Source: Opitutia bacterium Tous-C4FEB (GTDB taxonomy: Bacteria; Verrucomicrobiota; Verrucomicrobiia; Opitutales; Opitutaceae). Taken from it: DNA of 64,000 nucleotides. The stretch lies in contig NEVA01000009.1 of NCBI GenBank assembly GCA_002304445.1, positions 62,001-126,000 on the forward strand. The letters run 5' to 3'. The notes under the pieces are model-generated. The model had not been told where the DNA came from. It saw nothing but the letters and a program-made list of their open reading frames with translations, and ran no database searches. How positions within the stretch are numbered: the first letter of the stretch is position 1; each line of letters opens with the position of its first letter. The position numbers and the translations under genes were made by a program. This document shows, piece by piece, positions 1 through 64,000 of this stretch.

Positions 1-465
1 TACGTTTGCCCCGACGAACCGGTCGATGTTCGGAGCGGCGTGATCTGCATCCCGAACAATTTCGATTATGGAACAGATCTGAATCTGCCCGAGGGCATCT
101 TTCGGGTCACCTGTCTCGCGCGCTACGACCGTTGGGCGGGGCTGCCCGAAGATGCCTACCAAGCGGCGAAACGCGCATGGTTTGCGACTGTTCAAAGCAG
201 CGCACGGCGCTTCGTGCCGACCATAACCGACAACGCTCTGGCCGAAGCCACACTGACAACCGATATGTTTACCCCGCGCACGATTACCAAGTTTACCGGA
301 CACATTGGGGGGGCGATTTACGGGGCTCCCGTTAAGCACCGGCAGGGAAGGACTGAGTTGGAAAATGTTTATCTTTGTGGCACCGACCAGGGCTTTCTCG
401 GAATCATCGGCGCGATGCTCAGCGGCATTTCGATGGCCAATTACCATATTTTGCAAAAAGGCTGA
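1..465 (+). CDS. CrtI/phytoene-desaturase-type FAD oxidoreductase, C-terminal part only
   Basis: The reading frame is open from the first base of the window, so only the last 154 codons are present and the true start lies upstream. The end carries the C-terminal FAD-binding signature of the CrtI/amine-oxidase flavoprotein group: LENVYLCGTDQGFLG followed by GAMLSGISMANYH. In this family the segment closes the FAD site; members desaturate, isomerise or saturate polyenes. A second member of the same superfamily follows 234 bp downstream on the same strand, then fatty-acid-type enzymes, which suggests a joint role in an unsaturated lipid or hydrocarbon pathway (inference). The substrate cannot be told from this fragment. 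The family call is fairly safe because the C-terminal motif is well kept. Confidence 0.75.
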   Translation, partial: YVCPDEPVDVRSGVICIPNNFDYGTDLNLPEGIFRVTCLARYDRWAGLPEDAYQAAKRAWFATVQSSARRFVPTITDNALAEATLTTDMFTPRTITKFTGHIGGAIYGAPVKHRQGRTELENVYLCGTDQGFLGIIGAMLSGISMANYHILQKG

Positions 466-699
466 ACGTTTTCTTGATGACGGGAGCGTTCAGGCGAGAA
501 AGAGCGGCGGAGTAATAAGCAAACCAGCCAACGTCGGTCTACTGGGGATATTCTAGGAGTCTCTTTGGGAGGGATAGGAGAGCCGAACATTTGTGCCACT
601 CCACATCGCCGGCGTAGGTTCATTTTCCCACTGAATCGTTGCAGGACCGCAAACTCGGAGTTGCGCTTTGCCCGCGCGGCCTCTCAGTTTTCACCCTCC

Positions 700-2160
700 A
701 TGGCTTACGACTGGCTCAAAGGTGTCGCAGACGAGTATGACGTGATTGTGATTGGCAGCGGCTTAGGCGGCCTGACCGGAGCCAACGTGCTGGCGAAGGC
801 CGGTCACCGCGTCCTGCTCGTCGAGCACCACTATCAATTCGGCGGGCTCGCCACTTGGTTTACACGAAAGGGAGGTCATATTTTCGACATTTCCCTGCAT
901 GGGTTTCCCAGTGGCATGATAAAGTCCTGTCGGCGCTATTGGACCAAGGAGATTTCCGACGCCATCGTGCTGCTGAAAGACATTCGCTTTGTGAATCCAC
1001 AAATGGATGTTTGGACCACATTTACCCGAGAGGATTACACCCGCGTTCTGGTCGATCAGTTCAAGCTGCCGAGAGCCGAAGTCGAGGCGTTCTACGACTA
1101 CCTTCGGGCCATGAACTACTACGACAACAACCCCGAGACCACCGGTCAGATGTTTGAGCGATTCTTCCCCGGACGGGCGGATGTGCATCGTCTCTTGATG
1201 GAACCAATCTCCTACGCCAATGGATCGAATTTCGACGATCCGGCCATTACCTTCGGGATTGTGTTCTCCAATTTCATGGGAGCAGGCGTCTATACTTACC
1301 GAGGCGGTTCAGACGACATGATCGAGAAGATGGTGGCTGAACTCAAAAAAAACGGCGTCGAACTTAGAAAAAAGGTCTTGGTGGAAAAGATTCTGGTCGA
1401 AGAGCGGGCCGGTCAAAAGATCGCCTGCGGAATCGTCGCCGGAAACGGGCGTGTTATCCGGGCCAAGGCCGTGCTCTCAAACGCGAACATCAAAAACACG
1501 ATTTTTCGTCTGGCCGGCGCCGAAAATTTCCCTGCGGATTTCGCCGCGCAGGCCGAGGCTGTCCGCATCAATACGAGTTCATGCCAAGTTTACTTCGGCA
1601 TCCGCAAGGGCGAGAGCATTCCGCATATCGGCGACCTCGTCTTCACGTCGTCGGCGCCCACTTACAGCAATGAGGAGCTCACAGATTTCCATACGACCAG
1701 CCGCACTTTTTCGCTCTATTATCCGGATATTCGGCCGGGTTCCGACCGCTATACCGTCGTCGCGTCGCTAAACGGGCGTTATCCGGATTGGAACACTCTT
1801 TCCGAAGCGGATTACGAAGCGCACAAATTGCGCATGATCGAAGAATCTTTAGTGGCGCTCGAAAAATTCATTCCAGATGTGCGCGGCAAAATCGACTGGA
1901 AGGAGGCAGCTACTCCGCGGACGATTGAACGCTACACAACCCACCTTAACGGCACGTCGTTCGGCACAAAGTTTGAGGGCCTGCCCGTTTCGATGAATCT
2001 CTCCGAAAAGCTTCCCGGACTTTTCCACGCCGGAAGCGTCGGCATCATCATGTCGGGCTGGCTCGGTACGATAAACTATGGCGTGATCACGGCCAACAAA
2101 GTGGACAAGTATCTGTTTGCTATGAAACAAAACCAGCCCGCCTCGCCGGCGATTGCATGA
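700..2160 (+). CDS. CrtI/phytoene-desaturase-type FAD-dependent oxidoreductase
   Basis: A 486-residue protein is read from the ATG at 700. The frame stays open 45 codons further upstream (to a possible start at 565), but that extension is arginine-rich and unlike a flavoprotein N-terminus, so 700 is preferred. Residues ~12-45 form the dinucleotide-binding Rossmann motif ([17 protein letters not shown], then the acidic end of strand 2 in LLVEHH), followed by GGLATWF typical of CrtI/carotenoid-isomerase relatives. The C-terminus has [17 protein letters not shown], the second FAD-contact motif. Members use FAD to desaturate, saturate or isomerise polyenes. It is the second of two tandem paralogues and ends 4 bp before a FabZ-like gene, so it probably belongs to the same transcript. 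A carotenoid role is possible, but no phytoene synthase is visible. Confidence 0.82.
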
Positions 2161-2164
2161 CGCC

Positions 2165-2608
2165 ATGAGTCAGATCACCGAACTCATTCCGCATCGCCCG
2201 CCGTTTCTCTTTGTCGACGCCATCGTCTCCGAGTCACCCGACGGCATGGTTGCGAGCCGCACGTTTCGCGCCGATGAGGATTTCTACAAGGGGCATTATC
2301 CGGGGGCTCCCATTACTCCGGGAGTTTTGTTGTGCGAGGCTGTTTTTCAAACCGGGGCCTTGTTCTTGGCGCGCCAATCTGCGGGGCAGGGGACCGCTGT
2401 CGGAGTTCCGCTCATGGCCAAAATCAGCGATGTTCGTTTTCGCAACCCGGTTTACCCGGGTGAAACCGTCACGATTACGGTTAAGAAGAAAGAGTCACTT
2501 GGTGGTTTTACGATGATGAGCGGCAACATTACCAGCGGGACGAAGCGCGTGCTGAACGTCGAATTCACGGTTGCCTGGACAACGCCAGCGGGCGCTCCCG
2601 CCGTATGA
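2165..2608 (+). CDS. FabZ-like 3-hydroxyacyl-[ACP] dehydratase
   Basis: A 147-residue hot-dog-fold protein. The ATG at 2165 gives MSQITELIPHRPPFLFVD, the standard FabZ N-terminus; a TTG four codons earlier overlaps the previous gene and is less likely. The catalytic motif is GHYPGAPITPGVLLCEA, with H44 and E58 as the expected dyad. FabZ dehydrates 3-hydroxyacyl-ACP to trans-2-enoyl-ACP. It lies 4 bp after a CrtI-like gene and overlaps the next (FabI-like) gene by 4 bp, an ATGA junction that suggests translational coupling. Its place in a cluster with OleA/OleB-like enzymes argues for a specialised pathway copy rather than the housekeeping fabZ, which usually sits with lpx genes (inference). 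Confidence 0.85.
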   Translation: MSQITELIPHRPPFLFVDAIVSESPDGMVASRTFRADEDFYKGHYPGAPITPGVLLCEAVFQTGALFLARQSAGQGTAVGVPLMAKISDVRFRNPVYPGETVTITVKKKESLGGFTMMSGNITSGTKRVLNVEFTVAWTTPAGAPAV

Positions 2609-3417
2609 ACGATTTCCTGCAAGTATCGGGCAAGACGTTCCTGATATTCGGTGTCGCGAACCGCAAGAGCGTCGCTTGGTTCATCGCAAAGTCGCTTGAG
2701 GAACAGGGCGCGAAGGTAGTTTACAGTGTCCGGTCGGAAAGCCGTCGGCAGTCACTACTGACGCAACTCGCGGGTAAAGACGTCTTCATTTGTGATGTGG
2801 AAAAAGAGGGAGCGGCCGCCGATTTGGCCCGCGCCATTTCGGCCGCTGGACACGCGCCAATCCAAGGTATCGTGCACTCGATCGCGTTCGCGAATTACAG
2901 CGAAGGGTTCAAGGCGTTCCATGAAACTAAGCGCGCGGATTTTCTTCAGGCGACGGCTATTTCCGCGTTTTCGCTGGTGGAGATCGCCCAAGCGTTTAAG
3001 CCGCTTCTCGCCAACAACGCCTCAGTCGTGACGATCGGCATTTCATCACTCCTCGTGACGCCCGACAACTACGGCTACATGGGCCCGATCAAAGCAGCCC
3101 TTGATTCGTGTGCGCGGTTTCTGGCGAAATCGTTCAGCGCCGAGACTGAAGTGCGTTTCAATGTAGTCGGAGCAGGCCCCCTAAAAACGAGCGCTTCGGC
3201 CGGCATCCCCGGCTACTTGGAGAGTTATCTTTACGCGGAGAAGCTCACGTTTCGAAGGCGAAATCTTTCAACCCAAGAAGTGGCCGACACCGCGCTGTTT
3301 CTGTTGAGCAATCGCAGCAGCGGGATCAACGGCGCGTCACTGGTAGTCGACGCCGGTTTGGGGAGTAATTTCTTCGACAAGGAAATCATCCGACTCGCGA
3401 TGCGCATGGAATCGTAA
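2605..3417 (+). CDS. FabI-like enoyl-[ACP] reductase (SDR family)
   Basis: A 270-residue short-chain dehydrogenase of the FabI branch. It has the divergent FabI cofactor motif (GVANRKSVAWFIAKSL, residues 16-31) instead of a classical TGxxxGxG. The catalytic pair is Y156 and K163 in the FabI-type Y-x6-K spacing (NYGYMGPIKAAL), and GPLKTSASAGIPGY matches the FabI substrate loop. FabI reduces trans-2-enoyl-ACP with NAD(P)H. Counting back ten residues from Y156, where E. coli FabI has its second active-site tyrosine (Y146), this protein has isoleucine, so substrate handling may differ. It starts inside the fabZ-like stop region (ATGA overlap) and is followed 7 bp later by an OleA-like gene. The context favours a dedicated pathway enzyme over the housekeeping reductase. 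Confidence 0.82.
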   Translation: MNDFLQVSGKTFLIFGVANRKSVAWFIAKSLEEQGAKVVYSVRSESRRQSLLTQLAGKDVFICDVEKEGAAADLARAISAAGHAPIQGIVHSIAFANYSEGFKAFHETKRADFLQATAISAFSLVEIAQAFKPLLANNASVVTIGISSLLVTPDNYGYMGPIKAALDSCARFLAKSFSAETEVRFNVVGAGPLKTSASAGIPGYLESYLYAEKLTFRRRNLSTQEVADTALFLLSNRSSGINGASLVVDAGLGSNFFDKEIIRLAMRMES

Positions 3418-3424
3418 GCCCACC

Positions 3425-4456
3425 ATGAGATTCAAAAATGTCTGTATCGAGTCTTTGACCGTGGCGCTCCCGGACGAGGTGGTGACGTCCGCTGCGATTG
3501 AGGCGGAGCTACATCCGCTTTATGAGCGACTGAAACTTCCAGTCGGGCGCCTAGAACTCATGACTGGAATTCGTGAACGCCGAATGTGGCCGGTCGGAAC
3601 TAGGCCCTCCGCCGCCAGCGCAGCAGCCGGGAAAGCCGTATTGGCACAATCGACGCTGAAAGCCGCACAGGTAGAGCTCTTCATCCACGCGGCTGTCTCC
3701 CGCGACATGCTCGAACCAGCGACTGCGTCGTTTGCGCATCGGGAAATCGGACTGCCGGCATCGGCTCAGATTTTCGACCTTTCGAACGCCTGTCTCGGCT
3801 TCCTAAATTCGATCACCGTGGCGGCCGCAATGATCGAGAGCGGGCAGATCAAATGCGCCATGATCGTAGCGGGTGAGCATGGCCGACCGTTGGTGGACCA
3901 GACCCTCCGCACCCTCTGCGAGCAACCGTTGTCACGAAACGCGATCAAGCCGTTTTTCGCCAATCTTACGATCGGCTCAGGGGCTGTCGGTGCGATCGTT
4001 TGCCACACCGACTTGGCCTCCGCAGGACATCGCCTTTTTGGCGCAGTGGCGCGGGCTGCCACCGAACATAGCGCCCTCTGCCAAGGCGATACGCACGGAG
4101 CTGAAGCCTTGGTGATGCAAACAGACTCAGAGCACCTTTTGGTGGCCGGCGTTACCTTGGCACAATCAACGTGGGCTGATTTTTCACGGATTACCGGGTT
4201 CAACGCTGAGAACACCGACCGCTTTATCTGTCACCAAGTGGGATCGGTGCACCGCCGTAAGCTGTATGAAACCCTCGGGCTCGATCTCGCGAAAGACTTT
4301 TCCACTTTCGAGACCTTGGGGAACATGGGCTCAGTATCCCTTCCAGCGACGCTTGCGATCGCCGCGCAGCAAGGCAGAGTTAAGCAAGGTGACCGAGTCA
4401 GCCTGTTAGGCATCGGAAGTGGGCTAAACAGTTTGATGTTAGGACTCGAATGGTAA
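3425..4456 (+). CDS. OleA/KAS III-like thiolase-fold condensing enzyme
   Basis: A 343-residue thiolase-superfamily protein. The nucleophile is C123 in DLSNACLGFLNSI; H270 (FICHQVGS) and N300 (TLGNMGSVSLP) complete the Cys-His-Asn triad, and the C-terminus LLGIGSGLNSLMLGLEW closely resembles OleA. The segment VSRDMLEPATASF also matches the OleA pattern and contains the glutamate position that OleA uses as a general base. OleA condenses two fatty acyl-CoAs head to head to a 2-alkyl-3-keto acid; KAS III (FabH) joins malonyl-ACP and acyl-CoA. OleA is favoured by these motifs and by the OleB-like gene that overlaps its last 7 bp. OleC and OleD, the usual partners, are not in the visible sequence. 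Confidence 0.8.
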   Translation: MRFKNVCIESLTVALPDEVVTSAAIEAELHPLYERLKLPVGRLELMTGIRERRMWPVGTRPSAASAAAGKAVLAQSTLKAAQVELFIHAAVSRDMLEPATASFAHREIGLPASAQIFDLSNACLGFLNSITVAAAMIESGQIKCAMIVAGEHGRPLVDQTLRTLCEQPLSRNAIKPFFANLTIGSGAVGAIVCHTDLASAGHRLFGAVARAATEHSALCQGDTHGAEALVMQTDSEHLLVAGVTLAQSTWADFSRITGFNAENTDRFICHQVGSVHRRKLYETLGLDLAKDFSTFETLGNMGSVSLPATLAIAAQQGRVKQGDRVSLLGIGSGLNSLMLGLEW

Positions 4457-5346
4457 CCGGCGCGCCCATTATTCCCGAGTGGCTCGCGCGGCTCTATCCC
4501 TTTTCTCCGAAGGGGTTCGTTACGAAATCAGGGGCGCGGATGAGTTTTGTGGATGAAGGTCCGCGCGCCAATGAAGCCGTGCTCATGTTGCACGGAAATC
4601 CGACGTGGTCTTTTTTTTACCGCGACTTGATCAAGCAGCTCTCGCCTAAGATACGGTGCATTGCGCCGGATCACATCGGTATGGGACTGTCGGAAAAACC
4701 CGAGGACTATAATTATTCTCTCGAGACTCGGATTTCTGATGTGGAAGCGCTGATCTCAAGCCTAGGCCTAACCAAGGTACATCTGGTGGTTCACGACTGG
4801 GGTGGCGCAATCGGTTTCGGGCTAGCGACCCGGGCACCGGATCTGATTGATAGAATAACAATCCTGAATACAGCCGCCTTTGTTTCAAATGAGATTCCGT
4901 TTCGAATTTCCCTATGCCGATTGCCTTGGATTGGAGATTGGCTCGTTCGTGGCTTAAACGGGTTTGCGCATCCAGCTATTTGGATGTCGATGCATCGCCG
5001 TCGACTGAGTCCCGACGAGAGCAGGGGCTTTTTGTTTCCGTATAAATCGTGGCGCGATCGGGTGGCGGTAAGTGCTTTTGTAAAAGATATCCCACTGGAG
5101 GCAGATCACTTAAGCAGGAGAACCTTAGCCGCGATTGAAGCCGGTCTGCCTAAACTCCGCTCGCATCCCATGTTAATTGTTTGGGGAATGAAGGATTTTT
5201 GCTTCAATGAGAAGTTTTTGGCCCGATGGCGTCAGGTTTACCAAGGAATTGAAGTCCATGAACTCAATGACGTTGGACATTACGTTCTGGATGACGGCGG
5301 GGCTTCAATTAGGGAAAAGATCTGCAACTTTTTCCTGCGGGACTAA
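4450..5346 (+). CDS. OleB-like alpha/beta hydrolase (haloalkane-dehalogenase-like, beta-lactone decarboxylase candidate)
   Basis: A 298-residue alpha/beta hydrolase. The oxyanion motif HGNPTWSFFYR is at residues 48-58, the nucleophile is D116 in VVHDWGGAIGFG, the acid is probably D249 (WGMKDF) and the base is H277 (VGHYVLDD). An aspartate nucleophile places it with haloalkane dehalogenases and OleB. APDHIGMGLSEKP, ILNTAAF, LVRGLNGFA, FVKDIPLEADH and WGMKDFCF are all close to OleB consensus segments. OleB decarboxylates a cis-beta-lactone to a cis-olefin. It overlaps the OleA-like gene by 7 bp and is the last gene before a terminator. A dehalogenase or ester hydrolase function cannot be excluded from sequence alone. 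Confidence 0.78.
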   Translation: MVTGAPIIPEWLARLYPFSPKGFVTKSGARMSFVDEGPRANEAVLMLHGNPTWSFFYRDLIKQLSPKIRCIAPDHIGMGLSEKPEDYNYSLETRISDVEALISSLGLTKVHLVVHDWGGAIGFGLATRAPDLIDRITILNTAAFVSNEIPFRISLCRLPWIGDWLVRGLNGFAHPAIWMSMHRRRLSPDESRGFLFPYKSWRDRVAVSAFVKDIPLEADHLSRRTLAAIEAGLPKLRSHPMLIVWGMKDFCFNEKFLARWRQVYQGIEVHELNDVGHYVLDDGGASIREKICNFFLRD

Positions 5347-5448
5347 GTGACCGGGATCATTTGAAGGTTACGGATTCGAAGGCAGTACATTTATTAAACA
5401 TAATATTTATTGTGCGATATAAATTGAACGATTGCCTATGATCGCGGC

Positions 5449-5483
5449 AAAAAAAAGCCGCCCGAGTTTCCCCGGGCGGCTTT
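5449..5483 (-). terminator. Rho-independent terminator of rpsA
   Basis: An 11-bp perfect stem (AAAGCCGCCCG at 5454-5464 pairing with CGGGCGGCTTT at 5473-5483) has an 8-nt loop. On the minus strand it is followed by eight T residues (the A run at 5449-5456). It sits 44 bp past the rpsA stop. The same hairpin may also stop transcripts from the oleB-like gene on the plus strand, though the T tract there is short. Confidence 0.85.
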
Positions 5484-5526
5484 AACTCTTTGGCTAAAGT
5501 ACTAAGTGCGATCGCAAGATCCTGAC

Positions 5527-7197
5527 TTAATCCTTCTTCGACGCCTCATCCAAGATGTCGCCCAGGTTCATCATGTCATTACCTGCATTGCGATTCAGCG
5601 CCTCGTAAGTCGCGGTCTCAGCGGCCAATTCCTCGGCGCTGTAGTTGGCGGCTTTGATCGAAAGGCCCAAACGACGTTCGTCGCGATCGATCTTGACCAC
5701 GCGTGCACCGACGACCTGCCCGGCTTTAAGGATGTCTTTGATCTTCTCGATTCGCTCCTCGCTGATCTGCGAGATATGCACGAGGCCATCGATTCCATCT
5801 TTCAATTCCACGAAGGCTCCGAAAGAAGTGATCTTGGTGACAGTGCCTTGGACGACATCGCCGATCTTGAAGAACGAATCGATGTCTGACCATGGATCAA
5901 CCGCCAGTTGCTTCATTCCGAGGCTGATACGTTGTTGTGACGGATCAATATCCAGCACGATTGCATCTACCTCATCGCCCTTCTTAAGGACTTCGGAAGG
6001 ATGATTTACTTTCCGGGTCCAGCTCATGTCGGAAACGTGCACCATACCGTCAATGCCTTCCTCGAGTTCGATGAAGGCGCCGTAGGTTGTCATATTTCGA
6101 ACTTTACCCCGAACGCGCGCCCCAATCGGGTAATTGTGGCGAACCATGTCCCATGGATTTGGATCAAGCTGACGCAAGCCGAGCGAAATCTTCTGGTCGT
6201 CCTTTTGAATGCCAAGAACGACCGCATCTAGCTCTTGCCCAACTTTAAGCAACTCCGATGGCTTGGTAATGCGCTTGGTCCAAGACATCTCGGTGATGTG
6301 CACCAAACCTTCAACGCCCGGCTCGATCTCAATAAACGCACCGTACGGCACGAGATTGACGACCTTACCGTGAACCTTCGAGCCGACCGGGAACTTACGT
6401 TCAATCTCGTCCCAAGGATTCTTGGTGGTCTGCTTGAGGCCCAATGAAACCCGCTCTTTTTCGCGGTTCACTTCGATGATCATTACCTGAATCTCTTCGC
6501 CTTGCTTCACCATCTCGCTCGGGTGCGATATACGTCCCCAGCTCATATCGGTGATGTGCAACAGGCCGTCCATGCCGTCCAGGTCGATGAAGGCACCGAA
6601 ATCGGTGATGTTCTTGACGACACCTTTGCGAACTTGGCCAGGCTGGATGCTTTCCAGGAGATTGCGTCGTTTGGAAGCGCGCTGCTCTTCGATGAGCTCG
6701 CGGCGCGACAATACGACATTCTGGCGGATGAGATCAATCTTGAGAACCTTGAAATCGTAGGTTTGGCCGACGTATTGATCGAGGTTCTTCGGCGGCTGCA
6801 CGTCGATGTGCGACGCAGGCATAAAGGCATCAACGCCGATCGATACGATCAGACCGCCCTTAACCTTGGCCTTCACTCGGCCGGCAGCGATGGAGCCCTC
6901 AGGGAACTTCGTGAGGATGTTATCCCAGTTCTTCTTTTGCTCAGCCTTGTCGAACGAAAGGACGGGATTGCCGTTCTTGTCTTCAAGTTTCTCGACCAGC
7001 ACTTCGATGCTGGAACCGATTTGGAGCTCGCCGATGTCGAGGAACTCATTGGCCGGGATTAGGCCTTCGGATTTGCCGCCGATATCGACGACAACTTCAT
7101 TTTGGCGGATCTCGGTGATCGTGCCGGGGATGATCGCGCCGACCTTCAGTTTATCGAAGGAGGATTGCGCGAGCAGGTCATTCATTAGCGAACTCAT
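5527..7197 (-). CDS. rpsA: 30S ribosomal protein S1
   Basis: A 556-residue protein with six S1 (OB-fold) repeats, the normal size for S1. The repeats are visible as recurring blocks such as GVVKNITDFGAFIDLDGMDG, GKVVNLVPYGAFIEIEPG and GTVTKITSFGAFVELKDG, each followed by a GLVHI/GLLHITDMSW segment. S1 binds mRNA leaders on the small subunit and helps initiation. The start is put at the ATG at 7197 (MSSLMNDLLAQ); the frame stays open 46 codons further, but that stretch is low in S1 character. No clear Shine-Dalgarno is seen just upstream of 7197. A strong terminator follows. The gene stands alone on the minus strand, convergent with the ole-like cluster. Confidence 0.97.
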   Translation of the reverse strand: MSSLMNDLLAQSSFDKLKVGAIIPGTITEIRQNEVVVDIGGKSEGLIPANEFLDIGELQIGSSIEVLVEKLEDKNGNPVLSFDKAEQKKNWDNILTKFPEGSIAAGRVKAKVKGGLIVSIGVDAFMPASHIDVQPPKNLDQYVGQTYDFKVLKIDLIRQNVVLSRRELIEEQRASKRRNLLESIQPGQVRKGVVKNITDFGAFIDLDGMDGLLHITDMSWGRISHPSEMVKQGEEIQVMIIEVNREKERVSLGLKQTTKNPWDEIERKFPVGSKVHGKVVNLVPYGAFIEIEPGVEGLVHITEMSWTKRITKPSELLKVGQELDAVVLGIQKDDQKISLGLRQLDPNPWDMVRHNYPIGARVRGKVRNMTTYGAFIELEEGIDGMVHVSDMSWTRKVNHPSEVLKKGDEVDAIVLDIDPSQQRISLGMKQLAVDPWSDIDSFFKIGDVVQGTVTKITSFGAFVELKDGIDGLVHISQISEERIEKIKDILKAGQVVGARVVKIDRDERRLGLSIKAANYSAEELAAETATYEALNRNAGNDMMNLGDILDEASKKD

Positions 7198-7440
7198 ATG
7201 CGTAAATCCGGTTTTAAAGTCGGCTGGCTCCAGACCTACCTTGCACCGGTTGGGACCCGGCCGTGAGGCTGGGTCTTGGGTTGATGGTTGAACTTGCGTG
7301 AGAGTATTGGCGGGAGCACTTCGCGGGGACGCCAATTTGTTCTGAATCTAAACCGCGAAGGTTCAGAATCCCCAGCTGAAGGGTTCGTGAGCAAGCCCTA
7401 ATTTGGACTGGAATTCCCGCTGAAATCGGGATCGTTCGGA

Positions 7441-7908
7441 TCACAAACTAGGCTTAACCGGCGAAATCACGTCACTCATCGCCCTTTCAAGTTGCTCGAA
7501 GAACGACTCGTAAAGCCCGTGGATGCGGAGCGCCCGGGTGGTTGCCCCCGCTTTGAAATCTCCCTCCAAAATTTCGATGAGCCGAACATCCACTTCGGTG
7601 TTTCTTGGTTCGACGCTTCTCAATCGAATTTCGAAAGTGAACTGACGTCCGGCTCCGAAAACCGCCGTATCGCGAATTCCGCTCCGAGCATTTATCACCC
7701 CTTGCCCCGCAGTCCTGCGGGTTACCACAAAGTCCATCCGCTTTAAGGCCCGTTGGGTGGCGAGGAAGACCGTCTCTTTATCGCAATCGAAAGATTTCGT
7801 CTTCGGAGGAACCAAATCGAAACGGTCGGAGATTCGTTCCGAAACCGACACGCATCCGGAGAGCATCAAAACGAGGCCGGCAAAAACCAGCAATCGGGCC
7901 AATTTCAT
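7441..7908 (-). CDS. Small putative lipoprotein, function unknown
   Basis: A 155-residue protein. The ATG at 7908 gives a lipoprotein signal peptide (MKLARLLVFAGLVLMLSGC), with a lipobox LSGC so the mature protein would start at Cys19 and be lipid-anchored. The start overlaps the agmatine deiminase stop by 4 bp (ATGA), indicating translational coupling. The mature part is alpha/beta in appearance, with alternating charged residues (DKETVFLATQRALKRMDF, VDVRLIEILEGDF), reminiscent of small envelope domains found in many Gram-negative bacteria. I do not recognise a named family, and its link to putrescine synthesis may be positional only. The longer frame to 8001 is rejected because it would bury the signal peptide. 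Confidence 0.75.
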   Translation of the reverse strand: MKLARLLVFAGLVLMLSGCVSVSERISDRFDLVPPKTKSFDCDKETVFLATQRALKRMDFVVTRRTAGQGVINARSGIRDTAVFGAGRQFTFEIRLRSVEPRNTEVDVRLIEILEGDFKAGATTRALRIHGLYESFFEQLERAMSDVISPVKPSL

Positions 7909-8948
7909 TTGGGTTGCTGCTGCGAGATGCAATGAAGAGTGCCCAAGCCCCAAACGAGCTCCAAACAGTCCACGGGAATAATTTCCCTTCCCGGGAAGCA
8001 AGCGGCCAGCACTTCCGCGGCGGCCGCATCCCGCCCCGGTTGACGAAATGCGGGCATGAGAACGGCGCCGTTGATCACGAGAAAATTGGCGTAGCTCGCC
8101 GGCAATTGTTGCCCCTCGTAGAAACAGGGCTTTGGCATCGGCAAACTCGCGATGGTGAATTTTCTGCCCGTTGGTGTCCGTAGGGCGTGAAGCCGCTCTA
8201 GATTTTCGGCCAGGATCGGGTAGTTCTTGTCCCGTTTGTTCGTCTCGACGACGGTCACGATTCCATTGGTCGAAAAAAAGCGCGCCATGTCGTCGATATG
8301 CCCGTCGGTGTCATCGCCGACGATTCCATCGCCCAACCAGAGAACAGTATGCACGCCGAGATAATCCCTCAGGGCCTGTTCAATCTCGGCCCGAGTCATC
8401 GTGGGGTTGCGATTCTTATTCAACAAACACGACTCGCTCGTTAGCAAAAGTCCGGCGCCGTTTACATCGATTGAACCGCCTTCCATCACCATTTTCTTTT
8501 CAAATCTTCGGATGCCTAGGGCGGACGCGATCTTCGGCGGAATCGTGTTATCGAGATCGTAGGGCGGATACTTTCCGCCCCATGCGTTGTGCTCCCAATC
8601 GGTGACAGCCACCTCGCCGGTCCGATCGTTTTTCACGAAGATGGGCCCGTGATCTCGGCACCATGCGTCATTAGTAGGATGATCGAACAGGGTGACGTGC
8701 GTTGTATCCGCGCCTGCTTTTTCAATCAGAGCCCAAGCCCTTTTGTGCAGGGCGTGGGCAGCGTTGATACGCACCTCCTGAAAGCGACTGATGTGCGCGA
8801 CAATCTCCGCGAATTTGGCCGGGATCGGCCTGAAGTTGCCCGGCCACGTTTTTAGGTTATGCGGCCAAGATAGCCAAACGGCCACCTGCGGCTCCCATTC
8901 GGCGGGCATGCGAAAGCCCAGCACGGCGGGCGTCTTCTTTGCAGCCAT
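7905..8948 (-). CDS. aguA: Agmatine deiminase
   Basis: A 347-residue member of the guanidine-modifying (PAD-like) fold. Diagnostic segments are WLSWPHNLKTWPG near the N-terminus, NDAWCRDHGPIFV (residues ~91-103), MEGGSIDVNGAG, GDDTDGHIDDMARF and the C-terminal GLGTLHCIS with the catalytic cysteine C340. It hydrolyses agmatine to N-carbamoylputrescine and ammonia in the cytoplasm. The gene lies 6 bp downstream of aguB on the same strand, and the two together convert agmatine to putrescine. No arginine decarboxylase is in the window. Family length and all active-site blocks are intact. Confidence 0.95.
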   Translation of the reverse strand: MAAKKTPAVLGFRMPAEWEPQVAVWLSWPHNLKTWPGNFRPIPAKFAEIVAHISRFQEVRINAAHALHKRAWALIEKAGADTTHVTLFDHPTNDAWCRDHGPIFVKNDRTGEVAVTDWEHNAWGGKYPPYDLDNTIPPKIASALGIRRFEKKMVMEGGSIDVNGAGLLLTSESCLLNKNRNPTMTRAEIEQALRDYLGVHTVLWLGDGIVGDDTDGHIDDMARFFSTNGIVTVVETNKRDKNYPILAENLERLHALRTPTGRKFTIASLPMPKPCFYEGQQLPASYANFLVINGAVLMPAFRQPGRDAAAAEVLAACFPGREIIPVDCLELVWGLGTLHCISQQQPK

Positions 8949-8954
8949 TTTCGA

Positions 8955-9833
8955 TCAGTCGCTAAATCGTTTCGTGAGGTCTCCGTAGGCGTCAATCCTG
9001 CGGTCGCGCAAGAAAGGCCAATGGGTTCGAGTGACATCAACCTTATCGAGCTCGATCGGGACCAGCATGATCTCCTCCCGGTCAATGCTCGCCTTCGCGA
9101 GAATCTGCCCGCTTGTGCCCGCGACGAAACTTTGGCCCCAAAACTCAATCCCCGGCCCGCCGAGCGGCGTCTCAACCCCGATACGATTGATCGCCGCGAC
9201 ATAACAACCGTTGGCGACCGCGTGGCTGCGCTGGATCGTTTCCCAAGCGCCGTGTTGGTTTACGCCGTATTCGGCTTTTTCCTGAGGATGCCAGCCTATG
9301 GCCGTGGGGTAAAAGAGAATCTCTGCCCCTTGCATCGCGGTCAGCCGCGCTCCTTCGGGGTACCATTGGTCCCAACAAATGAGCACACCGATTTTACCGA
9401 ATTTGGTGTTCCATGCGCGGAACCCGGTGTCGCCGGGCGTAAAATAGAACTTCTCATAGTAAAGCGGATCATCGGGAATGTGCATTTTCCGGTAGATGCC
9501 GAGCAGGCTGCCGTCGGCGTCGATAATCACGGCCGTGTTGTGATAAAGTCCCGAAGCTCTCTTTTCAAAGAGTGAAGCGACGATTACGACGCCGTGTTTT
9601 TTGGCGATTTTCTGAAATGCCTGCGTGCTCGGTCCGGGAATTGGCTCTGCGAGCTTGAAGTTTTCGTGGTCTTCATTCTGGCAGAAATACTGCGAGCGGA
9701 AGAGCTCCTGAGTGCAGATGATGTTCGCACCCTGCTTCGCCGCTCGTTCGGTGAGCGCGAGAGTTTTCTTGAGATTGGCGGCCGGATCGGCCGAACAGGC
9801 GTGTTGAAGCAAACCGAGAGTGACTTTGGCCAT
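8955..9833 (-). CDS. aguB: N-carbamoylputrescine amidase (nitrilase superfamily)
   Basis: A 292-residue carbon-nitrogen hydrolase with the Glu-Lys-Cys triad visible as E43 (CTQELF), K116 (YRKMHIPDD) and C153 (LICWDQWYPE). The pattern HIPDDPLYYEKFYF and the C-terminal RTHWPFLRDRRIDAYGDLTKRF are typical of N-carbamoylputrescine amidase rather than other nitrilases. It splits N-carbamoylputrescine into putrescine, CO2 and ammonia. It sits directly upstream of aguA in the same orientation, making a two-gene polyamine unit plus a coupled lipoprotein gene. Confidence 0.94.
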   Translation of the reverse strand: MAKVTLGLLQHACSADPAANLKKTLALTERAAKQGANIICTQELFRSQYFCQNEDHENFKLAEPIPGPSTQAFQKIAKKHGVVIVASLFEKRASGLYHNTAVIIDADGSLLGIYRKMHIPDDPLYYEKFYFTPGDTGFRAWNTKFGKIGVLICWDQWYPEGARLTAMQGAEILFYPTAIGWHPQEKAEYGVNQHGAWETIQRSHAVANGCYVAAINRIGVETPLGGPGIEFWGQSFVAGTSGQILAKASIDREEIMLVPIELDKVDVTRTHWPFLRDRRIDAYGDLTKRFSD

Positions 9834-9856
9834 GACGAGATGTTGTTCAGGTAAGT

Positions 9857-10753
9857 TTAATAGATGACCTTGTTGAGGGGGTATTCGACGATCCCCTCGG
9901 CCCCAAACTCCTTTAACTGAGGGATTATCTCCCGGACGACACTCTCGTCGATAATCGTCTCAAGCGCCACCCAATCAGAATTGCTCAGAGGCGAAATCGT
10001 GGGATTTCTCAGTGAGGGCATGGAGCGAACAATAAGTTCCAGCGCTTTCTTCGGGGCATTTAACTTTAGGCCCACCTTGCTTTCCGCCTCGAGCGCACCG
10101 CGCAGGAGCAGGGCAACGGTCTCAATTTTCTTTCGTTTGGCCGGATTCGCCCAACTCGCCTTATTGGCAATCAGTTTGGTGTTGGTCTCAAGCAGGGTGT
10201 CGATGATTCGGAGTTTGTTCGCCCGGATCGAGCTACCGGTTTCGGTGATGTCCACAATCGCATCAACCAAGTCAGGAACCTTCACCTCGGTCGCGCCCCA
10301 AGAAAACTCGATCTCCGCCGCGACCCCTTTTACCTCAAAAAAGCGTTTCGTGGTGTTCACCAGCTCGGTCGCCACTCGCTTGCCGGCCAGATCCGCAATC
10401 GACTTCACCGATGAATCTTCGGGCACGCAGAGGACCCAACGGGATTTTAGCACCGAGGCGCGGCTGTAGACCAAGTCCATCACCTCGACGACGTCGGATC
10501 CATTCTCCTGGACCCAGTCAAAACCCGTCAGCCCACAATCGAAGAATCCGTGCTCGACATAACGACTGACCTCCTGCGCTCGGACGAAACGTCCATCAAG
10601 CTCCGGGTCGTTGATCGTCGGCTTATAGGAACGCGAACTCGTCGCAATCTTCCACCCGGCCTTGGCGAACAGATTCTTCGTTGATTCTTCAAGGCTGCCT
10701 TTGGGCAGACCCAGCATAAGTAGCGGTTTAGCGGACACGCGGCCAAGGGACAC
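9857..10753 (-). CDS. hisG: ATP phosphoribosyltransferase, long form
   Basis: A 298-residue HisG. The N-terminus LLMLGLPKGSLEEST is the classical HisG start, followed by YVEHGFFDCGLTGFDWV and the PRPP-binding region DLVDAIVDITETGSSIRAN. A C-terminal regulatory domain (from about residue 210) is present, so this is the hexameric, histidine-inhibited long form that does not need HisZ. It catalyses the first step of histidine synthesis. The start is a GTG at 10753; an in-frame ATG at 10717 (MLGLPKGS) would cut the first strand short, so GTG is preferred. No other his gene is adjacent. Confidence 0.95.
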   Translation of the reverse strand: MSLGRVSAKPLLMLGLPKGSLEESTKNLFAKAGWKIATSSRSYKPTINDPELDGRFVRAQEVSRYVEHGFFDCGLTGFDWVQENGSDVVEVMDLVYSRASVLKSRWVLCVPEDSSVKSIADLAGKRVATELVNTTKRFFEVKGVAAEIEFSWGATEVKVPDLVDAIVDITETGSSIRANKLRIIDTLLETNTKLIANKASWANPAKRKKIETVALLLRGALEAESKVGLKLNAPKKALELIVRSMPSLRNPTISPLSNSDWVALETIIDESVVREIIPQLKEFGAEGIVEYPLNKVIY

Positions 10754-10961
10754 TCCGCTCCCCTGCCCTTCAAGCCTATTTCCGCCACCTTATCACCCTG
10801 GCACTCGTTGCGCTTGGACTAGTCCTCAGAGCGAACCGGCTCCGTAGAAAACTCAAGGGGCGTCGGCCAAACACTTACCGCGCCACGCCCAAGCCGCTGT
10901 TCCTCGCTCGGAAAAACATCTTAGAGGAAAGCGCCCCTGATTCGTCCGTGGTTCGGATCGG

Positions 10962-11843
10962 CTAGAACAATTCAGGTTGTCCGTAACGCTGCCGAGCCTC
11001 GGCCAATGCCGACCGCATCTCCAAGGTTTCGAGCAACCGGCAAAGTTCTTCCGGGGCCGGCGTTGGCGCACTCAAAACGAGGCTGGGAAGGGACACGTTA
11101 AGCGTCGTTAGCTTCAGATTTCGCCGGAGCTTTTCCGCCTCTGCGGACACGGCCGTTCGAAAGCGCTCCGGTTGAAGTTCGGCGGCGTGGGCGATCACTC
11201 CTTCAAGGTTGCCATGTTCGCTGAGCCACTTGGCCGCAGTCTTCGGTCCAACCCCGTTGATCCCGGGGATATTGTCCGAAGTGTCTCCCACGAGTGCGAG
11301 GAAGTCGGCAATCTGGGACGGCGGAACCCCAAATTTTTCCCGCACGCCGGCTTCGTCGCGCACTTGCCAGCCGAGCTTGGGATTGGCGGTGGGCGGTGGC
11401 AGGAGAATTTTGATCTGCGGGTTTACGATCTGAGCGAAGTCTTTGTCCGAGCTTACGATGAGGACGTCATCTCCTTGCCGCGCGAGTGAGACCGCTTCTG
11501 CGGCCAGTAAATCGTCGCTCTCAATCCCATCTTGCTCGATGCCGACGCATCCCATCGCGCGGGTCAGGGCCTTAAAATACGGCAGCTGTTTCTCCAAAGC
11601 CTCGGGCATCTCTTCGCGTTGCGCTTTGTATTCGGGATGCAGAGCCAATCGGTCCTGCGCGCCGCCAAGGTCAAAAAAAACCAGGGTTCCTACGGGCTTT
11701 TCTTGGTCGGCCAATTTCCAGAGCGACTTTACCCAGCCATGCAGCGCGTTAGTTGGAAAACCGTCAGCACGGGACAATTCCGGAATCGCAAAAAAGCACC
11801 GGTATGCCAGATTGAATCCATCGACGAGAAGCCATTTTGCCAT
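10962..11843 (-). CDS. Stand-alone 5'-3' exonuclease (Pol I N-domain / flap endonuclease-like)
   Basis: A 293-residue protein equal to the 5'-3' exonuclease domain of DNA polymerase I, without polymerase domains. LLVDGFNLAYRCFFA opens the PIN-like fold, acidic metal ligands lie in IESDDLLAAEAV and VSSDKDFAQIV, and the helix-3-turn-helix DNA-binding motif is GDTSDNIPGINGVGPKTAAKWL (about residues 184-205). Such proteins remove RNA primers and flaps. The gene precedes hisG at 208 bp and follows smc at 177 bp, all on the minus strand, with spacing too loose to claim an operon. The polypeptide has no obvious truncation. Confidence 0.88.
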   Translation of the reverse strand: MAKWLLVDGFNLAYRCFFAIPELSRADGFPTNALHGWVKSLWKLADQEKPVGTLVFFDLGGAQDRLALHPEYKAQREEMPEALEKQLPYFKALTRAMGCVGIEQDGIESDDLLAAEAVSLARQGDDVLIVSSDKDFAQIVNPQIKILLPPPTANPKLGWQVRDEAGVREKFGVPPSQIADFLALVGDTSDNIPGINGVGPKTAAKWLSEHGNLEGVIAHAAELQPERFRTAVSAEAEKLRRNLKLTTLNVSLPSLVLSAPTPAPEELCRLLETLEMRSALAEARQRYGQPELF

Positions 11844-12020
11844 GGAGAAAGCTCAGCGTCCGCTCCGCCCGAGGCAAACCCGCGTTACTTTTTTTTGGGG
11901 CCCAATCAGCCAACTGATTCAAGGCCCTTCAGATTACCCCGATTTGAGGAACGAATCCTTTCTCAGCCAACAGACCTCCAACCTGCCCAACGCGCGTCCA
12001 TTTTATCCGGGGAAGAACCT

Positions 12021-15000
12021 TCAGCTCTTGGGTAATGTTGCCGGTTGTCCCCTTGCCCCGGTCACCGCTTCCGCGATGTTTTCGGCCGTTTTCTCCGGCA
12101 CGATCCGGTCATTATTGAAGTGCATCGAAACTGTCTTCGACACGCCGCGCTCTTCCATGGTTACGCCGTAAATCGCGTTCGAAGCCGAGACGGTCCGCTT
12201 GTTGTGCGTGATGATGATGAACTGCGATTCGCCCACGAATTTCTTCAACAGATCCGTGAAGCGCCCGATATTCGATTCATCGAGGGGCGCGTCCAACTCG
12301 TCGAGCACGCAGAACGGCGATGGTTTCACCATGTAGAGGGCGAAGAGCAAGGCCACAGCCGTGAGGGTCTTTTGCCCGCCTGAAAGCAACGAAATGCTCT
12401 TTAACTTCGTTCCCGGAGGCTGGGCTACGATCTCGATCCCGCTCTCCAACACGTCGTCCGTCGCGATCAACTCCAACGCAGCGCGCCCGCCGCCGAAAAG
12501 TGTCAGGAACGTATATTCGAAGTTCTTTTTGATCTGCTCAAACGTGATCGCGAACTGGCGCTGCGAGGTCAGGTTGATCTCGTCGATCGCTTTGATGAGT
12601 TCGGCTTTTGCATTCGTCAGGTCATCGGTCTGCGTCCGCAGAAAATCGTGCCGCTGCTTGAGCTCGGCGTATTCTTCGATCGCCACCAGATTGACCGCGC
12701 CAAGGCCGTTCAACCGGGTGCGCAGCACGTCGATCTCGGCTTTGGTTTCCTCCCAGTTGGTCTGTTCCAGTGCGGCCAAATCTTCGGCGGTTGGATCCGG
12801 CTTTGGCCCTTTCGATTTCCGGCGGCGCTTCGTCGCTTCGCCGGCCGGGTCACCCTCGGCCTTCGGCGAGCCTTCTTCCGCTTCATCTTCTTCGTCCAAA
12901 TCCAGCGGTTTCATGCCCTCCGGTTCTCCGTCGGCGTGCCAGTAGAAATGCCGCCAATCCAACTGGGATATGTTGGCTTGGAACTCGCGCGATACTTCCT
13001 CGGCGATGAACTGAGCCCGCTGGCGATCACCCGCGAGTTTGATGTCGTGCTTCGCCAACGCGGCGATCGCGCCTTCGGCATCGCTGCGGAGCGCCTGTTG
13101 CGCCGATTCCAAGCCGCTGATCTCGCGCTCCACCGCCATCAATTCAACGCGGATTTTCTCTACCTGCTCCTGCGTCACCACGAGTGTCTCCGCAAGCTGC
13201 ACCGAGCGCGCGCGCTGGGCATCGGATTCGGTGGCGAGCGAGGCAACTTGGTCGGTCCAGGTCTCGATCTCCTGCTGGCGTTGCGCCAAAAGCTCGCCGA
13301 GTTGCTGGCTGCGTCGCGCCATCTCGCCGAGTCCGCGGTCGAGCACCTCCACTTTCTGACGGCGTTCGGCGAGTTCTAGTCGCGCCTGCGCCAACGAATC
13401 TCGTTTCACATCGCGGTCCACCCGAAGCTCCGTGATCCGGGTTTCCATTTGAAGGATCTGTTCCCGTTGCGACGCGCCATCGCTCTCGGCCGTGGTCAGA
13501 CCGATCTGGGCCTTTTCCCAACGGGCGTGAGCCTCGTTGCGGGCCTGTTCGAGGCCGGTGAGTTCATTCTCCATCCGGCGGAGCTTTGCGCCGACCTCCT
13601 CGGCGTTGCGCTGGGCGTTACGCTGTTCCGCCTGCACCGAGGCGAGGGTCTGCGTGATCGCCAGGATATCGGCGCGCCGTTGTTCCAACGTTTGCTCCGC
13701 CTCGGCGAGGCGGGTATTGATCGCGTCGATCGTTAGCTTCTGCTCGTCGTGCAGTTTTTGTTCGTCGGCCAACACCTTCGCTGTCTCCCGCAGATCGATT
13801 TCCCGTTGGACGATACTGTTGGATGATTTCTTTGAACCGTGAAATCCACCGTACACCAAGCCACGGCGGTCCACCAAATCACCTTTGCGCGTTGCGACGG
13901 CGAGAAAGGCAAAACCGGGGTTCGCCCGCCAAAATTCCAAGAACGCGGTGAGGTCATCCGCGATGTAGCAACTGCCGAACAACGCCAGCGCCGGATGGCC
14001 TTCAAACTGCGAGCTGACGGCGAGCGACGCCGGCACGAGCCAGGCGGGCAGTTCGTAGGCGGCTTCCTGCCGAACGCCGCACTCGATGATCCGCAAAATA
14101 GCCGAGCCGATTTGTTCGTTCTCCAGCTGGGCGAGGATCCGCTGGGCGGTCCCGAGATCGCTGACGCTGATCGCCTCGGCGGCCGACCCCAGGATCGCTT
14201 CGATCGCTTTGCCAAACTCGGGCTTCACGTCGAGGCCTTGCAAAATGGGCGACGCTTTGGCGCCGTTGAGCGCCGTTTCCAGCCTGCCTTGCAACACGGC
14301 CTTGGCCCCTTCGCCAAATCCTTCCCAGCGCTCCTGCAATTGCTGGAGCAATTTCAAACGCGCCATGCGTTGGGCCAGTTGACGATCAATCTCCGAGAGC
14401 TTGCGCTGCGCTTCGCGAAATTCGCGGGTGAGGTCCGTGATCGCTTGCTGCGCGGTGACCGACTCGCCGTGGGCCCGCGATTTCTCGCCCAGAGCTTCCT
14501 CCGTGCGGGCATCAAGCTCGGCCACTTGCTGCGCCGCCGCCGTTTGCTGTTGCCGCATCGATTCGATCTCTTGCGCCAGTAGGTCGTGCCGGTGCGCGCT
14601 GGTCTTCTGGTCGACTTCGTAGCCCGAACAATCCGTGCGGAGCCGTGCGACGGTGCTGTCAAATTGGAGAAGCTGAAACTTGGCCTGCTGCAGGTCTTGT
14701 TCGAGTTTGGTGAGTTCGCCTTCGACGATGCCTTGCTCGCGGTTGCGTTGTTGGAAAACCGAGTCGCTGCTGCCGAGCAGTCCCAGTTGGAGCTGTTTGT
14801 CTTGCGCGGCACTGTCGCCCTGCGCGGTGACTTCCCGGAGTTGCATTTCCAGTTCACCGAGGTTGTCCCGCGATGAACCGAGCCGGTCTTCAAGGCCGGC
14901 TCGCCGGATGTGCGCGAGGTTTGCCGCGTTTTCGGCGGCTTCTTTTTGCGACCGCACGTCGAAAACCGCCTGCTGGGCGTCCTGCACCCGCTGGTTCAAC

Positions 15001-15833
15001 CGGCCACGTAGAGATTTTTTCTCCTCCAGCGAGATCTCCTGCTCCTCGCGATTGGCGCGGCGGCTGTCGGCTTCGGCCCGAAGCGTGGCGACGTCGGCCT
15101 CGAGCGCTCCGAGGGTCGCCGTCAGCTGCGAATAATGAAAACCGTTCCACGCGAGGCTCAGGTGCCGCAGGCGATGGTTCAGGCGCTTGTAGCGCATGGC
15201 CTTCGCCGCCTGCCGGCGGAGGCTCCCGATCTGCCGGCCGACCTCGCCGACGACATCCGCGACGCGCGCGAGATTTTGATCGGTCAACGCCAGCTTGCTC
15301 ATCGCCTCGCGGCGTTGGCTTTTGTATTTCGTGATGCCGGCGGCTTCTTCAAACACCGCCCGGCGTTCTTCCGGCTTGGAGGAAAGAATCTGGTCGATCT
15401 GACCTTGCGCCATGATCGAGTAACTCGTCCGGCCGATGCCGGTATCCATGAAGAGCTTTTGGATATCCTTCAGGCGGCAAGCCTGGCCGTTAAAGGCATA
15501 CTCGCTTTGCCCGTCGCGAAAGACCCGGCGCGTGATCTCGATTTCGTGAAATTCGCTCCCAAGTTGCTTCTCGCAATCGGTGAGCAAGAGGGAGACTTCG
15601 CACAACTGTGCCGGTTTCCGGGTGTCGGCACCTTCAAAGATGACGTCCTGCATCTTACCACCGCGGAGGGCCTTGGCGCTTTGCTCCCCGAGCACCCAGC
15701 GGATCGAATCGGCGATATTGGATTTACCGCAGCCGTTGGGCCCCACGACCGCCGTTACTCCGGGCTCGAAACGGAGCGTTGTCGGGTCGGCAAAGGACTT
15801 GAAACCGTGCAATTTTAGGGCCTTGAGATACAT
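12021..15833 (-). CDS. smc: Chromosome segregation/condensation ATPase SMC
   Basis: A 1270-residue SMC protein. Walker A is GPNGCGKSN (31-39) after LKLHGFKSFA; the Q-loop and VLGEQSAKALRGGKM region follows. Long coiled coils rich in E, Q, R and A flank a hinge at about 505-660 (GKAIEAILGSAAEAI, VYGGFHGSKK). The C-terminal head has the LSGGQKTLTA signature at about 1150 and Walker B VLDELDAPLD near 1176. SMC dimers with ScpAB organise and separate the chromosome. An acidic, then basic low-complexity stretch (about 975-1016; DEEDEAEEGSP, later KRRRKSKGPKPDP) interrupts the C-terminal coiled coil, which makes the protein longer than the usual ~1180 residues. The ATG at 15833 is unambiguous. Confidence 0.97.
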   Translation of the reverse strand: MYLKALKLHGFKSFADPTTLRFEPGVTAVVGPNGCGKSNIADSIRWVLGEQSAKALRGGKMQDVIFEGADTRKPAQLCEVSLLLTDCEKQLGSEFHEIEITRRVFRDGQSEYAFNGQACRLKDIQKLFMDTGIGRTSYSIMAQGQIDQILSSKPEERRAVFEEAAGITKYKSQRREAMSKLALTDQNLARVADVVGEVGRQIGSLRRQAAKAMRYKRLNHRLRHLSLAWNGFHYSQLTATLGALEADVATLRAEADSRRANREEQEISLEEKKSLRGRLNQRVQDAQQAVFDVRSQKEAAENAANLAHIRRAGLEDRLGSSRDNLGELEMQLREVTAQGDSAAQDKQLQLGLLGSSDSVFQQRNREQGIVEGELTKLEQDLQQAKFQLLQFDSTVARLRTDCSGYEVDQKTSAHRHDLLAQEIESMRQQQTAAAQQVAELDARTEEALGEKSRAHGESVTAQQAITDLTREFREAQRKLSEIDRQLAQRMARLKLLQQLQERWEGFGEGAKAVLQGRLETALNGAKASPILQGLDVKPEFGKAIEAILGSAAEAISVSDLGTAQRILAQLENEQIGSAILRIIECGVRQEAAYELPAWLVPASLAVSSQFEGHPALALFGSCYIADDLTAFLEFWRANPGFAFLAVATRKGDLVDRRGLVYGGFHGSKKSSNSIVQREIDLRETAKVLADEQKLHDEQKLTIDAINTRLAEAEQTLEQRRADILAITQTLASVQAEQRNAQRNAEEVGAKLRRMENELTGLEQARNEAHARWEKAQIGLTTAESDGASQREQILQMETRITELRVDRDVKRDSLAQARLELAERRQKVEVLDRGLGEMARRSQQLGELLAQRQQEIETWTDQVASLATESDAQRARSVQLAETLVVTQEQVEKIRVELMAVEREISGLESAQQALRSDAEGAIAALAKHDIKLAGDRQRAQFIAEEVSREFQANISQLDWRHFYWHADGEPEGMKPLDLDEEDEAEEGSPKAEGDPAGEATKRRRKSKGPKPDPTAEDLAALEQTNWEETKAEIDVLRTRLNGLGAVNLVAIEEYAELKQRHDFLRTQTDDLTNAKAELIKAIDEINLTSQRQFAITFEQIKKNFEYTFLTLFGGGRAALELIATDDVLESGIEIVAQPPGTKLKSISLLSGGQKTLTAVALLFALYMVKPSPFCVLDELDAPLDESNIGRFTDLLKKFVGESQFIIITHNKRTVSASNAIYGVTMEERGVSKTVSMHFNNDRIVPEKTAENIAEAVTGARGQPATLPKS

Positions 15834-15884
15834 GAAAACGGAGAGTGTGTGGGCCCGCCGCGAGCGCGGGCAAACGGAAAAAAA

Positions 15885-17900
15885 TCAGTCTGTAGACCGC
15901 GGTTTCTTGAGTCCCTCGACCAAAAAGTAGCGGCTGGTCCAGCTATTGTAAGCATGGAGCGTGCACCCAGGGACATCGGAGAAAATGCTGGGCACGGTCG
16001 CCAGCAGCTTCACCTTAAACTGCTGGGTGAGAAGCGGACCAAACTGCGCGCACCACTCGTCATGGTAGTCGATCTCGCGCAGCAGCAAGGCTCCCCCGCC
16101 CTTCGAAAAATGTTCAGCCAAGGCCTCTACGGGGCCCGGATTGAGCAAAGCCTCAACGTGCCATTTGAGGCCTGGGTGGGCGGCCTGGATCGCGTCTTCA
16201 ACCTCCGCAACCGCCGCTGCGTTCCGGCCTGAAAACTCGAGCCAGACCAAGCGGCTGCTCAGTTCAGCCGGCCGATACAAAACCAGCGCCAGAAGCCCGG
16301 CCGTCAGGTAACCCGACTTTACGCCCGTGCGTCGCGCCAACCAGTGGCCCGCTTCAATAAGACCCACGGCGGTGAGAGCGCAGAAAAGCGGCACCACATG
16401 ACTTAAGTTACGTTCGAAAAACACCGTTCGGGTCGAGAAATAGACGACGAACAACACGACGGGCCCTGCCAACAGCGCTACCTCCAGCCAACGTTTCCGC
16501 ACCGCCAAGCCGACGGTTCCGACCAAACCGGCGGCAATCATGCCCGCACCCAAAACCGACCAAAAGTAGCCGCCCAACACCGGCGCGACGATTCCGCCCT
16601 CAAATCGGCTATGCGGAGGGTGCAGCCCCGCGTATTGCGCCGTCAGGTATTCAATCCCGCGCCAGAACGCCCCGGGGTTTGCCACCGCCCCCGGCGCCCC
16701 CATCGCGAAACCCGCGCAGACTCCCAACACCCCCAAACCGAGCGAAACTCCGAGACGGCGAAACCCCCATTTTCGTTCTGAAATACCCGCAACTATCACC
16801 GGCACCAACGGCAGCCAAACGAGCGCCAATATCGACACCTTGCTCGCGATCGCCAATCCCAGCGCCACGGCTGCCGCCAAGAGCCTCAAATTTGCCCAGC
16901 CGTTCTTCGCCAACGGCAGGCTCCAAAGCACCGCCGCCATCGTCAAAACGGTCACGAACGCCTCCGGCCGGATATAATGGGCGTCCTGCACCAACAAGGG
17001 CACGACCGCGACCAATGCGCCCGCAGCCAATCCTGCCCGCGCCCCCGCTATACGGAGCGCCAACCACCAAGCCTGCGCGACCACGACCGTCGCCAAAAGG
17101 GCCGAGAACATCCGGTAAACCCAAAAACCTTGATCCCTCGAGCGCCACGCCTCCAGCCCCGGCACCCACTTCGCCGCCCGATAAAAAAAGAACGTCCCGT
17201 ACATGTAGGACGAGAAATTGTATTGGTCGTAGCGAAACGAAGATTCGAGCTTGGAGGCCTTTGCCCAGTTCGTGTCCCAATCGCCCGAACTGCGCATGTG
17301 CCCGACCACTTCGACGGTGATGGTCTCATCCGGGTGACCGTAACTCTTGTCCACGTGCGCCACCCGTAAAATCAGTCCCACCAGGACGACCAAAACCGGC
17401 GCGAGCCAACGGTGCCGCCGCCAAATCACGGTGGAACGCAAGCTCTCTGCCCGACGCACCGCAGCGGCGTCGATCTCCAGCCGCTTCCCCATGCTCACCA
17501 CCGCGTCCACCGAAAACCCCAGGTGTTCGTAGAATCCCGTCACCGCCGCGTTCTCCGTGCGCACCTGCAAATTGATCTTCGGGCAACCTGCGGCCTTTAA
17601 CACGCTCTCTGCCTCGGCCATCAGCGCCCGACCGATCCCGCTGCCCCGCGACTTCGGCTCCACCGCCAGGTAGTTGATCCAGCCTCGGTGACCATCGTAA
17701 CCGGCCATCACCGTGCCGACGATCCGTTTGGTCGCCCCCAGCCCGCTCGATGCTTCGGCCACAAGCAGCCACTTTCCGCCCGCCAGCAGCTTCGCCGCAA
17801 TGTCCAACGCCGGATCATTGGCCGGACGCACCAAACCGCACGACGTCCAAAGCGCGATCACGGCATCTTGGTCGGCGGCGCGATACGGGCGGATCCTCAT
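15885..17900 (-). CDS. GNAT acetyltransferase fused to a GT-C (ArnT/PMT-like) membrane glycosyltransferase
   Basis: A 671-residue protein from the ATG at 17900. Residues 1-145 are a complete GNAT domain of the YpeA type: MRIRPYRAADQDAVIALW, the acetyl-CoA loop VEPKSRGSGIGRALM and the C-terminal NAAVTGFYEHLGF. From ~165 on there are many hydrophobic segments, starting with WLAPVLVVLVGLILRVAHV, then the luminal D-x-E-type motif GHPDETITVEVVGHM and RYDQYNFSSYMYGTFFFYR, as in dolichyl/undecaprenyl-phosphate-sugar-using GT-C enzymes. The last ~130 residues are soluble. The two parts share one uninterrupted frame. GT-C enzymes move sugars onto lipids or proteins in the periplasm, whereas GNATs are cytoplasmic, so the fusion would place the acetyltransferase at the inner membrane face (inference). 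It is divergent from the subtilase gene. Confidence 0.8.
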   Translation of the reverse strand: MRIRPYRAADQDAVIALWTSCGLVRPANDPALDIAAKLLAGGKWLLVAEASSGLGATKRIVGTVMAGYDGHRGWINYLAVEPKSRGSGIGRALMAEAESVLKAAGCPKINLQVRTENAAVTGFYEHLGFSVDAVVSMGKRLEIDAAAVRRAESLRSTVIWRRHRWLAPVLVVLVGLILRVAHVDKSYGHPDETITVEVVGHMRSSGDWDTNWAKASKLESSFRYDQYNFSSYMYGTFFFYRAAKWVPGLEAWRSRDQGFWVYRMFSALLATVVVAQAWWLALRIAGARAGLAAGALVAVVPLLVQDAHYIRPEAFVTVLTMAAVLWSLPLAKNGWANLRLLAAAVALGLAIASKVSILALVWLPLVPVIVAGISERKWGFRRLGVSLGLGVLGVCAGFAMGAPGAVANPGAFWRGIEYLTAQYAGLHPPHSRFEGGIVAPVLGGYFWSVLGAGMIAAGLVGTVGLAVRKRWLEVALLAGPVVLFVVYFSTRTVFFERNLSHVVPLFCALTAVGLIEAGHWLARRTGVKSGYLTAGLLALVLYRPAELSSRLVWLEFSGRNAAAVAEVEDAIQAAHPGLKWHVEALLNPGPVEALAEHFSKGGGALLLREIDYHDEWCAQFGPLLTQQFKVKLLATVPSIFSDVPGCTLHAYNSWTSRYFLVEGLKKPRSTD

Positions 17901-18011
17901 GGGTCCACGCGATAGAGCGATGCCCGTTCGCCTCAGCAAGTGCAAAGGGGCGGACCGTTCTTCCCTGTTTTCGGCTTCCCCCACGCCGCTTCCTCGCAAC
18001 GCTTCGGCATC

Positions 18012-19838
18012 ATGCGCCTCTCCTTCACTCCTCTTGTGTTAACCCTCGTCTGGGCCGCTCTCGCCGCCTCGGCCCTGCACTCCGCTACCCCGGCCAAGAA
18101 AGTTGTCGAAAAAGCCGACGACCTCCCCCGCCACACCTACACGTTGCCGAAGCCACCGTCCGAGGTCCTCCGCGACGATGCCGCGTTCACCACCCTCGCC
18201 GCCGCCGTTAAGAAGGATATTCTCTCCGATCTCGCCACGCATGACGTCCAAGACCGCACCGCGTTGCAGCGGTACAAATCCACCTTGCTCAATCTCGCCG
18301 TCTTGGAGCGCGACTTCGCCACTGTCCGCACGCTCATCGCCGAACTCCGCGCTCTTGAGGAGAAGTCCGGTCAAAAACTCACCACCGGCCTCGTCGCCGA
18401 GGCGTGGACCTCCGCCAGCATCAAGCGCCCCGACCCCGCCGCCTTCACCCAACTATTCCAAGCCGACTTCGCCGCCCTCGTCACCCCGCTCCCTTGGGAA
18501 ACGGTGCAGGACAACCTCAAAGAATTGAAATCCGGCTACGAGATTCGTAGCGATTCGTTGATCCTCGGTCTCACCAAAGAACAGATCGACCCCGCGGCCG
18601 CCAAAGCCGGCAACATCTCCGGCGACGTCGCCGGCCAGCTCATCTCGTTTCGCAATCAGCTCGTCAATTACCTCCCGCTCAAGTTCGCCATCGTTGCGGC
18701 CCTAGCCGATAAAATCGCCGCCCACAAAACCGAAAAGCCCGATCGCTGGACGCCCACCCTCGTCAACCTCGCCGCCAACTCCACCGGCACACCCGTGAAA
18801 ATTGGCGTCTGGGACAGCGGCGTCGACACCGCCCTCTTCAAGGCGAATCTTCACACCGATTCCGCCGGACGCCACGGCTTTGGCTACGATCTCCACGCCA
18901 ATCCCGTACCCGAGCTCGTCTTCCCGCTTGGCGCCGCCGAGGCCCAGACCCCGCAAGCCGTCGCCCGCCTGAAAGGCTTTCTCGATCTCCAAGCGTCGAT
19001 CGACAGCGAGGAGGCCTCCGACCTGCAACGGTTCATGAGCGCCCTCCAACCCGATCAGGTAAAACCCATGGTCGAGGAGCTCGGCCTCTTCGGCAACTGG
19101 TCCCACGGCACCCATGTCGCCGGTATCGCGCTCGCCGGGAATCCGTTCGCCCGCCTCGTCGTCGGCCGCATCACCTTCGACCACCGGATGATTCCGGAAA
19201 AACCCACCGTGGAGCAGGCCCGCAAAGATGCGGCGGCCTATCTCGCCGCCGTGGCTTACTTCCGCTCGGCCGGGGTGCGCGTCATCAACATGAGCTGGGG
19301 CGGTTCCGTCCGCGACATCGAGGGCGCCCTCGAGGCCAACGGCATGGGCGACGCCGAAGCCCGCAAAAAATCAGCCCGCGAAATCTTCGAGATCGGCCGC
19401 GAAGCACTCTTCGCCGCCTTCAAAAGCGCCCCCGAAATCCTCTTCGTCGCGGCCGCCGGCAACAGCGACAACAACGTCAAATTCGACGAGTTTATCCCCT
19501 CCTCCTTCCAATTGCCGCACATGATCACCGTCGGCGCCGTCGATCAGGCCGGCGAGGAGACGTCGTTCTCCAGCTTCGGCCCGATGGTCAACGTCCACGC
19601 CAACGGCTTCGAGGTGGACAGCTACATCCCCGGCGGCCAGCGCCTCAAGTTTAGCGGCACCTCGATGGCCGCGCCTCAGGTCGCCAACCTCGCCGGCAAA
19701 CTCTTCGCGCTCGACCCGACGCTCACGCCCGAGAAAGCCAAAGCCCTCATCCTCGCCGGCGCCGAACTCAAAGGCCGCGTCAACCTCATCAACCCCGCCA
19801 AGACGCTCGCGCTGCTCAAGGCGCCGAAGTCACCATAG
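18012..19838 (+). CDS. Secreted S8-family (subtilisin-like) serine peptidase
   Basis: A 608-residue preprotein. The ATG at 18012 starts a signal peptide (MRLSFTPLVLTLVWAALAASA). The catalytic triad is D268 (IGVWDSGVD), H365 (NWSHGTHVAGIAL) and S551 (FSGTSMAAPQVAN), with oxyanion N484 in AAAGNSDNN. About 235 residues between the signal peptide and the catalytic domain are mainly helical and do not look like a standard I9 propeptide. An insert of ~95 residues separates the Asp and His blocks, larger than in subtilisin. Likely an exported or periplasmic protease. The first in-frame start at 17940 would bury the signal peptide and is rejected. It is divergent from the GNAT-GT gene and convergent with RhuM remnants. 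Confidence 0.93.
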   Translation: MRLSFTPLVLTLVWAALAASALHSATPAKKVVEKADDLPRHTYTLPKPPSEVLRDDAAFTTLAAAVKKDILSDLATHDVQDRTALQRYKSTLLNLAVLERDFATVRTLIAELRALEEKSGQKLTTGLVAEAWTSASIKRPDPAAFTQLFQADFAALVTPLPWETVQDNLKELKSGYEIRSDSLILGLTKEQIDPAAAKAGNISGDVAGQLISFRNQLVNYLPLKFAIVAALADKIAAHKTEKPDRWTPTLVNLAANSTGTPVKIGVWDSGVDTALFKANLHTDSAGRHGFGYDLHANPVPELVFPLGAAEAQTPQAVARLKGFLDLQASIDSEEASDLQRFMSALQPDQVKPMVEELGLFGNWSHGTHVAGIALAGNPFARLVVGRITFDHRMIPEKPTVEQARKDAAAYLAAVAYFRSAGVRVINMSWGGSVRDIEGALEANGMGDAEARKKSAREIFEIGREALFAAFKSAPEILFVAAAGNSDNNVKFDEFIPSSFQLPHMITVGAVDQAGEETSFSSFGPMVNVHANGFEVDSYIPGGQRLKFSGTSMAAPQVANLAGKLFALDPTLTPEKAKALILAGAELKGRVNLINPAKTLALLKAPKSP

Positions 19839-19929
19839 CCTCGGCACCGGCGGTTACCCCACCGTCGGCCTCCCACGCGCGTCTTGCTCCACGAGAAAAA
19901 CGGCGTGCTGCTCCCGGCGGACCAACCCC

Positions 19930-20383
19930 TTGCCTGCCGCATCAACTCCTCGAAATAGTCGAAGGGCTCATCCGGATTCTTCAGCCGCTCGTCATCGAGA
20001 AGGAAACCCTTCACGATGTATTCCCGCAGCTGCTGGGTGGCCCAGATGCGGAAGCGGGTCGCTACCGCGCTTTTCACCCGGTAACCCACCGAAATGATGG
20101 CATCGAGATTGTAGAAACGGGTCAGGTAGTTCTTCCCGTCGGCGGCAGTGGTAAAGGAATCCTTTACTACTGAATCCTGCACCAATTCCCCCTCAGCAAA
20201 AATGCTTTTCAGATGCTGCCCGACGTTCTGCTTGGTCGTCTGAAACAGCTCGGCCATGTGCTGCTGCGTCAGCCAAACGGTCTCTCCTTCAAACCGCACG
20301 TCGATCTGCAGCTTCCCGTCCTCCGTCTGGTAAACGAGGAACTGGCCGCCCGGCGGCGGTGGGGTCTCGGAATCTTTACTCAT
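19930..20383 (-). pseudogene. RhuM-family protein, 5' fragment (C-terminus lost)
   Basis: The first ~151 codons match the N-terminal RhuM-family domain: QFLVYQTEDGKLQIDVRFEG, ETVWLTQQHMAELFQTTKQN, then FYNLDAIISVGYRVKS and FRIWATQQLREYIVKGFLLD, ending at FDYFEELMRQ. Intact members run to roughly 330 residues, but here the frame then becomes an arginine/serine-rich stretch that runs antisense into the subtilase gene (frame stop at 19676). In another frame just past the junction a different tail reads QHAVFLVEQDARGRP before a stop at 19854-19856, which suggests a recombination or deletion joint near 19930-19936. RhuM genes are often carried by restriction-modification or genomic islands. Probably non-functional. 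Confidence 0.75.
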
Positions 20384-20422
20384 AAGTTCATCCTACTTTC
20401 AAATCGAGGTCTTAAGTAACGC

Positions 20423-20755
20423 TTAATAACTGGCGGAGAGGTTGTAGTGCTGGGTGTCGTAGGTTTTGCCTTCGGCGGCAGTTATCCGAAAAAATTGGAT
20501 AACTGAATTTTCCTCCAACTCGTGGTCGGAAAAGACGTTCTTGAGGTGATAGCTGATCGTTCTGACATCCACATCGTCGAGCACCCCCATCATCTTCTGG
20601 CTGAGCCAAACGTGTTCATCGGCGTAAACCGCCTCGACGCCGCCTTGGCCACTGGCCGCCACAAAGGTCAGGTATTCCGCCGCCGACGAGCGGACGAGGG
20701 AGACTTCGGCTTTCTTTTTCGGACGACTGCCGGGGGTGGGCTTCTTTTTGCTCAT
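20423..20755 (-). pseudogene. RhuM-family protein, second 5' fragment (distinct paralogue)
   Basis: A 110-codon frame from the ATG at 20755. After a basic N-terminus (MSKKKPTPGSRPKKK) it reads AAEYLTFVAASGQGGVEAVY, ADEHVWLSQKMMGVLDDVDV and RTISYHLKNVFSDHELEENS, then the RhuM motif TQHYNLSA, where it ends abruptly (SY stop). Intact members continue with a block like IIAVGYKV and ~200 more residues, so this is a stub. It differs clearly in sequence from the RhuM fragment 39 bp downstream and is therefore a separate gene remnant rather than its missing half. Together they look like a decayed accessory island. Confidence 0.75.
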
Positions 20756-21095
20756 GGTTTTGTCTTCCTCGCAATTTGAACTCTTCGGAATTGCCGGATA
20801 GTTGCCCGTGCCGCCTCTCCGAGACCCATGGGAAAGCTAGGGTGAGGGTTGCCTCAGGCAGTGGCCGGGCTCAGCCGCCGGATAGCCTCGAAGCCGACAG
20901 TGACGGTGGACGGGGCGGAAGAAGCGGGAGATTTCGCGCGGGCCATACGACCACCGGAGTCAGCGCGGACCGAAACGGAACGTCGAGCGATAGCTCGTTC
21001 GAATTGTCGGCTAAATTTCGAGAAACGAACCAGTTCCAATTCCTAGACCGACCGTTGCATTTGCCAACCCGCCGGACCCGATTGAACGCGCCTTC

Positions 21096-21121
21096 TTCCG
21101 TGTATTCCGTGTGTTCCGTGG
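21096..21121. repeat. Three-copy TTCCGTG microrepeat
   Basis: Three near-identical 9-nt units in a row: TTCCGTGTA, TTCCGTGTG, TTCCGTGGG (last bases differ). It lies in the gene-free gap downstream of the metal ATPase gene. Too short and spacer-free for a CRISPR array. Confidence 0.6.
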
Positions 21122-21168
21122 GCCCAATTCCGAGTCCCTACCGCCAAGTCGCCGGCTGAGTCCGCGCC

Positions 21169-21208
21169 CTCAACTCTCAACGCTCATCTCTCATCTCTCA
21201 ACTATCAG
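21169..21208. repeat. CT-rich low-complexity stretch (CTCTCAAC / CTCATCT units)
   Basis: Alternating CTCTCAAC and CTCATCT-like units ten bases past the stop of the P-type ATPase gene (minus strand). Purely compositional; no stem able to act as a terminator was found. Confidence 0.45.
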
Positions 21209-21217
21209 CCTACCGCC

Positions 21218-23455
21218 TCACCCATTCCGCCCAAAGAGCAGCCGGAGCGAGTTGAGGCACACCACCACCGTGCTGCCTTCGTGGGCGGCGACGCCCACGG
21301 CCAAGGGCACTACGCCGACCACCGTCACAATCACCATCACGACGACCACGCCGAGCGAGATCGCTAAATTTTGCCGGATAATAGTACGCGCGCGCCGGCT
21401 CAGGCGATGCGCCGAGAGAAAATTCTCGATCTTGTCCTGCATCAAAATCACCTCGGCCTGCTCCAGCGCCGCGTCGCTCCCGCGCGCACCCATCGCCACG
21501 CCCACATCCGAGGCCGCGAGACAGGGCGCGTCGTTCACGCCGTCGCCCACCATCGCTACTATCTTCCCCTGCCCGCGCAGCTCCATGATCGCGGCGACCT
21601 TGCCCTCCGGCGTGAGGTGCGCCCGCACGTCGCCGAGGCCGAGTTCTTTGGCCACCGCCTCCGCCGCGTGCTGCCGGTCGCCGGTCAACATCACGGTAAA
21701 AATCCCGCGCCGCTTGAGCGCCGCCAACACCGCGCGCGACTCCACGCGGATCTGATCGCGCAGGAGCACGCGTCCCACCATCTCCCGTCCGATCACCCAT
21801 ACCTCGCTCAAATCCGCCGGTGCCGCCGGCAACTTCTGCACCCAGCCCGCCAGCGGTCCGGCCTCCAGCAGTTCGCGCCGGCCCAAAAGCACCTGCGCGC
21901 CGTCGAGACTGCCTTTGACTCCTTCGCCGACGATGTTGCGAAACTCTTCCACGTTCACCGCGCGCACGCCCCGCGCCCGCGCGTCCTTCACGATGGCCCG
22001 CGCCAGCGGATGCTCCGACTTCCCTTCCAGCGCATACGCGAGCTCCATCACCTCGCGCTCGCGCCCCGGCGGAAAACTCTCGTAGCCCACGACGGCCAGT
22101 TCGCCCGTGGTCAACGTGCCGGTCTTGTCGAGCGCCACCGCGGTGATGTCGGCCAGTTTCTCGATCGCCGCGCCCCCGCGGAACAGCACGCCATGCCGCG
22201 CGCCCCACGCGATCGCCGCCAAGATCGCCGATGGAATCGAAAGCACGAGCGCGCACGGGCTTGCCACCACGAGCAAAGTCATCGCCCGGTAAAAGGCCGA
22301 GCGCTGCCCCGGCTGATTCTCGAAGGCCGGCAAACCAAACCCCAGCCACCACAGCAGAAACATCGCCGTCGCCAGCCCGAGCACGGCGTAGGTGTAGCCG
22401 GTGCCGAATCTCTCCGTGAACCGCTCGCTCGGCGCCTTCAGCTTCTGGGCCGTCTGGATGAGACGGATGATTTTTTGCAACGTGCTCTCACCCGGCAGCC
22501 GCGTGACCTCAAAGTCCACCGCACCCCACAGATTGATCGTCCCGCTGAACACCGCATCGCCCTTGCCCTTCTCCACCGGCTGGGCCTCGCCGGTCAGCGC
22601 CGACTCATCGCTCGCGCTCTTTCCTTCCAACACCGTGCCATCGGTGGGAAACGCCTCGCCCGGCTTCACTCGCACCCGCACGCCACGCCGTAGTTCCTCG
22701 ACCGCGACTTCGCGCTCGCTGCCGTCGGCCTCGACGAGCACCGCGCGCTTCGGCGCCGACTTCAACAGCGCGCTCACCTCGCGCTGGGTGCGATCCAAGG
22801 CAAACGCCTCCATCGCCCCCGAGGCCGAAAACAAGAACAACAACAACACCGCTTCGCTCCACGCCCCGATCGCCACCGCGCCCGCCGCGACGATCAACAT
22901 CAAGAAGTGAATGTCGATTTCCCGCTTTTTGAGATTGGCCCACGTGTCGATCGCCGCGTCCCACGCGCCCGCCACGAGCGCGACGGTGAAGAAAATCCAC
23001 GCCACCACCGGCCAACCGGGCGCGAGCCACTGCACCGCCGCCCCGGCCAAGCCCGCGCCTCCGCAGACGGCTGCGAGCGTCGCTAGAAACTTCCACTCCG
23101 GCTCCGCGTCCGCCGCGACCGCATTGAGACCGGGCCATTCCAACTCCCGCCACGGCCGGATCGCCTCCGCCGTTACGCAGCTCTCGCGCGCCAAAACGAG
23201 CGCGCCGCCGACCTGTCGCAAGGTGAACCCCGCGGGCGCGACGGGCGGCGCCTGTTGCTCCAACCGCGCATCAACCGCGGCGATGGTCGCCGCGAGTTTC
23301 TCACTCAACACGCCGAGATCCACCTCGCCAAACGTCGCCACGGCCAGCCGGTGCGATTCGGGGTCGATCCGCACCGCGCTCACGCCCGGCTCCGTGCGCA
23401 AAAAGTGCACCAGCTCCGCCACCCAGCTGCCCTCGTCGTGAATCGGACGGTTCAT
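21218..23455 (-). CDS. Heavy-metal-transporting P1B-type ATPase (P1B-4-like)
   Basis: A 745-residue pump from the ATG at 23455. It contains the actuator LTGEAQPV, the TM4 metal motif SPC (VASPCALVLSIPS, residues ~399-401), the phosphorylation site D443 in ALDKTGTLTTGE, the hinge MVGDGVNDAPCLA and the C-terminal membrane motif HEGSTVVV (from ~725). SPC plus HEGxT define the P1B-4 group (Co/Zn/Cd/Fe efflux), so the exact metal is open. The N-terminal ~55 residues fold like an HMA domain but lack CxxC, which is common in this group. TM segments precede the actuator (WPVVAWIFFTVALVAG, LMLIVAAGAVAIGAW). Divergent from the dinG-like gene; the start at 23497 adds 14 unlikely residues. Confidence 0.93.
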   Translation of the reverse strand: MNRPIHDEGSWVAELVHFLRTEPGVSAVRIDPESHRLAVATFGEVDLGVLSEKLAATIAAVDARLEQQAPPVAPAGFTLRQVGGALVLARESCVTAEAIRPWRELEWPGLNAVAADAEPEWKFLATLAAVCGGAGLAGAAVQWLAPGWPVVAWIFFTVALVAGAWDAAIDTWANLKKREIDIHFLMLIVAAGAVAIGAWSEAVLLLFLFSASGAMEAFALDRTQREVSALLKSAPKRAVLVEADGSEREVAVEELRRGVRVRVKPGEAFPTDGTVLEGKSASDESALTGEAQPVEKGKGDAVFSGTINLWGAVDFEVTRLPGESTLQKIIRLIQTAQKLKAPSERFTERFGTGYTYAVLGLATAMFLLWWLGFGLPAFENQPGQRSAFYRAMTLLVVASPCALVLSIPSAILAAIAWGARHGVLFRGGAAIEKLADITAVALDKTGTLTTGELAVVGYESFPPGREREVMELAYALEGKSEHPLARAIVKDARARGVRAVNVEEFRNIVGEGVKGSLDGAQVLLGRRELLEAGPLAGWVQKLPAAPADLSEVWVIGREMVGRVLLRDQIRVESRAVLAALKRRGIFTVMLTGDRQHAAEAVAKELGLGDVRAHLTPEGKVAAIMELRGQGKIVAMVGDGVNDAPCLAASDVGVAMGARGSDAALEQAEVILMQDKIENFLSAHRLSRRARTIIRQNLAISLGVVVVMVIVTVVGVVPLAVGVAAHEGSTVVVCLNSLRLLFGRNG

Positions 23456-23547
23456 AGCTCCACAAACTGCGCCGCTTCCCGGCCGCAGCAAATTCATTTC
23501 CGCCGCCCTTGCGTCGCCTGCGCCGGTGGCTGAAGTTCTTCCGCTTC

Positions 23548-25629
23548 ATGATCGGACTCCGCGACGACCAAGCCTCCGCCCCTCCGCCTCCGCCGAGCCG
23601 GGCGCCGGAGTTTGCCGCGAAGATTTTCGCCGAAGGCGGCTGGCTCCACGCGGGACTTTCCCTCGAACACCGCCCGCAACAGGAGACGATGGCGCGCACC
23701 ATCGCCGCCGTCCTCAAATCCGACGCCCCGCTCCTCTTTGAAGCCGGCACCGGCGTCGGAAAATCCCTCGCCTACCTCGCCCCCGGCATCATCCACGCAG
23801 TCGATCAGGAGCGCCAACTGATCGTCTCGACGCACACGATTTCCCTGCAGGAACAGCTCCAGGCCAAGGACCTTCCGCTCGTCCGCCGCCTCTTTCAGTC
23901 GAATCCCGCCCTCGCCCGCTACGCCGATTTCCGCCCCGCCGTCCTGCTCGGTAAATCCAACTACCTCTGCACGACCCGCCTCGCCCAAGCGCTCTCCGAC
24001 CGCGCGAGTCTTTTCGCCGACGCCGACTACGACGAATTGCAACGCATCGCCGGCTGGGCCGAGGCCACCGATTCCGGCCTGCGCCACGATCTGCGCCCGC
24101 CGCCCCGCGCCGAGGTCTGGGACGCCGTCAACGCCGACTCTTCCTCTTGCTCGCGCAAGCACTGCGATTGCGAGAAGTGCTTTTATCAACGCGCCCGCGC
24201 CCGCCTACGCACCGCGCACGTCATCATCGTCAACCACGCCCTGCTCTTCGCGTTGATCAATGCCGGCGGCGCCAAGGCCAACGGAGCCACCGGGCCCGAA
24301 GCGCGCGGCGTGCTTTTTCCCGGCGATTTTCTGGTGCTCGACGAGGCCCACACTGTGCCCGAAGTCGCCACGGCGAACTTTGGCCTTTCGCTCAGCAGCT
24401 ACGGCGTCGAGCGCGCCCTCAAATACCTCTTCAACCCCCGCACGAAACGCGGCCTGCTACGGAAGCTCGGCGGCCCCGAAGGCCAACAACTCGTTACCGA
24501 CGCGCTCGACGCCTCAAAGCAGTTTTTCGATTTCATCGCGGCGTCGCTTCTCGCCCAGCGCCCGATCGTACGGGTGCGCGAGACCGGCGTGGCCGAGCCG
24601 ACGCTCGACGGCCCGCTCGGCGCGCTTGAACGGCTGCTGGCCAAGCTCGCCGATAAACTCGACGACGGCCGCCCGCGCGACGAACTGCTCGAGCAGAAAA
24701 CTCGCATCAAAGGCCTCCAAGCCGGTCTTACCGAGTGGCTCACGCTCGCCGCCGAGGGCCACGTTTACTGGGCCGAGCGTGGCGGACGGAAGCAGACCAT
24801 CGTCGGCCTGCGCAGCGCGCCGATCGACATCGCGCCGGCGCTGCGCGAGCACCTCTTCGGCTGCGGCGTGAGCGTCGTCTGCACGAGCGCCACGCTCGCC
24901 GTGGGAGGCGACATCGCCGCCTTCGCCACGCGCATCGGAGCCGAGGCCGCCCGGGCCGAGGTCGTGCACTCGCCGTTCGATTATGCGCGCAACATGCGCG
25001 TCTACGTCGCTGCCGATATACCTCTGCCCTCGCCGCAAGAGGCCAAACTCGCGCTCGATGCGCTCACCGACTACATCCGTTTCTGCGTCGCCGCCGTGCC
25101 GGGCGGCACGCTGGTTTTGTTCACGAGTTACACCGATATGCGCGCCGTCGCCGGCACGCTGGAGCCCGAGTTCCGCACGGCATCGCGGCCGTTTCTCATG
25201 CAGGGCGCCGATCTCTCGCGCACCGAGCTCGCCGATCAGATGCGCCGCTTGGGCAACGCCGTACTGTTTGGCACCGACAGTTTTTGGACCGGCGTCGATG
25301 TCCCCGGGGATGCGCTGGCGCAGGTCATCGTTACCCGCCTGCCCTTCGATCCGCCCACGCACCCGATCACGGAGGCCAAGATCGAGTGGATCCGCGACCA
25401 CGGCGGCAATCCATTCAACGACCTCACGCTGCCCGATGCGCTGATCAAGTTTCGCCAAGGCATCGGCCGGCTCATTCGCACCCAATCCGACCGCGGGCTG
25501 ATCACGATTCTCGACTCCCGCGTGCTCGCGAAGAGCTACGGCCGGCTCTTCCTGCAGTGCCTCCCCCAGCCCGAATTCACCCGACTCACGCGGGAAACAC
25601 GTGGCGATCAATTTCGCCCCTTTCTTTAA
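23548..25629 (+). CDS. DinG-family ATP-dependent DNA helicase
   Basis: A 693-residue superfamily 2 (XPD/DinG-like) helicase. Motif I is FEAGTGVGKSLAYLAPG (Walker A at 67-73), motif Ia VSTHTISLQEQL, motif II LDEAHTVPEVA, and the C-terminal motifs include QGIGRLIRTQSDRG. Four cysteines in SSSCSRKHCDCEKCFYQ fit the iron-sulphur cluster domain between motifs Ia and II. Such enzymes unwind DNA 5' to 3' and help resolve R-loops or forks. The start is taken at the ATG at 23548; a TTG at 23509 would add 13 residues. Divergent from the metal ATPase with less than 100 bp between starts. Confidence 0.9.
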   Translation: MIGLRDDQASAPPPPPSRAPEFAAKIFAEGGWLHAGLSLEHRPQQETMARTIAAVLKSDAPLLFEAGTGVGKSLAYLAPGIIHAVDQERQLIVSTHTISLQEQLQAKDLPLVRRLFQSNPALARYADFRPAVLLGKSNYLCTTRLAQALSDRASLFADADYDELQRIAGWAEATDSGLRHDLRPPPRAEVWDAVNADSSSCSRKHCDCEKCFYQRARARLRTAHVIIVNHALLFALINAGGAKANGATGPEARGVLFPGDFLVLDEAHTVPEVATANFGLSLSSYGVERALKYLFNPRTKRGLLRKLGGPEGQQLVTDALDASKQFFDFIAASLLAQRPIVRVRETGVAEPTLDGPLGALERLLAKLADKLDDGRPRDELLEQKTRIKGLQAGLTEWLTLAAEGHVYWAERGGRKQTIVGLRSAPIDIAPALREHLFGCGVSVVCTSATLAVGGDIAAFATRIGAEAARAEVVHSPFDYARNMRVYVAADIPLPSPQEAKLALDALTDYIRFCVAAVPGGTLVLFTSYTDMRAVAGTLEPEFRTASRPFLMQGADLSRTELADQMRRLGNAVLFGTDSFWTGVDVPGDALAQVIVTRLPFDPPTHPITEAKIEWIRDHGGNPFNDLTLPDALIKFRQGIGRLIRTQSDRGLITILDSRVLAKSYGRLFLQCLPQPEFTRLTRETRGDQFRPFL

Positions 25630-25685
25630 TCTGAAAAATTGTGGCTACGTTTGCATAGCCAGTCCGATAAAACAGGGCATGATAC

Positions 25686-25706
25686 ATCGACGATTCCGTC
25701 GATTTA
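25686..25706 (+). terminator. Weak terminator-like hairpin after the dinG-like gene
   Basis: A 7-bp stem (ATCGACG at 25686-25692 with CGTCGAT at 25697-25703) and a 4-nt loop are followed by TTT. It lies 57 bp past the helicase stop. The T tract is short, so the role is uncertain. Confidence 0.3.
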
Positions 25707-25761
25707 ACCGAAAACAAACCGCTCACTCGTCGCAGGACTTACCGGATAATAAAAAATACCT

Positions 25762-26076
25762 ATGGCCAATCGCAGCTCGCATTTTTTGGCGCTGGTGGAA
25801 CGCGCGCCCGACAACGAACTCTTTCGTTTCAGCCTCGCCCAAGCTCTCGCCGCCGAGGGCCGCGCCGAGGAAGCCGGACCCCATTACGCTTTTTGCATCG
25901 CGAAGAAGGCAGACTGGATGATACCCCGAATTCTCTTGGGAAAACTTCACCTCGCCGCCGGCCGGCACGCCGAAGCGCGCCCGCTGCTCGTCGCCGCCCT
26001 CGATCTTGCCGTCGCCCAAGCCCATGAAGACCCCGAGCGAGAGCTCCGGGCCTTACTCGCGGAATTGGGCGGGTGA
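25762..26076 (+). CDS. Small TPR-like helical-repeat protein
   Basis: A 104-residue protein with about two to three tetratricopeptide-like helix pairs: LFRFSLAQALAAEGRAEEAG, then RILLGKLHLAAGRHAEARPL, then a leucine-rich final helix. There is no signal peptide or membrane segment, so it is probably cytoplasmic. TPR folds mediate protein contacts; no partner can be named. It stands between a helicase gene (132 bp upstream) and the convergent pectate lyase gene, with a terminator hairpin overlapping its stop. Confidence 0.72.
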   Translation: MANRSSHFLALVERAPDNELFRFSLAQALAAEGRAEEAGPHYAFCIAKKADWMIPRILLGKLHLAAGRHAEARPLLVAALDLAVAQAHEDPERELRALLAELGG

Positions 26077-26090
26077 GTTACCCGCCTGTT
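26068..26090 (+). terminator. Terminator-like hairpin after the TPR-like gene
   Basis: A 7-bp GC-rich stem (GGCGGGT at 26068-26074 with ACCCGCC at 26080-26086), a 5-nt loop and then TGTT. It overlaps the stop codon of the small TPR-like gene and separates it from the convergent pectate lyase gene. Confidence 0.5.
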
Positions 26091-26138
26091 TGACTGAGAC
26101 GCCCACGCACCCACCCCGGTCGAGGTGCAGAGGCGGAT

Positions 26139-28577
26139 TCAAAAGACCCGGACTCCGATGGTGCGCGTCATTTGATCGTCGTCGGCGTCGGTCACGCGAA
26201 ACGTGACACTGCCGATCCCGGTGAAACCGTTCTTCGGCGTAAACACGAGCGATTGTCCATCAGCGGTTAGGACGGCGTCTCCGGCGACGGTCGCCACCAC
26301 TTTGAAGTTTGGTTTCGCGGTAAAGCCGCGGGTAAGCGGTGCCATGGCCAAGATTACGTTTCCGCCTGCGGCGACCTCGGCGTGGGGTGCGGCCATCCAA
26401 TTAAGATAGTGTTCAAGTTCGGTGATACCGTCGCCGAGCCGATCCCGGCTGCTGTCAGAGAAGTCGTCGGCGGCCGAGGCGGGATTTGAACCGGAGATGC
26501 GTTCCCACCAATCCGGCAGGCCATCGCGATCGCTGTCCCAGTCAACCGGGCGCGCGACCGTGGGCATGGCTTCCCAGCCGCCGACATCCGCCTGCGAGTC
26601 AGGCAGGCCGGGCAGGCCGGTCTTGCTGCCTTTAAAAGCGGCGGTCCCGGCGAGGGTCTCGCCGATGATGCGGAAATCGTGCCGGTCGAGTCCGGGTTGA
26701 TTGGCGCCGACATCGGACAACACGATCTTGTAAGCGGCCCGCGCGGACTGGGTCTCCACGTCGCTCGCGAAGAGCGGCGCGTCGGACAGAAACTCGGCGT
26801 AGGGTGCGGGCTTGGTCATACCGGCCGCTTGGTTGTCGCGGGCGGCCACGCCCTCGAGAATGTTCTCCGCGACGAAGTAGCGCTGCGGCCCAAAAGCCTT
26901 CACGCCTTCCAACTGGGGATTGAGGAACTTGAGCAGCTTCGTCGCCGGTCCCGGTTTGTAATAGTTGCCGACAAAGTTGACCTGCGCGGCGCCGCCATCG
27001 GTGGCCCGGTTCTGCCAATTGTAGACAACGTTGTTGCGGATATCGAGCGACCCGGCGTGCCGGCCGGCGCCATCGAGGCCACCGGCGAGGCTCCAGTTGC
27101 GGCCGGAATTGTGGGCGAGAAGGTTGTGGTGAAACGAGCCCACATCGCCGCCGATGCTCGCCGCGTAACCGTGCTGGGTGCCGGGCTTGTAGTTCTTGTG
27201 GCCCGCCGCATTCAGGGCCTCGGAGATGAGCGTATTTTGCAGGGTGATGTTGCGGGCTGATCGGGAGCTGAACGCCTCGTCGAGCGTCCAGCTGATCGAG
27301 GCATGGTCGATGATCGAATGGTTGCTGCCCTGCATCCCCATGCCGTCGAGGGTCACGCCCGCGATATCGCCGGGGCGCACCCGCAGATGACGGATGATCG
27401 TGTCGCTCGCACCGCTCAGCCCGAAGCCGAATTTGCGGATCGTGATCCCCGGTCCAGGTGCGGTTTGGCCGGCCACGGTAAGATAGGGATTCGTCGCCAC
27501 GAGTTTCCGCTCAAGCGTGATGAGTCCGCCCACCGCGAAAACGACGGTGCGCGGGCCCGATGCCTCGACCGCGGCGCGCAGGCTGCCCGGGCCGGAATCG
27601 GCCAACGTCGTCACCTCGATCACGCGGCCGCCGCGGCCGCCCTGCGCGAAGCGACCGGCGCCCTGCGCCCCCGGGAAGGCAAGTTGCCGTGGGCGAAAAC
27701 GCCAGACGTCGCCGGGAGTGACCACCCCGCTCACGTCCACCGTATCGACCCGCCAGAAATAGTCCTGCGTCGGGCGCAGATTCGAAACCGATTGTTCCGC
27801 GGACGGCGTCTCGCCGAGTAGGGCCAGCGTCGTGGCGGAGCGACCGAAATACACGCGATGTTGAACCGCGCTGTTGGCTGGAGTCCATGCGAGTTTGAGC
27901 GTTTCCCCGTCGGCGGCGACATGCTCGTCCTCATTAGCAGGTCGCGCTTGGATCGCACGCCGTTTGGGGTCGGTGACATCAAGCGCGAAGCCGTTCAGCA
28001 CGACGTTGCGCACGGTCGCCGCGGTGTCGGCGGGATCCGGCTTGAACTTGATCACGGCGTCTTCGCCCGCCACGGCCTCGAACTCCAGCGCTACGATCTG
28101 CGCGACTTCATCGTCGGCCGCGCGGAAACTGGGGGCGACCGAGATGCTTGGCCCACCTGCGACGGCCACGACCGTACGGGCGCGAAGGTCAGCGGGCTTA
28201 CCGTCGGTGACATTCAAGAAAACGACGAGGCGATGCCGGCCCGGTGCGAGGCCGGCGAGCCGAAGCTCAAGGGCGCCCCCGGCGTCGCCGCCCTCGATCG
28301 TGACCCCATCGGCAACGAGACGCGCACCGTCGCGGACAGCTCCTTTCCACCATACGGCGCGCAGTCCTTTGCCCACCTGGCCGGCGAGGGCGAGGGTCGC
28401 CGTGAGCTCGCCAAAGCGTTGGGTGGCGGACATGCCGCCAGTGACAAACCATTGCTCGTAACCCGGCGCGACCGAATCGGGGCGACCGGCGATGCTAAAA
28501 TCGACTTTCAGCGGGGCGGCGGCGGCAAACGCCAAGCCGAGACCGAAGAACAGAACCACTCGGGCAACGCAGCGCAT
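26139..28577 (-). CDS. Multidomain secreted pectate lyase (PL1-like)
   Basis: An 812-residue exported protein. Layout: signal peptide (1-20), a malectin-like beta domain (~23-200), a fibronectin-III-like domain (~205-297; TLKLAWTPAN, DYFWRVDTVD), a parallel beta-helix lyase (~298-650) opening with LAFPGAQGAG and GGRGGRVIEVTTLADSG, a calcium-binding EF-hand/TSP3-like tail (DWDSDRDGLPDWWERISG, ~677-694) and a cadherin-like C-terminal beta domain (~735-812). Lyase motifs include IIDHASISWTLDEAF and HHNLLAHNSGRNWS. At the R-N-P position seen in the two other lyases of the window this one has R-N-W. It cleaves pectate by beta-elimination if active. Last gene of the receptor-headed operon that starts at 34460. 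Confidence 0.85.
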   Translation of the reverse strand: MRCVARVVLFFGLGLAFAAAAPLKVDFSIAGRPDSVAPGYEQWFVTGGMSATQRFGELTATLALAGQVGKGLRAVWWKGAVRDGARLVADGVTIEGGDAGGALELRLAGLAPGRHRLVVFLNVTDGKPADLRARTVVAVAGGPSISVAPSFRAADDEVAQIVALEFEAVAGEDAVIKFKPDPADTAATVRNVVLNGFALDVTDPKRRAIQARPANEDEHVAADGETLKLAWTPANSAVQHRVYFGRSATTLALLGETPSAEQSVSNLRPTQDYFWRVDTVDVSGVVTPGDVWRFRPRQLAFPGAQGAGRFAQGGRGGRVIEVTTLADSGPGSLRAAVEASGPRTVVFAVGGLITLERKLVATNPYLTVAGQTAPGPGITIRKFGFGLSGASDTIIRHLRVRPGDIAGVTLDGMGMQGSNHSIIDHASISWTLDEAFSSRSARNITLQNTLISEALNAAGHKNYKPGTQHGYAASIGGDVGSFHHNLLAHNSGRNWSLAGGLDGAGRHAGSLDIRNNVVYNWQNRATDGGAAQVNFVGNYYKPGPATKLLKFLNPQLEGVKAFGPQRYFVAENILEGVAARDNQAAGMTKPAPYAEFLSDAPLFASDVETQSARAAYKIVLSDVGANQPGLDRHDFRIIGETLAGTAAFKGSKTGLPGLPDSQADVGGWEAMPTVARPVDWDSDRDGLPDWWERISGSNPASAADDFSDSSRDRLGDGITELEHYLNWMAAPHAEVAAGGNVILAMAPLTRGFTAKPNFKVVATVAGDAVLTADGQSLVFTPKNGFTGIGSVTFRVTDADDDQMTRTIGVRVF

Positions 28578-28586
28578 GGCGCGGGC

Positions 28587-30305
28587 TCAACTCCGGGCCG
28601 ATGGCGCGGGCAAGTTACGGCGATCCACGTTGTGCTTGAGATCGGTCCAGTCGGTCTTCGGCGCACGGGGATCGAGACCGTTGATAAAATCTTCGATGTT
28701 GGTGTAGCCGTCGCCGTTGAGATCGCCGACCGCGTCGCTCATGTCGTTGGGGTTCAGGCCGTGCGCGGTTTCCCACGAATCGGGCAGACCGTCGCCGTCG
28801 GTATCAGCGTAAGGTTTGCCGGTATAATTGGGATATCCGCCGACCTGGGCGGGGTTGGTGATGAAGCCGACGCGCACCCCGACTTCGAGTTCTTTCACCC
28901 ATTTCTCGGCGTAGCCGGCGGCGCTGGCACGGGCGGAATCCTCGGGGGTGGCTTCGGCTTTGCCGACCTTGCCGTCGCGGACCATCGCCGTGACGCGTTG
29001 ATCGACGGCGTCGCGCACAGGGAGGGTCGCTCCGGCGTGGGCCAGCACGTAGGAAAAAGCAGCCTCAGCCGTGGTGATGGTAAGCGGCGCATGGGCGAAG
29101 GGCGTCTCGGCCTTGATCTTGGCGAGGACATCGGCGCGGTTGAGCGTGCGGACCTCGGGTTGCACGCCGCCGTCCCAGTTATCCCGGGAAACCGACGGGT
29201 TGCCCTCGACGACGTTGCCCGAGACGTGGGCGCGACCGAAATTGTCGATGACCGTTTTACTGCGCTCGGACTCGGGCTTGAGCAGGCGAAAGCGCACGGG
29301 CGAATCGGGGGTGCCGGGACCGGGCTTGAGGTAATTGTTGATGATATTGAAAAAGCTCCGCTGGTCGCCGCCGTCGATCGTGCGGTGGCGGTAGTTGAAG
29401 AGTACGTTGTTCACGAACGTGAAGTCACCATACATGCCGACACTGGGATTTCTGCCGGTGTTGTTGGCCCAGAGGTTGCGGTGGAACGTGCTGTTGAGGC
29501 CACCGATGGTGCTACCAAAGGCGTGATGGTAAGTGTTGAGCGCCTCGGAGAAAATCGAGTGCTGGATCGTGACGTTGACGGTCGGAAGCTTCAGCTCGGG
29601 GCCGCCTCCGGGCGGGCGATACATGTGGCGATACATCGACATGTTTTCGTCGAGCCCCCACGAGGCCGAGACGTGGTCGATCATGAGATTGCCGACAGGA
29701 TTGCCGCCAAAAGCATCATTGCGGTCGGCGGCGTCCATCGCTCCGCGGCGAAAGCGCATGTGGCGGATCACGATGTCGTGCGTTTCGAGTTCGACGGTGT
29801 TGCCGGCAATGCACACGCCGTCGCCGGGGGCTGTATTGCCCGCAATCGTGATGTAGGGCGCGCGGACGCGGATGCGATCGGTGAGACGGATAATGCCGGC
29901 GACGTTGAAGATGACGATGCGCGGGCCGGCGGCCTCACAGGCGGCGCGGAAACTGCCCGGGCCATCATCATTGAGATTGGTCACGACGATGACGCGGCCG
30001 CCCCGACCGCCGAAGGAATACATCCCACCGCCCTCCGCTCCGGGAAAGGCGGGAATTTTAGCCTGCGGCAAATCGCCGGGCAGGCCCGCGCCGGGCAGGT
30101 AGGGTTTGCCCTTGGCCGCCCACGCTTCGATCTCAGGCAAGACGCGGGCAAAAATCTCGTCCGAGCGTTGGTTGGCGGCGGCTTGGCGTGCATTGGCCGC
30201 GGCCTGATCGGCCGACTTAACTTTGGGGTAGCCCTGCGCGTGGAGGGCTGCGGCGGAGCCGAGGAGCAGCGCGGCGCTGAGAAAAGTTATAAAAGGCGAT
30301 TTCAT
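28587..30305 (-). CDS. Secreted pectate lyase (PL1-like) with EF-hand-like tail
   Basis: A 572-residue protein from the ATG at 30305, which gives a signal peptide (MKSPFITFLSAALLLGSAAA). The lyase core starts near residue 84 with IPAFPGAEGGG and GGRGGRVIVVTNLNDDGPGS; the active-site blocks are LMIDHVSASWGLDENM and FHRNLWANNTGRNPSVG, with R of RNP a likely catalytic arginine. The tail DTDGDGLPDSWETAHGLNP resembles calcium-binding dockerin/TSP3 repeats. It degrades the galacturonan backbone of pectin. Its start overlaps the DUF3826 gene stop (ATGA), and the 812-residue lyase follows 9 bp later, so the three are likely co-translated. Confidence 0.9.
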   Translation of the reverse strand: MKSPFITFLSAALLLGSAAALHAQGYPKVKSADQAAANARQAAANQRSDEIFARVLPEIEAWAAKGKPYLPGAGLPGDLPQAKIPAFPGAEGGGMYSFGGRGGRVIVVTNLNDDGPGSFRAACEAAGPRIVIFNVAGIIRLTDRIRVRAPYITIAGNTAPGDGVCIAGNTVELETHDIVIRHMRFRRGAMDAADRNDAFGGNPVGNLMIDHVSASWGLDENMSMYRHMYRPPGGGPELKLPTVNVTIQHSIFSEALNTYHHAFGSTIGGLNSTFHRNLWANNTGRNPSVGMYGDFTFVNNVLFNYRHRTIDGGDQRSFFNIINNYLKPGPGTPDSPVRFRLLKPESERSKTVIDNFGRAHVSGNVVEGNPSVSRDNWDGGVQPEVRTLNRADVLAKIKAETPFAHAPLTITTAEAAFSYVLAHAGATLPVRDAVDQRVTAMVRDGKVGKAEATPEDSARASAAGYAEKWVKELEVGVRVGFITNPAQVGGYPNYTGKPYADTDGDGLPDSWETAHGLNPNDMSDAVGDLNGDGYTNIEDFINGLDPRAPKTDWTDLKHNVDRRNLPAPSARS

Positions 30306-30985
30306 GGTCGGTCGGGAGGGACGAGCGGAGCTGGCGACGGTTGCGCCTTTAGATTCTTTTCCGCCTGCTTCAGATCGTAGCCGGCGGCGGAGAGGAAGTT
30401 GTTGATCCTGCCTTTGTATTTGCCGAACCACGCATGTTTTTCGCCCGACGTACTACCCGTCATCGCGAGTTCGCGCGCTTCGGTGAGCCACGCAAGAATC
30501 TGGTCTTTTTGCGCCGCCGTGAGCTCAGGCAACATCTGCTGGTAAACACGGAACGAGAGAGGCAACACGCCATAGGTCATGCCGTCCTTCACAATATCGA
30601 TCTGAGCGGGGGCGAGGTCTTCGGCCAGCTTCCCGAGGTAGGCGGCTTGCAACGCGGTGAGTTGCGGATTAACCGAGGCCTTGGCCGCCGTCACTGCCGC
30701 GGTGGCGGCAGCCCGATCGGGCAATGATTTGGCCTCGGCGATACGGGCATCGCGCACCGCGTGCAGGGCGTGAAGATCGGCATACTGACGGGCGATGACG
30801 TCCCGCACCCGGTCGGCCGTGGTCGGACTCGCCAACGCGAGGCTCGCGACGATTTTGTCGGCCCGTTGCTCCGCGATCCGGGTGTAGGGCTGAGGCTCTG
30901 TGGTATTGGGCGCGGCGTGCGCAGCGGACAAAAAAAGTACCCCGATCAGCGCGCCGAGCGCGGCACCTTTGGAAGCAAAGTTCAT
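30302..30985 (-). CDS. DUF3826-family secreted protein
   Basis: A 227-residue protein with a signal peptide (MNFASKGAALGALIGVLFLS then AAHA). The rest is helical: YTRIAEQRADKIVASLAL, VRDVIARQYADLHALHAVRD, and a conserved-looking YGVLPLSFRVYQQMLPEL, ending with AWFGKYKGRINNFLSAAGYD. This matches the DUF3826 family, which is common in pectin utilisation loci of Bacteroidota and Verrucomicrobiota, though its biochemical role is not known to me. It sits between the TonB receptor and a pectate lyase and overlaps the latter, which supports a role in pectin processing or sensing in the periplasm (inference). Confidence 0.8.
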   Translation of the reverse strand: MNFASKGAALGALIGVLFLSAAHAAPNTTEPQPYTRIAEQRADKIVASLALASPTTADRVRDVIARQYADLHALHAVRDARIAEAKSLPDRAAATAAVTAAKASVNPQLTALQAAYLGKLAEDLAPAQIDIVKDGMTYGVLPLSFRVYQQMLPELTAAQKDQILAWLTEARELAMTGSTSGEKHAWFGKYKGRINNFLSAAGYDLKQAEKNLKAQPSPAPLVPPDRP

Positions 30986-31061
30986 CGGGAAAAAACTCGG
31001 AACCGCCCGCAGGCACCGAGATTCCGTTCGGTGCCGGCGAGCGACTTGGAGCGCAGGAAAA

Positions 31062-34000
31062 TCAGAACCGGCCGTTTACGCCGAAGGTCCACACCACGCC
31101 GAACTCCCTCCGATCAAGCGGCTGCCCGTAGCTGGGCAGCAGCCCGAGGTCATCCCGGTTGATTTGGTCCCGCGCGCCGTTGAAAATATCCCGGCCGCTC
31201 AGGAACAAACTGTAGCGCTTCGACAACGTGTAATTCGCCGTGAGGTCGATGTTCGTTTGGGCGGGCGCGAAGCGGCGCAGGAAATTCGGCGAGCCGTTGA
31301 ACGCCGCCAAGTTCGAGCGGGAGATTTCGTTTTCGTTGCGATAAGTGCCGCGAATCTGCACGGATAGCTTGCCGCCGGAGAACTGCAAGCCGGCACCACC
31401 AAAGCGGTTGGACGATTTTGTAATGGTCGACACGGTGGGCGCGACCGAGATGACCCCGCCCGATGGCGTGGTGATATTGACCGGCGCCGGCGCGCTCGGC
31501 TCGGCCAAATTCTTGAACGCAAAACTCGCGAAGGCGCTGAACCGTTTACCGAAACTGCCGAGGAAGGCGAAATCCTGGCTCGCCGAAAACTCCCAGCCGC
31601 TGGTGCGCTGACTGGTCGTGCTGTTGCTGGACGTGCGGAGAATCCAGCCGTTGTAGCTGGCCGGATCCAAACCGAGCGCGGAGACGACCTCATCGAAGCC
31701 GGGCGTGCCCGAGTAGGTGCTGTAGCTCGTGATCTGATCCGTCACATCTTTGATGTAATAAGCGGCCGAGAGCTTGCCGCCGTTATCCGTGTAATAGGAG
31801 ACCTCACCGTCCCAATTGTTGGACGTCTGGGGCTTCAGATTGGGATTGGCGACGGTGATCGTGCCCACGGTGCCGTCGGCCGCGATCGGGACGTTTTCGT
31901 TGATCTGAAACTGGCCGCTGCTGGAAACGAGTCCGGAGGTGCCATTTTCAAGGGCGGGCAGGCCGAACGAACGCGACCAAGCCAGCTTCACGTCGATCTT
32001 GGGCGTAACCTTGTAGACCGTGCTCAAGCTGAGCGACGGCTTGCCCGTTTGCTCGGCGTCCACGGGCACGTTGGGCCGGTTGAACAGTTTCGCGGAGGCC
32101 AAACTCGTGGCGGTAGCTCCCATTGCCTGAGTCGGAAAGCTGATTCCGGCGGCGGTCAGAGCAGAGCGCAGGCTGGCGCCAGCGGGGGTGAACAACGGAC
32201 TCGTGGCCTGGTCGACGCGCACGCCAAGGGGATTGGCCGGATCTTTATAGAGGGTGCCGTCTTTGTTTTTCACGTAATTCCATTTCGGATCACGATAGGG
32301 ACCGCGGCCTTTGCGGCTGACAGATTCCTGCCGCAGACCGCCGACGAAATAGAGGCGGTTTTTGAGGAACCGGCCGCTTAGCTGGCCGTAAAGCGCATCA
32401 CGCGTCTCCGTGAGGTCGATTTGCTGGCCGACAAAACTATTGTAGTTGTTGACCGCCGTCGAGCCATCGGCCGGGACTTCGAAGATCGTCCGCGCTTGAT
32501 TGAGCGCGAAGAGCTTGTAGGTCGATCCCCACTCCTGCGCCGGGAGATTGTATCCGGGGCTGGCGCCCAGATAGGTGTCATCAAAAACGTCGGCGATCGG
32601 GAAGGTGGCGCCCGCGATGAGGGATTGGTTGAAATTCGCGCCGAGGCCGAATTTCTCCGACGTCTCCTCGTCCCGCCGACCGCCGACCTTCACGCTCAGC
32701 GAATTTGAGCCGATAAAACTTAGGAAACTCAGGTCGCGCTCGATATCGAATTTGTAGAGACCGTTCGTCTTGCGCGAAGAGGACTCACCCGATTTGGCCA
32801 CGACGGCATCGGGGGTGAAGTTGGAGAATTTGGTGTAATCCAAGATCCCGCCGCCGTTGGCGACGCGTCTCGAGGTTTCGATGACCTTCGGAATACCGTC
32901 GACGATGTTGAGCAATTTGACCTGGCCGGGATTTAGTTTGAAGGACACTTCGGAGAAGTGGCCGTTATTGCGGTCTTCAAACGTCGTGAGCGCATCCGAG
33001 ATGCTGCCGCTGGCGGAAACAGTCCAACCGTTGCGCACGAAGAAATACTGCAACTGACCGCTCTTGGTTGAGCCTTCCACGTCGCGCGTGGTGACGGTCA
33101 TGTCCAGCGTGCTGTTTGCGGTAGTGCCGATGAATTGGTTCGCATTCCAATCCGCGCCGGCGGCGACCGTCGGGCGGGCGTCGAGCCGGCGCTGACCCTC
33201 GGCGCCGGAATAAGTGGAGTATTGGACGCTCGCTTTGATCGTCTGGGTGGGCGTGGGCTTCCAGTCGAAACGCAGATTGCTGGAGCGCTTCTCGGTTAGC
33301 CGGGTGATGTCGGTGACCCTGAAACGGGTGAGGCCGGGGTTGTCGATCGTGAGCGGCTTGCCGGCGGCGTTGGTGACCGCCGAGAAAGTCGTATAGGTCG
33401 ATTCCGCGCGCTGGCTGGAGTTGTATTCGTCGGCCGCACTGGCGGTGAGTGAGACGCCGAGTTTTGAACTGATAGGCACCGTGGCGCTGAATTCGACGCC
33501 CGGGGTCGTCTTGTAAGTGTGCTTGTTGACGGGTCCCGGGGTCTTGCTGAATTTGGGCATTTCCTTCGAGTTGAAATTGAAGAAAACGCGGGCCGAATAG
33601 CTCGGTCTGGCCTGCTCAAAGGCGCTCCTCGAAATAAGGTTGATCTGACCGCCGATGGAATTGTTCGGCATGTCCGGCGTCGCGACTTTGATCAGTTCAA
33701 CGCGTGAAGCATTGTTGATCGAGAGCTGATCGAGACCGACCTGACGGGTGAGTCCGCCAGGAGCGGCATTGGCGACCGGCAGACCGTCGATCAGGATGGC
33801 GGTGTCCTCGGCGCCGAAGCCGCGGATGGAGACGCCCGAAGCATCGGAATCGGAATAGCCCTGATTGTTGCCGTTGTAGGCGCCGTAAGACACCTGCACG
33901 CCAGGAAGAAATTTGACGAGTTCGCCGACATTGTTGCTCGGAATATCGCCGAACTGGTCGGTCGAGATGACGTTCTTGATGTTCACCGATTGGCGCTCTT

Positions 34001-34460
34001 CGTTGATCGCAATCTCGCGTGCGTTCTTGAAGCGGTCGGCAGCCACTTCAAACACGCTCAAAACCACCGACTTTTCGGCACCCGGGGCCGCCGGACGCCC
34101 CAAGGTAACGTCCTGAACCGTGTTTTTTCCATCCTGCACGACGACCGTCAGGCTTTGCGGAGCCTCGCCGGCGTAAGTCACCGCAAGCTTCGCCGAACCA
34201 GCCGGCACGTTGCGGAGTTCGAAGAAGCCGAAATCATCGGACACCACCTCGAGGCCGGTGCCTTCGACGTTGATCTTTGCGTTGCCGACGTAGCGGGCGT
34301 TGTTGTTGTTGAACACGCGTCCACTGATGGAGCCTTGATTGGCCGACTGGGCGATCGCTTCGCCGGTCAATAGACCCAGAGCCAAGACCAGCAGGGAGCT
34401 GCGCATAAGACATGCGGCGAGCCGGGAAATTGCATAACGTGGGGAGTGAATCGTTGTCAT
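31062..34460 (-). CDS. TonB-dependent receptor (pectin operon 2)
   Basis: A 1132-residue outer-membrane receptor from the ATG at 34460. A signal peptide (SSLLVLALGLLTGEAIA) is followed by a carboxypeptidase-regulatory-like domain (GSISGRVFNNNNARYVG and onward), a plug with SVNIKNVISTDQFGDIPSNN, SIRGFGAEDTAILIDGLPV and NSIGGQINLISRSAFE, then a long beta-barrel ending in phenylalanine (VVWTFGVNGRF). Such receptors import oligosaccharides using TonB energy. No SusD-like partner is encoded next to it. It heads the operon receptor, DUF3826, lyase, lyase. The 195-bp upstream spacer contains a 12-bp palindrome. The frame opens 21 codons earlier, but that part lacks signal-peptide character. Confidence 0.93.
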   Translation of the reverse strand: MTTIHSPRYAISRLAACLMRSSLLVLALGLLTGEAIAQSANQGSISGRVFNNNNARYVGNAKINVEGTGLEVVSDDFGFFELRNVPAGSAKLAVTYAGEAPQSLTVVVQDGKNTVQDVTLGRPAAPGAEKSVVLSVFEVAADRFKNAREIAINEERQSVNIKNVISTDQFGDIPSNNVGELVKFLPGVQVSYGAYNGNNQGYSDSDASGVSIRGFGAEDTAILIDGLPVANAAPGGLTRQVGLDQLSINNASRVELIKVATPDMPNNSIGGQINLISRSAFEQARPSYSARVFFNFNSKEMPKFSKTPGPVNKHTYKTTPGVEFSATVPISSKLGVSLTASAADEYNSSQRAESTYTTFSAVTNAAGKPLTIDNPGLTRFRVTDITRLTEKRSSNLRFDWKPTPTQTIKASVQYSTYSGAEGQRRLDARPTVAAGADWNANQFIGTTANSTLDMTVTTRDVEGSTKSGQLQYFFVRNGWTVSASGSISDALTTFEDRNNGHFSEVSFKLNPGQVKLLNIVDGIPKVIETSRRVANGGGILDYTKFSNFTPDAVVAKSGESSSRKTNGLYKFDIERDLSFLSFIGSNSLSVKVGGRRDEETSEKFGLGANFNQSLIAGATFPIADVFDDTYLGASPGYNLPAQEWGSTYKLFALNQARTIFEVPADGSTAVNNYNSFVGQQIDLTETRDALYGQLSGRFLKNRLYFVGGLRQESVSRKGRGPYRDPKWNYVKNKDGTLYKDPANPLGVRVDQATSPLFTPAGASLRSALTAAGISFPTQAMGATATSLASAKLFNRPNVPVDAEQTGKPSLSLSTVYKVTPKIDVKLAWSRSFGLPALENGTSGLVSSSGQFQINENVPIAADGTVGTITVANPNLKPQTSNNWDGEVSYYTDNGGKLSAAYYIKDVTDQITSYSTYSGTPGFDEVVSALGLDPASYNGWILRTSSNSTTSQRTSGWEFSASQDFAFLGSFGKRFSAFASFAFKNLAEPSAPAPVNITTPSGGVISVAPTVSTITKSSNRFGGAGLQFSGGKLSVQIRGTYRNENEISRSNLAAFNGSPNFLRRFAPAQTNIDLTANYTLSKRYSLFLSGRDIFNGARDQINRDDLGLLPSYGQPLDRREFGVVWTFGVNGRF

Positions 34461-34513
34461 AGTTAAAGGGGTGAAAATCGAACTTACCCGTTTTAATGCG
34501 GGCGCCGAATCAG

Positions 34514-34525
34514 ATTTGGCCAAAT
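34514..34525. promoter_or_regulatory. 12-bp palindrome upstream of the TonB receptor, possible operator
   Basis: ATTTGGCCAAAT is a perfect palindrome 54-65 bp upstream of the receptor ATG at 34460. It does not match the TTTCA-TGAAA palindromes near the LacI-family gene, so a different regulator would have to read it. Chance occurrence is possible. Confidence 0.35.
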
Positions 34526-34655
34526 GACCTGGTCGGTCGGAAATTAGAACGGTTTGAGAGTTAGGGGTTGATGAGCGTAAGCGGTATCCGAGGTATCGAC
34601 CACCGGTCCACTGAAGAAAACAGGTCGGATCCTAAGATGCACGGTTCAGATTTCA

Positions 34656-35645
34656 TTAAGATTTAAGCGTAGCGCCGCCGAGGGGGCCGCGCTCGGGCTC
34701 GGCGCGCGTCGGCTGAGTTTGAAAGATCGTCTTCAGATGCGCGACGTTAGACCCGAAGTTCTTCCGCACATTTCGCGGGTCCTTCGCGTCGCGGGAGCGC
34801 TCGACCACGAGCCATCCGCTCCACCCGATCGCGTCCAACGTCGCCTTCACTGCCGGCAGATCGAGCCGGGAATTGTTTTGCAGCCAAACTCCGTCCTCGT
34901 CGGTGCAATGGATTTGGCAGATCCGATCTTTGCCCAACGTCCGGATCTCGGCGTCGAGGTCGCGTCCGTTCTGCAGGGCGTTGGCAAAATTGAAGTAGCT
35001 ACGGACCGCCGGAGAGCCGACTTCGTCGAGCAAGGCCGCTTCGCCCCGCGCATCGAGCGCGGTCTCGATGCCGACGACCACTCCGGCCGCCTCGGCCCGT
35101 CTGGCCACGGACTTCAACCGCGCGACGATTGCCGGTCGAAGTTCGGGGCGCTTCACCAGATCCCCCTGCACGCCGAGCGGCAGAAACGCGATCTTCACGC
35201 CCATGGCCACCATTGTATCCAAGCAATCCTGCACCATGCGTTCCACTCCCGGGCGCTCCGCGAAGGACTGGGCATAAAAGCCCGACATCGCCAGCGAGCT
35301 CACGCCCAGCCCGAGTTCCTTGGCTTTTTCCAAAAACTGCCGCCGGACACCGGCATCGCCCAGCGCGTTGTCGAACGTCGGTCGATCGCCCAACCCGCCC
35401 ATATCGACCTCGACCCCGTTGGCCCCGATCTCGTGCGCGAGCGCAAAGGCACCGAGCTTTTGTCGTTTCAGCACCATCCAATCACAGACGGAAATGCGAT
35501 AACGCCGCGCGACGGTCGCGGGGATCGCGGCGAGCTCTGCGGCCGGGGCCCGCATTCCCGCCGCGAGCCAAGCGAGCGTGGCCGCGGTGGCGAACTGGCC
35601 AACAAAACGGCGGCGTGTCAGGGCGGATGATTGAACGGGTACCAT
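34656..35645 (-). CDS. Tat-exported sugar isomerase/epimerase-like TIM-barrel protein
   Basis: A 329-residue protein from the ATG at 35645. A twin-arginine signal (LTRRRFVGQFATAATLAWLAAG) marks export in folded form. The mature part is a xylose-isomerase-like/AP-endonuclease-2 TIM barrel: YRISVCDWMVLKRQKLGAF, GANGVEVDMGG, VGIETALDARGEAALLDEVG and GWSGWLVVERSRD, with metal-type residues E and H at strand ends (CQIHCTDEDG). Homologues isomerise or epimerise sugars. It follows the GH127 gene by 5 bp and closes the operon that starts at 47790. A periplasmic action on released sugars is inferred. Confidence 0.82.
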   Translation of the reverse strand: MVPVQSSALTRRRFVGQFATAATLAWLAAGMRAPAAELAAIPATVARRYRISVCDWMVLKRQKLGAFALAHEIGANGVEVDMGGLGDRPTFDNALGDAGVRRQFLEKAKELGLGVSSLAMSGFYAQSFAERPGVERMVQDCLDTMVAMGVKIAFLPLGVQGDLVKRPELRPAIVARLKSVARRAEAAGVVVGIETALDARGEAALLDEVGSPAVRSYFNFANALQNGRDLDAEIRTLGKDRICQIHCTDEDGVWLQNNSRLDLPAVKATLDAIGWSGWLVVERSRDAKDPRNVRKNFGSNVAHLKTIFQTQPTRAEPERGPLGGATLKS

Positions 35646-35650
35646 CGTGT

Positions 35651-37714
35651 TCAACGGGCCGGGATCCAGACGCTCATGTCGGTATCGCCGCGGTTGCCCC
35701 ACGCGAAATATGGGACGGCCTTCAGCGTGATCGCGCGCGTTGGCTCTGCCGTGGCTTCGCGGTAGAGTTCACGTGAAGACCAAGCGGCGCGGGTTACCAC
35801 CCGGGCGGGAAACGACAACGTGCGAACCTCGGAGTTCACCAACGTTTCCCGATTGGCCGTGAACTCCACCGGCGCAAGCAGCGGCAGCACGACATCCCGC
35901 AGTCGGACGCCGGCCGGAAGATCATTGGATTCGAGGCAATAGACCAGCGGCCCGTTTTTCACGGCGACTTGGTTAACGGCTTCTTCGACGAGGGGGTTCG
36001 CCTCCATCAAGACCGGACGAAACGTCATCGTGAACTGCACCACATCGCCGGCGCGCCACGAGCGCGTAACTTCGGTGTAGGTGCCCGGCACGGGATCGCC
36101 GGCGACCGGTTGGCCATTGACGAGCAGCTTCGCATTCCCGGCGCGGAGCCAACCGGGAACGCGAAGCTTCAAAGTGATCGCGCGCTCGGGCGCAGCCTCG
36201 ATCGTAAACTTTACCGCGCCGTCCCAAGGATACTCGGTTTCTTGGCGAAGACGGATGCGCGCGCCGTCGGTCCACGCGGTGTCGAGCGTGTTCGCGGCGT
36301 AAAGGTGGACCCAGAGCGTGTCGGGCGACAGGGCGTAAACGTAGTTGTGCGCCTCGGCGATGGCGCGCACGACGTTGGGCGGGCAACAGAAGCTGGCCTT
36401 CAGGTTGGGCGTGCGGGTACGCGACCAACGGAGGGGCCAGTCGAAGTCCGCGTCTTTCCGCAGGGCGTTGACATAAAAGTAGTGTTTTCCCTCGAGGCTG
36501 ATCCCGGGAAGGATGCCGTTGTAGAAAGACTGCTCGAACAAGTCGGCATACTGCGCGTCGGCGGTGACGGTGAGCATCCGCCACATCCACATCGCATAGC
36601 CGATCGTGGCACAGGTCTCGTTGTAGGCGGTGAGATTGGGCAGTTGGTAATCGCGGCCGTAAGCTTGGTGGACGGTCTTGATGTATTTGTGCTGCCGATG
36701 GTCGACGCCGTCGGGAGAAGCTCCGTCGTAGAGCGCACCGGTCATGCCGGTGATGTAGAGTTTCTGACCGGCCACGTCATCGGAGAGCGCAGCGAGAGTC
36801 TTGAACAACGTCGGATCGCCGGTCTCTGCGAACACATCGGCGACGCCGGCGTAAAGGTAGTTGGCGCGCACGGCATGGCCGACGGCCTGGGTCATGGCGC
36901 GGAAAGGGACGCGGTCCTGGTTGTGGTCACTGCCGTCCTGCTCGGTGACCAGGCTGCGGATCTCGATGAGTTGTTTCGCGAGTGCGAGATAGCGCGGCTC
37001 CCGGGTGACCCGATAAAGTTCGACCACCCCCATGTAGTGCGACGGACAGATGGCATTGCGGGCCAAGTCGGCGGGGACATTCGCGCACAGGCGCTCAATG
37101 TAGTCGGCGGCCTTGCGCGCGCAATCGAGCAAAGTCGTCTTGCCGGTGACGCGGTAGTGCACGCACGCCGTGGTGATGAGGTGCCCCATGTTGTAGGTCT
37201 CGAAGTGTTCACGGTCTTCGAACTCCTTGGCCTTGGCGGTGGTGACGCCTTGGCGCTGCGGAATGATTTTCTGCGTGTGCAGATAGCCGTCTTCGCGCTG
37301 GGCTTTGGCGATGACGTCGATGATGCGGTCCATTTCCGCATCGAGCGCGGGCTCCCGGGTGACGGCGTAGACCTGGGCGAGGGCCTCCAGCCATTTCAGG
37401 AAATCGCCATCGTTGAACGGCGGTCCGGAAAATCTCCCGGGCTGCAGGCCGGCCGCGATCCGGTAGTTAGCCCAGGCGGAGCTTTGCACCGGATCGCTAA
37501 AAATATTCCACATGTGCGGGACCATCGTGGTCCGACACACTTCAAAGCGTTCGCCGAGCAGGCCGCCGTTCCATTTCACGTCGGCCAAACCGGTCATATA
37601 CATCCGGGCCGAGGGGGAACGCGACGTGTCGACCAATGACTTCTCGCCGGCGGAGGCGAGCGTCGAACCCAACAGCGAGGCGAGGCTGAGGGCGGTAAAT
37701 TTAAACAAGTTCAT
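35651..37714 (-). CDS. GH127 beta-L-arabinofuranosidase-like protein (DUF1680 family)
   Basis: A 687-residue protein with a signal peptide (MNLFKFTALSLASLLGSTLASA). The (alpha/alpha)6 barrel carries the GH127 hallmarks GRDYQLPNLTAYNETCATIG and ASFCCPPNVVR: the glutamate and the three cysteines correspond to the zinc site of characterised GH127 enzymes, where one cysteine acts as nucleophile. A C-terminal beta domain follows (EYPWDGAVKFTIEAAPERAI onward). It removes beta-L-arabinofuranosyl or related residues, fitting pectin side chains. It lies between a sialidase-fold gene (45 bp upstream) and the isomerase gene. Related families GH137/142/146 have similar folds, so the linkage is open. Confidence 0.9.
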   Translation of the reverse strand: MNLFKFTALSLASLLGSTLASAGEKSLVDTSRSPSARMYMTGLADVKWNGGLLGERFEVCRTTMVPHMWNIFSDPVQSSAWANYRIAAGLQPGRFSGPPFNDGDFLKWLEALAQVYAVTREPALDAEMDRIIDVIAKAQREDGYLHTQKIIPQRQGVTTAKAKEFEDREHFETYNMGHLITTACVHYRVTGKTTLLDCARKAADYIERLCANVPADLARNAICPSHYMGVVELYRVTREPRYLALAKQLIEIRSLVTEQDGSDHNQDRVPFRAMTQAVGHAVRANYLYAGVADVFAETGDPTLFKTLAALSDDVAGQKLYITGMTGALYDGASPDGVDHRQHKYIKTVHQAYGRDYQLPNLTAYNETCATIGYAMWMWRMLTVTADAQYADLFEQSFYNGILPGISLEGKHYFYVNALRKDADFDWPLRWSRTRTPNLKASFCCPPNVVRAIAEAHNYVYALSPDTLWVHLYAANTLDTAWTDGARIRLRQETEYPWDGAVKFTIEAAPERAITLKLRVPGWLRAGNAKLLVNGQPVAGDPVPGTYTEVTRSWRAGDVVQFTMTFRPVLMEANPLVEEAVNQVAVKNGPLVYCLESNDLPAGVRLRDVVLPLLAPVEFTANRETLVNSEVRTLSFPARVVTRAAWSSRELYREATAEPTRAITLKAVPYFAWGNRGDTDMSVWIPAR

Positions 37715-37759
37715 TATGATTTCTTCGGTCGGAATCGCTCCGGTAGTTTAGGGCCCGGG

Positions 37760-38815
37760 TCAAAGCCGCGCCGGATCGAGCACGACATGTTTGATGAAGC
37801 GCCGGTCCCAAGTGTAGGTGATGTGAATCCGACCGTCGGCCGCTTGGATCACGGCGGGATAGGCGTAGCCGGCTTTGCAAGGCTCGGTTTCGAGTGTGAG
37901 GACTCGTGACCACGTCACGCCGTCCTTCGAGATCGCCACGTCGAGGGGAAAGCGATCGCCCTTGGCCTCAGCGGCGCGGTGACCGCTGTGGTTGTAGACG
38001 AGGAGATGCCGGCCGTCGGCGAGCGTGACGGCGTCGGTGCCGGAATTTGGATTCGGCAGATTTGTCGCCGTGAGCCGGCTCCACGTTTTACCCGCATCCT
38101 TCGACCAAGTCTGGGCGACAACGCCCTGTTTCGTGCGGCAAAGCGCTTCGAGCGCGCCGTCGCGGTGGACCAGAATACTCGGCTGGATGGCGTCGAACCC
38201 CGGGCCTTTGCTGACCGGTTCGGTTTTGCTCCAGGTGACACCGGCATCGGTCGAACGCTCAAAATGCACCAGCCAACCGTCCTTGTTTCCCTCGGTGCTG
38301 CTTGGCGCCAGCCATGTGCCGTCGGCCAGTTCGAGGGGCTTGTTTTTGATCGGACCGAGCACCCCGTCGGGCAAGCGTCGCGGCGCACTCCAGGTTTTGC
38401 CCGCATCCGGCGACGTCATCATCATGCCCCACCACGTGCTCGGCGACGGACCCACTTTGTAGAACAGCACGAGCGGCCCGGTTTTCGGTTGAAACAAAAC
38501 GGGGTTCCACGCGGGCAGTCGGGCGCCGACCGGCTGGACCCCGTTGGCCACCTCGACGGCGGGCAACCACCGGCCGCCTTCATGGCGCGACACCCAGATA
38601 CCGACATCGGGATTGCGCTCAGCGGTGCCACCAAACCAAGCGGCCACCAATCGCCCCGGTGCTACTTCCACGATCGTGGACGCATGACAGGAGGGATACG
38701 GCGCGTCGGCGTTGATGAAGCCCGCCGAGAGCAGGGCGACCGGGGTGGTTGCCGCCCGTAACAGGCCGCAACAAATTAGGACGAAGCAGACTGAGACGAT
38801 TTTTTTTGAGCTCAT
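37760..38815 (-). CDS. Secreted sialidase-fold (BNR-type) exo-hydrolase-like protein
   Basis: A 351-residue protein from the ATG at 38815, with a signal peptide (KKIVSVCFVLICCGLLRA). The beta-propeller of the BNR/sialidase superfamily is evident from CHASTIVEVAPGRLVAAWFG, repeated S-x-D-x-G-x-T-W Asp-boxes (SPDAGKTWSAP, STDAGVTWSKT, SKDAGKTWSRL, SKDGVTWSR) and a final YPAVIQAADGRIHITYTW. Members of this bacterial branch occur in pectin and glycosaminoglycan loci and need not act on sialic acid. It sits between the beta-helix/TIM gene and GH127 in the receptor-headed operon. The frame runs 85 codons further upstream over the neighbouring gene; that extension is rejected. Confidence 0.85.
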   Translation of the reverse strand: MSSKKIVSVCFVLICCGLLRAATTPVALLSAGFINADAPYPSCHASTIVEVAPGRLVAAWFGGTAERNPDVGIWVSRHEGGRWLPAVEVANGVQPVGARLPAWNPVLFQPKTGPLVLFYKVGPSPSTWWGMMMTSPDAGKTWSAPRRLPDGVLGPIKNKPLELADGTWLAPSSTEGNKDGWLVHFERSTDAGVTWSKTEPVSKGPGFDAIQPSILVHRDGALEALCRTKQGVVAQTWSKDAGKTWSRLTATNLPNPNSGTDAVTLADGRHLLVYNHSGHRAAEAKGDRFPLDVAISKDGVTWSRVLTLETEPCKAGYAYPAVIQAADGRIHITYTWDRRFIKHVVLDPARL

Positions 38816-38871
38816 GACAGGGGAGAAAATGACGCTGGGTGGAAGAGGGTTTGAATCGGGCTGGATGACAG

Positions 38872-41550
38872 TTAACGCGGCTGCACGTCGTCGGCTTCGC
38901 GCAGACCGGAGATCACGGCTTTCCCGGGGAACTTCGCCCGGTAGTCCCGCGCTGCCGCGGAGATCGTGGCGGCCGATGGCTTGCCGCCTTTCCAGAGCCG
39001 CAGGTGCTGCCGCGGCGCCAAGTTTTGGCCGCCCTTTGGCGCAAACTCTTGGCCGTCGCCCGTGCGCCACCAGTACGTGAGGTCGATCACATCGACCACG
39101 GCAGCACGTTTCACATCACTGAGAATCGTGTCTTGGACATCCTTGGGCGCGCTGAGCGCGATCAGCGGCCGGAGACCGGTCTCGGCTTCCCAATCGGCCA
39201 CCACATCGAGCCAAAATTGCATGAAGTGCAGCGGCCCGCTGTTCTCCGCGCTGAGAGTGTGGATCACGTTCGTCCCGGCCGCGAGGTTCGCGAGACACTG
39301 CCGAATATAGGCCCGGTGTAACGCGCGCCGCACCGGGTGTGCGACGTCATAGAAAGCATCCGCCATCTTGATGGTGTCGCCGGTGAACGGCGGCGGCTCG
39401 ATGAAGTCGGTGGCGTTGATGTTGTTCGTCGTCCGCCACGGGCTGTCCACCCAATGCGCCGCCGACTCGAGGATGTTGTGCTGGAAATACATTTCGTTGA
39501 TCAGCACGAGCCCTTGCTGGCGCGCCTCGGCCGCGAATTCCCGCAGCCGGGCGAAATACCAGGGATTGTAACGCGTCAGATCGTAGCGACTCATGCCGTC
39601 CCAAGCAGTCCCCTGCCCGCTCCGCGCAAACGGCTGCTCGTAGAAAGGCGGATAAACATCCGCATCCGGACGCCGAATCATCTGATGATCGATGCGGCGC
39701 CGGTCATACCAGAGACCGTAGTGGTGGCGGAAAAAAACTTCGCCGGCCCGCACCATAGCGGCCGCGATCGCAGGAATCTCATCCGTCAGTCCCGTGCCCG
39801 TGCGGCCGGGAGAAAACCGGGTGATCGCCCGCCCAAATTCCGAGGCCCGCGCGGGTTCGAGCCGGCCCAACCACCAGGCCGTTTCCAACTGTTTTCCGGT
39901 CACCGGTGACCCACCCAGCAGCAGAGTTCCGTCCACCAACGCCAAGGGGCGGCCGGGGCCGGCCGGCTTGGGCGTGAGGCGCTGCGCGAGATCCACAACG
40001 ACGGCTTCGAGCGCTGGGACTTCCACCGCAGGCCCGTAGTGACGCGGCTCGAGGACGGTCAGAGCCGATGGCCCTAGGCGCGCTTGCAGTTGGGCGCGGT
40101 AAAGACTTTTCGGCTCGGCGAATTCGTTGACCATGCTCCAGCGGCCGTCGCCGACAAATTGCCCCCACACCGCCACCGCCCAATTTCCCGCTCCGGGCGC
40201 GCGGCGCACCGCGACGACGGAGGCGGAGGAATTCCACAGCACGGAATTCACCGCCGCCCAGCCCACGCCTTGGTTCCATGTCTCAAGGTTATCGAGGCGC
40301 AGGGCTCCGCCGTCGATCAAACCACTGTCGAACAACAGCCCTGACGCCCAACTCCCAATTGAACCGCTAAAGCCCTTCGTCTCTCGAGCGGTGCAATGGA
40401 GAAAAACGTTCGGCCCGGCCGAGAGATAGCCGACGGTGAAGTCGTTGCCGCCCTGCTCTGCCGTGCAGCGCAAAAACAAGATCTGCTGCCCACGCGAGTG
40501 GAACGCCATGCGGCGATAGCCCGCGCGCTCCGAAACCGGCGCGAGCGAAGAACAGTCTTGGACCGTCGCCCGCGCGACCTTCGCGCCGACCTGCACCGCA
40601 CTACCGGCGAAATGCACGGCCGTCACGTCAGCCACCCAGACATCACTCGCGGCGTGCAGGTCGATCGCGTTCCACGCGTGCTCTTCGTCGAGTGGATTGC
40701 GCCGGTCGTAATCAGATTCGCAACGCAAGTGCTCGATGCCGGAGCGTTCGATGTAACCGGATTGCACATACGCCTGCACCGTGCCGCCGCCGTAGCGGCT
40801 TTCGAGCGCCACCGTCAGCGGCGCGTCCAAGGTAAGCCTCGCACCGTCCACCGCCACCACGCGCCGGTCCCAGCGCACGTTGAAGGCGCCCGCTTTCCAA
40901 ATGTAGGGCTGCCGACCTGGGGCCTCGTCCATTCCGATCGATTTTATCCACTCAATCGGGCTCGGACGTTCCACCGTGACACTCGCGCCGACGGCGATTC
41001 CGTGGTCGGCCCGCACCAACGTGAGCTCCGCGGCGCCAACCGGCACTTTCTCCGACGCCAAGGCGACCGGCGCGCCCACGTTCTCTCGCCGATCATTGCC
41101 GCCCAACTCGATCAGAGGCCGGCGACCTTGGCCCGTCGCCACCAAGACGGAGCCCGATTCACCCGGCCCAACCCCGCGGAGAACAACCCCACTCGCGCGA
41201 ATCTTGAGTTGCCCCTCAATCTCGTAGCGCCCGGCGTCCAATTGCACGGCCCCGCGAAAACCCGCCGCGTCGGGAGCCAAGCCCGACACGAAATCGATCG
41301 CGGCTTGCAGACGCGGACCATCGTCGCCGGGGGCCGGCGACACCCGCACACGGGCCGCGACCACCGGCAAAGCGACACCTCCACCCCCGAAACCGGCGCC
41401 CGAAAAATCCGGCACGCGGTCACCGCGCTCATCGATGAGGTAGGTCAATTGACCCGACTTCGACTGCGTGACGGGCGATGGCTCCTGCTTCGCGCCGAGG
41501 GCCAACGTCGCGCCCGCCCAGCCCAGCAATAATCTCACGATGCGGCTCAT
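38872..41550 (-). CDS. Secreted beta-helix plus TIM-barrel-like protein of unknown specificity (DUF6298-like)
   Basis: An 892-residue protein from the ATG at 41550 with a short signal peptide (IVRLLLGWAGATLALGA). The first ~500 residues read as a right-handed beta-helix: ALPVVAARVRVSPAPGDDGP, LQAAIDFVSGL, GYIERSGIEHLRCESDYDRR, VWVADVTAVHFAGSAVQVG, ILFLRCTAEQGGNDF. The second part (~550-890) looks like a glycoside-hydrolase TIM barrel: FFRHHYGLWYDRRRIDHQM, RYDLTRYNPWYFARLREF, VLINEMYFQHNILE (possible acid E), HTLSAENSGPLHFMQFWLD (possible second E). I suspect DUF6298-type proteins of pectin loci; no activity can be assigned. It overlaps the upstream hydrolase stop by 4 bp. Confidence 0.7.
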   Translation of the reverse strand: MSRIVRLLLGWAGATLALGAKQEPSPVTQSKSGQLTYLIDERGDRVPDFSGAGFGGGGVALPVVAARVRVSPAPGDDGPRLQAAIDFVSGLAPDAAGFRGAVQLDAGRYEIEGQLKIRASGVVLRGVGPGESGSVLVATGQGRRPLIELGGNDRRENVGAPVALASEKVPVGAAELTLVRADHGIAVGASVTVERPSPIEWIKSIGMDEAPGRQPYIWKAGAFNVRWDRRVVAVDGARLTLDAPLTVALESRYGGGTVQAYVQSGYIERSGIEHLRCESDYDRRNPLDEEHAWNAIDLHAASDVWVADVTAVHFAGSAVQVGAKVARATVQDCSSLAPVSERAGYRRMAFHSRGQQILFLRCTAEQGGNDFTVGYLSAGPNVFLHCTARETKGFSGSIGSWASGLLFDSGLIDGGALRLDNLETWNQGVGWAAVNSVLWNSSASVVAVRRAPGAGNWAVAVWGQFVGDGRWSMVNEFAEPKSLYRAQLQARLGPSALTVLEPRHYGPAVEVPALEAVVVDLAQRLTPKPAGPGRPLALVDGTLLLGGSPVTGKQLETAWWLGRLEPARASEFGRAITRFSPGRTGTGLTDEIPAIAAAMVRAGEVFFRHHYGLWYDRRRIDHQMIRRPDADVYPPFYEQPFARSGQGTAWDGMSRYDLTRYNPWYFARLREFAAEARQQGLVLINEMYFQHNILESAAHWVDSPWRTTNNINATDFIEPPPFTGDTIKMADAFYDVAHPVRRALHRAYIRQCLANLAAGTNVIHTLSAENSGPLHFMQFWLDVVADWEAETGLRPLIALSAPKDVQDTILSDVKRAAVVDVIDLTYWWRTGDGQEFAPKGGQNLAPRQHLRLWKGGKPSAATISAAARDYRAKFPGKAVISGLREADDVQPR

Positions 41551-43076
41551 GGTAATTGGCCGGTCACTCGGCGCAGACTCTCGGCGTGGGCGATTTCTTT
41601 GCCGTCGGCAAAGACCCGCAGACCGACGCCGCGACCATAACGGGTGCCGTCGCTGTCCCACAAAATTGTGAGCTCACGCCCGTGGTAACGCACGCGGTCG
41701 AGACAGAACCACGCCCAAGTATCCGGGGGCAGTAATGGCGCGACCTCGACGACGCTATCGGTGCGCGGGCGTAAACCAACGAGGCCGGTGATGAGCAGAT
41801 CGGCATAGGTCGAGTGGTTGTAATAGTAACTGCGCGGATCACGGCCTTTCAGCCATTGTCCGGTCGTCTCGTCTTGATATTCGCCGATGTAGGGCACGCC
41901 GTCGTAAACGTGGCTCCGGGTGTAGGTGAGAAACGCGTCGAACCAATCGCGTTGCTTCACGACCTCCTGGGGATAGTCGCGGAGAACGTTTGCAAGCGCG
42001 GTGAGAGTTTGCGCCGTGGCGAACGGCCAAACCGCACCGTCCCATTCGCAGGTGCCGACCCCATGGGAACGGAAACGGGGATGGCGGCGCTCGGCTGTGG
42101 TGATGCCCCACGGCGCACGGAAACCGGCGTCGTCGGTCAGTTGTTTCCACGCCGCCTCGTAGCCTTTACCCGGCTCCGGCAGGCCGAAATACCACGGGAT
42201 GAAACCGATCTGCTCCCGCACCGCGATGGGCTGGAGCTGGTCGTTCACCGCGCTGAAGAAGCCGAGCGCCGGATTCCAAAGCGTTGCCTGCACGAGGCGG
42301 CGCAGGTGCGCGGCTCTAGCGTCGAACTCTGCGGCCAACTCGGCCCGGCCTGCCAATCGCGCGATGGCGGCGAGTGCCGTGGCGTTGCCATACATGTAGA
42401 CACTGATCGTCGGGCGCACGTTCTGGACCTTGCGCCCGCCGCTGATGGATTCCTCCATCGCATCCCGCACGTCGTATTGCCAAAATAATCCGTCCGGGCG
42501 CATCTGCGTCGTTTCCCAGCGTCGGTAGTCGCTCAAGAGGTCGTCGAGCAGCCCGACGAGCGTGGCCGTATCCTGCGTGACCAACCAGCGCGACCACAAC
42601 GCATGCTGAAGCCACTGCGAGAACCGGTGCAGATGATCCTGCGGTTGCCCGCCCTTGCCCCGTAACCAATAGCGCAGGTAGTCGTCGTGGAACGTCTGAT
42701 CACGGAGCCAACGGCCCTCCATCAAGTGATGCCCGAGGGCGCTGCTCACCGGGCGCGCGCGGGTGATAAACTCACCGAAAACGAAACGCCCGCTATCGGG
42801 ATCTTTGCGCAGTTGTTTACGCAGGGCCCACCAGCGAAACCAATACGTCTCCTCCACGCCCGCGTCGGAGCATTCGAAAGCCGGCACGTGCGCTTCGAGC
42901 CAGGCGGCCGCCGCCGCGTTGGGCACGTGGTTGACCACGCCTTCAGGCTCCATGGCATTAAAAAACGCCACATGACGCGCACCCAACTCGGGCGGCAAGA
43001 TAGCCGGCGCGTTACCGGTTGCCGAAAGCAACGAAGGCGCGAAACCAAGAATAACCAGGCGGATCAGGCGAATCAT
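41547..43076 (-). CDS. Secreted (alpha/alpha)6-barrel glycoside hydrolase-like protein (MGH1/GH63-like)
   Basis: A 509-residue protein from the ATG at 43076 with a signal peptide (MIRLIRLVILGFAPSLLSATG). The fold is suggested by repeated helix pairs and by motifs of MGH1/GH63-related enzymes: DGLFWQYDVRDAMEESISGG (candidate acid), YGNATALAAIARLAGRAEL, WNPALGFFSAVND, and TCEWDGAVWPFATAQTLTAL (candidate second acid). These enzymes remove terminal sugars from oligosaccharides. The gene overlaps the pectate lyase stop by one base and the next gene by four, so it is firmly within the operon. Substrate unknown; unsaturated or acetylated pectin fragments are plausible (inference). Confidence 0.72.
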   Translation of the reverse strand: MIRLIRLVILGFAPSLLSATGNAPAILPPELGARHVAFFNAMEPEGVVNHVPNAAAAAWLEAHVPAFECSDAGVEETYWFRWWALRKQLRKDPDSGRFVFGEFITRARPVSSALGHHLMEGRWLRDQTFHDDYLRYWLRGKGGQPQDHLHRFSQWLQHALWSRWLVTQDTATLVGLLDDLLSDYRRWETTQMRPDGLFWQYDVRDAMEESISGGRKVQNVRPTISVYMYGNATALAAIARLAGRAELAAEFDARAAHLRRLVQATLWNPALGFFSAVNDQLQPIAVREQIGFIPWYFGLPEPGKGYEAAWKQLTDDAGFRAPWGITTAERRHPRFRSHGVGTCEWDGAVWPFATAQTLTALANVLRDYPQEVVKQRDWFDAFLTYTRSHVYDGVPYIGEYQDETTGQWLKGRDPRSYYYNHSTYADLLITGLVGLRPRTDSVVEVAPLLPPDTWAWFCLDRVRYHGRELTILWDSDGTRYGRGVGLRVFADGKEIAHAESLRRVTGQLP

Positions 43077-44491
43077 CAAAGGGGATTCGCAGATTTGGCG
43101 GGAGCCCGGTAGCCCACAAACTGTTTCGGATCGGTGCCATTCAGATACTCCTCGAGACTGGTGTAGCCGTCCTTGTCCGGGTCCGCGATGCCGTCCGCGG
43201 GATTGTTGACGTTGAGTCCGTGTCGCCGCTCCCAGACGTCCGGCATTCCGTCCTGATCCGTATCGACCAAGGGCAATTGTGAACGGTAAGCAGGCCAACC
43301 GCCGACTTGGTCGGGGCTGTCGACAATCCCCTGGCCGAAGGTCGCCACGCCGGCGGCAACTTCGCGCACGATTCGTTCGTCGACGGCATCGCGCACCGGC
43401 AAGATCGCTCCCGCGCGCCGCAGCACCACGGCGTAGGCTTCCGCGGGGGTCTCCGTGGTGACGGGGGCGCTGGGAAAAGCGGTATCACTGCGGCTGGAGG
43501 CCAAGGTAACGCGTTGGTCGAGTTCGACGCCGAGCCAATTGTCGTCGCTCAATTCGGGGGCACCGGCCATGACGTTGCCCGCGATGTGCCACCGCGACGC
43601 ATAACCGTAGGCCGACTGCGTATCGTCGATGCGGGCGATTCGCCGCTGCGCGCCGGGTTGGGTCGCCGGGCCGGGACGCAGGTAGTTGTTGATGAAATTG
43701 GCCGAGACGGGCTTTCCGTCGCACGTGCGGTGCTGCCAATTAAAAATCACCGAGCACCGGAAATCCAAATTGACGGTGTGTTCCACCTGATTGCCCGCGA
43801 TGGACGGATTGCGGGCCGGGGCGTGGGCAAACAGGTTGTGATGATAGGAGGTATTTTTCCCGCCCAAACTCGCCGCGTAGCCGTGCGCGCCTTTGGGATG
43901 AACCGACCGGTGCAGCGGCTCGGCGATCAGGCACCACTGGACCGTGAGATTCTCGACTCCGTGCCACGTATTTAGCGCCTCGTCGACGGTCCAACTGATC
44001 GAACAATGATCGATGATAACATTGCGACTGTCGCGCACCTCAATGCCATCCAGCGGCACCCCGGCCCCGGCGCCCGGGCGGATACGCAGGTAGCGGACGA
44101 TGATATCCTCCGCTCCTTCAATGCGCAGCGAGCGACCCCGCAGGCAAATCCCGTCGCCCGGTGCCGATTGCCCCGCGATGGTTAGCCTGGAATTGCGCAC
44201 GACGATATCCGACCGAAGGTCGATGATCCCTGAGACCCTGAATACAATCACCCTCGGTCCCGCCGCTTCGACCGCGTTCCGAAAACTTCCCGGGCCGTCG
44301 TCCGCGAGATTGGTCACTGCCAGCACCCGGCCGCCGCGCCCGCCGGGCGTCAGCGCACCGGCGCCCTCGGCTCCGGGAAACGCCTGAACGACGGGCAGCG
44401 CCGCAGCCATAACCTGCGTCGGGGGCAAAAGGACCGCAGCACCCCAGCACAACACCCTCAAAGCCAGGACAAAAAGCTGAGTGGGAGACAT
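43076..44491 (-). CDS. Secreted pectate lyase (PL1-like)
   Basis: A 471-residue protein with a signal peptide (MSPTQLFVLALRVLCWGAAV onward). The core begins with VQAFPGAEGAG and GGRGGRVLAVTNLADDGPGS, then VIIDHCSISWTVDEALN and YHHNLFAHAPARNPSIAGN with the probable catalytic arginine in RNP. A calcium-binding-like tail DTDQDGMPDVWERRHGLNV is present near the C-terminus. It follows the second TonB receptor by 68 bp and overlaps the hydrolase gene by one base. It cuts homogalacturonan or deacetylated pectin by beta-elimination in the periplasm or outside the cell. Confidence 0.92.
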   Translation of the reverse strand: MSPTQLFVLALRVLCWGAAVLLPPTQVMAAALPVVQAFPGAEGAGALTPGGRGGRVLAVTNLADDGPGSFRNAVEAAGPRVIVFRVSGIIDLRSDIVVRNSRLTIAGQSAPGDGICLRGRSLRIEGAEDIIVRYLRIRPGAGAGVPLDGIEVRDSRNVIIDHCSISWTVDEALNTWHGVENLTVQWCLIAEPLHRSVHPKGAHGYAASLGGKNTSYHHNLFAHAPARNPSIAGNQVEHTVNLDFRCSVIFNWQHRTCDGKPVSANFINNYLRPGPATQPGAQRRIARIDDTQSAYGYASRWHIAGNVMAGAPELSDDNWLGVELDQRVTLASSRSDTAFPSAPVTTETPAEAYAVVLRRAGAILPVRDAVDERIVREVAAGVATFGQGIVDSPDQVGGWPAYRSQLPLVDTDQDGMPDVWERRHGLNVNNPADGIADPDKDGYTSLEEYLNGTDPKQFVGYRAPAKSANPL

Positions 44492-44559
44492 GGGGACAAA
44501 CGAAGCCCGGGCTAAGAGTAATCCGCGCAGCCGGGATATTGGGTCAGCAAAATGACACG

Positions 44560-47500
44560 TCAGAACGAGGACCGGAGGCCCAACGAATACTGCGGACCAT
44601 AGTCCTCATGATTGGTGAGCGTGGACCAAGCCGGCACCCCGGGACCGGAAACTTCCCACTGGGTGGGTTCGTTGGTGAGATTGCGGCCGGCGAAGAAGAC
44701 GGCGAAGCGCTTGGTGACCTGATACTCCACGTTGCCATCGAGTTGATTGCGCGCCCGGATATACTCGTTGGCGCCGGGAAATTGGTTAGCGGTATCGCGC
44801 AGCATTTTTCCGCGCCAATTCAACAGCAAGTTTCCGGAAACCTTGGAGAAGCTGAACCTCAAGCCGAGATTTCGACCACGGGGAATGTAGCGCTTCCAGT
44901 CCGACGCCGTGATCCGGGAACCGGTGAGTTGCAGGTGGGTGAGGTTCACCATGAACGTAAAGTGCTTTGCGACGTTGTTAGCAAAGGATAGCGGCTCCCA
45001 CTGGGTGAAGGTCGTCAACGGCAAATCAGCCCGGGCTTCCCAGCCATCGATCCGGGCGTCGCTGAGATTGATGCGTTGCGTGTATTGATAGCCCAACGCG
45101 TCGCTGGAAACCCCCAGTTGATCGAGCAAAGCTTGGTCGGCGATCCGGTTGACCGAGCTGAAGAAATCGCGGATGTCTTTTTTGAAATAGTTGAACATCA
45201 GGAGGCCGTTCTTCGGGAGGTAATACTCGATCGAGTAATCATAATTCTTCGCCGTCCAGGGCCGCAGGCCGAGATTGGCTCCGGTTATAAATCCCGGAAT
45301 CGTCGCCGAGGTATTACCCGGAACGCCGAAGTTCAGGTTCTCGCCGACGAAAAGGTTCGGAACGATGTCGGACAGATTGGGCCGGCCGATTGTCTCCGCG
45401 TAGGCCGCCCTAATCAGAAGGTCCTTTGTGAGGTTAAACGTGCCGTGCACGCTCGGGTGATAGTAATCGTAGTCCCGCGAATTGTAGTAGCCCCGCCGTT
45501 TGTAGAGCACTTCGTTGTAGGCTCCGGAGCCGTTCGGCAAAAGCTCGGGGCGAATCTGGGACTGCACGCCGGCGGTCGCGGGATTCGTGTCGAGCACGTT
45601 ACCATTGGCGTCCTTCACCAAAACAGCATCGGCATCCTGCCTAAAACCCAAGCCCTCGGTGAACGTCTGTTCGTAGCGCACGCCACCCACAAGCCTCAGT
45701 CGGTTCTTCAGCAGGCTGAGATCGCCCATAATGTAGGCGGCGCTGATCTTCTCCCGCAGCCAAGGCGACCGGATCGCGACATTGCGCGGAACGTCGCCCG
45801 CTTGGCCGGATGTCTGAGTCCACGAACGGGGTGTACTCACGAAATTCTTCCATACCTTGAACGAGTCAGGCCACTCCGGCGCGACAATGCCGAAACCAGG
45901 GCTGAGCCCGCGATCAGACTCGGATACAAAATTCGCCATACCCTCATCGCCGCTGCTCGCAACGCCATCGGCGCCGACGTAGGTGTAGTTGACCGGGGTG
46001 TAACTGAGATCGCGGGTCATGTCGTTGACGCTGCCACCGGTCTTCAGCGACATCGGCTGTCCGAAAACGCTGAATTTGCGGATCACATTTAACCGGGCTT
46101 CCATAACTTCGTCGGTCGCGTTGAGGCGCTCAATGCCGGCCGTGGTCAGGTTGTAATTGGCGAGCTTGAGCTCGTCGATCCGCTGGCCCGCCGCGTTGAG
46201 CACGGTAACCTTCGAGATCGAAGGCTGATCCTGGTTGATCCCCTCGAGATTGACCGTGCGGACATTGGGCAAATTCACGCTCACGGTGCGGAAGAAGCCC
46301 TTGTCGCCGTCGCGCGTACGGTTGTTGGAGTTCGAAAAACTGCCCGCCGCTTCGACTTCCCAATTTCCCCGGTTAAAATTCCAAGACCCCGAGACGGAAC
46401 GGCTCAAAGCGTGACGTTCCTGGAAGCTGTTGCCCCGTCCGACCGACCCAGCGGTTGTGAGTGACCCGAAGACGTTGCTTCGCTCCCAGCGGACCGGCTG
46501 ACCGCCGCCGACGTTGTAGTTGATGCCGCGCGAGGCCGTCTGCTGCTTCGAGCCCGCCCCCGAAAGTTTCAACTTAAACGTGCTGGTATCCCACGCCTTG
46601 AAATCAAACGCCACGCCGCCCGATGTGCGGTCGCTGCGATTGGGCGCAAAATTGGTATTAAAGTTGGTCGTGTAGGGATTGGCCAACGTCGCACCGGCGC
46701 TGGTGAAACGGGCGCCTAGCACGGCGCGGTTCTGCAGGTAATACTGGCTGGAATGCGCCGCCGTGACCACGTAACCAAACCGCTTGTTAACCGGGTGCAC
46801 GAACTGAAGATCGAATGAGGGCAGGATCTTGCTCGTGTCTTCGGCGAGCGGTCCCGGCGTCTTGCCGATGTCCATAGCCTTTTCGTTGGCCGAAAGATAA
46901 ACCGACAAACGCGTCTCCATCTTCGCGCGTTCGAAGGCGCTGCGGCTAACGAAATTCACCGCACCACCGAGGAGGTTTGCGGACATATCGGGCGTGGGCA
47001 GCTTCACCACTTCGATGCGCGCGAGATTGTTGATATTGGCGCCATCCAGCACGAACTGCCGTGAGGAAGTCTGCGTATTGGCGATAATGGTGCTGGCGAG
47101 CATACCTCCATCGAGCGTGACGTTGGTGTAATTGGGATCAAAACCGCGCACCATGATACCCGACGGCGTGTTACCGTCCTTCACATCCAATGAAATACCC
47201 GGCAGGAATTTCACAAACTCGCCCACATTGCCCTGATTGATTTCACCGAAGGCATCCGTGGAGACCACGTCCTTTCGGTTAGCCGAGAAACGTTGCTCGT
47301 TGATGGCGATAGCGGCCGCGTCGTATTCGCGTTCCGAGGCCACCACAAATTTTTCCAACACCATCGTGCCGTCAGGTCGAACGACGGCCGCACTGCGCCG
47401 CAGCGCGATATCCTGCTGCACTGTGCCACCGGGACTAATCGAAACCTTAACGCTGTAAGGCGCCATCCCCGTAAAGAAAACGTCCAGCACGGCATCACCG

Positions 47501-47790
47501 GCGGGGACGCCGGCCAACCGGTATTCGCCGGCGGCGTTGGTCTGGGCGCTGGTTTGCGTGCCCCGCACCGTGACTTGGGCTTTGTTCAAATAGTTTCCGC
47601 TTTGTTCGTTCTGCACGCGACCGGCAACCGCGCCGGTAGCCACCGGTTGGGCTGCCAGGGATGCACCGAGCAGGCCCACGGAAACGAGAACCACGCCAAA
47701 GCAGGCTTGGAGAAATTTTCCGGCCAAGCCCGACGCAACGAGCGCGACGGCACCGAACTGCATCCGACGAAATGACGCTATGGGATTCAT
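44560..47790 (-). CDS. TonB-dependent receptor (pectin operon 1)
   Basis: A 1076-residue receptor from the ATG at 47790. An N-terminal hydrophobic export signal (ACFGVVLVSVGLLGASLAAQ) is followed by a carboxypeptidase-regulatory-like domain (GAVAGRVQNEQSGNYLNKAQ), a plug with FSANRKDVVSTDAFGEINQG, GIMVRGFDPNYTNVTLDGG and LLGGAVNFVSRSAFE, and a barrel ending LGLRSSF with the usual terminal Phe. It imports oligosaccharides released by the adjacent lyases and hydrolases. It is the first gene of the operon and lies opposite the LacI-family gene, with three candidate operators in the spacer, so carbohydrate-dependent induction is likely. No SusD homologue accompanies it. Confidence 0.94.
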   Translation of the reverse strand: MNPIASFRRMQFGAVALVASGLAGKFLQACFGVVLVSVGLLGASLAAQPVATGAVAGRVQNEQSGNYLNKAQVTVRGTQTSAQTNAAGEYRLAGVPAGDAVLDVFFTGMAPYSVKVSISPGGTVQQDIALRRSAAVVRPDGTMVLEKFVVASEREYDAAAIAINEQRFSANRKDVVSTDAFGEINQGNVGEFVKFLPGISLDVKDGNTPSGIMVRGFDPNYTNVTLDGGMLASTIIANTQTSSRQFVLDGANINNLARIEVVKLPTPDMSANLLGGAVNFVSRSAFERAKMETRLSVYLSANEKAMDIGKTPGPLAEDTSKILPSFDLQFVHPVNKRFGYVVTAAHSSQYYLQNRAVLGARFTSAGATLANPYTTNFNTNFAPNRSDRTSGGVAFDFKAWDTSTFKLKLSGAGSKQQTASRGINYNVGGGQPVRWERSNVFGSLTTAGSVGRGNSFQERHALSRSVSGSWNFNRGNWEVEAAGSFSNSNNRTRDGDKGFFRTVSVNLPNVRTVNLEGINQDQPSISKVTVLNAAGQRIDELKLANYNLTTAGIERLNATDEVMEARLNVIRKFSVFGQPMSLKTGGSVNDMTRDLSYTPVNYTYVGADGVASSGDEGMANFVSESDRGLSPGFGIVAPEWPDSFKVWKNFVSTPRSWTQTSGQAGDVPRNVAIRSPWLREKISAAYIMGDLSLLKNRLRLVGGVRYEQTFTEGLGFRQDADAVLVKDANGNVLDTNPATAGVQSQIRPELLPNGSGAYNEVLYKRRGYYNSRDYDYYHPSVHGTFNLTKDLLIRAAYAETIGRPNLSDIVPNLFVGENLNFGVPGNTSATIPGFITGANLGLRPWTAKNYDYSIEYYLPKNGLLMFNYFKKDIRDFFSSVNRIADQALLDQLGVSSDALGYQYTQRINLSDARIDGWEARADLPLTTFTQWEPLSFANNVAKHFTFMVNLTHLQLTGSRITASDWKRYIPRGRNLGLRFSFSKVSGNLLLNWRGKMLRDTANQFPGANEYIRARNQLDGNVEYQVTKRFAVFFAGRNLTNEPTQWEVSGPGVPAWSTLTNHEDYGPQYSLGLRSSF

Positions 47791-47837
47791 GAGGTATCAG
47801 GGGTTGTGAAGGAAACTGTGGGCTGAACTAAAATCAC

Positions 47838-47853
47838 TATTTCATATGAAATA
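47838..47853. promoter_or_regulatory. Operator candidate 1 (TATTTCATATGAAATA)
   Basis: A perfect 16-bp palindrome 48 bp upstream of the TonB receptor ATG. It shares the TTTCA...TGAAA core with two more palindromes in this spacer and lies beside a LacI-family gene, the usual arrangement for a local repressor. Confidence 0.7.
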
Positions 47854-47871
47854 ATAATTGCACTACGATTG

Positions 47872-47883
47872 GTTTCATGAAAC
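47872..47883. promoter_or_regulatory. Operator candidate 2 (GTTTCATGAAAC)
   Basis: A perfect 12-bp palindrome with the same half-site TTTCA, 82 bp from the receptor start. Its centre is two bases shorter than in candidate 1 (no AT insert). Confidence 0.6.
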
Positions 47884-47990
47884 AGAATTGAGTCAAGGTT
47901 GTTTTGGGCCGACCAAACAGCACGTTTTCAGTACTATTAATTTGATAAATATCTTCAATTCGACGGAGCCCCAGGATTCAACAGCCTCAC

Positions 47991-48005
47991 TATTTCACTG
48001 AAATA
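47991..48005. promoter_or_regulatory. Operator candidate 3 (TATTTCACTGAAATA)
   Basis: A 15-bp palindrome with a single central base, 37 bp upstream of the LacI-family ATG. The position suggests autoregulation of the regulator gene and the operon behind it. Confidence 0.65.
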
Positions 48006-48042
48006 AGACTACGGCGATCTTGCCGGTCCTTACCCCACCTCT

Positions 48043-49143
48043 ATGCCTCCCTCCTCTCCGCGAGCGACGATCACCGATGTTGCCAAAGCCGCCGGCGTCG
48101 CACTCGGAACCGTCTCCCGCGTCTTCAACCATCATCCCGACGTTAACACCGAGATTCGCGACCATGTGATGAAAACGGCGCGTAAACTCGGTTACAGCCG
48201 GATTCGCCGCCGCACCCCATCCGTTCCGGTCACCGCACCAAGCATCGGGGCGGTGGGCGTGGTGATTTTTGGCATGGATGATACTTTGGTGCAGTTGCCG
48301 ATTGTCAGCTCCGCGCTTCAAGGCATCGAACAAGCGCTCTCCGCCGGGGGGAGAAATTTGATGCTCGCAACGATCGCAAGCGGTAACCGCCTCCCGCCGT
48401 TCCTCGAGTCCGATCAGGTAAAAGGCGTCATCATCAAAGGCCCCAACCAAGGCGTGCTGCCGCCGGAGAGCGAAAACGACTTGCTCCGCCAACTCTACCG
48501 CCTCCCACGGGTTTGGCTGATGGGACGCCTGCCCAACGCCCGCGGCGATCACTGCAACTTCGACACGGAAGCGGCCGGCCGGATCGCCGCTGACCATCTC
48601 TTGGCCAAAGGCCATCGCCGCGTCGCGTTCATGAATCCCAAGCCCGGTCAAATCCAGTTCGAGAAGGTAAAGACGTCCTTCCAAATGGCCTGCTCACGCG
48701 GAGGCCTGAAGTGCACCCTCTTGGAAGTGGAAGCTGGGCCGCCTCTCGCTTGGCCTTTGCCGTCGACCACCCGTCAGGAAAATGTCGATCAACTTATCGA
48801 CGAATGGAACGCGTTGCCCGTTGCTACCCGACCGACCGCCCTGTTTGTGCCCTCCGATCGCACCGCCACCCAGCTTTACGCCGCCCTCGCCCAACGCCGG
48901 CTCCGCCCCGGCCGCGACGTGAGCGTCATCTCGTGCAACAACGAGAAGTCCCTTCTGGTTAATCTCCATCCCGCCCTGACGACCATCGACGTGCACGCCG
49001 AGTTGATCGGCCGTCGGGCCGTCGACCTGCTGCTGTGGCGCATGGCGCATCCAGCCGAGGTCATCGACTCGCAGGTTCTCATCGAGCCGGCCTTGATCGC
49101 CGGTGATTCGGTGGCCCAACTTCCATATCCCGCGGGTCGGTAG
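48043..49143 (+). CDS. LacI-family transcriptional regulator
   Basis: A 366-residue regulator. Residues ~8-55 form the LacI helix-turn-helix and hinge: ATITDVAKAAGVALGTVSRV, HHPDVNTEIRDHVMKTARKL. The rest is a periplasmic-binding-protein-like effector domain (GAVGVVIFGMDDTLVQLP, NFDTEAAGRIAADHLLAKGH, RRVAFMNPKPGQ, VISCNNE, LTTIDVHAELIGRRAVDLLL), with sugar or acid-sugar ligands in known members. It is divergent from the pectin receptor operon and sits 77 bp before a symporter gene, so it probably controls both directions through the TTTCA-TGAAA sites (inference). Confidence 0.93.
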   Translation: MPPSSPRATITDVAKAAGVALGTVSRVFNHHPDVNTEIRDHVMKTARKLGYSRIRRRTPSVPVTAPSIGAVGVVIFGMDDTLVQLPIVSSALQGIEQALSAGGRNLMLATIASGNRLPPFLESDQVKGVIIKGPNQGVLPPESENDLLRQLYRLPRVWLMGRLPNARGDHCNFDTEAAGRIAADHLLAKGHRRVAFMNPKPGQIQFEKVKTSFQMACSRGGLKCTLLEVEAGPPLAWPLPSTTRQENVDQLIDEWNALPVATRPTALFVPSDRTATQLYAALAQRRLRPGRDVSVISCNNEKSLLVNLHPALTTIDVHAELIGRRAVDLLLWRMAHPAEVIDSQVLIEPALIAGDSVAQLPYPAGR

Positions 49144-49220
49144 CACAGCAAAAAGCCCACCTGAGCGCATCCCGAGATGACCACTCCGTCCCCAAGACTG
49201 TTGGCGAGCCGCCGTTGCCG

Positions 49221-50765
49221 ATGAATCTGCAAACTGCCGACTACGTCGTCATTGCGCTCTACGGTCTGGTTATCTTGGGCATCACTTTGGTATTCGCCCG
49301 CCGACAGAAGACGTCCGCCGATTACTTCATCGCCAGCCGCTCCATGCCGGCGTGGGCCGTGGCCATGGCTATGATGGCCGCGCTCATCAGCAGTAACACC
49401 CTCGTCGGTCACCCGGCCACCGCTTATCAGAAGGGCCTGATTCTCCTGCTGGGCAGTCTCACACTGCCGCTCGTCCTGATCTTTGTCGCGAAGGTCATCG
49501 TTCCTTTTTACCGCAACGCCGTCGGCATGAGCGCGTATGAATACCTCGGCGCCCGTTTCGGCATCGGCGGCCGGCTCTACGCTTCCGGCTGCTTCGTAGC
49601 CGACCGGCTTTTTGATGTCGGGGTGACGATGCTCACCACCGCCGTCCCGATTTGCGTGATGACCGGCTGGGACATGTCCCGCGTAATTCTAGGCATGGCG
49701 ATCTTCACCGTCGCTTACACCGTCGTCGGCGGCATGACGACGGTCGTGTGGACGAGCGTCGTGCAGGGTTTCATTTTCGTCGCGGCGGCCGTCATCATCG
49801 CCGCTCGGCTGATCTTCGCGCCCGAGTGCGGCCCGCCCGGTGCCGTCGTCGTCGCCGCCTGGGATGCGGGCAAATTCTCCCTCGGTAACTTCGATTTTTC
49901 TTGGCGCGCGCTCGTCGATCCCGGCGTGAGCTCGCAGTGGCTCCTACTGCTCGCTTATACGACCAACTGGGCACGTCGCTACATCGCCGACCAACACATG
50001 GTCCAACGCTACCTCATCGCCAAAACAGATCGCGACGCAAGTCGGGGCGTCCTTTGGAACGGTCTCCTTTGCGTGCCGGTTTGGGGTATCTTCATGGTCA
50101 TCGGCGTCTGCCTCTACGGCTACTATCTAACAAGCGGCGCGACTCCTCCGCCCGTGAGCGATGAGGTCGTGCCCTACTTCATCATGCATCAACTCCCGGC
50201 CGGTATCGTCGGCCTGATGCTCGCGGCGATTCTCGCCGCATCCATGTCCTCGATCAGCCCGGACTTAAACAGCATCGCCACGGCATTCACCGCCGATTTG
50301 GTCGGGCACCTCTTTCCCCGTCAGTCGGACCGCGCCCGCCTGCTCACCGGCCGGCTTGCGGTCGCCGGCGCCGGGGCGTTCGCGATCGTCGTGGCTTTGG
50401 TAATGATGCCGAAGGAAGGCGGCGCCACGATTATGGAACGCGCGGTGACGGTCGCAGCGATTCTCTCCGGCGGCATGCTCGGGCTGTTTTTCCTCGGTTT
50501 CCTCACCCGTCGCGCCACGCGTCAGGGCTGTTATGTCGGAATCGCGGCCTGTGCAGTCTTTACGGCGTGGGGCACCCTGACCGAACCGCAGAATCAGCTG
50601 CTCGACCTCGGTTTCAATTTCCCGCTCAACCCGATTCTCATTGGAGTCACGGGTCACCTCATCGTTTTTGGCGTCGGCTATGCGGCTAGTCGTTTGATCG
50701 GCGGCTATGTGCCGCCCGACGTCGATCAACTCACCTTCCGGCGCAAACCCGTCGCCCAAGTCTGA
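49221..50765 (+). CDS. Sodium:solute symporter (SSS family)
   Basis: A 514-residue, highly hydrophobic protein. The ATG at 49221 is preferred over a TTG two codons earlier. SSS features include the N-terminal helix VVIALYGLVILGITLVFARR, the segment SADYFIASRSMPAWAVAMAM, the family signature region VVGGMTTVVWTSVVQGFIF and AAILAASMSSISPDLNSIAT. It probably takes up a sugar, uronate or carboxylate with Na+. As first structural gene after the LacI-type regulator, it likely feeds the enzymes encoded right behind it; the next gene starts two bases after its stop. Confidence 0.92.
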   Translation: MNLQTADYVVIALYGLVILGITLVFARRQKTSADYFIASRSMPAWAVAMAMMAALISSNTLVGHPATAYQKGLILLLGSLTLPLVLIFVAKVIVPFYRNAVGMSAYEYLGARFGIGGRLYASGCFVADRLFDVGVTMLTTAVPICVMTGWDMSRVILGMAIFTVAYTVVGGMTTVVWTSVVQGFIFVAAAVIIAARLIFAPECGPPGAVVVAAWDAGKFSLGNFDFSWRALVDPGVSSQWLLLLAYTTNWARRYIADQHMVQRYLIAKTDRDASRGVLWNGLLCVPVWGIFMVIGVCLYGYYLTSGATPPPVSDEVVPYFIMHQLPAGIVGLMLAAILAASMSSISPDLNSIATAFTADLVGHLFPRQSDRARLLTGRLAVAGAGAFAIVVALVMMPKEGGATIMERAVTVAAILSGGMLGLFFLGFLTRRATRQGCYVGIAACAVFTAWGTLTEPQNQLLDLGFNFPLNPILIGVTGHLIVFGVGYAASRLIGGYVPPDVDQLTFRRKPVAQV

Positions 50766-50767
50766 CT

Positions 50768-51925
50768 ATGCTTTCCTCTTTTTCGCCGCTCACGCTCCTG
50801 CAACCGGCGCGTATTCACTTTGGCCCCGGTTGTGCCACACCCGCCGTCACTGCGCTCGCGCGCCACGGCCACCGCCGAGTTTTTCTCCTGACCTCCCCCT
50901 CCGTCCGAGCCCACGCCGAGTTTCTTGCCGCCACACTCCGCGCCGAGAACGTCACGGTCGAGATCGCCACCGGAGTCCCGCCCGAGCCCACCACCGCGTG
51001 CTGCGAAATCCTGCGCGCCGCGGCCCGCACCTTCGCCCCCGATCTCATTCTCGCCGTCGGCGGGGGCAGCGTTCTCGACATCGCAAAGCTCCTCGCCGCA
51101 CTCCACGACCGACCCGAACCCGTCGCTTCATTTTACGGCGTCGGCCTGCTCACCGGGCGCCGCACAGCGCTCGCCTGCGTGCCCACCACGGCCGGCACCG
51201 GCAGCGAAGTTTCGCCCAACGCTCTGCTTTTCGACGAAGCCTCCGTCGCCAAAAAGGCCGCGATCAGCCCCGCCCTCGTGCCCGACACCGCGATCATCGA
51301 TCCGCAATTGATGCTCTCGCTTCCGCCCGCGCTGACCGCGACCACCGGCATTGATGCGCTTACCCATTGCCTCGAAGCCTACGCCAACAAAGCCGCGCAT
51401 CCGATCGTGGATCTTTACGCGCTCAACGGCGTCCGGCTCATCGCAGCCCACCTTCCACGCGCGGTGCGCGACGGTCACGATCTTGAAGCCCGCAGCGCGG
51501 TCGCTCTCGGCAGCCTTTACGGCGGGCTTTGTCTCGGCCCGGTCAATACCGCGGCCGTGCATGCGCTCGCCTATCCTCTCGGCGGTGAATTTCATCTGGC
51601 GCACGGTCTCTCCATCGCGCTCATGTTGCCGCACGTCGTGCGCTACAACCTACCCGCCGCACCCGCCCGTTACGCCGACCTCGCCCGCGCCCTCGGGGTC
51701 ACGGGTACTGGCACCGACTCCGCGCTCGCCACCCAAGGCGCCGACCGCCTCGCGGCTCTTTGCGCCGAATGCGGTATCCGCCCCGGTCTCGCCCACCAAG
51801 GCATTCCGGCCGACGCCATTGCCCGCCTCGCCGCCGAGGGCATGAAAGTCACGCGCCTGCTGAAAAACAATCCGCGCGAGCTCACGCTCGCCGACGCCGA
51901 GACCATTTTCCGCCAAGCCTTCTGA
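50768..51925 (+). CDS. Iron-containing alcohol dehydrogenase
   Basis: A 385-residue group III (Fe-dependent) alcohol dehydrogenase. The NAD site is AVGGGSVLDIAKLLA; metal ligands are expected in GIDALTHCLEAY (D and H) and in VHALAYPLGGEFHLAHG (two H), matching the FucO pattern. Such enzymes reduce or oxidise aldehydes, lactaldehyde, 1,3-propanediol or maleylacetate. It lies in a packed operon between the symporter (2-bp gap) and the DapA-like gene (10-bp gap). In context it may oxidise an acid sugar or reduce an aldehyde released by the aldolase-like enzyme (inference). Confidence 0.92.
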   Translation: MLSSFSPLTLLQPARIHFGPGCATPAVTALARHGHRRVFLLTSPSVRAHAEFLAATLRAENVTVEIATGVPPEPTTACCEILRAAARTFAPDLILAVGGGSVLDIAKLLAALHDRPEPVASFYGVGLLTGRRTALACVPTTAGTGSEVSPNALLFDEASVAKKAAISPALVPDTAIIDPQLMLSLPPALTATTGIDALTHCLEAYANKAAHPIVDLYALNGVRLIAAHLPRAVRDGHDLEARSAVALGSLYGGLCLGPVNTAAVHALAYPLGGEFHLAHGLSIALMLPHVVRYNLPAAPARYADLARALGVTGTGTDSALATQGADRLAALCAECGIRPGLAHQGIPADAIARLAAEGMKVTRLLKNNPRELTLADAETIFRQAF

Positions 51926-51935
51926 CCGTCCCAAC

Positions 51936-52841
51936 ATGTCCTCCCTCAAGCGCCACCGCGGCGTCATGGTTCCCATGGCCACGCCCTTCACTTCCACCGG
52001 CCAACTCGACGAAGCGGCCGTCGCCCGCATGGTCGAGCGTCTCGCCGCGCATCGCCTCGGTGTCTTTGTGCTCGGCACGACCGGCGAAGCCCCCTCGATC
52101 CCTTTCGCCGACCGCCAACGGCTCGTCGAGATTGCGGTCAAAGTCGCGGCCGGTCGCGTCCTCGTTTATGGCGGGATCGGCACCGACTGCGTGCCCGACT
52201 CCATCACGATGGCCCGCGATTACCACCGCGCCGGCGCCGATGCCGTGGTCGCATTGCTCCCTTCTTATTTCCAACTCAACGCCGCCGAGATGGAATCCTG
52301 TCTCGCGCACATCGCCCGCAGCGCCCCCGGCGGTTTATTGATCTACAACATGCCGCTCACAACCGGCATGTCGATTCCGCTGGATGCCATCGATCGTCTC
52401 AGCGCGCTGCCCAATGTCGTCGGCCTGAAAGATTCCGAGAACTCCCCCGAACGTCTCGAAGCCGTGGCCCAACGCTTTGCCGGCCGGCCAAATTTCTCCA
52501 TTTTCATGGGCGTCGCCGCCAACGGGGCCCGCGCCTATCGCCGGGGTTTCGACGGCGTGGTGCCCAGCTCGGGCAATATCGCCCCGGCCCCATGGCGAGA
52601 CTTCGACGCCGCCGCCCTCGCCGGTGATTGGGACCAGGTCGAGGCGCTCCAAACCCAGCTCGATACCTTCGGCGCAATCGTCCAAAAGGGCCGCTCTCTC
52701 GCCCAATCTCTCGCCGCGCTCAAAGCTGCCTGCGCCGCCCAAGGCCTCTGCACGCGTGACGTGCTTCCGCCCCTCGTCCCGCTCGACGCCGCCGCTTTCG
52801 CAACCGTGCAGCAGGACTGCGCCGCCCTCGGTCTCGTTTGA
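51936..52841 (+). CDS. DapA-family (DHDPS-like) aldolase/dehydratase
   Basis: A 301-residue class I aldolase-fold protein. The Schiff-base lysine is K165 (VVGLKDSEN) and the catalytic tyrosine Y137 (LLIYNMP); GVFVLGTTGEAPSIP is the substrate loop. The family includes dihydrodipicolinate synthase, N-acetylneuraminate lyase, KDG/KDPG-type aldolases and 5-keto-4-deoxyglucarate dehydratase. The catabolic setting (symporter, alcohol dehydrogenase, acid-sugar kinase, PdxA2) makes a sugar-acid aldolase or dehydratase more likely than lysine biosynthesis. Spacing is 10 bp to the previous gene and 6 bp to the next. Confidence 0.9.
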   Translation: MSSLKRHRGVMVPMATPFTSTGQLDEAAVARMVERLAAHRLGVFVLGTTGEAPSIPFADRQRLVEIAVKVAAGRVLVYGGIGTDCVPDSITMARDYHRAGADAVVALLPSYFQLNAAEMESCLAHIARSAPGGLLIYNMPLTTGMSIPLDAIDRLSALPNVVGLKDSENSPERLEAVAQRFAGRPNFSIFMGVAANGARAYRRGFDGVVPSSGNIAPAPWRDFDAAALAGDWDQVEALQTQLDTFGAIVQKGRSLAQSLAALKAACAAQGLCTRDVLPPLVPLDAAAFATVQQDCAALGLV

Positions 52842-52847
52842 GTTCCC

Positions 52848-53993
52848 ATGCCGCAACCGCCCTTCATCGTCATCGCCGACGACCTGACCGGCGCGGCTGA
52901 ACTGGCGGCCACGGCCCATCACCACGGTCTCAGCGCCACGGTGCTCACGCGGCGGCTCGCACCGACATCTCCGGCCGACGTGTGGGTGTTCGACACCGAC
53001 AGTCGGCTTGATTCGCCCGATGTCGCCGCAGCCAAAATCGCCCGGCTGATACCGACCCTCCGCGCGCTTAATCCGGCACTGATCTACAAGAAAACCGACT
53101 CGGTCTTGCGCGGCCCGGTGCGGGCTGAGCTGGAGGCGCTGGCCAACCCTCTCGGCCTTGCTCGGGCTCTGCTCGTACCGGCGAATCCACGGCTCGATCG
53201 CACCGTGCGAGCAGGTCGGTATTCGGTCAACGGCGTGCCGCTGCATCAAACTGCATTCCGCAAAGACCCGCATCATCCCGCGACCACTGATGACGCATGC
53301 GCGCTCCTCGGGAGCATCGGCACACTCCCCGTGCAAAGTCGCTCCGCCAAACAGCTGCTACCCGCACGTGGCATCGTAATCGGGGACGCTTCCAACGAGG
53401 CCGACCTCGACACGTGGGCGGCATTCTCTCGCGAATCGTCCACGTTGCTCGCGGGCGCCTCGGAGTTTTTCGCCGCACTGCTTCGCCAGCGCGGCTGTAT
53501 TCCCGCCGCCAACCGTCCCGACGCCGCCCGTCCACCGGGGCCCACGCTGATACTTTCTGGCACGACTCATCCCGACGCTGAGGTCTTCCGCCGCACGTGC
53601 TGTCAGGCGGTGGCGCGACCTGCCGAGCACCCGATCGACATCGCCGCATGGGCTGGTGAATTGCGTCTTCGCTTAGTCCAACAGGGCCTCGCCCTCGCTT
53701 ACTTTGACGGCCCGCGCTCGACTGATCCCAGGTTGCCACCGGCGTTGCGCGCTACCTTGGCCGGCGTCGCCACCCAGCTGATCGCCGCCCGCGTCTTCAC
53801 GCACCTTATAGTCGAAGGTGGTTCCACCGCCGCCGCGGTCACCCAGGCCCTCGACTGGAGCGAACTCCGCCTGCACCATGCCTGGTCGTCAGGAGTGGCT
53901 TCCCTCCGTCCAATCTCCGCTCCGCTTTTCACCTTAACCCTCAAACCCGGCAGCTATCCTTGGCCTGCCGCTCTCGCGCCACTTTCCGCATGA
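52848..53993 (+). CDS. Four-carbon acid sugar kinase (DUF1537 family)
   Basis: A 381-residue kinase. The N-terminal block IVIADDLTGAAELAATAHHH and DTDSRLDSPD, YKKTDSVLRGPVRAEL are characteristic of the former DUF1537 family; the C-terminal nucleotide-binding part includes LILSGTTHPDAEVF and FTHLIVEGGSTAAAVTQAL. Known members phosphorylate D-threonate, D-erythronate or 3-oxo-tetronates at C4. The gene overlaps the PdxA-family gene by 4 bp (ATGA), exactly the partner used for threonate or erythronate breakdown. Some members act on other acid sugars, so the substrate is inferred. Confidence 0.88.
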   Translation: MPQPPFIVIADDLTGAAELAATAHHHGLSATVLTRRLAPTSPADVWVFDTDSRLDSPDVAAAKIARLIPTLRALNPALIYKKTDSVLRGPVRAELEALANPLGLARALLVPANPRLDRTVRAGRYSVNGVPLHQTAFRKDPHHPATTDDACALLGSIGTLPVQSRSAKQLLPARGIVIGDASNEADLDTWAAFSRESSTLLAGASEFFAALLRQRGCIPAANRPDAARPPGPTLILSGTTHPDAEVFRRTCCQAVARPAEHPIDIAAWAGELRLRLVQQGLALAYFDGPRSTDPRLPPALRATLAGVATQLIAARVFTHLIVEGGSTAAAVTQALDWSELRLHHAWSSGVASLRPISAPLFTLTLKPGSYPWPAALAPLSA

Positions 53994-54997
53994 ACACCAA
54001 GTCCCTTCCGCTCGTCGCCATTACGATGGGCGACGCCGCCGGCACCGGTCCCGAGATCATCACCAAATCTCTTGCCCTCCCCGAGCTTCGCGCGGTTTGC
54101 CGTCCCGTGGTCATCGGCGACGCCGCTGCCATGACCCGCGCGCTTCGCTTTACCGGTGTGTCGCTAAAAATCCGCGCGCTCAAAGACGTCGCCGAAGCCA
54201 CCTCCGCCCCCGGTGAAATCGACGTTCTCGATCTCGCCAACCTCGACCTCGCCACGCTCAAGCTCGGCCACGTCGACCCGCAGGCCGGCCACGCCGCCTA
54301 CGAATACATCAAGCTCGCCACCGAGCTCGCCCTCGCCGGCCGCGTGAGCGCGGTCGTCACCTCCTCGATTAACAAGGAATCCCTAAACGCCGCCGGCCAC
54401 CACTTCGACGGCCACACCGGCCTGCTCGCGCATCTCTGCGACCGGCCGGACGCGACCATGATGCTCGTCGCCGACAAACTTCGCGTAAGCCACGTCTCCA
54501 CTCACGTCCCGCTTCGCGTCGCCATCGACCGCGTAAAACCCGACCGCATCCTCACCGTCCTCCGGCTCACCCACGACGCCGTGCGACGCCTCGGCATCGA
54601 CCGCCCCCGCCTCGCCGTCGCCGGTCTTAATCCCCATGCCGGTGAAAACGGTCTCTTTGGCGACGAAGAGGAAAAATTCATCACCCCCGCCATCGTGCAA
54701 GCCCGCGCTCTCGGCCTGGATGTTCATGGCCCTTTCGCCGGCGACACGATTTTCTTCCGCACGCTCCAGGGCGAGTTCGACGCCGGCGTCGCCATGTATC
54801 ACGACCAAGGCCACGTCGCCGCCAAGATGCTCGGCATCTGGCGCGGGGTGAACGTCACGCTTGGCCTGCCCATCATTCGCACCTCCGTGGAACACGGCAC
54901 CGATTTCGCTAACGCCGGCACCGGCCGCTCCGATCCTCGCAGCCTCAACGAAGCCCTGAAACTTGCCGCCGCCATGGCCGCCCACCCCAACCGATGA
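53990..54997 (+). CDS. PdxA2-like 4-phospho-tetronate dehydrogenase
   Basis: A 335-residue PdxA-family protein from the ATG at 53990, inside the kinase stop. Motifs: PLVAITMGDAAGTGPEIITK, VTSSINKESLNAAGHHFDGH, HAGENGLFGDEE and GVAMYHDQGHVAAKML, with the zinc-binding histidines and aspartates of PdxA. True PdxA oxidises 4-phosphohydroxy-threonine in vitamin B6 synthesis; PdxA2 oxidises and decarboxylates 4-phospho-D-threonate or -erythronate to dihydroxyacetone phosphate. Coupling to the DUF1537 kinase makes the PdxA2 role likely. The next gene starts in its stop codon region (ATGA). Confidence 0.88.
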   Translation: MNTKSLPLVAITMGDAAGTGPEIITKSLALPELRAVCRPVVIGDAAAMTRALRFTGVSLKIRALKDVAEATSAPGEIDVLDLANLDLATLKLGHVDPQAGHAAYEYIKLATELALAGRVSAVVTSSINKESLNAAGHHFDGHTGLLAHLCDRPDATMMLVADKLRVSHVSTHVPLRVAIDRVKPDRILTVLRLTHDAVRRLGIDRPRLAVAGLNPHAGENGLFGDEEEKFITPAIVQARALGLDVHGPFAGDTIFFRTLQGEFDAGVAMYHDQGHVAAKMLGIWRGVNVTLGLPIIRTSVEHGTDFANAGTGRSDPRSLNEALKLAAAMAAHPNR

Positions 54998-56799
54998 AAA
55001 CTCCCGTCCGCTTCGCCCCTCTCACCCTCGCGCTCGCTGCCGCCACCGTCGCGCTCCACGCCGCACCGCCCGTCGTCTACACCGGCACGACGCATGCCAC
55101 CACCACCGCCGACGGTGGGCTGCGCCCCGTCATCGGGGTCCACAATATCCAAGTGGTCCGCTCCAACCGCACCGCGCCTTATCATCAAGACGGTCTCGTC
55201 CACACCTACCTGCACGCGCCGATGCTCGCCCACTGGCGCGGCCACTTCTATCTCGAATACCTCAGCGGCCCCAAAAACGAGCACGACAACCCCACCGCGA
55301 CGTCACTGACCCGCTCGACCGACGGCCTCACATGGGAAGTTCCCCGCACCGTATTCCCTTCGTTTCCCCTGCCCGACGGCACGCAGACCATCGCCCACCA
55401 ACGCATGGGTTTTTATATCTCCCCCGACGACCGGCTGCTCGTGTTGTCCTTTTTCGGTAAACACCCCTCGCCCAACGACGGCGACGGCATCGGCCGCGCC
55501 GTGCGCGAGGTACGCGCCGACGGCACCTTCGGCCCGATCTATTTTCTTCGCCTCAACGGCAAGTCCGCGTTCCCCGGCTTCAAGCCGCCTTACCCGCTTT
55601 ACACCACTGCGCCCGACCGCGGCTTCGTCGCCGCGTGTGATGCGCTGCTCGCCAACAAACTCATGACCGCCCAGTGGTGGGAGGAAGACCAACTCGATGA
55701 AACGGGGTTTTACCGCGTGCGCGGCAAGGCCCTCTCCTACGTCACCCGCCCCGACGGTTCCGTGCTAGGAATCTGGAAAAACCGCCTCGTGGCCACGACC
55801 ACCGACCGCGGCCAGACGTGGACCCCCACCCAGTTTGCCGGCAACATGCCGAACAACGGTTCGAAATATTGGCTCCAGCGCACGGCCGACGGTCGCTACG
55901 GCCTCGTCCTCAACCCCACCAATCGCAACCGCTACCCGCTCGCCCTCATGACGAGCAACGACAGCGCCACGTTCACCGATCTTTTCTCAGTGCACGGTGA
56001 ACTCCCGGACCAGCGCTTCGGCGGCTACCTCAAAAACATCGGCCCGCAATACGTCCGCGGCATCGTCGAGGGCAACGGCACGCCGCCCGATGCCGCCCAC
56101 GCTTTTTGGCTCACCTACTCCGTCAACAAAGAGGATATCTGGGTCGCCCGCGTGCCCACGCCGGTCGCGGCCAGCGCCGCTGGTCCGGTCAACGACGATT
56201 TCGAGTCCGCGACGCTCGGCACCTTGCCCGCCGGTTGGAACGTTTACAGCCCGCTTTGGGCACCCGTCCGCGTCGCCGCTGCGACCGCCGGCCAACCCAA
56301 TCGCGCCCTCGAATTCCGCGACGAGGACCCCTACGACTACCCGCGCGCGATCCGCGTCTTCCCGGCCACGCACGGCGTGAAAGTGTCCTTCAAAATTTTT
56401 GCCCGCCAAACCAACGCCCGTTTCGAAATCGACCTGCTCGACGCCGCCGGCGCGCGCCCGGTGCGCCTCGCCCTCGGCGAAGACGGCCACCTCTGGGCCT
56501 GCCACGAGGGCCAGTGGATGGACGCCGGTTCTTATCAGAGCAACCAATGGCTCACGTTCGAGCTAGAGATCCCGCGTGATCCCAATGCCGACCGCTGCGC
56601 CGTCCTCATCGACGGAAAATCCCCGTTGCCCCGCCCCGCGTTCTTCACCGATCCCGTGGCGACGGTCGAGCGCCTGTCATTCCGCACCGGCGCGTGGCGC
56701 GACCGCGGCTTCGGCGGCCGCGATCTGCCGGGCGCCGACACCAAAACGCCGCTCGCGAGTTTCCTCGTCGACGACGTAGTCATCACGCCGGTGAACTGA
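54994..56799 (+). CDS. Secreted beta-propeller protein with C-terminal jelly-roll domain
   Basis: A 601-residue protein with a signal peptide (LTLALAAATVALHA). Residues ~25-390 look like a sialidase/glycosidase beta-propeller: YLHAPMLAHWRGHFYLEYLS, SLTRSTDGLTWEVP, WKNRLVATTTDRGQTWTP, KYWLQRTADGRYGLVLNP. Residues ~400-600 form a beta-sandwich like LamG/concanavalin-type domains (VNDDFESATLGTLPAGWNV, SFKIFARQTNARFEIDLLDA). I do not recognise the exact family; exo-acting hydrolases or lyases that release terminal sugars from plant polysaccharides are candidates. Its start overlaps pdxA2, unusual for an exported enzyme in a catabolic operon, and suggests it releases the substrate of the pathway (inference). 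Confidence 0.75.
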   Translation: MKTPVRFAPLTLALAAATVALHAAPPVVYTGTTHATTTADGGLRPVIGVHNIQVVRSNRTAPYHQDGLVHTYLHAPMLAHWRGHFYLEYLSGPKNEHDNPTATSLTRSTDGLTWEVPRTVFPSFPLPDGTQTIAHQRMGFYISPDDRLLVLSFFGKHPSPNDGDGIGRAVREVRADGTFGPIYFLRLNGKSAFPGFKPPYPLYTTAPDRGFVAACDALLANKLMTAQWWEEDQLDETGFYRVRGKALSYVTRPDGSVLGIWKNRLVATTTDRGQTWTPTQFAGNMPNNGSKYWLQRTADGRYGLVLNPTNRNRYPLALMTSNDSATFTDLFSVHGELPDQRFGGYLKNIGPQYVRGIVEGNGTPPDAAHAFWLTYSVNKEDIWVARVPTPVAASAAGPVNDDFESATLGTLPAGWNVYSPLWAPVRVAAATAGQPNRALEFRDEDPYDYPRAIRVFPATHGVKVSFKIFARQTNARFEIDLLDAAGARPVRLALGEDGHLWACHEGQWMDAGSYQSNQWLTFELEIPRDPNADRCAVLIDGKSPLPRPAFFTDPVATVERLSFRTGAWRDRGFGGRDLPGADTKTPLASFLVDDVVITPVN

Positions 56800-56806
56800 T
56801 CGCCGC

Positions 56807-58699
56807 ATGCCCGAACGCCTGCGCCTCCCGTTCGCCGCGCTCGCGCTCATCGCCACCGTGCTGTTGGCCTACGCCAACAGCCTCGCCGGCGAATTCGTTT
56901 TCGACGACCAATCGTCGGTCGTCGAAAACACCTCCATTCGCAGCCTCTGGCCTCCCGCCGCCGTGCTGCTCCCGCCGGCCGAGGCCGGCATTTGCGGCCG
57001 CCCATTTGCGAACCTGACGATGGCGCTCAACTACGCTCTGCACGGGCTCGACGTGCGTGGCTACCACGTCGTCAACCTCGCCCTCCACGTTCTCTCGGCG
57101 CTCATCCTCTTTGGGTTGGTCCGCCGTACCTTGTTGCTTCCGCCACTCGCCGGTCGATTTGCCACCGACGCCACCGGCATCGCGTTGGCGGTGGCCGCGA
57201 TCTGGGCGTTGCATCCGGTGCAGACGAATACCGTCAGCTACATCTCCCAACGCGTCGAAGGGCTCATGGCGCTTTGCTACCTCGCGACGCTTTACTGCTT
57301 CCTCCGCTACGCCACCTCGGGCTCACGTCGCTGGGCCGCACTCGCTGTGATTTCCTGCGTCCTCGGCATGGCCAGCAAGGAGGTCATGATCACCGCCCCC
57401 GTTGTCTTGCTGCTTTACGACCGCACGTTTTTGGCCGGATCGATCCGATCAGCCCTGCGCCTCCGTGCTTACCTCCACGGCTTGCTGGCGTCGACCTGGG
57501 TGTTTCTGGGCTGGCTGATGCTGCACGCCGAACTCGCCCAACGCGGCATCGGCTTCGCGCTCGGCGTCTCGGTCTTTGACTACGCGCTCAGCGAGAGCCG
57601 CGCGGTCTGGACCTACCTGCGGCTCGCCGTGTGGCCGCATCCGCTGGTGTTTGATTACGGCTGGGCGTTTCTCCGCGGCGTCACGGAGGCTGCGCCCTAC
57701 CTCGCGGTCATCGTCCCTCTCGTTCTCTTCTCCGGCTTCGCCCTTTGGCGCCGGTGGGCCAGCGGGTTTCTCAGCGCCTGCTTCTTCCTCATTTTGTCAC
57801 CGTCGTCGAGCATCGCCCCGATCATCCAACAACCGATCGCCGAGAGCCGTCTTTATCTGCCGTTGGCGGCCGCCGCCGCGTTGGCCGTGGTCGGGCTCTA
57901 TCTGCTCCACCGCCGCACGCTGTGGCTATGGTCTGCGGTCGCGCTCGTCTTCGCCACCCTCACATCGCGGCGAAACGAAGACTATCGCACGCCGCTCGCC
58001 TTGTGGACCGATACAGTCGCCAAACGCCCCGAGAACGCGCGGGCGCACAACAATCTCGGCAGCGCCCTGCTCCACGCCGGTCAGCCCGCAACGGCCGCAG
58101 ATCACTTTACGGCGGCTCTTCTACTCCAGCCCACCTACCCGGAGCCGCGCCAAAATCTCGGAGTTGCCCTGCTCCGCCTCGGTCGCCCCGACGCAGCCGT
58201 GACCACGTTCGAGGCCGCACTCGCACTTCAACCCGCATCCGCCTCCACCCTTTGCAATCTCGGCGAGGCTCTACTGGCGCTCGGCCGCACCGCGGAAGCC
58301 GTCGAATGCTATGAATCCGCGCTGCGCGTCGACCCCGGCCACGCTGAGGCCCACAACAATCTTAGCGTGATCTCGCTCGCCGCCGGCCGCTTCGCCGAGT
58401 CCCGCGACCACGCCGAGGCCGCGCTGCGCCGTCAGCCCGATTTCCCCGCCGCCCACTACAATCTCGGCAACGCGCTGGTCCGCGCCGGTCAACCCGCCGC
58501 CGCCATCACCGCCTACACGGCGGCGCTGCGGCTCCAACCCGACCTGATCTCAGCGCGTCACAACCTCGGCGTTGCCTTCCTGCAAAGCGGCCGCGCCGCC
58601 GAAGCCGCCACGCAATTTCGCGCCGTGCTCGCAGTCCAACCCAATCACTCCGGCGCGCGCCGCAACTTGGAGCAGGCGTTACAATCGTTGCCCCGCTAA
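56807..58699 (+). CDS. TMTC-like membrane protein with C-terminal TPR repeats
   Basis: A 630-residue protein. About ten hydrophobic segments occupy residues 1-400 (LPFAALALIATVLLAYANSL is the first). The motif FVFDDQSSVVEN and later SKEVMITAPVVLLLYDRTF, FLILSPSSSIAPI and QQPIAESRLYLPLA are typical of bacterial TMTC/DUF1736-type proteins, relatives of protein O-mannosyltransferases. Residues ~405-625 contain about six TPR units (ARAHNNLGSALLHAGQPATA, AEAHNNLSVISLAAGRFAES, PAAHYNLGNALVRAGQPAAA). A periplasmic or membrane glycosylation role is possible. It begins 7 bp after the beta-propeller gene and may be its transcript neighbour only. Confidence 0.82.
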   Translation: MPERLRLPFAALALIATVLLAYANSLAGEFVFDDQSSVVENTSIRSLWPPAAVLLPPAEAGICGRPFANLTMALNYALHGLDVRGYHVVNLALHVLSALILFGLVRRTLLLPPLAGRFATDATGIALAVAAIWALHPVQTNTVSYISQRVEGLMALCYLATLYCFLRYATSGSRRWAALAVISCVLGMASKEVMITAPVVLLLYDRTFLAGSIRSALRLRAYLHGLLASTWVFLGWLMLHAELAQRGIGFALGVSVFDYALSESRAVWTYLRLAVWPHPLVFDYGWAFLRGVTEAAPYLAVIVPLVLFSGFALWRRWASGFLSACFFLILSPSSSIAPIIQQPIAESRLYLPLAAAAALAVVGLYLLHRRTLWLWSAVALVFATLTSRRNEDYRTPLALWTDTVAKRPENARAHNNLGSALLHAGQPATAADHFTAALLLQPTYPEPRQNLGVALLRLGRPDAAVTTFEAALALQPASASTLCNLGEALLALGRTAEAVECYESALRVDPGHAEAHNNLSVISLAAGRFAESRDHAEAALRRQPDFPAAHYNLGNALVRAGQPAAAITAYTAALRLQPDLISARHNLGVAFLQSGRAAEAATQFRAVLAVQPNHSGARRNLEQALQSLPR

Positions 58700-58722
58700 C
58701 CGCCACGCGGTTTCGGCGCGGA

Positions 58723-59751
58723 CTACGTGAGCGCGACCATCGCCTTGATCACGCCGTTCTCCGGCTTCAGCCAAGAGGGAAAGGCGGCGATCATGTCATC
58801 GACGTTGGCCCGGTGCGTGATCCATGGACCGGTGTCAATGGAGCCGTCTTCGATCAGGGCGATGATGCGCGCGAAGTCGCGGGAGAGCGCGTTGCGTGAA
58901 CCCATAATCGTGAGTTCTCGCCGATGAAGCGCAGGCGCCTGCAGAAAGGAAATTTCCTGTTGCGTGATGCCGACGTAAACCAGCGTCCCGCCGAACGCAC
59001 AGTAGTTGAGCGCGTGGCTCATCGACTTGTTGCTGCCGGTCGCATCGATCACGACGTCTGCCAACTGGCCGTTTGTGATCGCTTCAAGGGCGGCGATCTC
59101 GGAGCCATCGCCCTTGGCCGCAATGGTGTGATGCACGCCGAGGCGCTCCTTGCAGAACGCGAGGCGCGCCTCGTTCATATCGAGCACGATGCAGGTCGCA
59201 CCGGCGACCTTAACAAACTCCACCGCCGACAGACCGATCGGGCCCGCGCCAATGATGAGCACATGGTCGCCCGCCTTGACCCGCGCCCGGTCCACCGCGT
59301 GACAGCCGATGGCGAGCGTCTCGACCAGCGCGAGCTGATCGTAGCTGAGTTTGCGGGAGACGTGGAGTTTTCGTGCGGGCAGCAACATGCGCTCGCAAAG
59401 GCCGCCATCACACATGACGCCGAGCGTCTGGTTCGTCGCGCAGCAATTGGTCAGTCCACGCCGGCACGAGTAACATTTTTGGCAGTTCATGTAGGGCTCG
59501 ACCGAGCAGCGGTCGCCGACCGCGACGTTGGTCACACCCGCCCCGACCGCCAGCACCTCGACGCCGAGTTCGTGCCCCGGAATACGCGGATACGAATAAA
59601 ACGGCATCTTGCCCAGAAACCCACCGAGGTCCGTGCCGCAGATGCCCACCCGGTGAATGCGGAGGAGCGCCTCGCCGGGCCCCGGCGCAGCCGGTTCGGC
59701 GATATCGATGGCGTGAAACGTCTGCGGTTTTTCGAGCTGGATGGCTTTCAT
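58723..59751 (-). CDS. Zinc-dependent medium-chain alcohol/sugar dehydrogenase
   Basis: A 342-residue MDR dehydrogenase. Catalytic zinc ligands lie in VGICGTDLGG (C) and IPGHELGVEV (H, E); the structural zinc site is four cysteines in MNCQKCYSCRRGLTNC. The Rossmann motif is LIIGAGPIGLSAVEFVK with the NAD-selecting acid in CIVLDMNE. Relatives oxidise polyols, L-threonine, or intermediates of L-fucose/L-rhamnose breakdown. It is the last gene of a minus-strand group containing an aldo/keto reductase, a mutarotase and an isomerase, which favours a sugar or sugar-acid substrate. A REP doublet separates it from the reductase gene. Confidence 0.9.
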   Translation of the reverse strand: MKAIQLEKPQTFHAIDIAEPAAPGPGEALLRIHRVGICGTDLGGFLGKMPFYSYPRIPGHELGVEVLAVGAGVTNVAVGDRCSVEPYMNCQKCYSCRRGLTNCCATNQTLGVMCDGGLCERMLLPARKLHVSRKLSYDQLALVETLAIGCHAVDRARVKAGDHVLIIGAGPIGLSAVEFVKVAGATCIVLDMNEARLAFCKERLGVHHTIAAKGDGSEIAALEAITNGQLADVVIDATGSNKSMSHALNYCAFGGTLVYVGITQQEISFLQAPALHRRELTIMGSRNALSRDFARIIALIEDGSIDTGPWITHRANVDDMIAAFPSWLKPENGVIKAMVALT

Positions 59752-59778
59752 GGGGAGGCGTGACTGGGAATCGTGCGA

Positions 59779-59847
59779 TAGGAGCCCGCTTGCGGGCGAT
59801 GGTTTGAGGTAGGCTTGGTCTCGAAATCGCCCGCGAGCGGGCTCCTA
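59779..59847. repeat. REP doublet (REPIN-like inverted repeat)
   Basis: Two 22-bp arms, 59779-59800 (TAGGAGCCCGCTTGCGGGC, then GAT) and 59826-59847, are inverted copies with one mismatch and a 25-bp spacer. Each arm is itself a small palindrome (GCCCGC against GCGGGC), the layout of paired REP elements moved by RAYT-type transposases. It lies between two co-oriented genes and could act as an mRNA stem or weak attenuator. Confidence 0.8.
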
Positions 59848-59861
59848 CAGTTGAATTCGCA

Positions 59862-60794
59862 TCAATTGTTCTCCGGCAGACCTTCTTTGTGCCCGAGATT
59901 TTTGACCGGCGCGAAGATCGCCTGCACCTCGGCGAGCAACTGCAGGTCAATCGGCTCGGCGGCCCACTTGGCCCAGTTGCGGATATTCGTCGGGTTGGCG
60001 CTCCCGGAAACCGTCGTGGCGATGTCGGGATGCGCGATTGAAAACTGCAGGGCGAGCTTCGCGATATCGGTGCCTTTCGCGGCGCAATGGGCAGCCGCAG
60101 CGCGGGCGGCGGCTTTCACGGCCTCGGGCTCTTTCAGCCAGGCGGGCAACGGCGCGTTCGTCAGCAGGCGCGCGCTAAACGGACCGGCATTCATGACGCC
60201 CACGCCCTTGGCCTTCAGATAGGGCACCATCTCGTCGGCAAAGCGGGTGTTTTGCAGCGTGTATTGGTTGTAGCTCAGCACGCAGTCCACCGGGGCCTGA
60301 TCGATGATGAACTTGAAAATCTTCATCGGGTAGCCGCTGAAACCGATGTAGCGCGCCTTGCCGGCTTTTTGGATTTTTCTGAGAGCGGGCAACGTCTCGT
60401 CCACGATCTGCTGCATCGGCACGAATTCGATGTCGTGGCACAAAATGATATCGAGGTGATCAGTGCCGAGCCGGTGCAGCGAAACATCGATGCTCTCCGC
60501 GACGCGCTTCGCGGAAAAATCGAAGTGCGCGAGATCGTAGCGGCCGAGTTTGGTGCAGAGGGTGTAGCTTTCACGCGGCACGCCTTTCAGTGCGATACCG
60601 AGCAGGACCTCGCTCATCCCCCGGCCGTAGAACGGCGAGGTGTCGATGAGGTTGAGGCCGCAGTCGAGCGCGACGCGCACGCTCCCCAGGGCCTCGTCCA
60701 GCGTAACGCTGCGAAACTCAGCCCCAAGGGAGCTGGCGCCAAAACTGAGCACAGGGAGGTGAAGATCGGTCTGACCGAGACGGCGAGTTTGCAT
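59862..60794 (-). CDS. Aldo/keto reductase (L-fucose/L-galactose dehydrogenase-like)
   Basis: A 310-residue AKR from the ATG at 60794. The TIM-barrel motifs are TRRLGQTDLHLPVLSFGASS, LIDTSPFYGRGMSEVLLGIA (with D and Y of the AKR tetrad), LCTKLGRYD (K) and LDIILCHDIEFVP (H), plus a C-terminal cofactor region (TTVSGSANPTNIRNW). The pattern is close to plant-type L-galactose dehydrogenase and bacterial L-fucose dehydrogenase, which oxidise the sugar to its lactone. It sits 55 bp after a FucU/RbsD-like mutarotase gene, which supports that pathway. The longer frame to 60884 overlaps that gene and lacks AKR character. Confidence 0.88.
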   Translation of the reverse strand: MQTRRLGQTDLHLPVLSFGASSLGAEFRSVTLDEALGSVRVALDCGLNLIDTSPFYGRGMSEVLLGIALKGVPRESYTLCTKLGRYDLAHFDFSAKRVAESIDVSLHRLGTDHLDIILCHDIEFVPMQQIVDETLPALRKIQKAGKARYIGFSGYPMKIFKFIIDQAPVDCVLSYNQYTLQNTRFADEMVPYLKAKGVGVMNAGPFSARLLTNAPLPAWLKEPEAVKAAARAAAAHCAAKGTDIAKLALQFSIAHPDIATTVSGSANPTNIRNWAKWAAEPIDLQLLAEVQAIFAPVKNLGHKEGLPENN

Positions 60795-60849
60795 GGGAAC
60801 GAACAGTTGCTGATGACGTTTAAAGGTAGGCCGCGGGCGTGCTCGCGAC

Positions 60850-61296
60850 TCAAGCGATACGACAACCCATCGTAAGGAGCACATTGCCCCAAAGGGCCTG
60901 ATCGGCCGTCTGGATCGTGAGCACGTGGTCCGGGCTCTCGACGTGTTTGTAAAAATCCCACTTCAGAATCGGCTCCAGTTTCAAGGCCGAACCGGACTCG
61001 GCGATGACCGCGCGGAACTCGTTCCAGACGGGCGGTTCGCCTTGCTGGGCGTAGGGATCGTCGGGCGGAATGCCCATGGTGTTCACATGGTCAACCGGTA
61101 CCGCGCTGAGCAGCGCCCGCAACACCTGCGCCACCGTGAGCACGCCCGGCGCGAGATTGAGGCACACGAGTTCGGCGTTGGGCCCGCGCTTCGTGGACGC
61201 CGGGTAGTTGCCGTCGGCGATGAGAATTTTCGAGTGATGCCCGGCGCGCGCGATGATGCGCAGGATCTCGGGGTGAATGAGCGAGGTTTTGAGCAT
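60850..61296 (-). CDS. FucU/RbsD-family sugar mutarotase
   Basis: A 148-residue protein. LIHPEILRIIARAGHHSKIL and IADGNYPAS contain the family active-site His (H19 or H20), D28 and N30; the C-terminal WDFYKHVESPDHVLTIQTAD is also typical. The family interconverts alpha and beta anomers of L-fucose (FucU) or D-ribose pyranose/furanose (RbsD). The neighbouring AKR and dehydrogenase point to L-fucose, L-galactose or a similar sugar. The upstream isomerase gene ends 3 bp before it. Confidence 0.88.
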   Translation of the reverse strand: MLKTSLIHPEILRIIARAGHHSKILIADGNYPASTKRGPNAELVCLNLAPGVLTVAQVLRALLSAVPVDHVNTMGIPPDDPYAQQGEPPVWNEFRAVIAESGSALKLEPILKWDFYKHVESPDHVLTIQTADQALWGNVLLTMGCRIA

Positions 61297-61299
61297 GGA

Positions 61300-62136
61300 T
61301 CAGCAGAGGGTGAGCGCGCGGCGAAACGACTCCATGGTTTGACGGGCGGCCGTCGCCGCGTCCGGCAAAGGTAAAATTTCCGCCGAAAGGTAGCCCGGGT
61401 AGTCGATCTCGCGGAGGGCCGCGATAATCGGCTCGATCGCGGTATGCCCTAGCCCGATGGCGCGACGGTTGGAGTCGGCGAAGTGCACGTGCCCCACGAG
61501 CGGCCCCGCCTCGCGCAAGGCCGCGGCCGCGTCAGCTTCCTCGATGTTCATGTGAAACAGGTCGGCGAGGATCCGGACGTTTCTGGTGCGCAAGGTCCGA
61601 AGCCAACGCGCCGTATCACCGAGGCGATTGAGCAGATTCGTCTCATAACGGTTGAGCGGCTCGTAGAGCAGTGGCACGCGGTGCACCGCCGCGGCTTCGC
61701 CCAAGTCTTCAAGTGCTTCCGCGAGCCAGGCCAACGCTTGATCCCGCGTGACGGTTCCTTCCCAACGGCCCTGCATGGAACCGATGATCGCCGGGGCTCC
61801 GAACTCGCCCGCCAATTTGATGATCTCCCGGATGAACTCGCGGGCACGCTGCCGGATCTCCGGGTCCGCGTGCGTCAGCATCAATTTGTGCACGACCCAG
61901 CCGGCTCCGGTGCCGACCGCCGCCACGCGGAGGCGGTGCTCGCCCAGCAATTCTCGCAGCAGGGTCCGATCCAGCGTGGCGGCTGATGCAGGAAAAATCT
62001 CCACCGCATCGTAGCCGAGCCGGGCTGCCTCCGCACACCCGGCCGCGAGTCCATCGGTATAAACAAACGGGCCGCCCCGGCTCTCAGGAACGAGAGAGAT
62101 CGTGATGGCGGAGCGAAAGGATGCGGCCGGTGCCAT
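61300..62136 (-). CDS. Sugar phosphate isomerase/epimerase-like TIM-barrel protein
   Basis: A 278-residue xylose-isomerase-like barrel: ITISLVPESRGGPFV, ARLGYDAVEIFPASA, IIGSMQGRWEGTVT, VPLLYEPLNRYETNLLNRL (metal E), ILADLFHMNIEEAD (D, H), GHVHFADSNRRAIGLGH (H) and GYLSAEILPLPD (E). These strand-end residues fit the divalent-metal site of 3-epimerases and hydroxypyruvate isomerase-like enzymes. No export signal, so cytoplasmic, unlike the Tat-exported relative at 34656. It directly precedes the mutarotase gene (3-bp gap), so a role in the same sugar pathway is likely; the exact reaction is open. Confidence 0.88.
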   Translation of the reverse strand: MAPAASFRSAITISLVPESRGGPFVYTDGLAAGCAEAARLGYDAVEIFPASAATLDRTLLRELLGEHRLRVAAVGTGAGWVVHKLMLTHADPEIRQRAREFIREIIKLAGEFGAPAIIGSMQGRWEGTVTRDQALAWLAEALEDLGEAAAVHRVPLLYEPLNRYETNLLNRLGDTARWLRTLRTRNVRILADLFHMNIEEADAAAALREAGPLVGHVHFADSNRRAIGLGHTAIEPIIAALREIDYPGYLSAEILPLPDAATAARQTMESFRRALTLC

Positions 62137-62157
62137 GGGTGAGGGTTGCGAAAAAAA

Positions 62158-62793
62158 TCAGTCCGGCCGTTTTTCCCGGCCTAGCCAACGCCAAAGCACC
62201 CACGAAGCGGCGATGGTGCCGAGGAAAGTGATCGCGGCGGTGGTCGCCGAATCGTCGGCCGCCACGGAGTAGATCACGGCGACCACCAAGTTCGGCCCGA
62301 GCGTCGCCAAAAATATCTTCTTCACCGGCACCCCGGTGGCCGCCGCGAGAATCACCGAAGTCTCAGCCAACACCGGCACGCTGCGCAGACACGCCAACGT
62401 GAGGGCCAACCGGCGTTGCAAGGCTTCGCGCAGCTTCGTGAGCTCGGCTTCCGGGAAGAATTTGGGCGCAATCCGTCCGACCGCCGTGCGACCAAACCAC
62501 GCGGCGGCCAAGACTCCCGCCGAGAGCCCGAGCGTGCCGCCCACGATCCCCGCCACGACTCCGCCCTTGGCCGCAAGATACATAATCACCAGCGTCGCCG
62601 GCACCGGAGCCACCGAGTCGGCCGCGAGCATCATGATCGCGATCCCGGTCAACCCGGCCGTGCGGTGCTGCTGCGACTCCAACAAAGGCAACGCAAACGC
62701 CTCGCCAAAAATCACGAACGGGACGCACACCAGCGCCATAACGAACGCGACGAAGAGGCCGGTTTTTACGGTCTGGATCGAGGGCGGCTTCAT
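62158..62793 (-). CDS. DedA/VTT-like small membrane protein
   Basis: A 211-residue integral membrane protein from the ATG at 62793 (a GTG at 62814 would overlap the upstream gene). Hydrophobic helices include TGLFVAFVMALVCVPFVIFG, AIMMLAADSVAPVPATLVIM and GVVAGIVGGTLGLSAGVLAA; the pattern SVAPVPATLV and ALTLACLRSVPVLAETSVIL resembles the re-entrant loops of VTT/DedA proteins, which flip lipids or support envelope homeostasis. It starts 8 bp after the permease stop, so the two may be co-transcribed; any functional link is unproven. Confidence 0.75.
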   Translation of the reverse strand: MKPPSIQTVKTGLFVAFVMALVCVPFVIFGEAFALPLLESQQHRTAGLTGIAIMMLAADSVAPVPATLVIMYLAAKGGVVAGIVGGTLGLSAGVLAAAWFGRTAVGRIAPKFFPEAELTKLREALQRRLALTLACLRSVPVLAETSVILAAATGVPVKKIFLATLGPNLVVAVIYSVAADDSATTAAITFLGTIAASWVLWRWLGREKRPD

Positions 62794-62800
62794 TCTGACA

Positions 62801-64000
62801 TCAGCGCCGGTCACGACCGGTCAGTCGGATAATGAACTTGAGCGCGTAGAGATAAGACCGCTCGCGTACGACGAAAGGATCACCCGCCGAACCCTGCACG
62901 CCGAGCGCCTCGATGTTGTCCACGACCGTGCCGTCATCCGGATGCAGCACGATCCAAGTGAGAATTTTGATAAGCTGATCACGCGGATAAGTGTCTTCCA
63001 AATGCTGCAGCACGACCGGCGGCAAGTAGCGCTCGACCGGCATCTGGATCGCATCCGGCACGGCCGCGACGCAGAGGAGGTTGCGCACCCGTTGCACGTC
63101 GTCGCCCCGCAGCCCGGGCCGCCAGGTCGGCAGCTCGCGGCGCACGTTGTCCAACTCATCCTTGGTGTAATCCGTCGCTTCGTCATCCGGCGCGGCGTAG
63201 GGCGCGACGACGCCGTAATCCGACGGCACGCGGAAATTGAGCTGGGCCACATCTTTTGACGTGAGGGCGAGCCACGGTTTTTCTTTTGAAACGGGCGCCA
63301 CGGCGATCGCCGCCGCCATTTCGGCCGCGACGCGTGCCGAGACCCGCGCCTGCCATTCGGCGAGCACGCCGACCGCCGCCCAAGCCGCGAAGACCGGAAT
63401 CAGCCAGAGCTTGCCGCTTCGGGTCGCAAAGCGCTGCGCCGAGTCCCAGCGGAACAGCTTCGTGCCGGCGATGCACCCCGCGACGCCGATGAGCGCGAGC
63501 GCCGGCAGGCTGAACCGGGCCGCGGCGAGTCCGTCACCGGTCACGCACGCCTGAATCGCCTCGACGGCGTAGCGCCCCGGGAAAAAGGCGGAGAGCTGCT
63601 GCGCCCAAGTCGGCAGGCTGGCGAGTTGGACCGCGACCCCGCCGATGATCAGCATCGGCAGAAAAATACACTGCCCGAGCGCCTGCACGGCGGGCACGTT
63701 GTCCGCCAAGGTCGCGATCACCAACCCAAGTCCGATCAACGCAAACGCGACAAAGGTGAACGCGACGAACAGCCCGAGCGGATGCTCCGGCAGGGTCATG
63801 CCCACGGCGAGCGCGAGGCCCAGTTGCAGCAACCCCGCACTGAGAACGATCAGGTAACGCGCCACCGCGGTGCTCACGACAAAGGCCCACGTCGGCAAGG
63901 GCGTGAGCCGGTAACGCCGCCACACGCCCCGCTCGCGCTCGCTCACCATCGACGTCGGCAACCCGAAGCACGCGCCGCCGAGCACGCTGACCGTGAGCAG
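62801..64000 (-). CDS. ABC-2-type transporter permease, C-terminal part (5' end outside window)
   Basis: The frame is open to the window end, giving 399 codons without the N-terminus. The start of the visible part carries the ABC-2 permease region SMVSERERGVWRRYRLTPLP followed by helices WAFVVSTAVARYLIVLSAGL, LGLFVAFTFVAFALIGLGLV and CIFLPMLIIGGVAVQLASLP, and the typical FFPGRYAVEAIQA near the last core helix. After the permease core comes another helix (LWLIPVFAAWAAVGVLAEWQ) and an unusual ~190-residue soluble C-terminal domain (FRVPSDYGVVAPYAAPDDEA, WIVLHPDDGTVVDNIEALG) that I cannot assign. The ATPase partner would be upstream, outside the window. Confidence 0.8.
   Translation of the reverse strand: MLTVSVLGGACFGLPTSMVSERERGVWRRYRLTPLPTWAFVVSTAVARYLIVLSAGLLQLGLALAVGMTLPEHPLGLFVAFTFVAFALIGLGLVIATLADNVPAVQALGQCIFLPMLIIGGVAVQLASLPTWAQQLSAFFPGRYAVEAIQACVTGDGLAAARFSLPALALIGVAGCIAGTKLFRWDSAQRFATRSGKLWLIPVFAAWAAVGVLAEWQARVSARVAAEMAAAIAVAPVSKEKPWLALTSKDVAQLNFRVPSDYGVVAPYAAPDDEATDYTKDELDNVRRELPTWRPGLRGDDVQRVRNLLCVAAVPDAIQMPVERYLPPVVLQHLEDTYPRDQLIKILTWIVLHPDDGTVVDNIEALGVQGSAGDPFVVRERSYLYALKFIIRLTGRDRR

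What the first reader, a model, noticed from the sequence alone, without database searches (positions are those of the whole stretch)
47838..48005. Three matching TTTCA-TGAAA palindromes between a LacI-family gene and the pectin operon
Sites at 47838-47853, 47872-47883 and 47991-48005 share half-sites but differ in centre length (2, 0 and 1 bases). Two lie near the receptor and one near the regulator. This looks like a looping repressor arrangement controlling both the pectin operon and the symporter/tetronate operon. The unequal centres are unusual for one protein.
Basis: partly seen in the sequence, partly recalled or inferred. Interest (0 to 1): 0.6.

Follow-up and report, generated by a model that had tools for sequence, protein, structure and literature searches.

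The report
Repressor operators with unequal centres
Three matching DNA palindromes beside a sugar-sensing repressor gene are very probably its binding sites for switching pectin-digestion genes, and comparison with relatives suggests that this repressor tolerates a flexible gap between the two halves of its site, which most of its relatives do not.

Summary
The three sites are real: TATTTCA-TA-TGAAATA (47838-47853), GTTTCA-TGAAAC (47872-47883), TATTTCA-C-TGAAATA (47991-48005). Genome-wide only 18 places match TTTCA-N0-3-TGAAA, three of them here. Beside 20 orthologous LacI genes the half-site pair occurs 12, 3 and 8 times with 0, 1 and 2 centre bases, against 0.01-0.04 per spacing in shuffles; 14 of 20 loci have one. 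The motif tracks the LacI gene in the two families that carry it, and two of the three sites are unchanged in a diverged copy of the locus. So they are most likely operators of the adjacent LacI-family protein. The odd point stands: centre length varies within one promoter region. The protein suggests why: its clade lacks the usual hinge motif and has a predicted disordered linker, as reported for E. coli CytR. Looping is not supported: the recurring unit is a tandem pair of sites 28-33 bp apart (12 pairs; about 0.17 expected), the third site is half a helical turn out of phase, and no tetramerisation tail is visible. Binding was not measured. A new variant of a known kind.

The parts
47838..47853 (.). 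operator 1, TATTTCA-TA-TGAAATA, 2-base centre
   Evidence: unchanged in the 82%-identical copy in G010:C83
47872..47883 (.). operator 2, GTTTCA-TGAAAC, 0-base centre; centre 32 bp from operator 1
47991..48005 (.). operator 3, TATTTCA-C-TGAAATA, 1-base centre, ends 37 bp before the regulator's start codon
   Evidence: one mismatch in the 82% copy
47891..47896 (-). TTGACT box 8 bp from the core of operator 2, reading towards the receptor; resembles a -35 box; no clear -10 partner found
48043..49143 (+). LacI-family regulator, 366 aa: HTH, linker, ligand-binding domain
   Evidence: Pfam PF00356 and PF13377; 13 homologues at 49-62% aligned; fold
48187..48249 (+). codons of residues 49-69: linker without predicted hinge helix, pLDDT under 50 at 56-68
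44560..47790 (-). TonB-dependent receptor, first gene of the pectin operon; predicted target
   Evidence: PF00593, PF07715
35651..44491 (-). pectate-lyase-like, MGH1-like GH, DUF6298, BNR and GH127 genes downstream of the receptor; predicted targets
49215..56799 (+). SSF symporter, Fe-ADH, DHDPS-family aldolase, DUF1537 kinase, PdxA, BT_1020-like genes; predicted targets
   Evidence: most of these genes lie beside the regulator in several relatives

Best explanation
The three palindromes are operators of the adjacent LacI-family regulator. Each half-site is (TTA)TTTCA; a dimer places one helix-turn-helix on each half. Because this clade has lost the hinge helix and has a variable, probably disordered linker between DNA-binding and ligand-binding domains, the two heads are not locked at one spacing and accept centres of 0, 1 or 2 bases. 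A tandem pair of sites about three helical turns apart covers the receptor promoter region and blocks it until a ligand, probably a pectin-derived acid sugar, binds; the third site gives autoregulation. Shown: the sites, their statistics, conservation, association with the LacI gene, and the absence of the hinge motif in sequence. Predicted: disorder of the linker. Inferred: binding, repression, ligand, and that hinge loss causes the tolerance.
For: 20 loci chosen only by the LacI gene (40 regions, 15,277 bases): TTTCA-Nk-TGAAA 12, 3, 8 times for k=0,1,2; at most 2 for any k from 3 to 24; shuffles 0.01-0.04. 14 of 20 loci have a site and 6 of 20 hold more than one centre length. TTATTTCA-N0-2-TGAAA in the two families that hold carriers (gene at 54% identity or more): family f1, 6 of 7 carriers (25 hits, reversed control 0) against 8 of 70 non-carriers (11 hits, control 9), Fisher p 8e-5; family f21, 4 of 4 (30 hits, control 0) against 0 of 13 (control 1) (a fully symmetric site counts once per strand). 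In f21 the 26 distinct sites are 11 with k=0, 4 with k=1 and 11 with k=2 (read): all three spacings follow the gene. 82%-identical copy of the gap: 42 mismatches in 245 bp, none in the 28 bp of operators 1 and 2, one in operator 3. 6 bp after a TTGAC box the site is k=0 in L062 and L084 but k=1 in L087, before the first catabolic gene after the regulator in each. Linker: no hinge motif in the 14 aligned sequences, helices end at residue 48, pLDDT under 50 at 56-68. Precedents: CytR (PMC3454398); loss of hinge Ala/Leu goes with loss of the central CG in EbgR-like proteins (PMC2329647).
Against: No binding data. k=2 sites have strongly conserved flanks (T 0.91 and A 0.82 at the two bases outside TTTCA), k=0 sites weaker ones (T 0.54, A 0.42), so the two classes may be read differently or by different proteins. 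Within loci chosen by the gene, the 8 k=2 sites are all upstream of the regulator and 6 or more of the 12 k=0 sites downstream of it, which also fits two classes. One carrier (G025) has no TTATTTCA site; 6 of 20 loci have no exact site beside the regulator (L019, L022, L085, L091 with only 77 bases upstream, L093, L094), though L085 has a 3-base-centre form and the genomes of L019 and L093 have sites elsewhere. One k=0 site (L105) overlaps a start codon. Outside the two carrier families 98 of 278 genomes also have at least one hit of the pattern; some of them have control hits too. The structure control with a canonical hinge showed helix 50-59 but at pLDDT 42.5 overall, so it is weak.
Confidence: 0.68

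Rival explanations
1. Two proteins: the LacI regulator binds only the extended 2-centre palindromes, and the 0-centre sites belong to another regulator or a paralogue with a similar half-site.
For: k=2 and k=0 sites differ in flank conservation and in where they lie relative to the regulator gene; 11 LacI-type matches exist in this genome, 10 over the cut-off.
Against: All three classes share the TTTCA half-site and follow presence of this LacI gene in family f21; tandem pairs combine k=0, 1 and 2 in several ways. Other regulator genes beside the sites were not searched for systematically.
Confidence: 0.17
2. LacI-type looping between the receptor-side and regulator-side sites.
For: Three sites in one intergenic gap, one on the far side.
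Against: Half-turn phasing (120.5 and 152.5 bp), no tetramerisation tail, and the recurring unit in relatives is the pair 28-33 bp apart.
Confidence: 0.08
3. The 0-centre sites are part of a promoter architecture rather than operators as such.
For: 10 of 26 k=0 and 4 of 8 k=1 sites lie 4-9 bp from a TTGACA-like box (at most 1 mismatch), against 3 of 17 k=2 and 3.8% of nearby random positions.
Against: No -10 partner is evident by eye or in the window's scan; 16 of 26 k=0 sites lack the box; a perfect palindrome is not expected of a promoter.
Confidence: 0.07

Closest known systems
E. coli CytR (LacI family)
   Same: Half-sites with variable spacing (PMC3454398, passages); linker called flexible and unstructured in the title of Jorgensen 1998 (seen in reference lists; paper not read).
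   Different: CytR spacing ranges from about zero to three helical turns and works with CRP; here the centres are 0-2 bases in perfect palindromes, no CRP site was looked for, and the half-site differs.
EbgR-like group (LacR, GalR, RafR of Lactobacillus plantarum)
   Same: Lack the hinge Ala/Leu and the central CG of the operator (PMC2329647, passages).
   Different: Described there with a single central base; here 0, 1 and 2 occur within one gap.
CcpA cre-var sites
   Same: A LacI-family protein reported to bind inverted repeats with variable spacers (PMC5263246, passages).
   Different: Core TGTAAA/TTTACA, spacers of 0-40 scanned, and the protein has a normal hinge (recalled).
E. coli LacI
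   Same: Natural operators with a 1-base centre and ideal ones with none (recalled); same fold.
   Different: Hinge helix present; tetramer that loops (recalled).

Membership tests
LacI/GalR transcription factor family | N-terminal LacI-type HTH domain | tested here: met
   PF00356, 49.4 bits against a cut-off of 27
LacI/GalR transcription factor family | Periplasmic-binding-protein-like ligand domain | tested here: met
   PF13377, 103.2 bits; the 50 structural matches shown have Z 25.4-28.4 and most are named as LacI-family proteins
LacI/GalR transcription factor family | Hinge helix with Leu at the operator centre (typical, not defining: Leu in 82%, PMC2978694) | tested here: not met
   Motif absent in the 14 aligned sequences; no helix at 49-69 in the model
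LacI/GalR transcription factor family | Even palindrome with central CG (typical, not defining: 1173 of 1303, PMC4052901) | tested here: not met
   On the presumed operators: centres are 0, 1 or 2 bases; none of the 17 k=2 centres is CG
CytR-like relaxed-spacing regulators | Variable distance between half-sites | tested here: met
   By sequence only; binding not tested
CytR-like relaxed-spacing regulators | Unstructured interdomain linker | tested here: met
   Predicted only: pLDDT under 50 at residues 56-68
CytR-like relaxed-spacing regulators | Anti-activation together with CRP | not tested
   No CRP sites or genes were searched for
KdgR (IclR family) pectin regulator box | TGAAA-N6-TTTCA orientation (recalled) | tested here: not met
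   TGAAA-N6-TTTCA: 0 in 40 regions

The most novel reading that the evidence does not exclude
A clade of Opitutales LacI-family repressors has lost the hinge helix, so that operator spacing became a free variable: one dimer reads the same half-site at centres 0, 1 and 2, and evolution uses the centre length by position (0 or 1 in the promoter, extended 2-centre sites three turns away) to tune strength within a tandem pair.
Probability: 0.3. Interest if true: 0.62.

Novelty: new variant of a known kind. Interest (0 to 1): 0.45.

Why it matters
LacI-family operators are usually predicted on the assumption of one spacing per orthologous group and, mostly, a CG centre that the hinge helix kinks. 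A natural clade without the hinge, with 0-, 1- and 2-base centres in one intergenic gap, would directly test whether the hinge fixes operator spacing, and would warn that fixed-width motif searches miss part of such regulons. It also assigns a regulator to pectin and acid-sugar genes in a group of bacteria for which the two paper searches made here returned nothing (open-licence PMC papers only).

Tried and rejected
Chance: rejected by genome counts, shuffles and conservation. KdgR-type box: wrong orientation. In one search the reverse order TGAAA-Nk-TTTCA also exceeds shuffles at k=13 (3) and k=19-22 (4, 2, 4, 2), and direct repeats at several spacings (up to 3); I read these as neighbouring half-sites of the tandem pairs and loose half-sites, and did not test that. 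Genome-wide regulon in this genome: the 15 other matches overlap ORFs and give no clear further target, so the regulator looks local here; in relatives sites also precede further TonB receptors and a GH106 gene. Promoter assignment: one weak sigma-70-like match (ATGAAA-16-TATTAT, minus strand, 9 of 12; shuffles mean 0.5) overlaps operators 2 and 1; the TTGACT box is the alternative; undecided. Association of centre length with the TTGACA-like box (10 of 26 for k=0, 3 of 17 for k=2) is suggestive only. Nine more distant homologues (40-46%) gave no common palindrome; L104 has TGTTTCACCGTGAAACA. Canonical-hinge structure control L095: helix 50-59 predicted but at low confidence. Papers on the Dha and threonate routes: two searches returned nothing, one only listings on plant pectin and related subjects.

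Selection: searches use 28 loci, 8 of which (L061, L063, L064, L071, L072, L075, L076, L077) were fetched because they hold the motif; one search uses loci picked by the LacI gene only. The 12 tandem pairs come from 10 loci, three of which (L061, L062, L075) are one genome, and in 4 of the 12 one partner has a mismatch; the 0.17 expected uses site density over whole loci, not AT-rich gaps. In the carrier test, genomes outside families f1 and f21 were not entered in the Fisher test; their 98 of 278 with a hit is stated. Near neighbours such as L089 and L092 are not independent. The carrier threshold and the two families were chosen.

Full report
Observation. The three palindromes are present as described in the AT-rich 252-bp gap between a TonB-dependent receptor gene (44560-47790, minus) and a LacI-family gene (48043-49143, plus). 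TTTCA-N0-3-TGAAA occurs at 18 places in the 3.76-Mb genome and 3 are here; the reversed pattern occurs at 4.

Conservation at short range. In G010 (same genus; regulator 96% identical) one copy of the gap has 8 mismatches in 251 bp, none in the sites; a second copy (G010:C83) has 42 mismatches and two gaps over 245 bp, none in the 28 bp of sites 1 and 2 and one mismatch in the 15 bp of site 3. With 17% divergence the chance of none in 28 is about 0.005 (my arithmetic).

Conservation at long range. Orthologues at 50-64% identity were found. In 40 regions (up to 400 bases on each side) beside 20 LacI genes, chosen without regard to motifs, TTTCA-Nk-TGAAA is found 12, 3 and 8 times for k=0,1,2 and at most twice for any other k up to 24; shuffles give 0.01-0.04 each. 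By locus, 14 of 20 have a site, 13 of 20 upstream of the gene; 6 of 20 hold more than one centre length (window with 0, 1 and 2; L018, L021, L096, L083, L084 with 2 upstream and 0 downstream); L019, L022, L085, L091 (77 bases upstream only), L093 and L094 have none. L085 has TTTGTTTCACCGTGAAACAAA, a 3-base-centre form.

Link to the gene. Of 372 genomes of the order, 11 carry the gene at 54% identity or better. The pattern TTATTTCA-N0-2-TGAAA is in 6 of 7 carriers and 8 of 70 non-carriers of family f1, and in 4 of 4 carriers and 0 of 13 non-carriers of family f21. The f21 carriers hold 11 distinct sites with k=0, 4 with k=1 and 11 with k=2 (counted). In the remaining families 98 of 278 genomes have a hit, some with control hits as well.

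Architecture. Among 51 exact sites in 28 loci, 12 pairs have centres 28-33 bp apart (4 of them with one partner at one mismatch), one further pair is 19.5 bp apart, and 8 pairs lie at 40-144 bp; about 0.17 are expected in a 27-34 bp band from site density. The 12 pairs are k=2/k=0, k=2/k=1, k=0/k=1 or k=0/k=0. Window sites 1 and 2 are such a pair (32 bp). k=2 sites are extended (TTATTTCA-NN-TGAAATAA; T 0.79, T 0.91, A 0.82), k=0 sites less so. A TTGACA-like box lies 4-9 bp from 10 of 26 k=0, 4 of 8 k=1 and 3 of 17 k=2 sites, against 3.8% of random positions nearby. 6 bp after such a box, before the first catabolic gene after the regulator, the site is k=0 in L062 and L084 (symporter gene) and k=1 in L087 (Fe-ADH gene).

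Protein. The regulator has the LacI HTH and ligand domain and the family fold, but after the third helix the 14 aligned sequences read Y-x-R-[IL]-R followed by a variable stretch; the usual P-N-x-x-A-R-x-L hinge (recalled) is absent. The model (mean pLDDT 88.4) has helices at 10-17, 21-28 and 36-48, none at 49-69, and pLDDT under 50 at 56-68. By eye, 9 of the 11 LacI-type matches of this genome keep a Pro/Asn...Leu/Met segment there; this gene and that of L123 do not. A canonical-hinge control gave a helix at 50-59 but at low confidence.

Mechanism. Single regulator, relaxed spacing, tandem repression of the receptor promoter region, autoregulation through site 3; ligand probably a pectin-derived acid sugar. 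In relatives a site lies within 330 bp upstream of the symporter in 7 of 10 loci with a symporter of at least 50% identity (L062, L065, L067, L083, L084, L111, L112; not the window, L066, L085), and sites precede further TonB receptors and a GH106 rhamnosidase-family gene.

Comparison with the literature. A survey of 1303 LacI-family regulators reports even palindromes for 1251, a central CG for 1173, and repeat distance usually constant within an orthologous group with rare flexibility (PMC4052901, passages; a word beginning with verrucomicrob does not occur in its main text). CytR has variable half-site spacing (PMC3454398, passages), with the linker explanation in the title of Jorgensen 1998 (reference lists; paper not read). 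EbgR-like members lack both the hinge residues and the central CG (PMC2329647, passages). Two searches for LacI operators with pectin in Verrucomicrobia, or in Opitutus relatives, returned no paper (open-licence PMC papers only).

Verdict. Observation confirmed; operators of the neighbouring regulator likely; looping not supported; unequal centres genuine, with a plausible protein-side cause that needs a binding test.

Noticed in passing
window 49215-56799: Symporter, Fe-ADH, DHDPS-family aldolase, DUF1537 kinase, PdxA and a protein matching residues 28-606 of PDB 5mqr (BT_1020-like) lie together here and, for the most part, beside the regulator in several relatives. It could be a route for the C7 acid sugar Dha of rhamnogalacturonan II via threonate to DHAP (pathway steps recalled, untested).
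   Followed up: partly
L074 (G010:C83) 332-574: A second, 82%-identical copy of the intergenic gap with a 94%-identical fragment of the regulator gene; paralogue or a contig of another strain in this assembly.
   Followed up: partly
L112, upstream of the symporter homologue at 10773 (G025): ATTTCACG-ATAC-CGTGAAAT, a perfect inverted repeat whose TTTCA and TGAAA halves are 8 bases apart, close to a TTGACC box; possibly a wider-spaced relative of the operators.
   Followed up: no
L104 about 16 bp before its LacI-like gene, and L085 about 203 bp before its own: TGTTTCACCGTGAAACA and TTTGTTTCACCGTGAAACAAA, 3-base-centre forms.
   Followed up: no
L123 (G000:C28): Another LacI-type group (YVPTPLHRRRGPKSR) without an evident hinge motif, with near relatives in several genomes of the same genus.
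   Followed up: no
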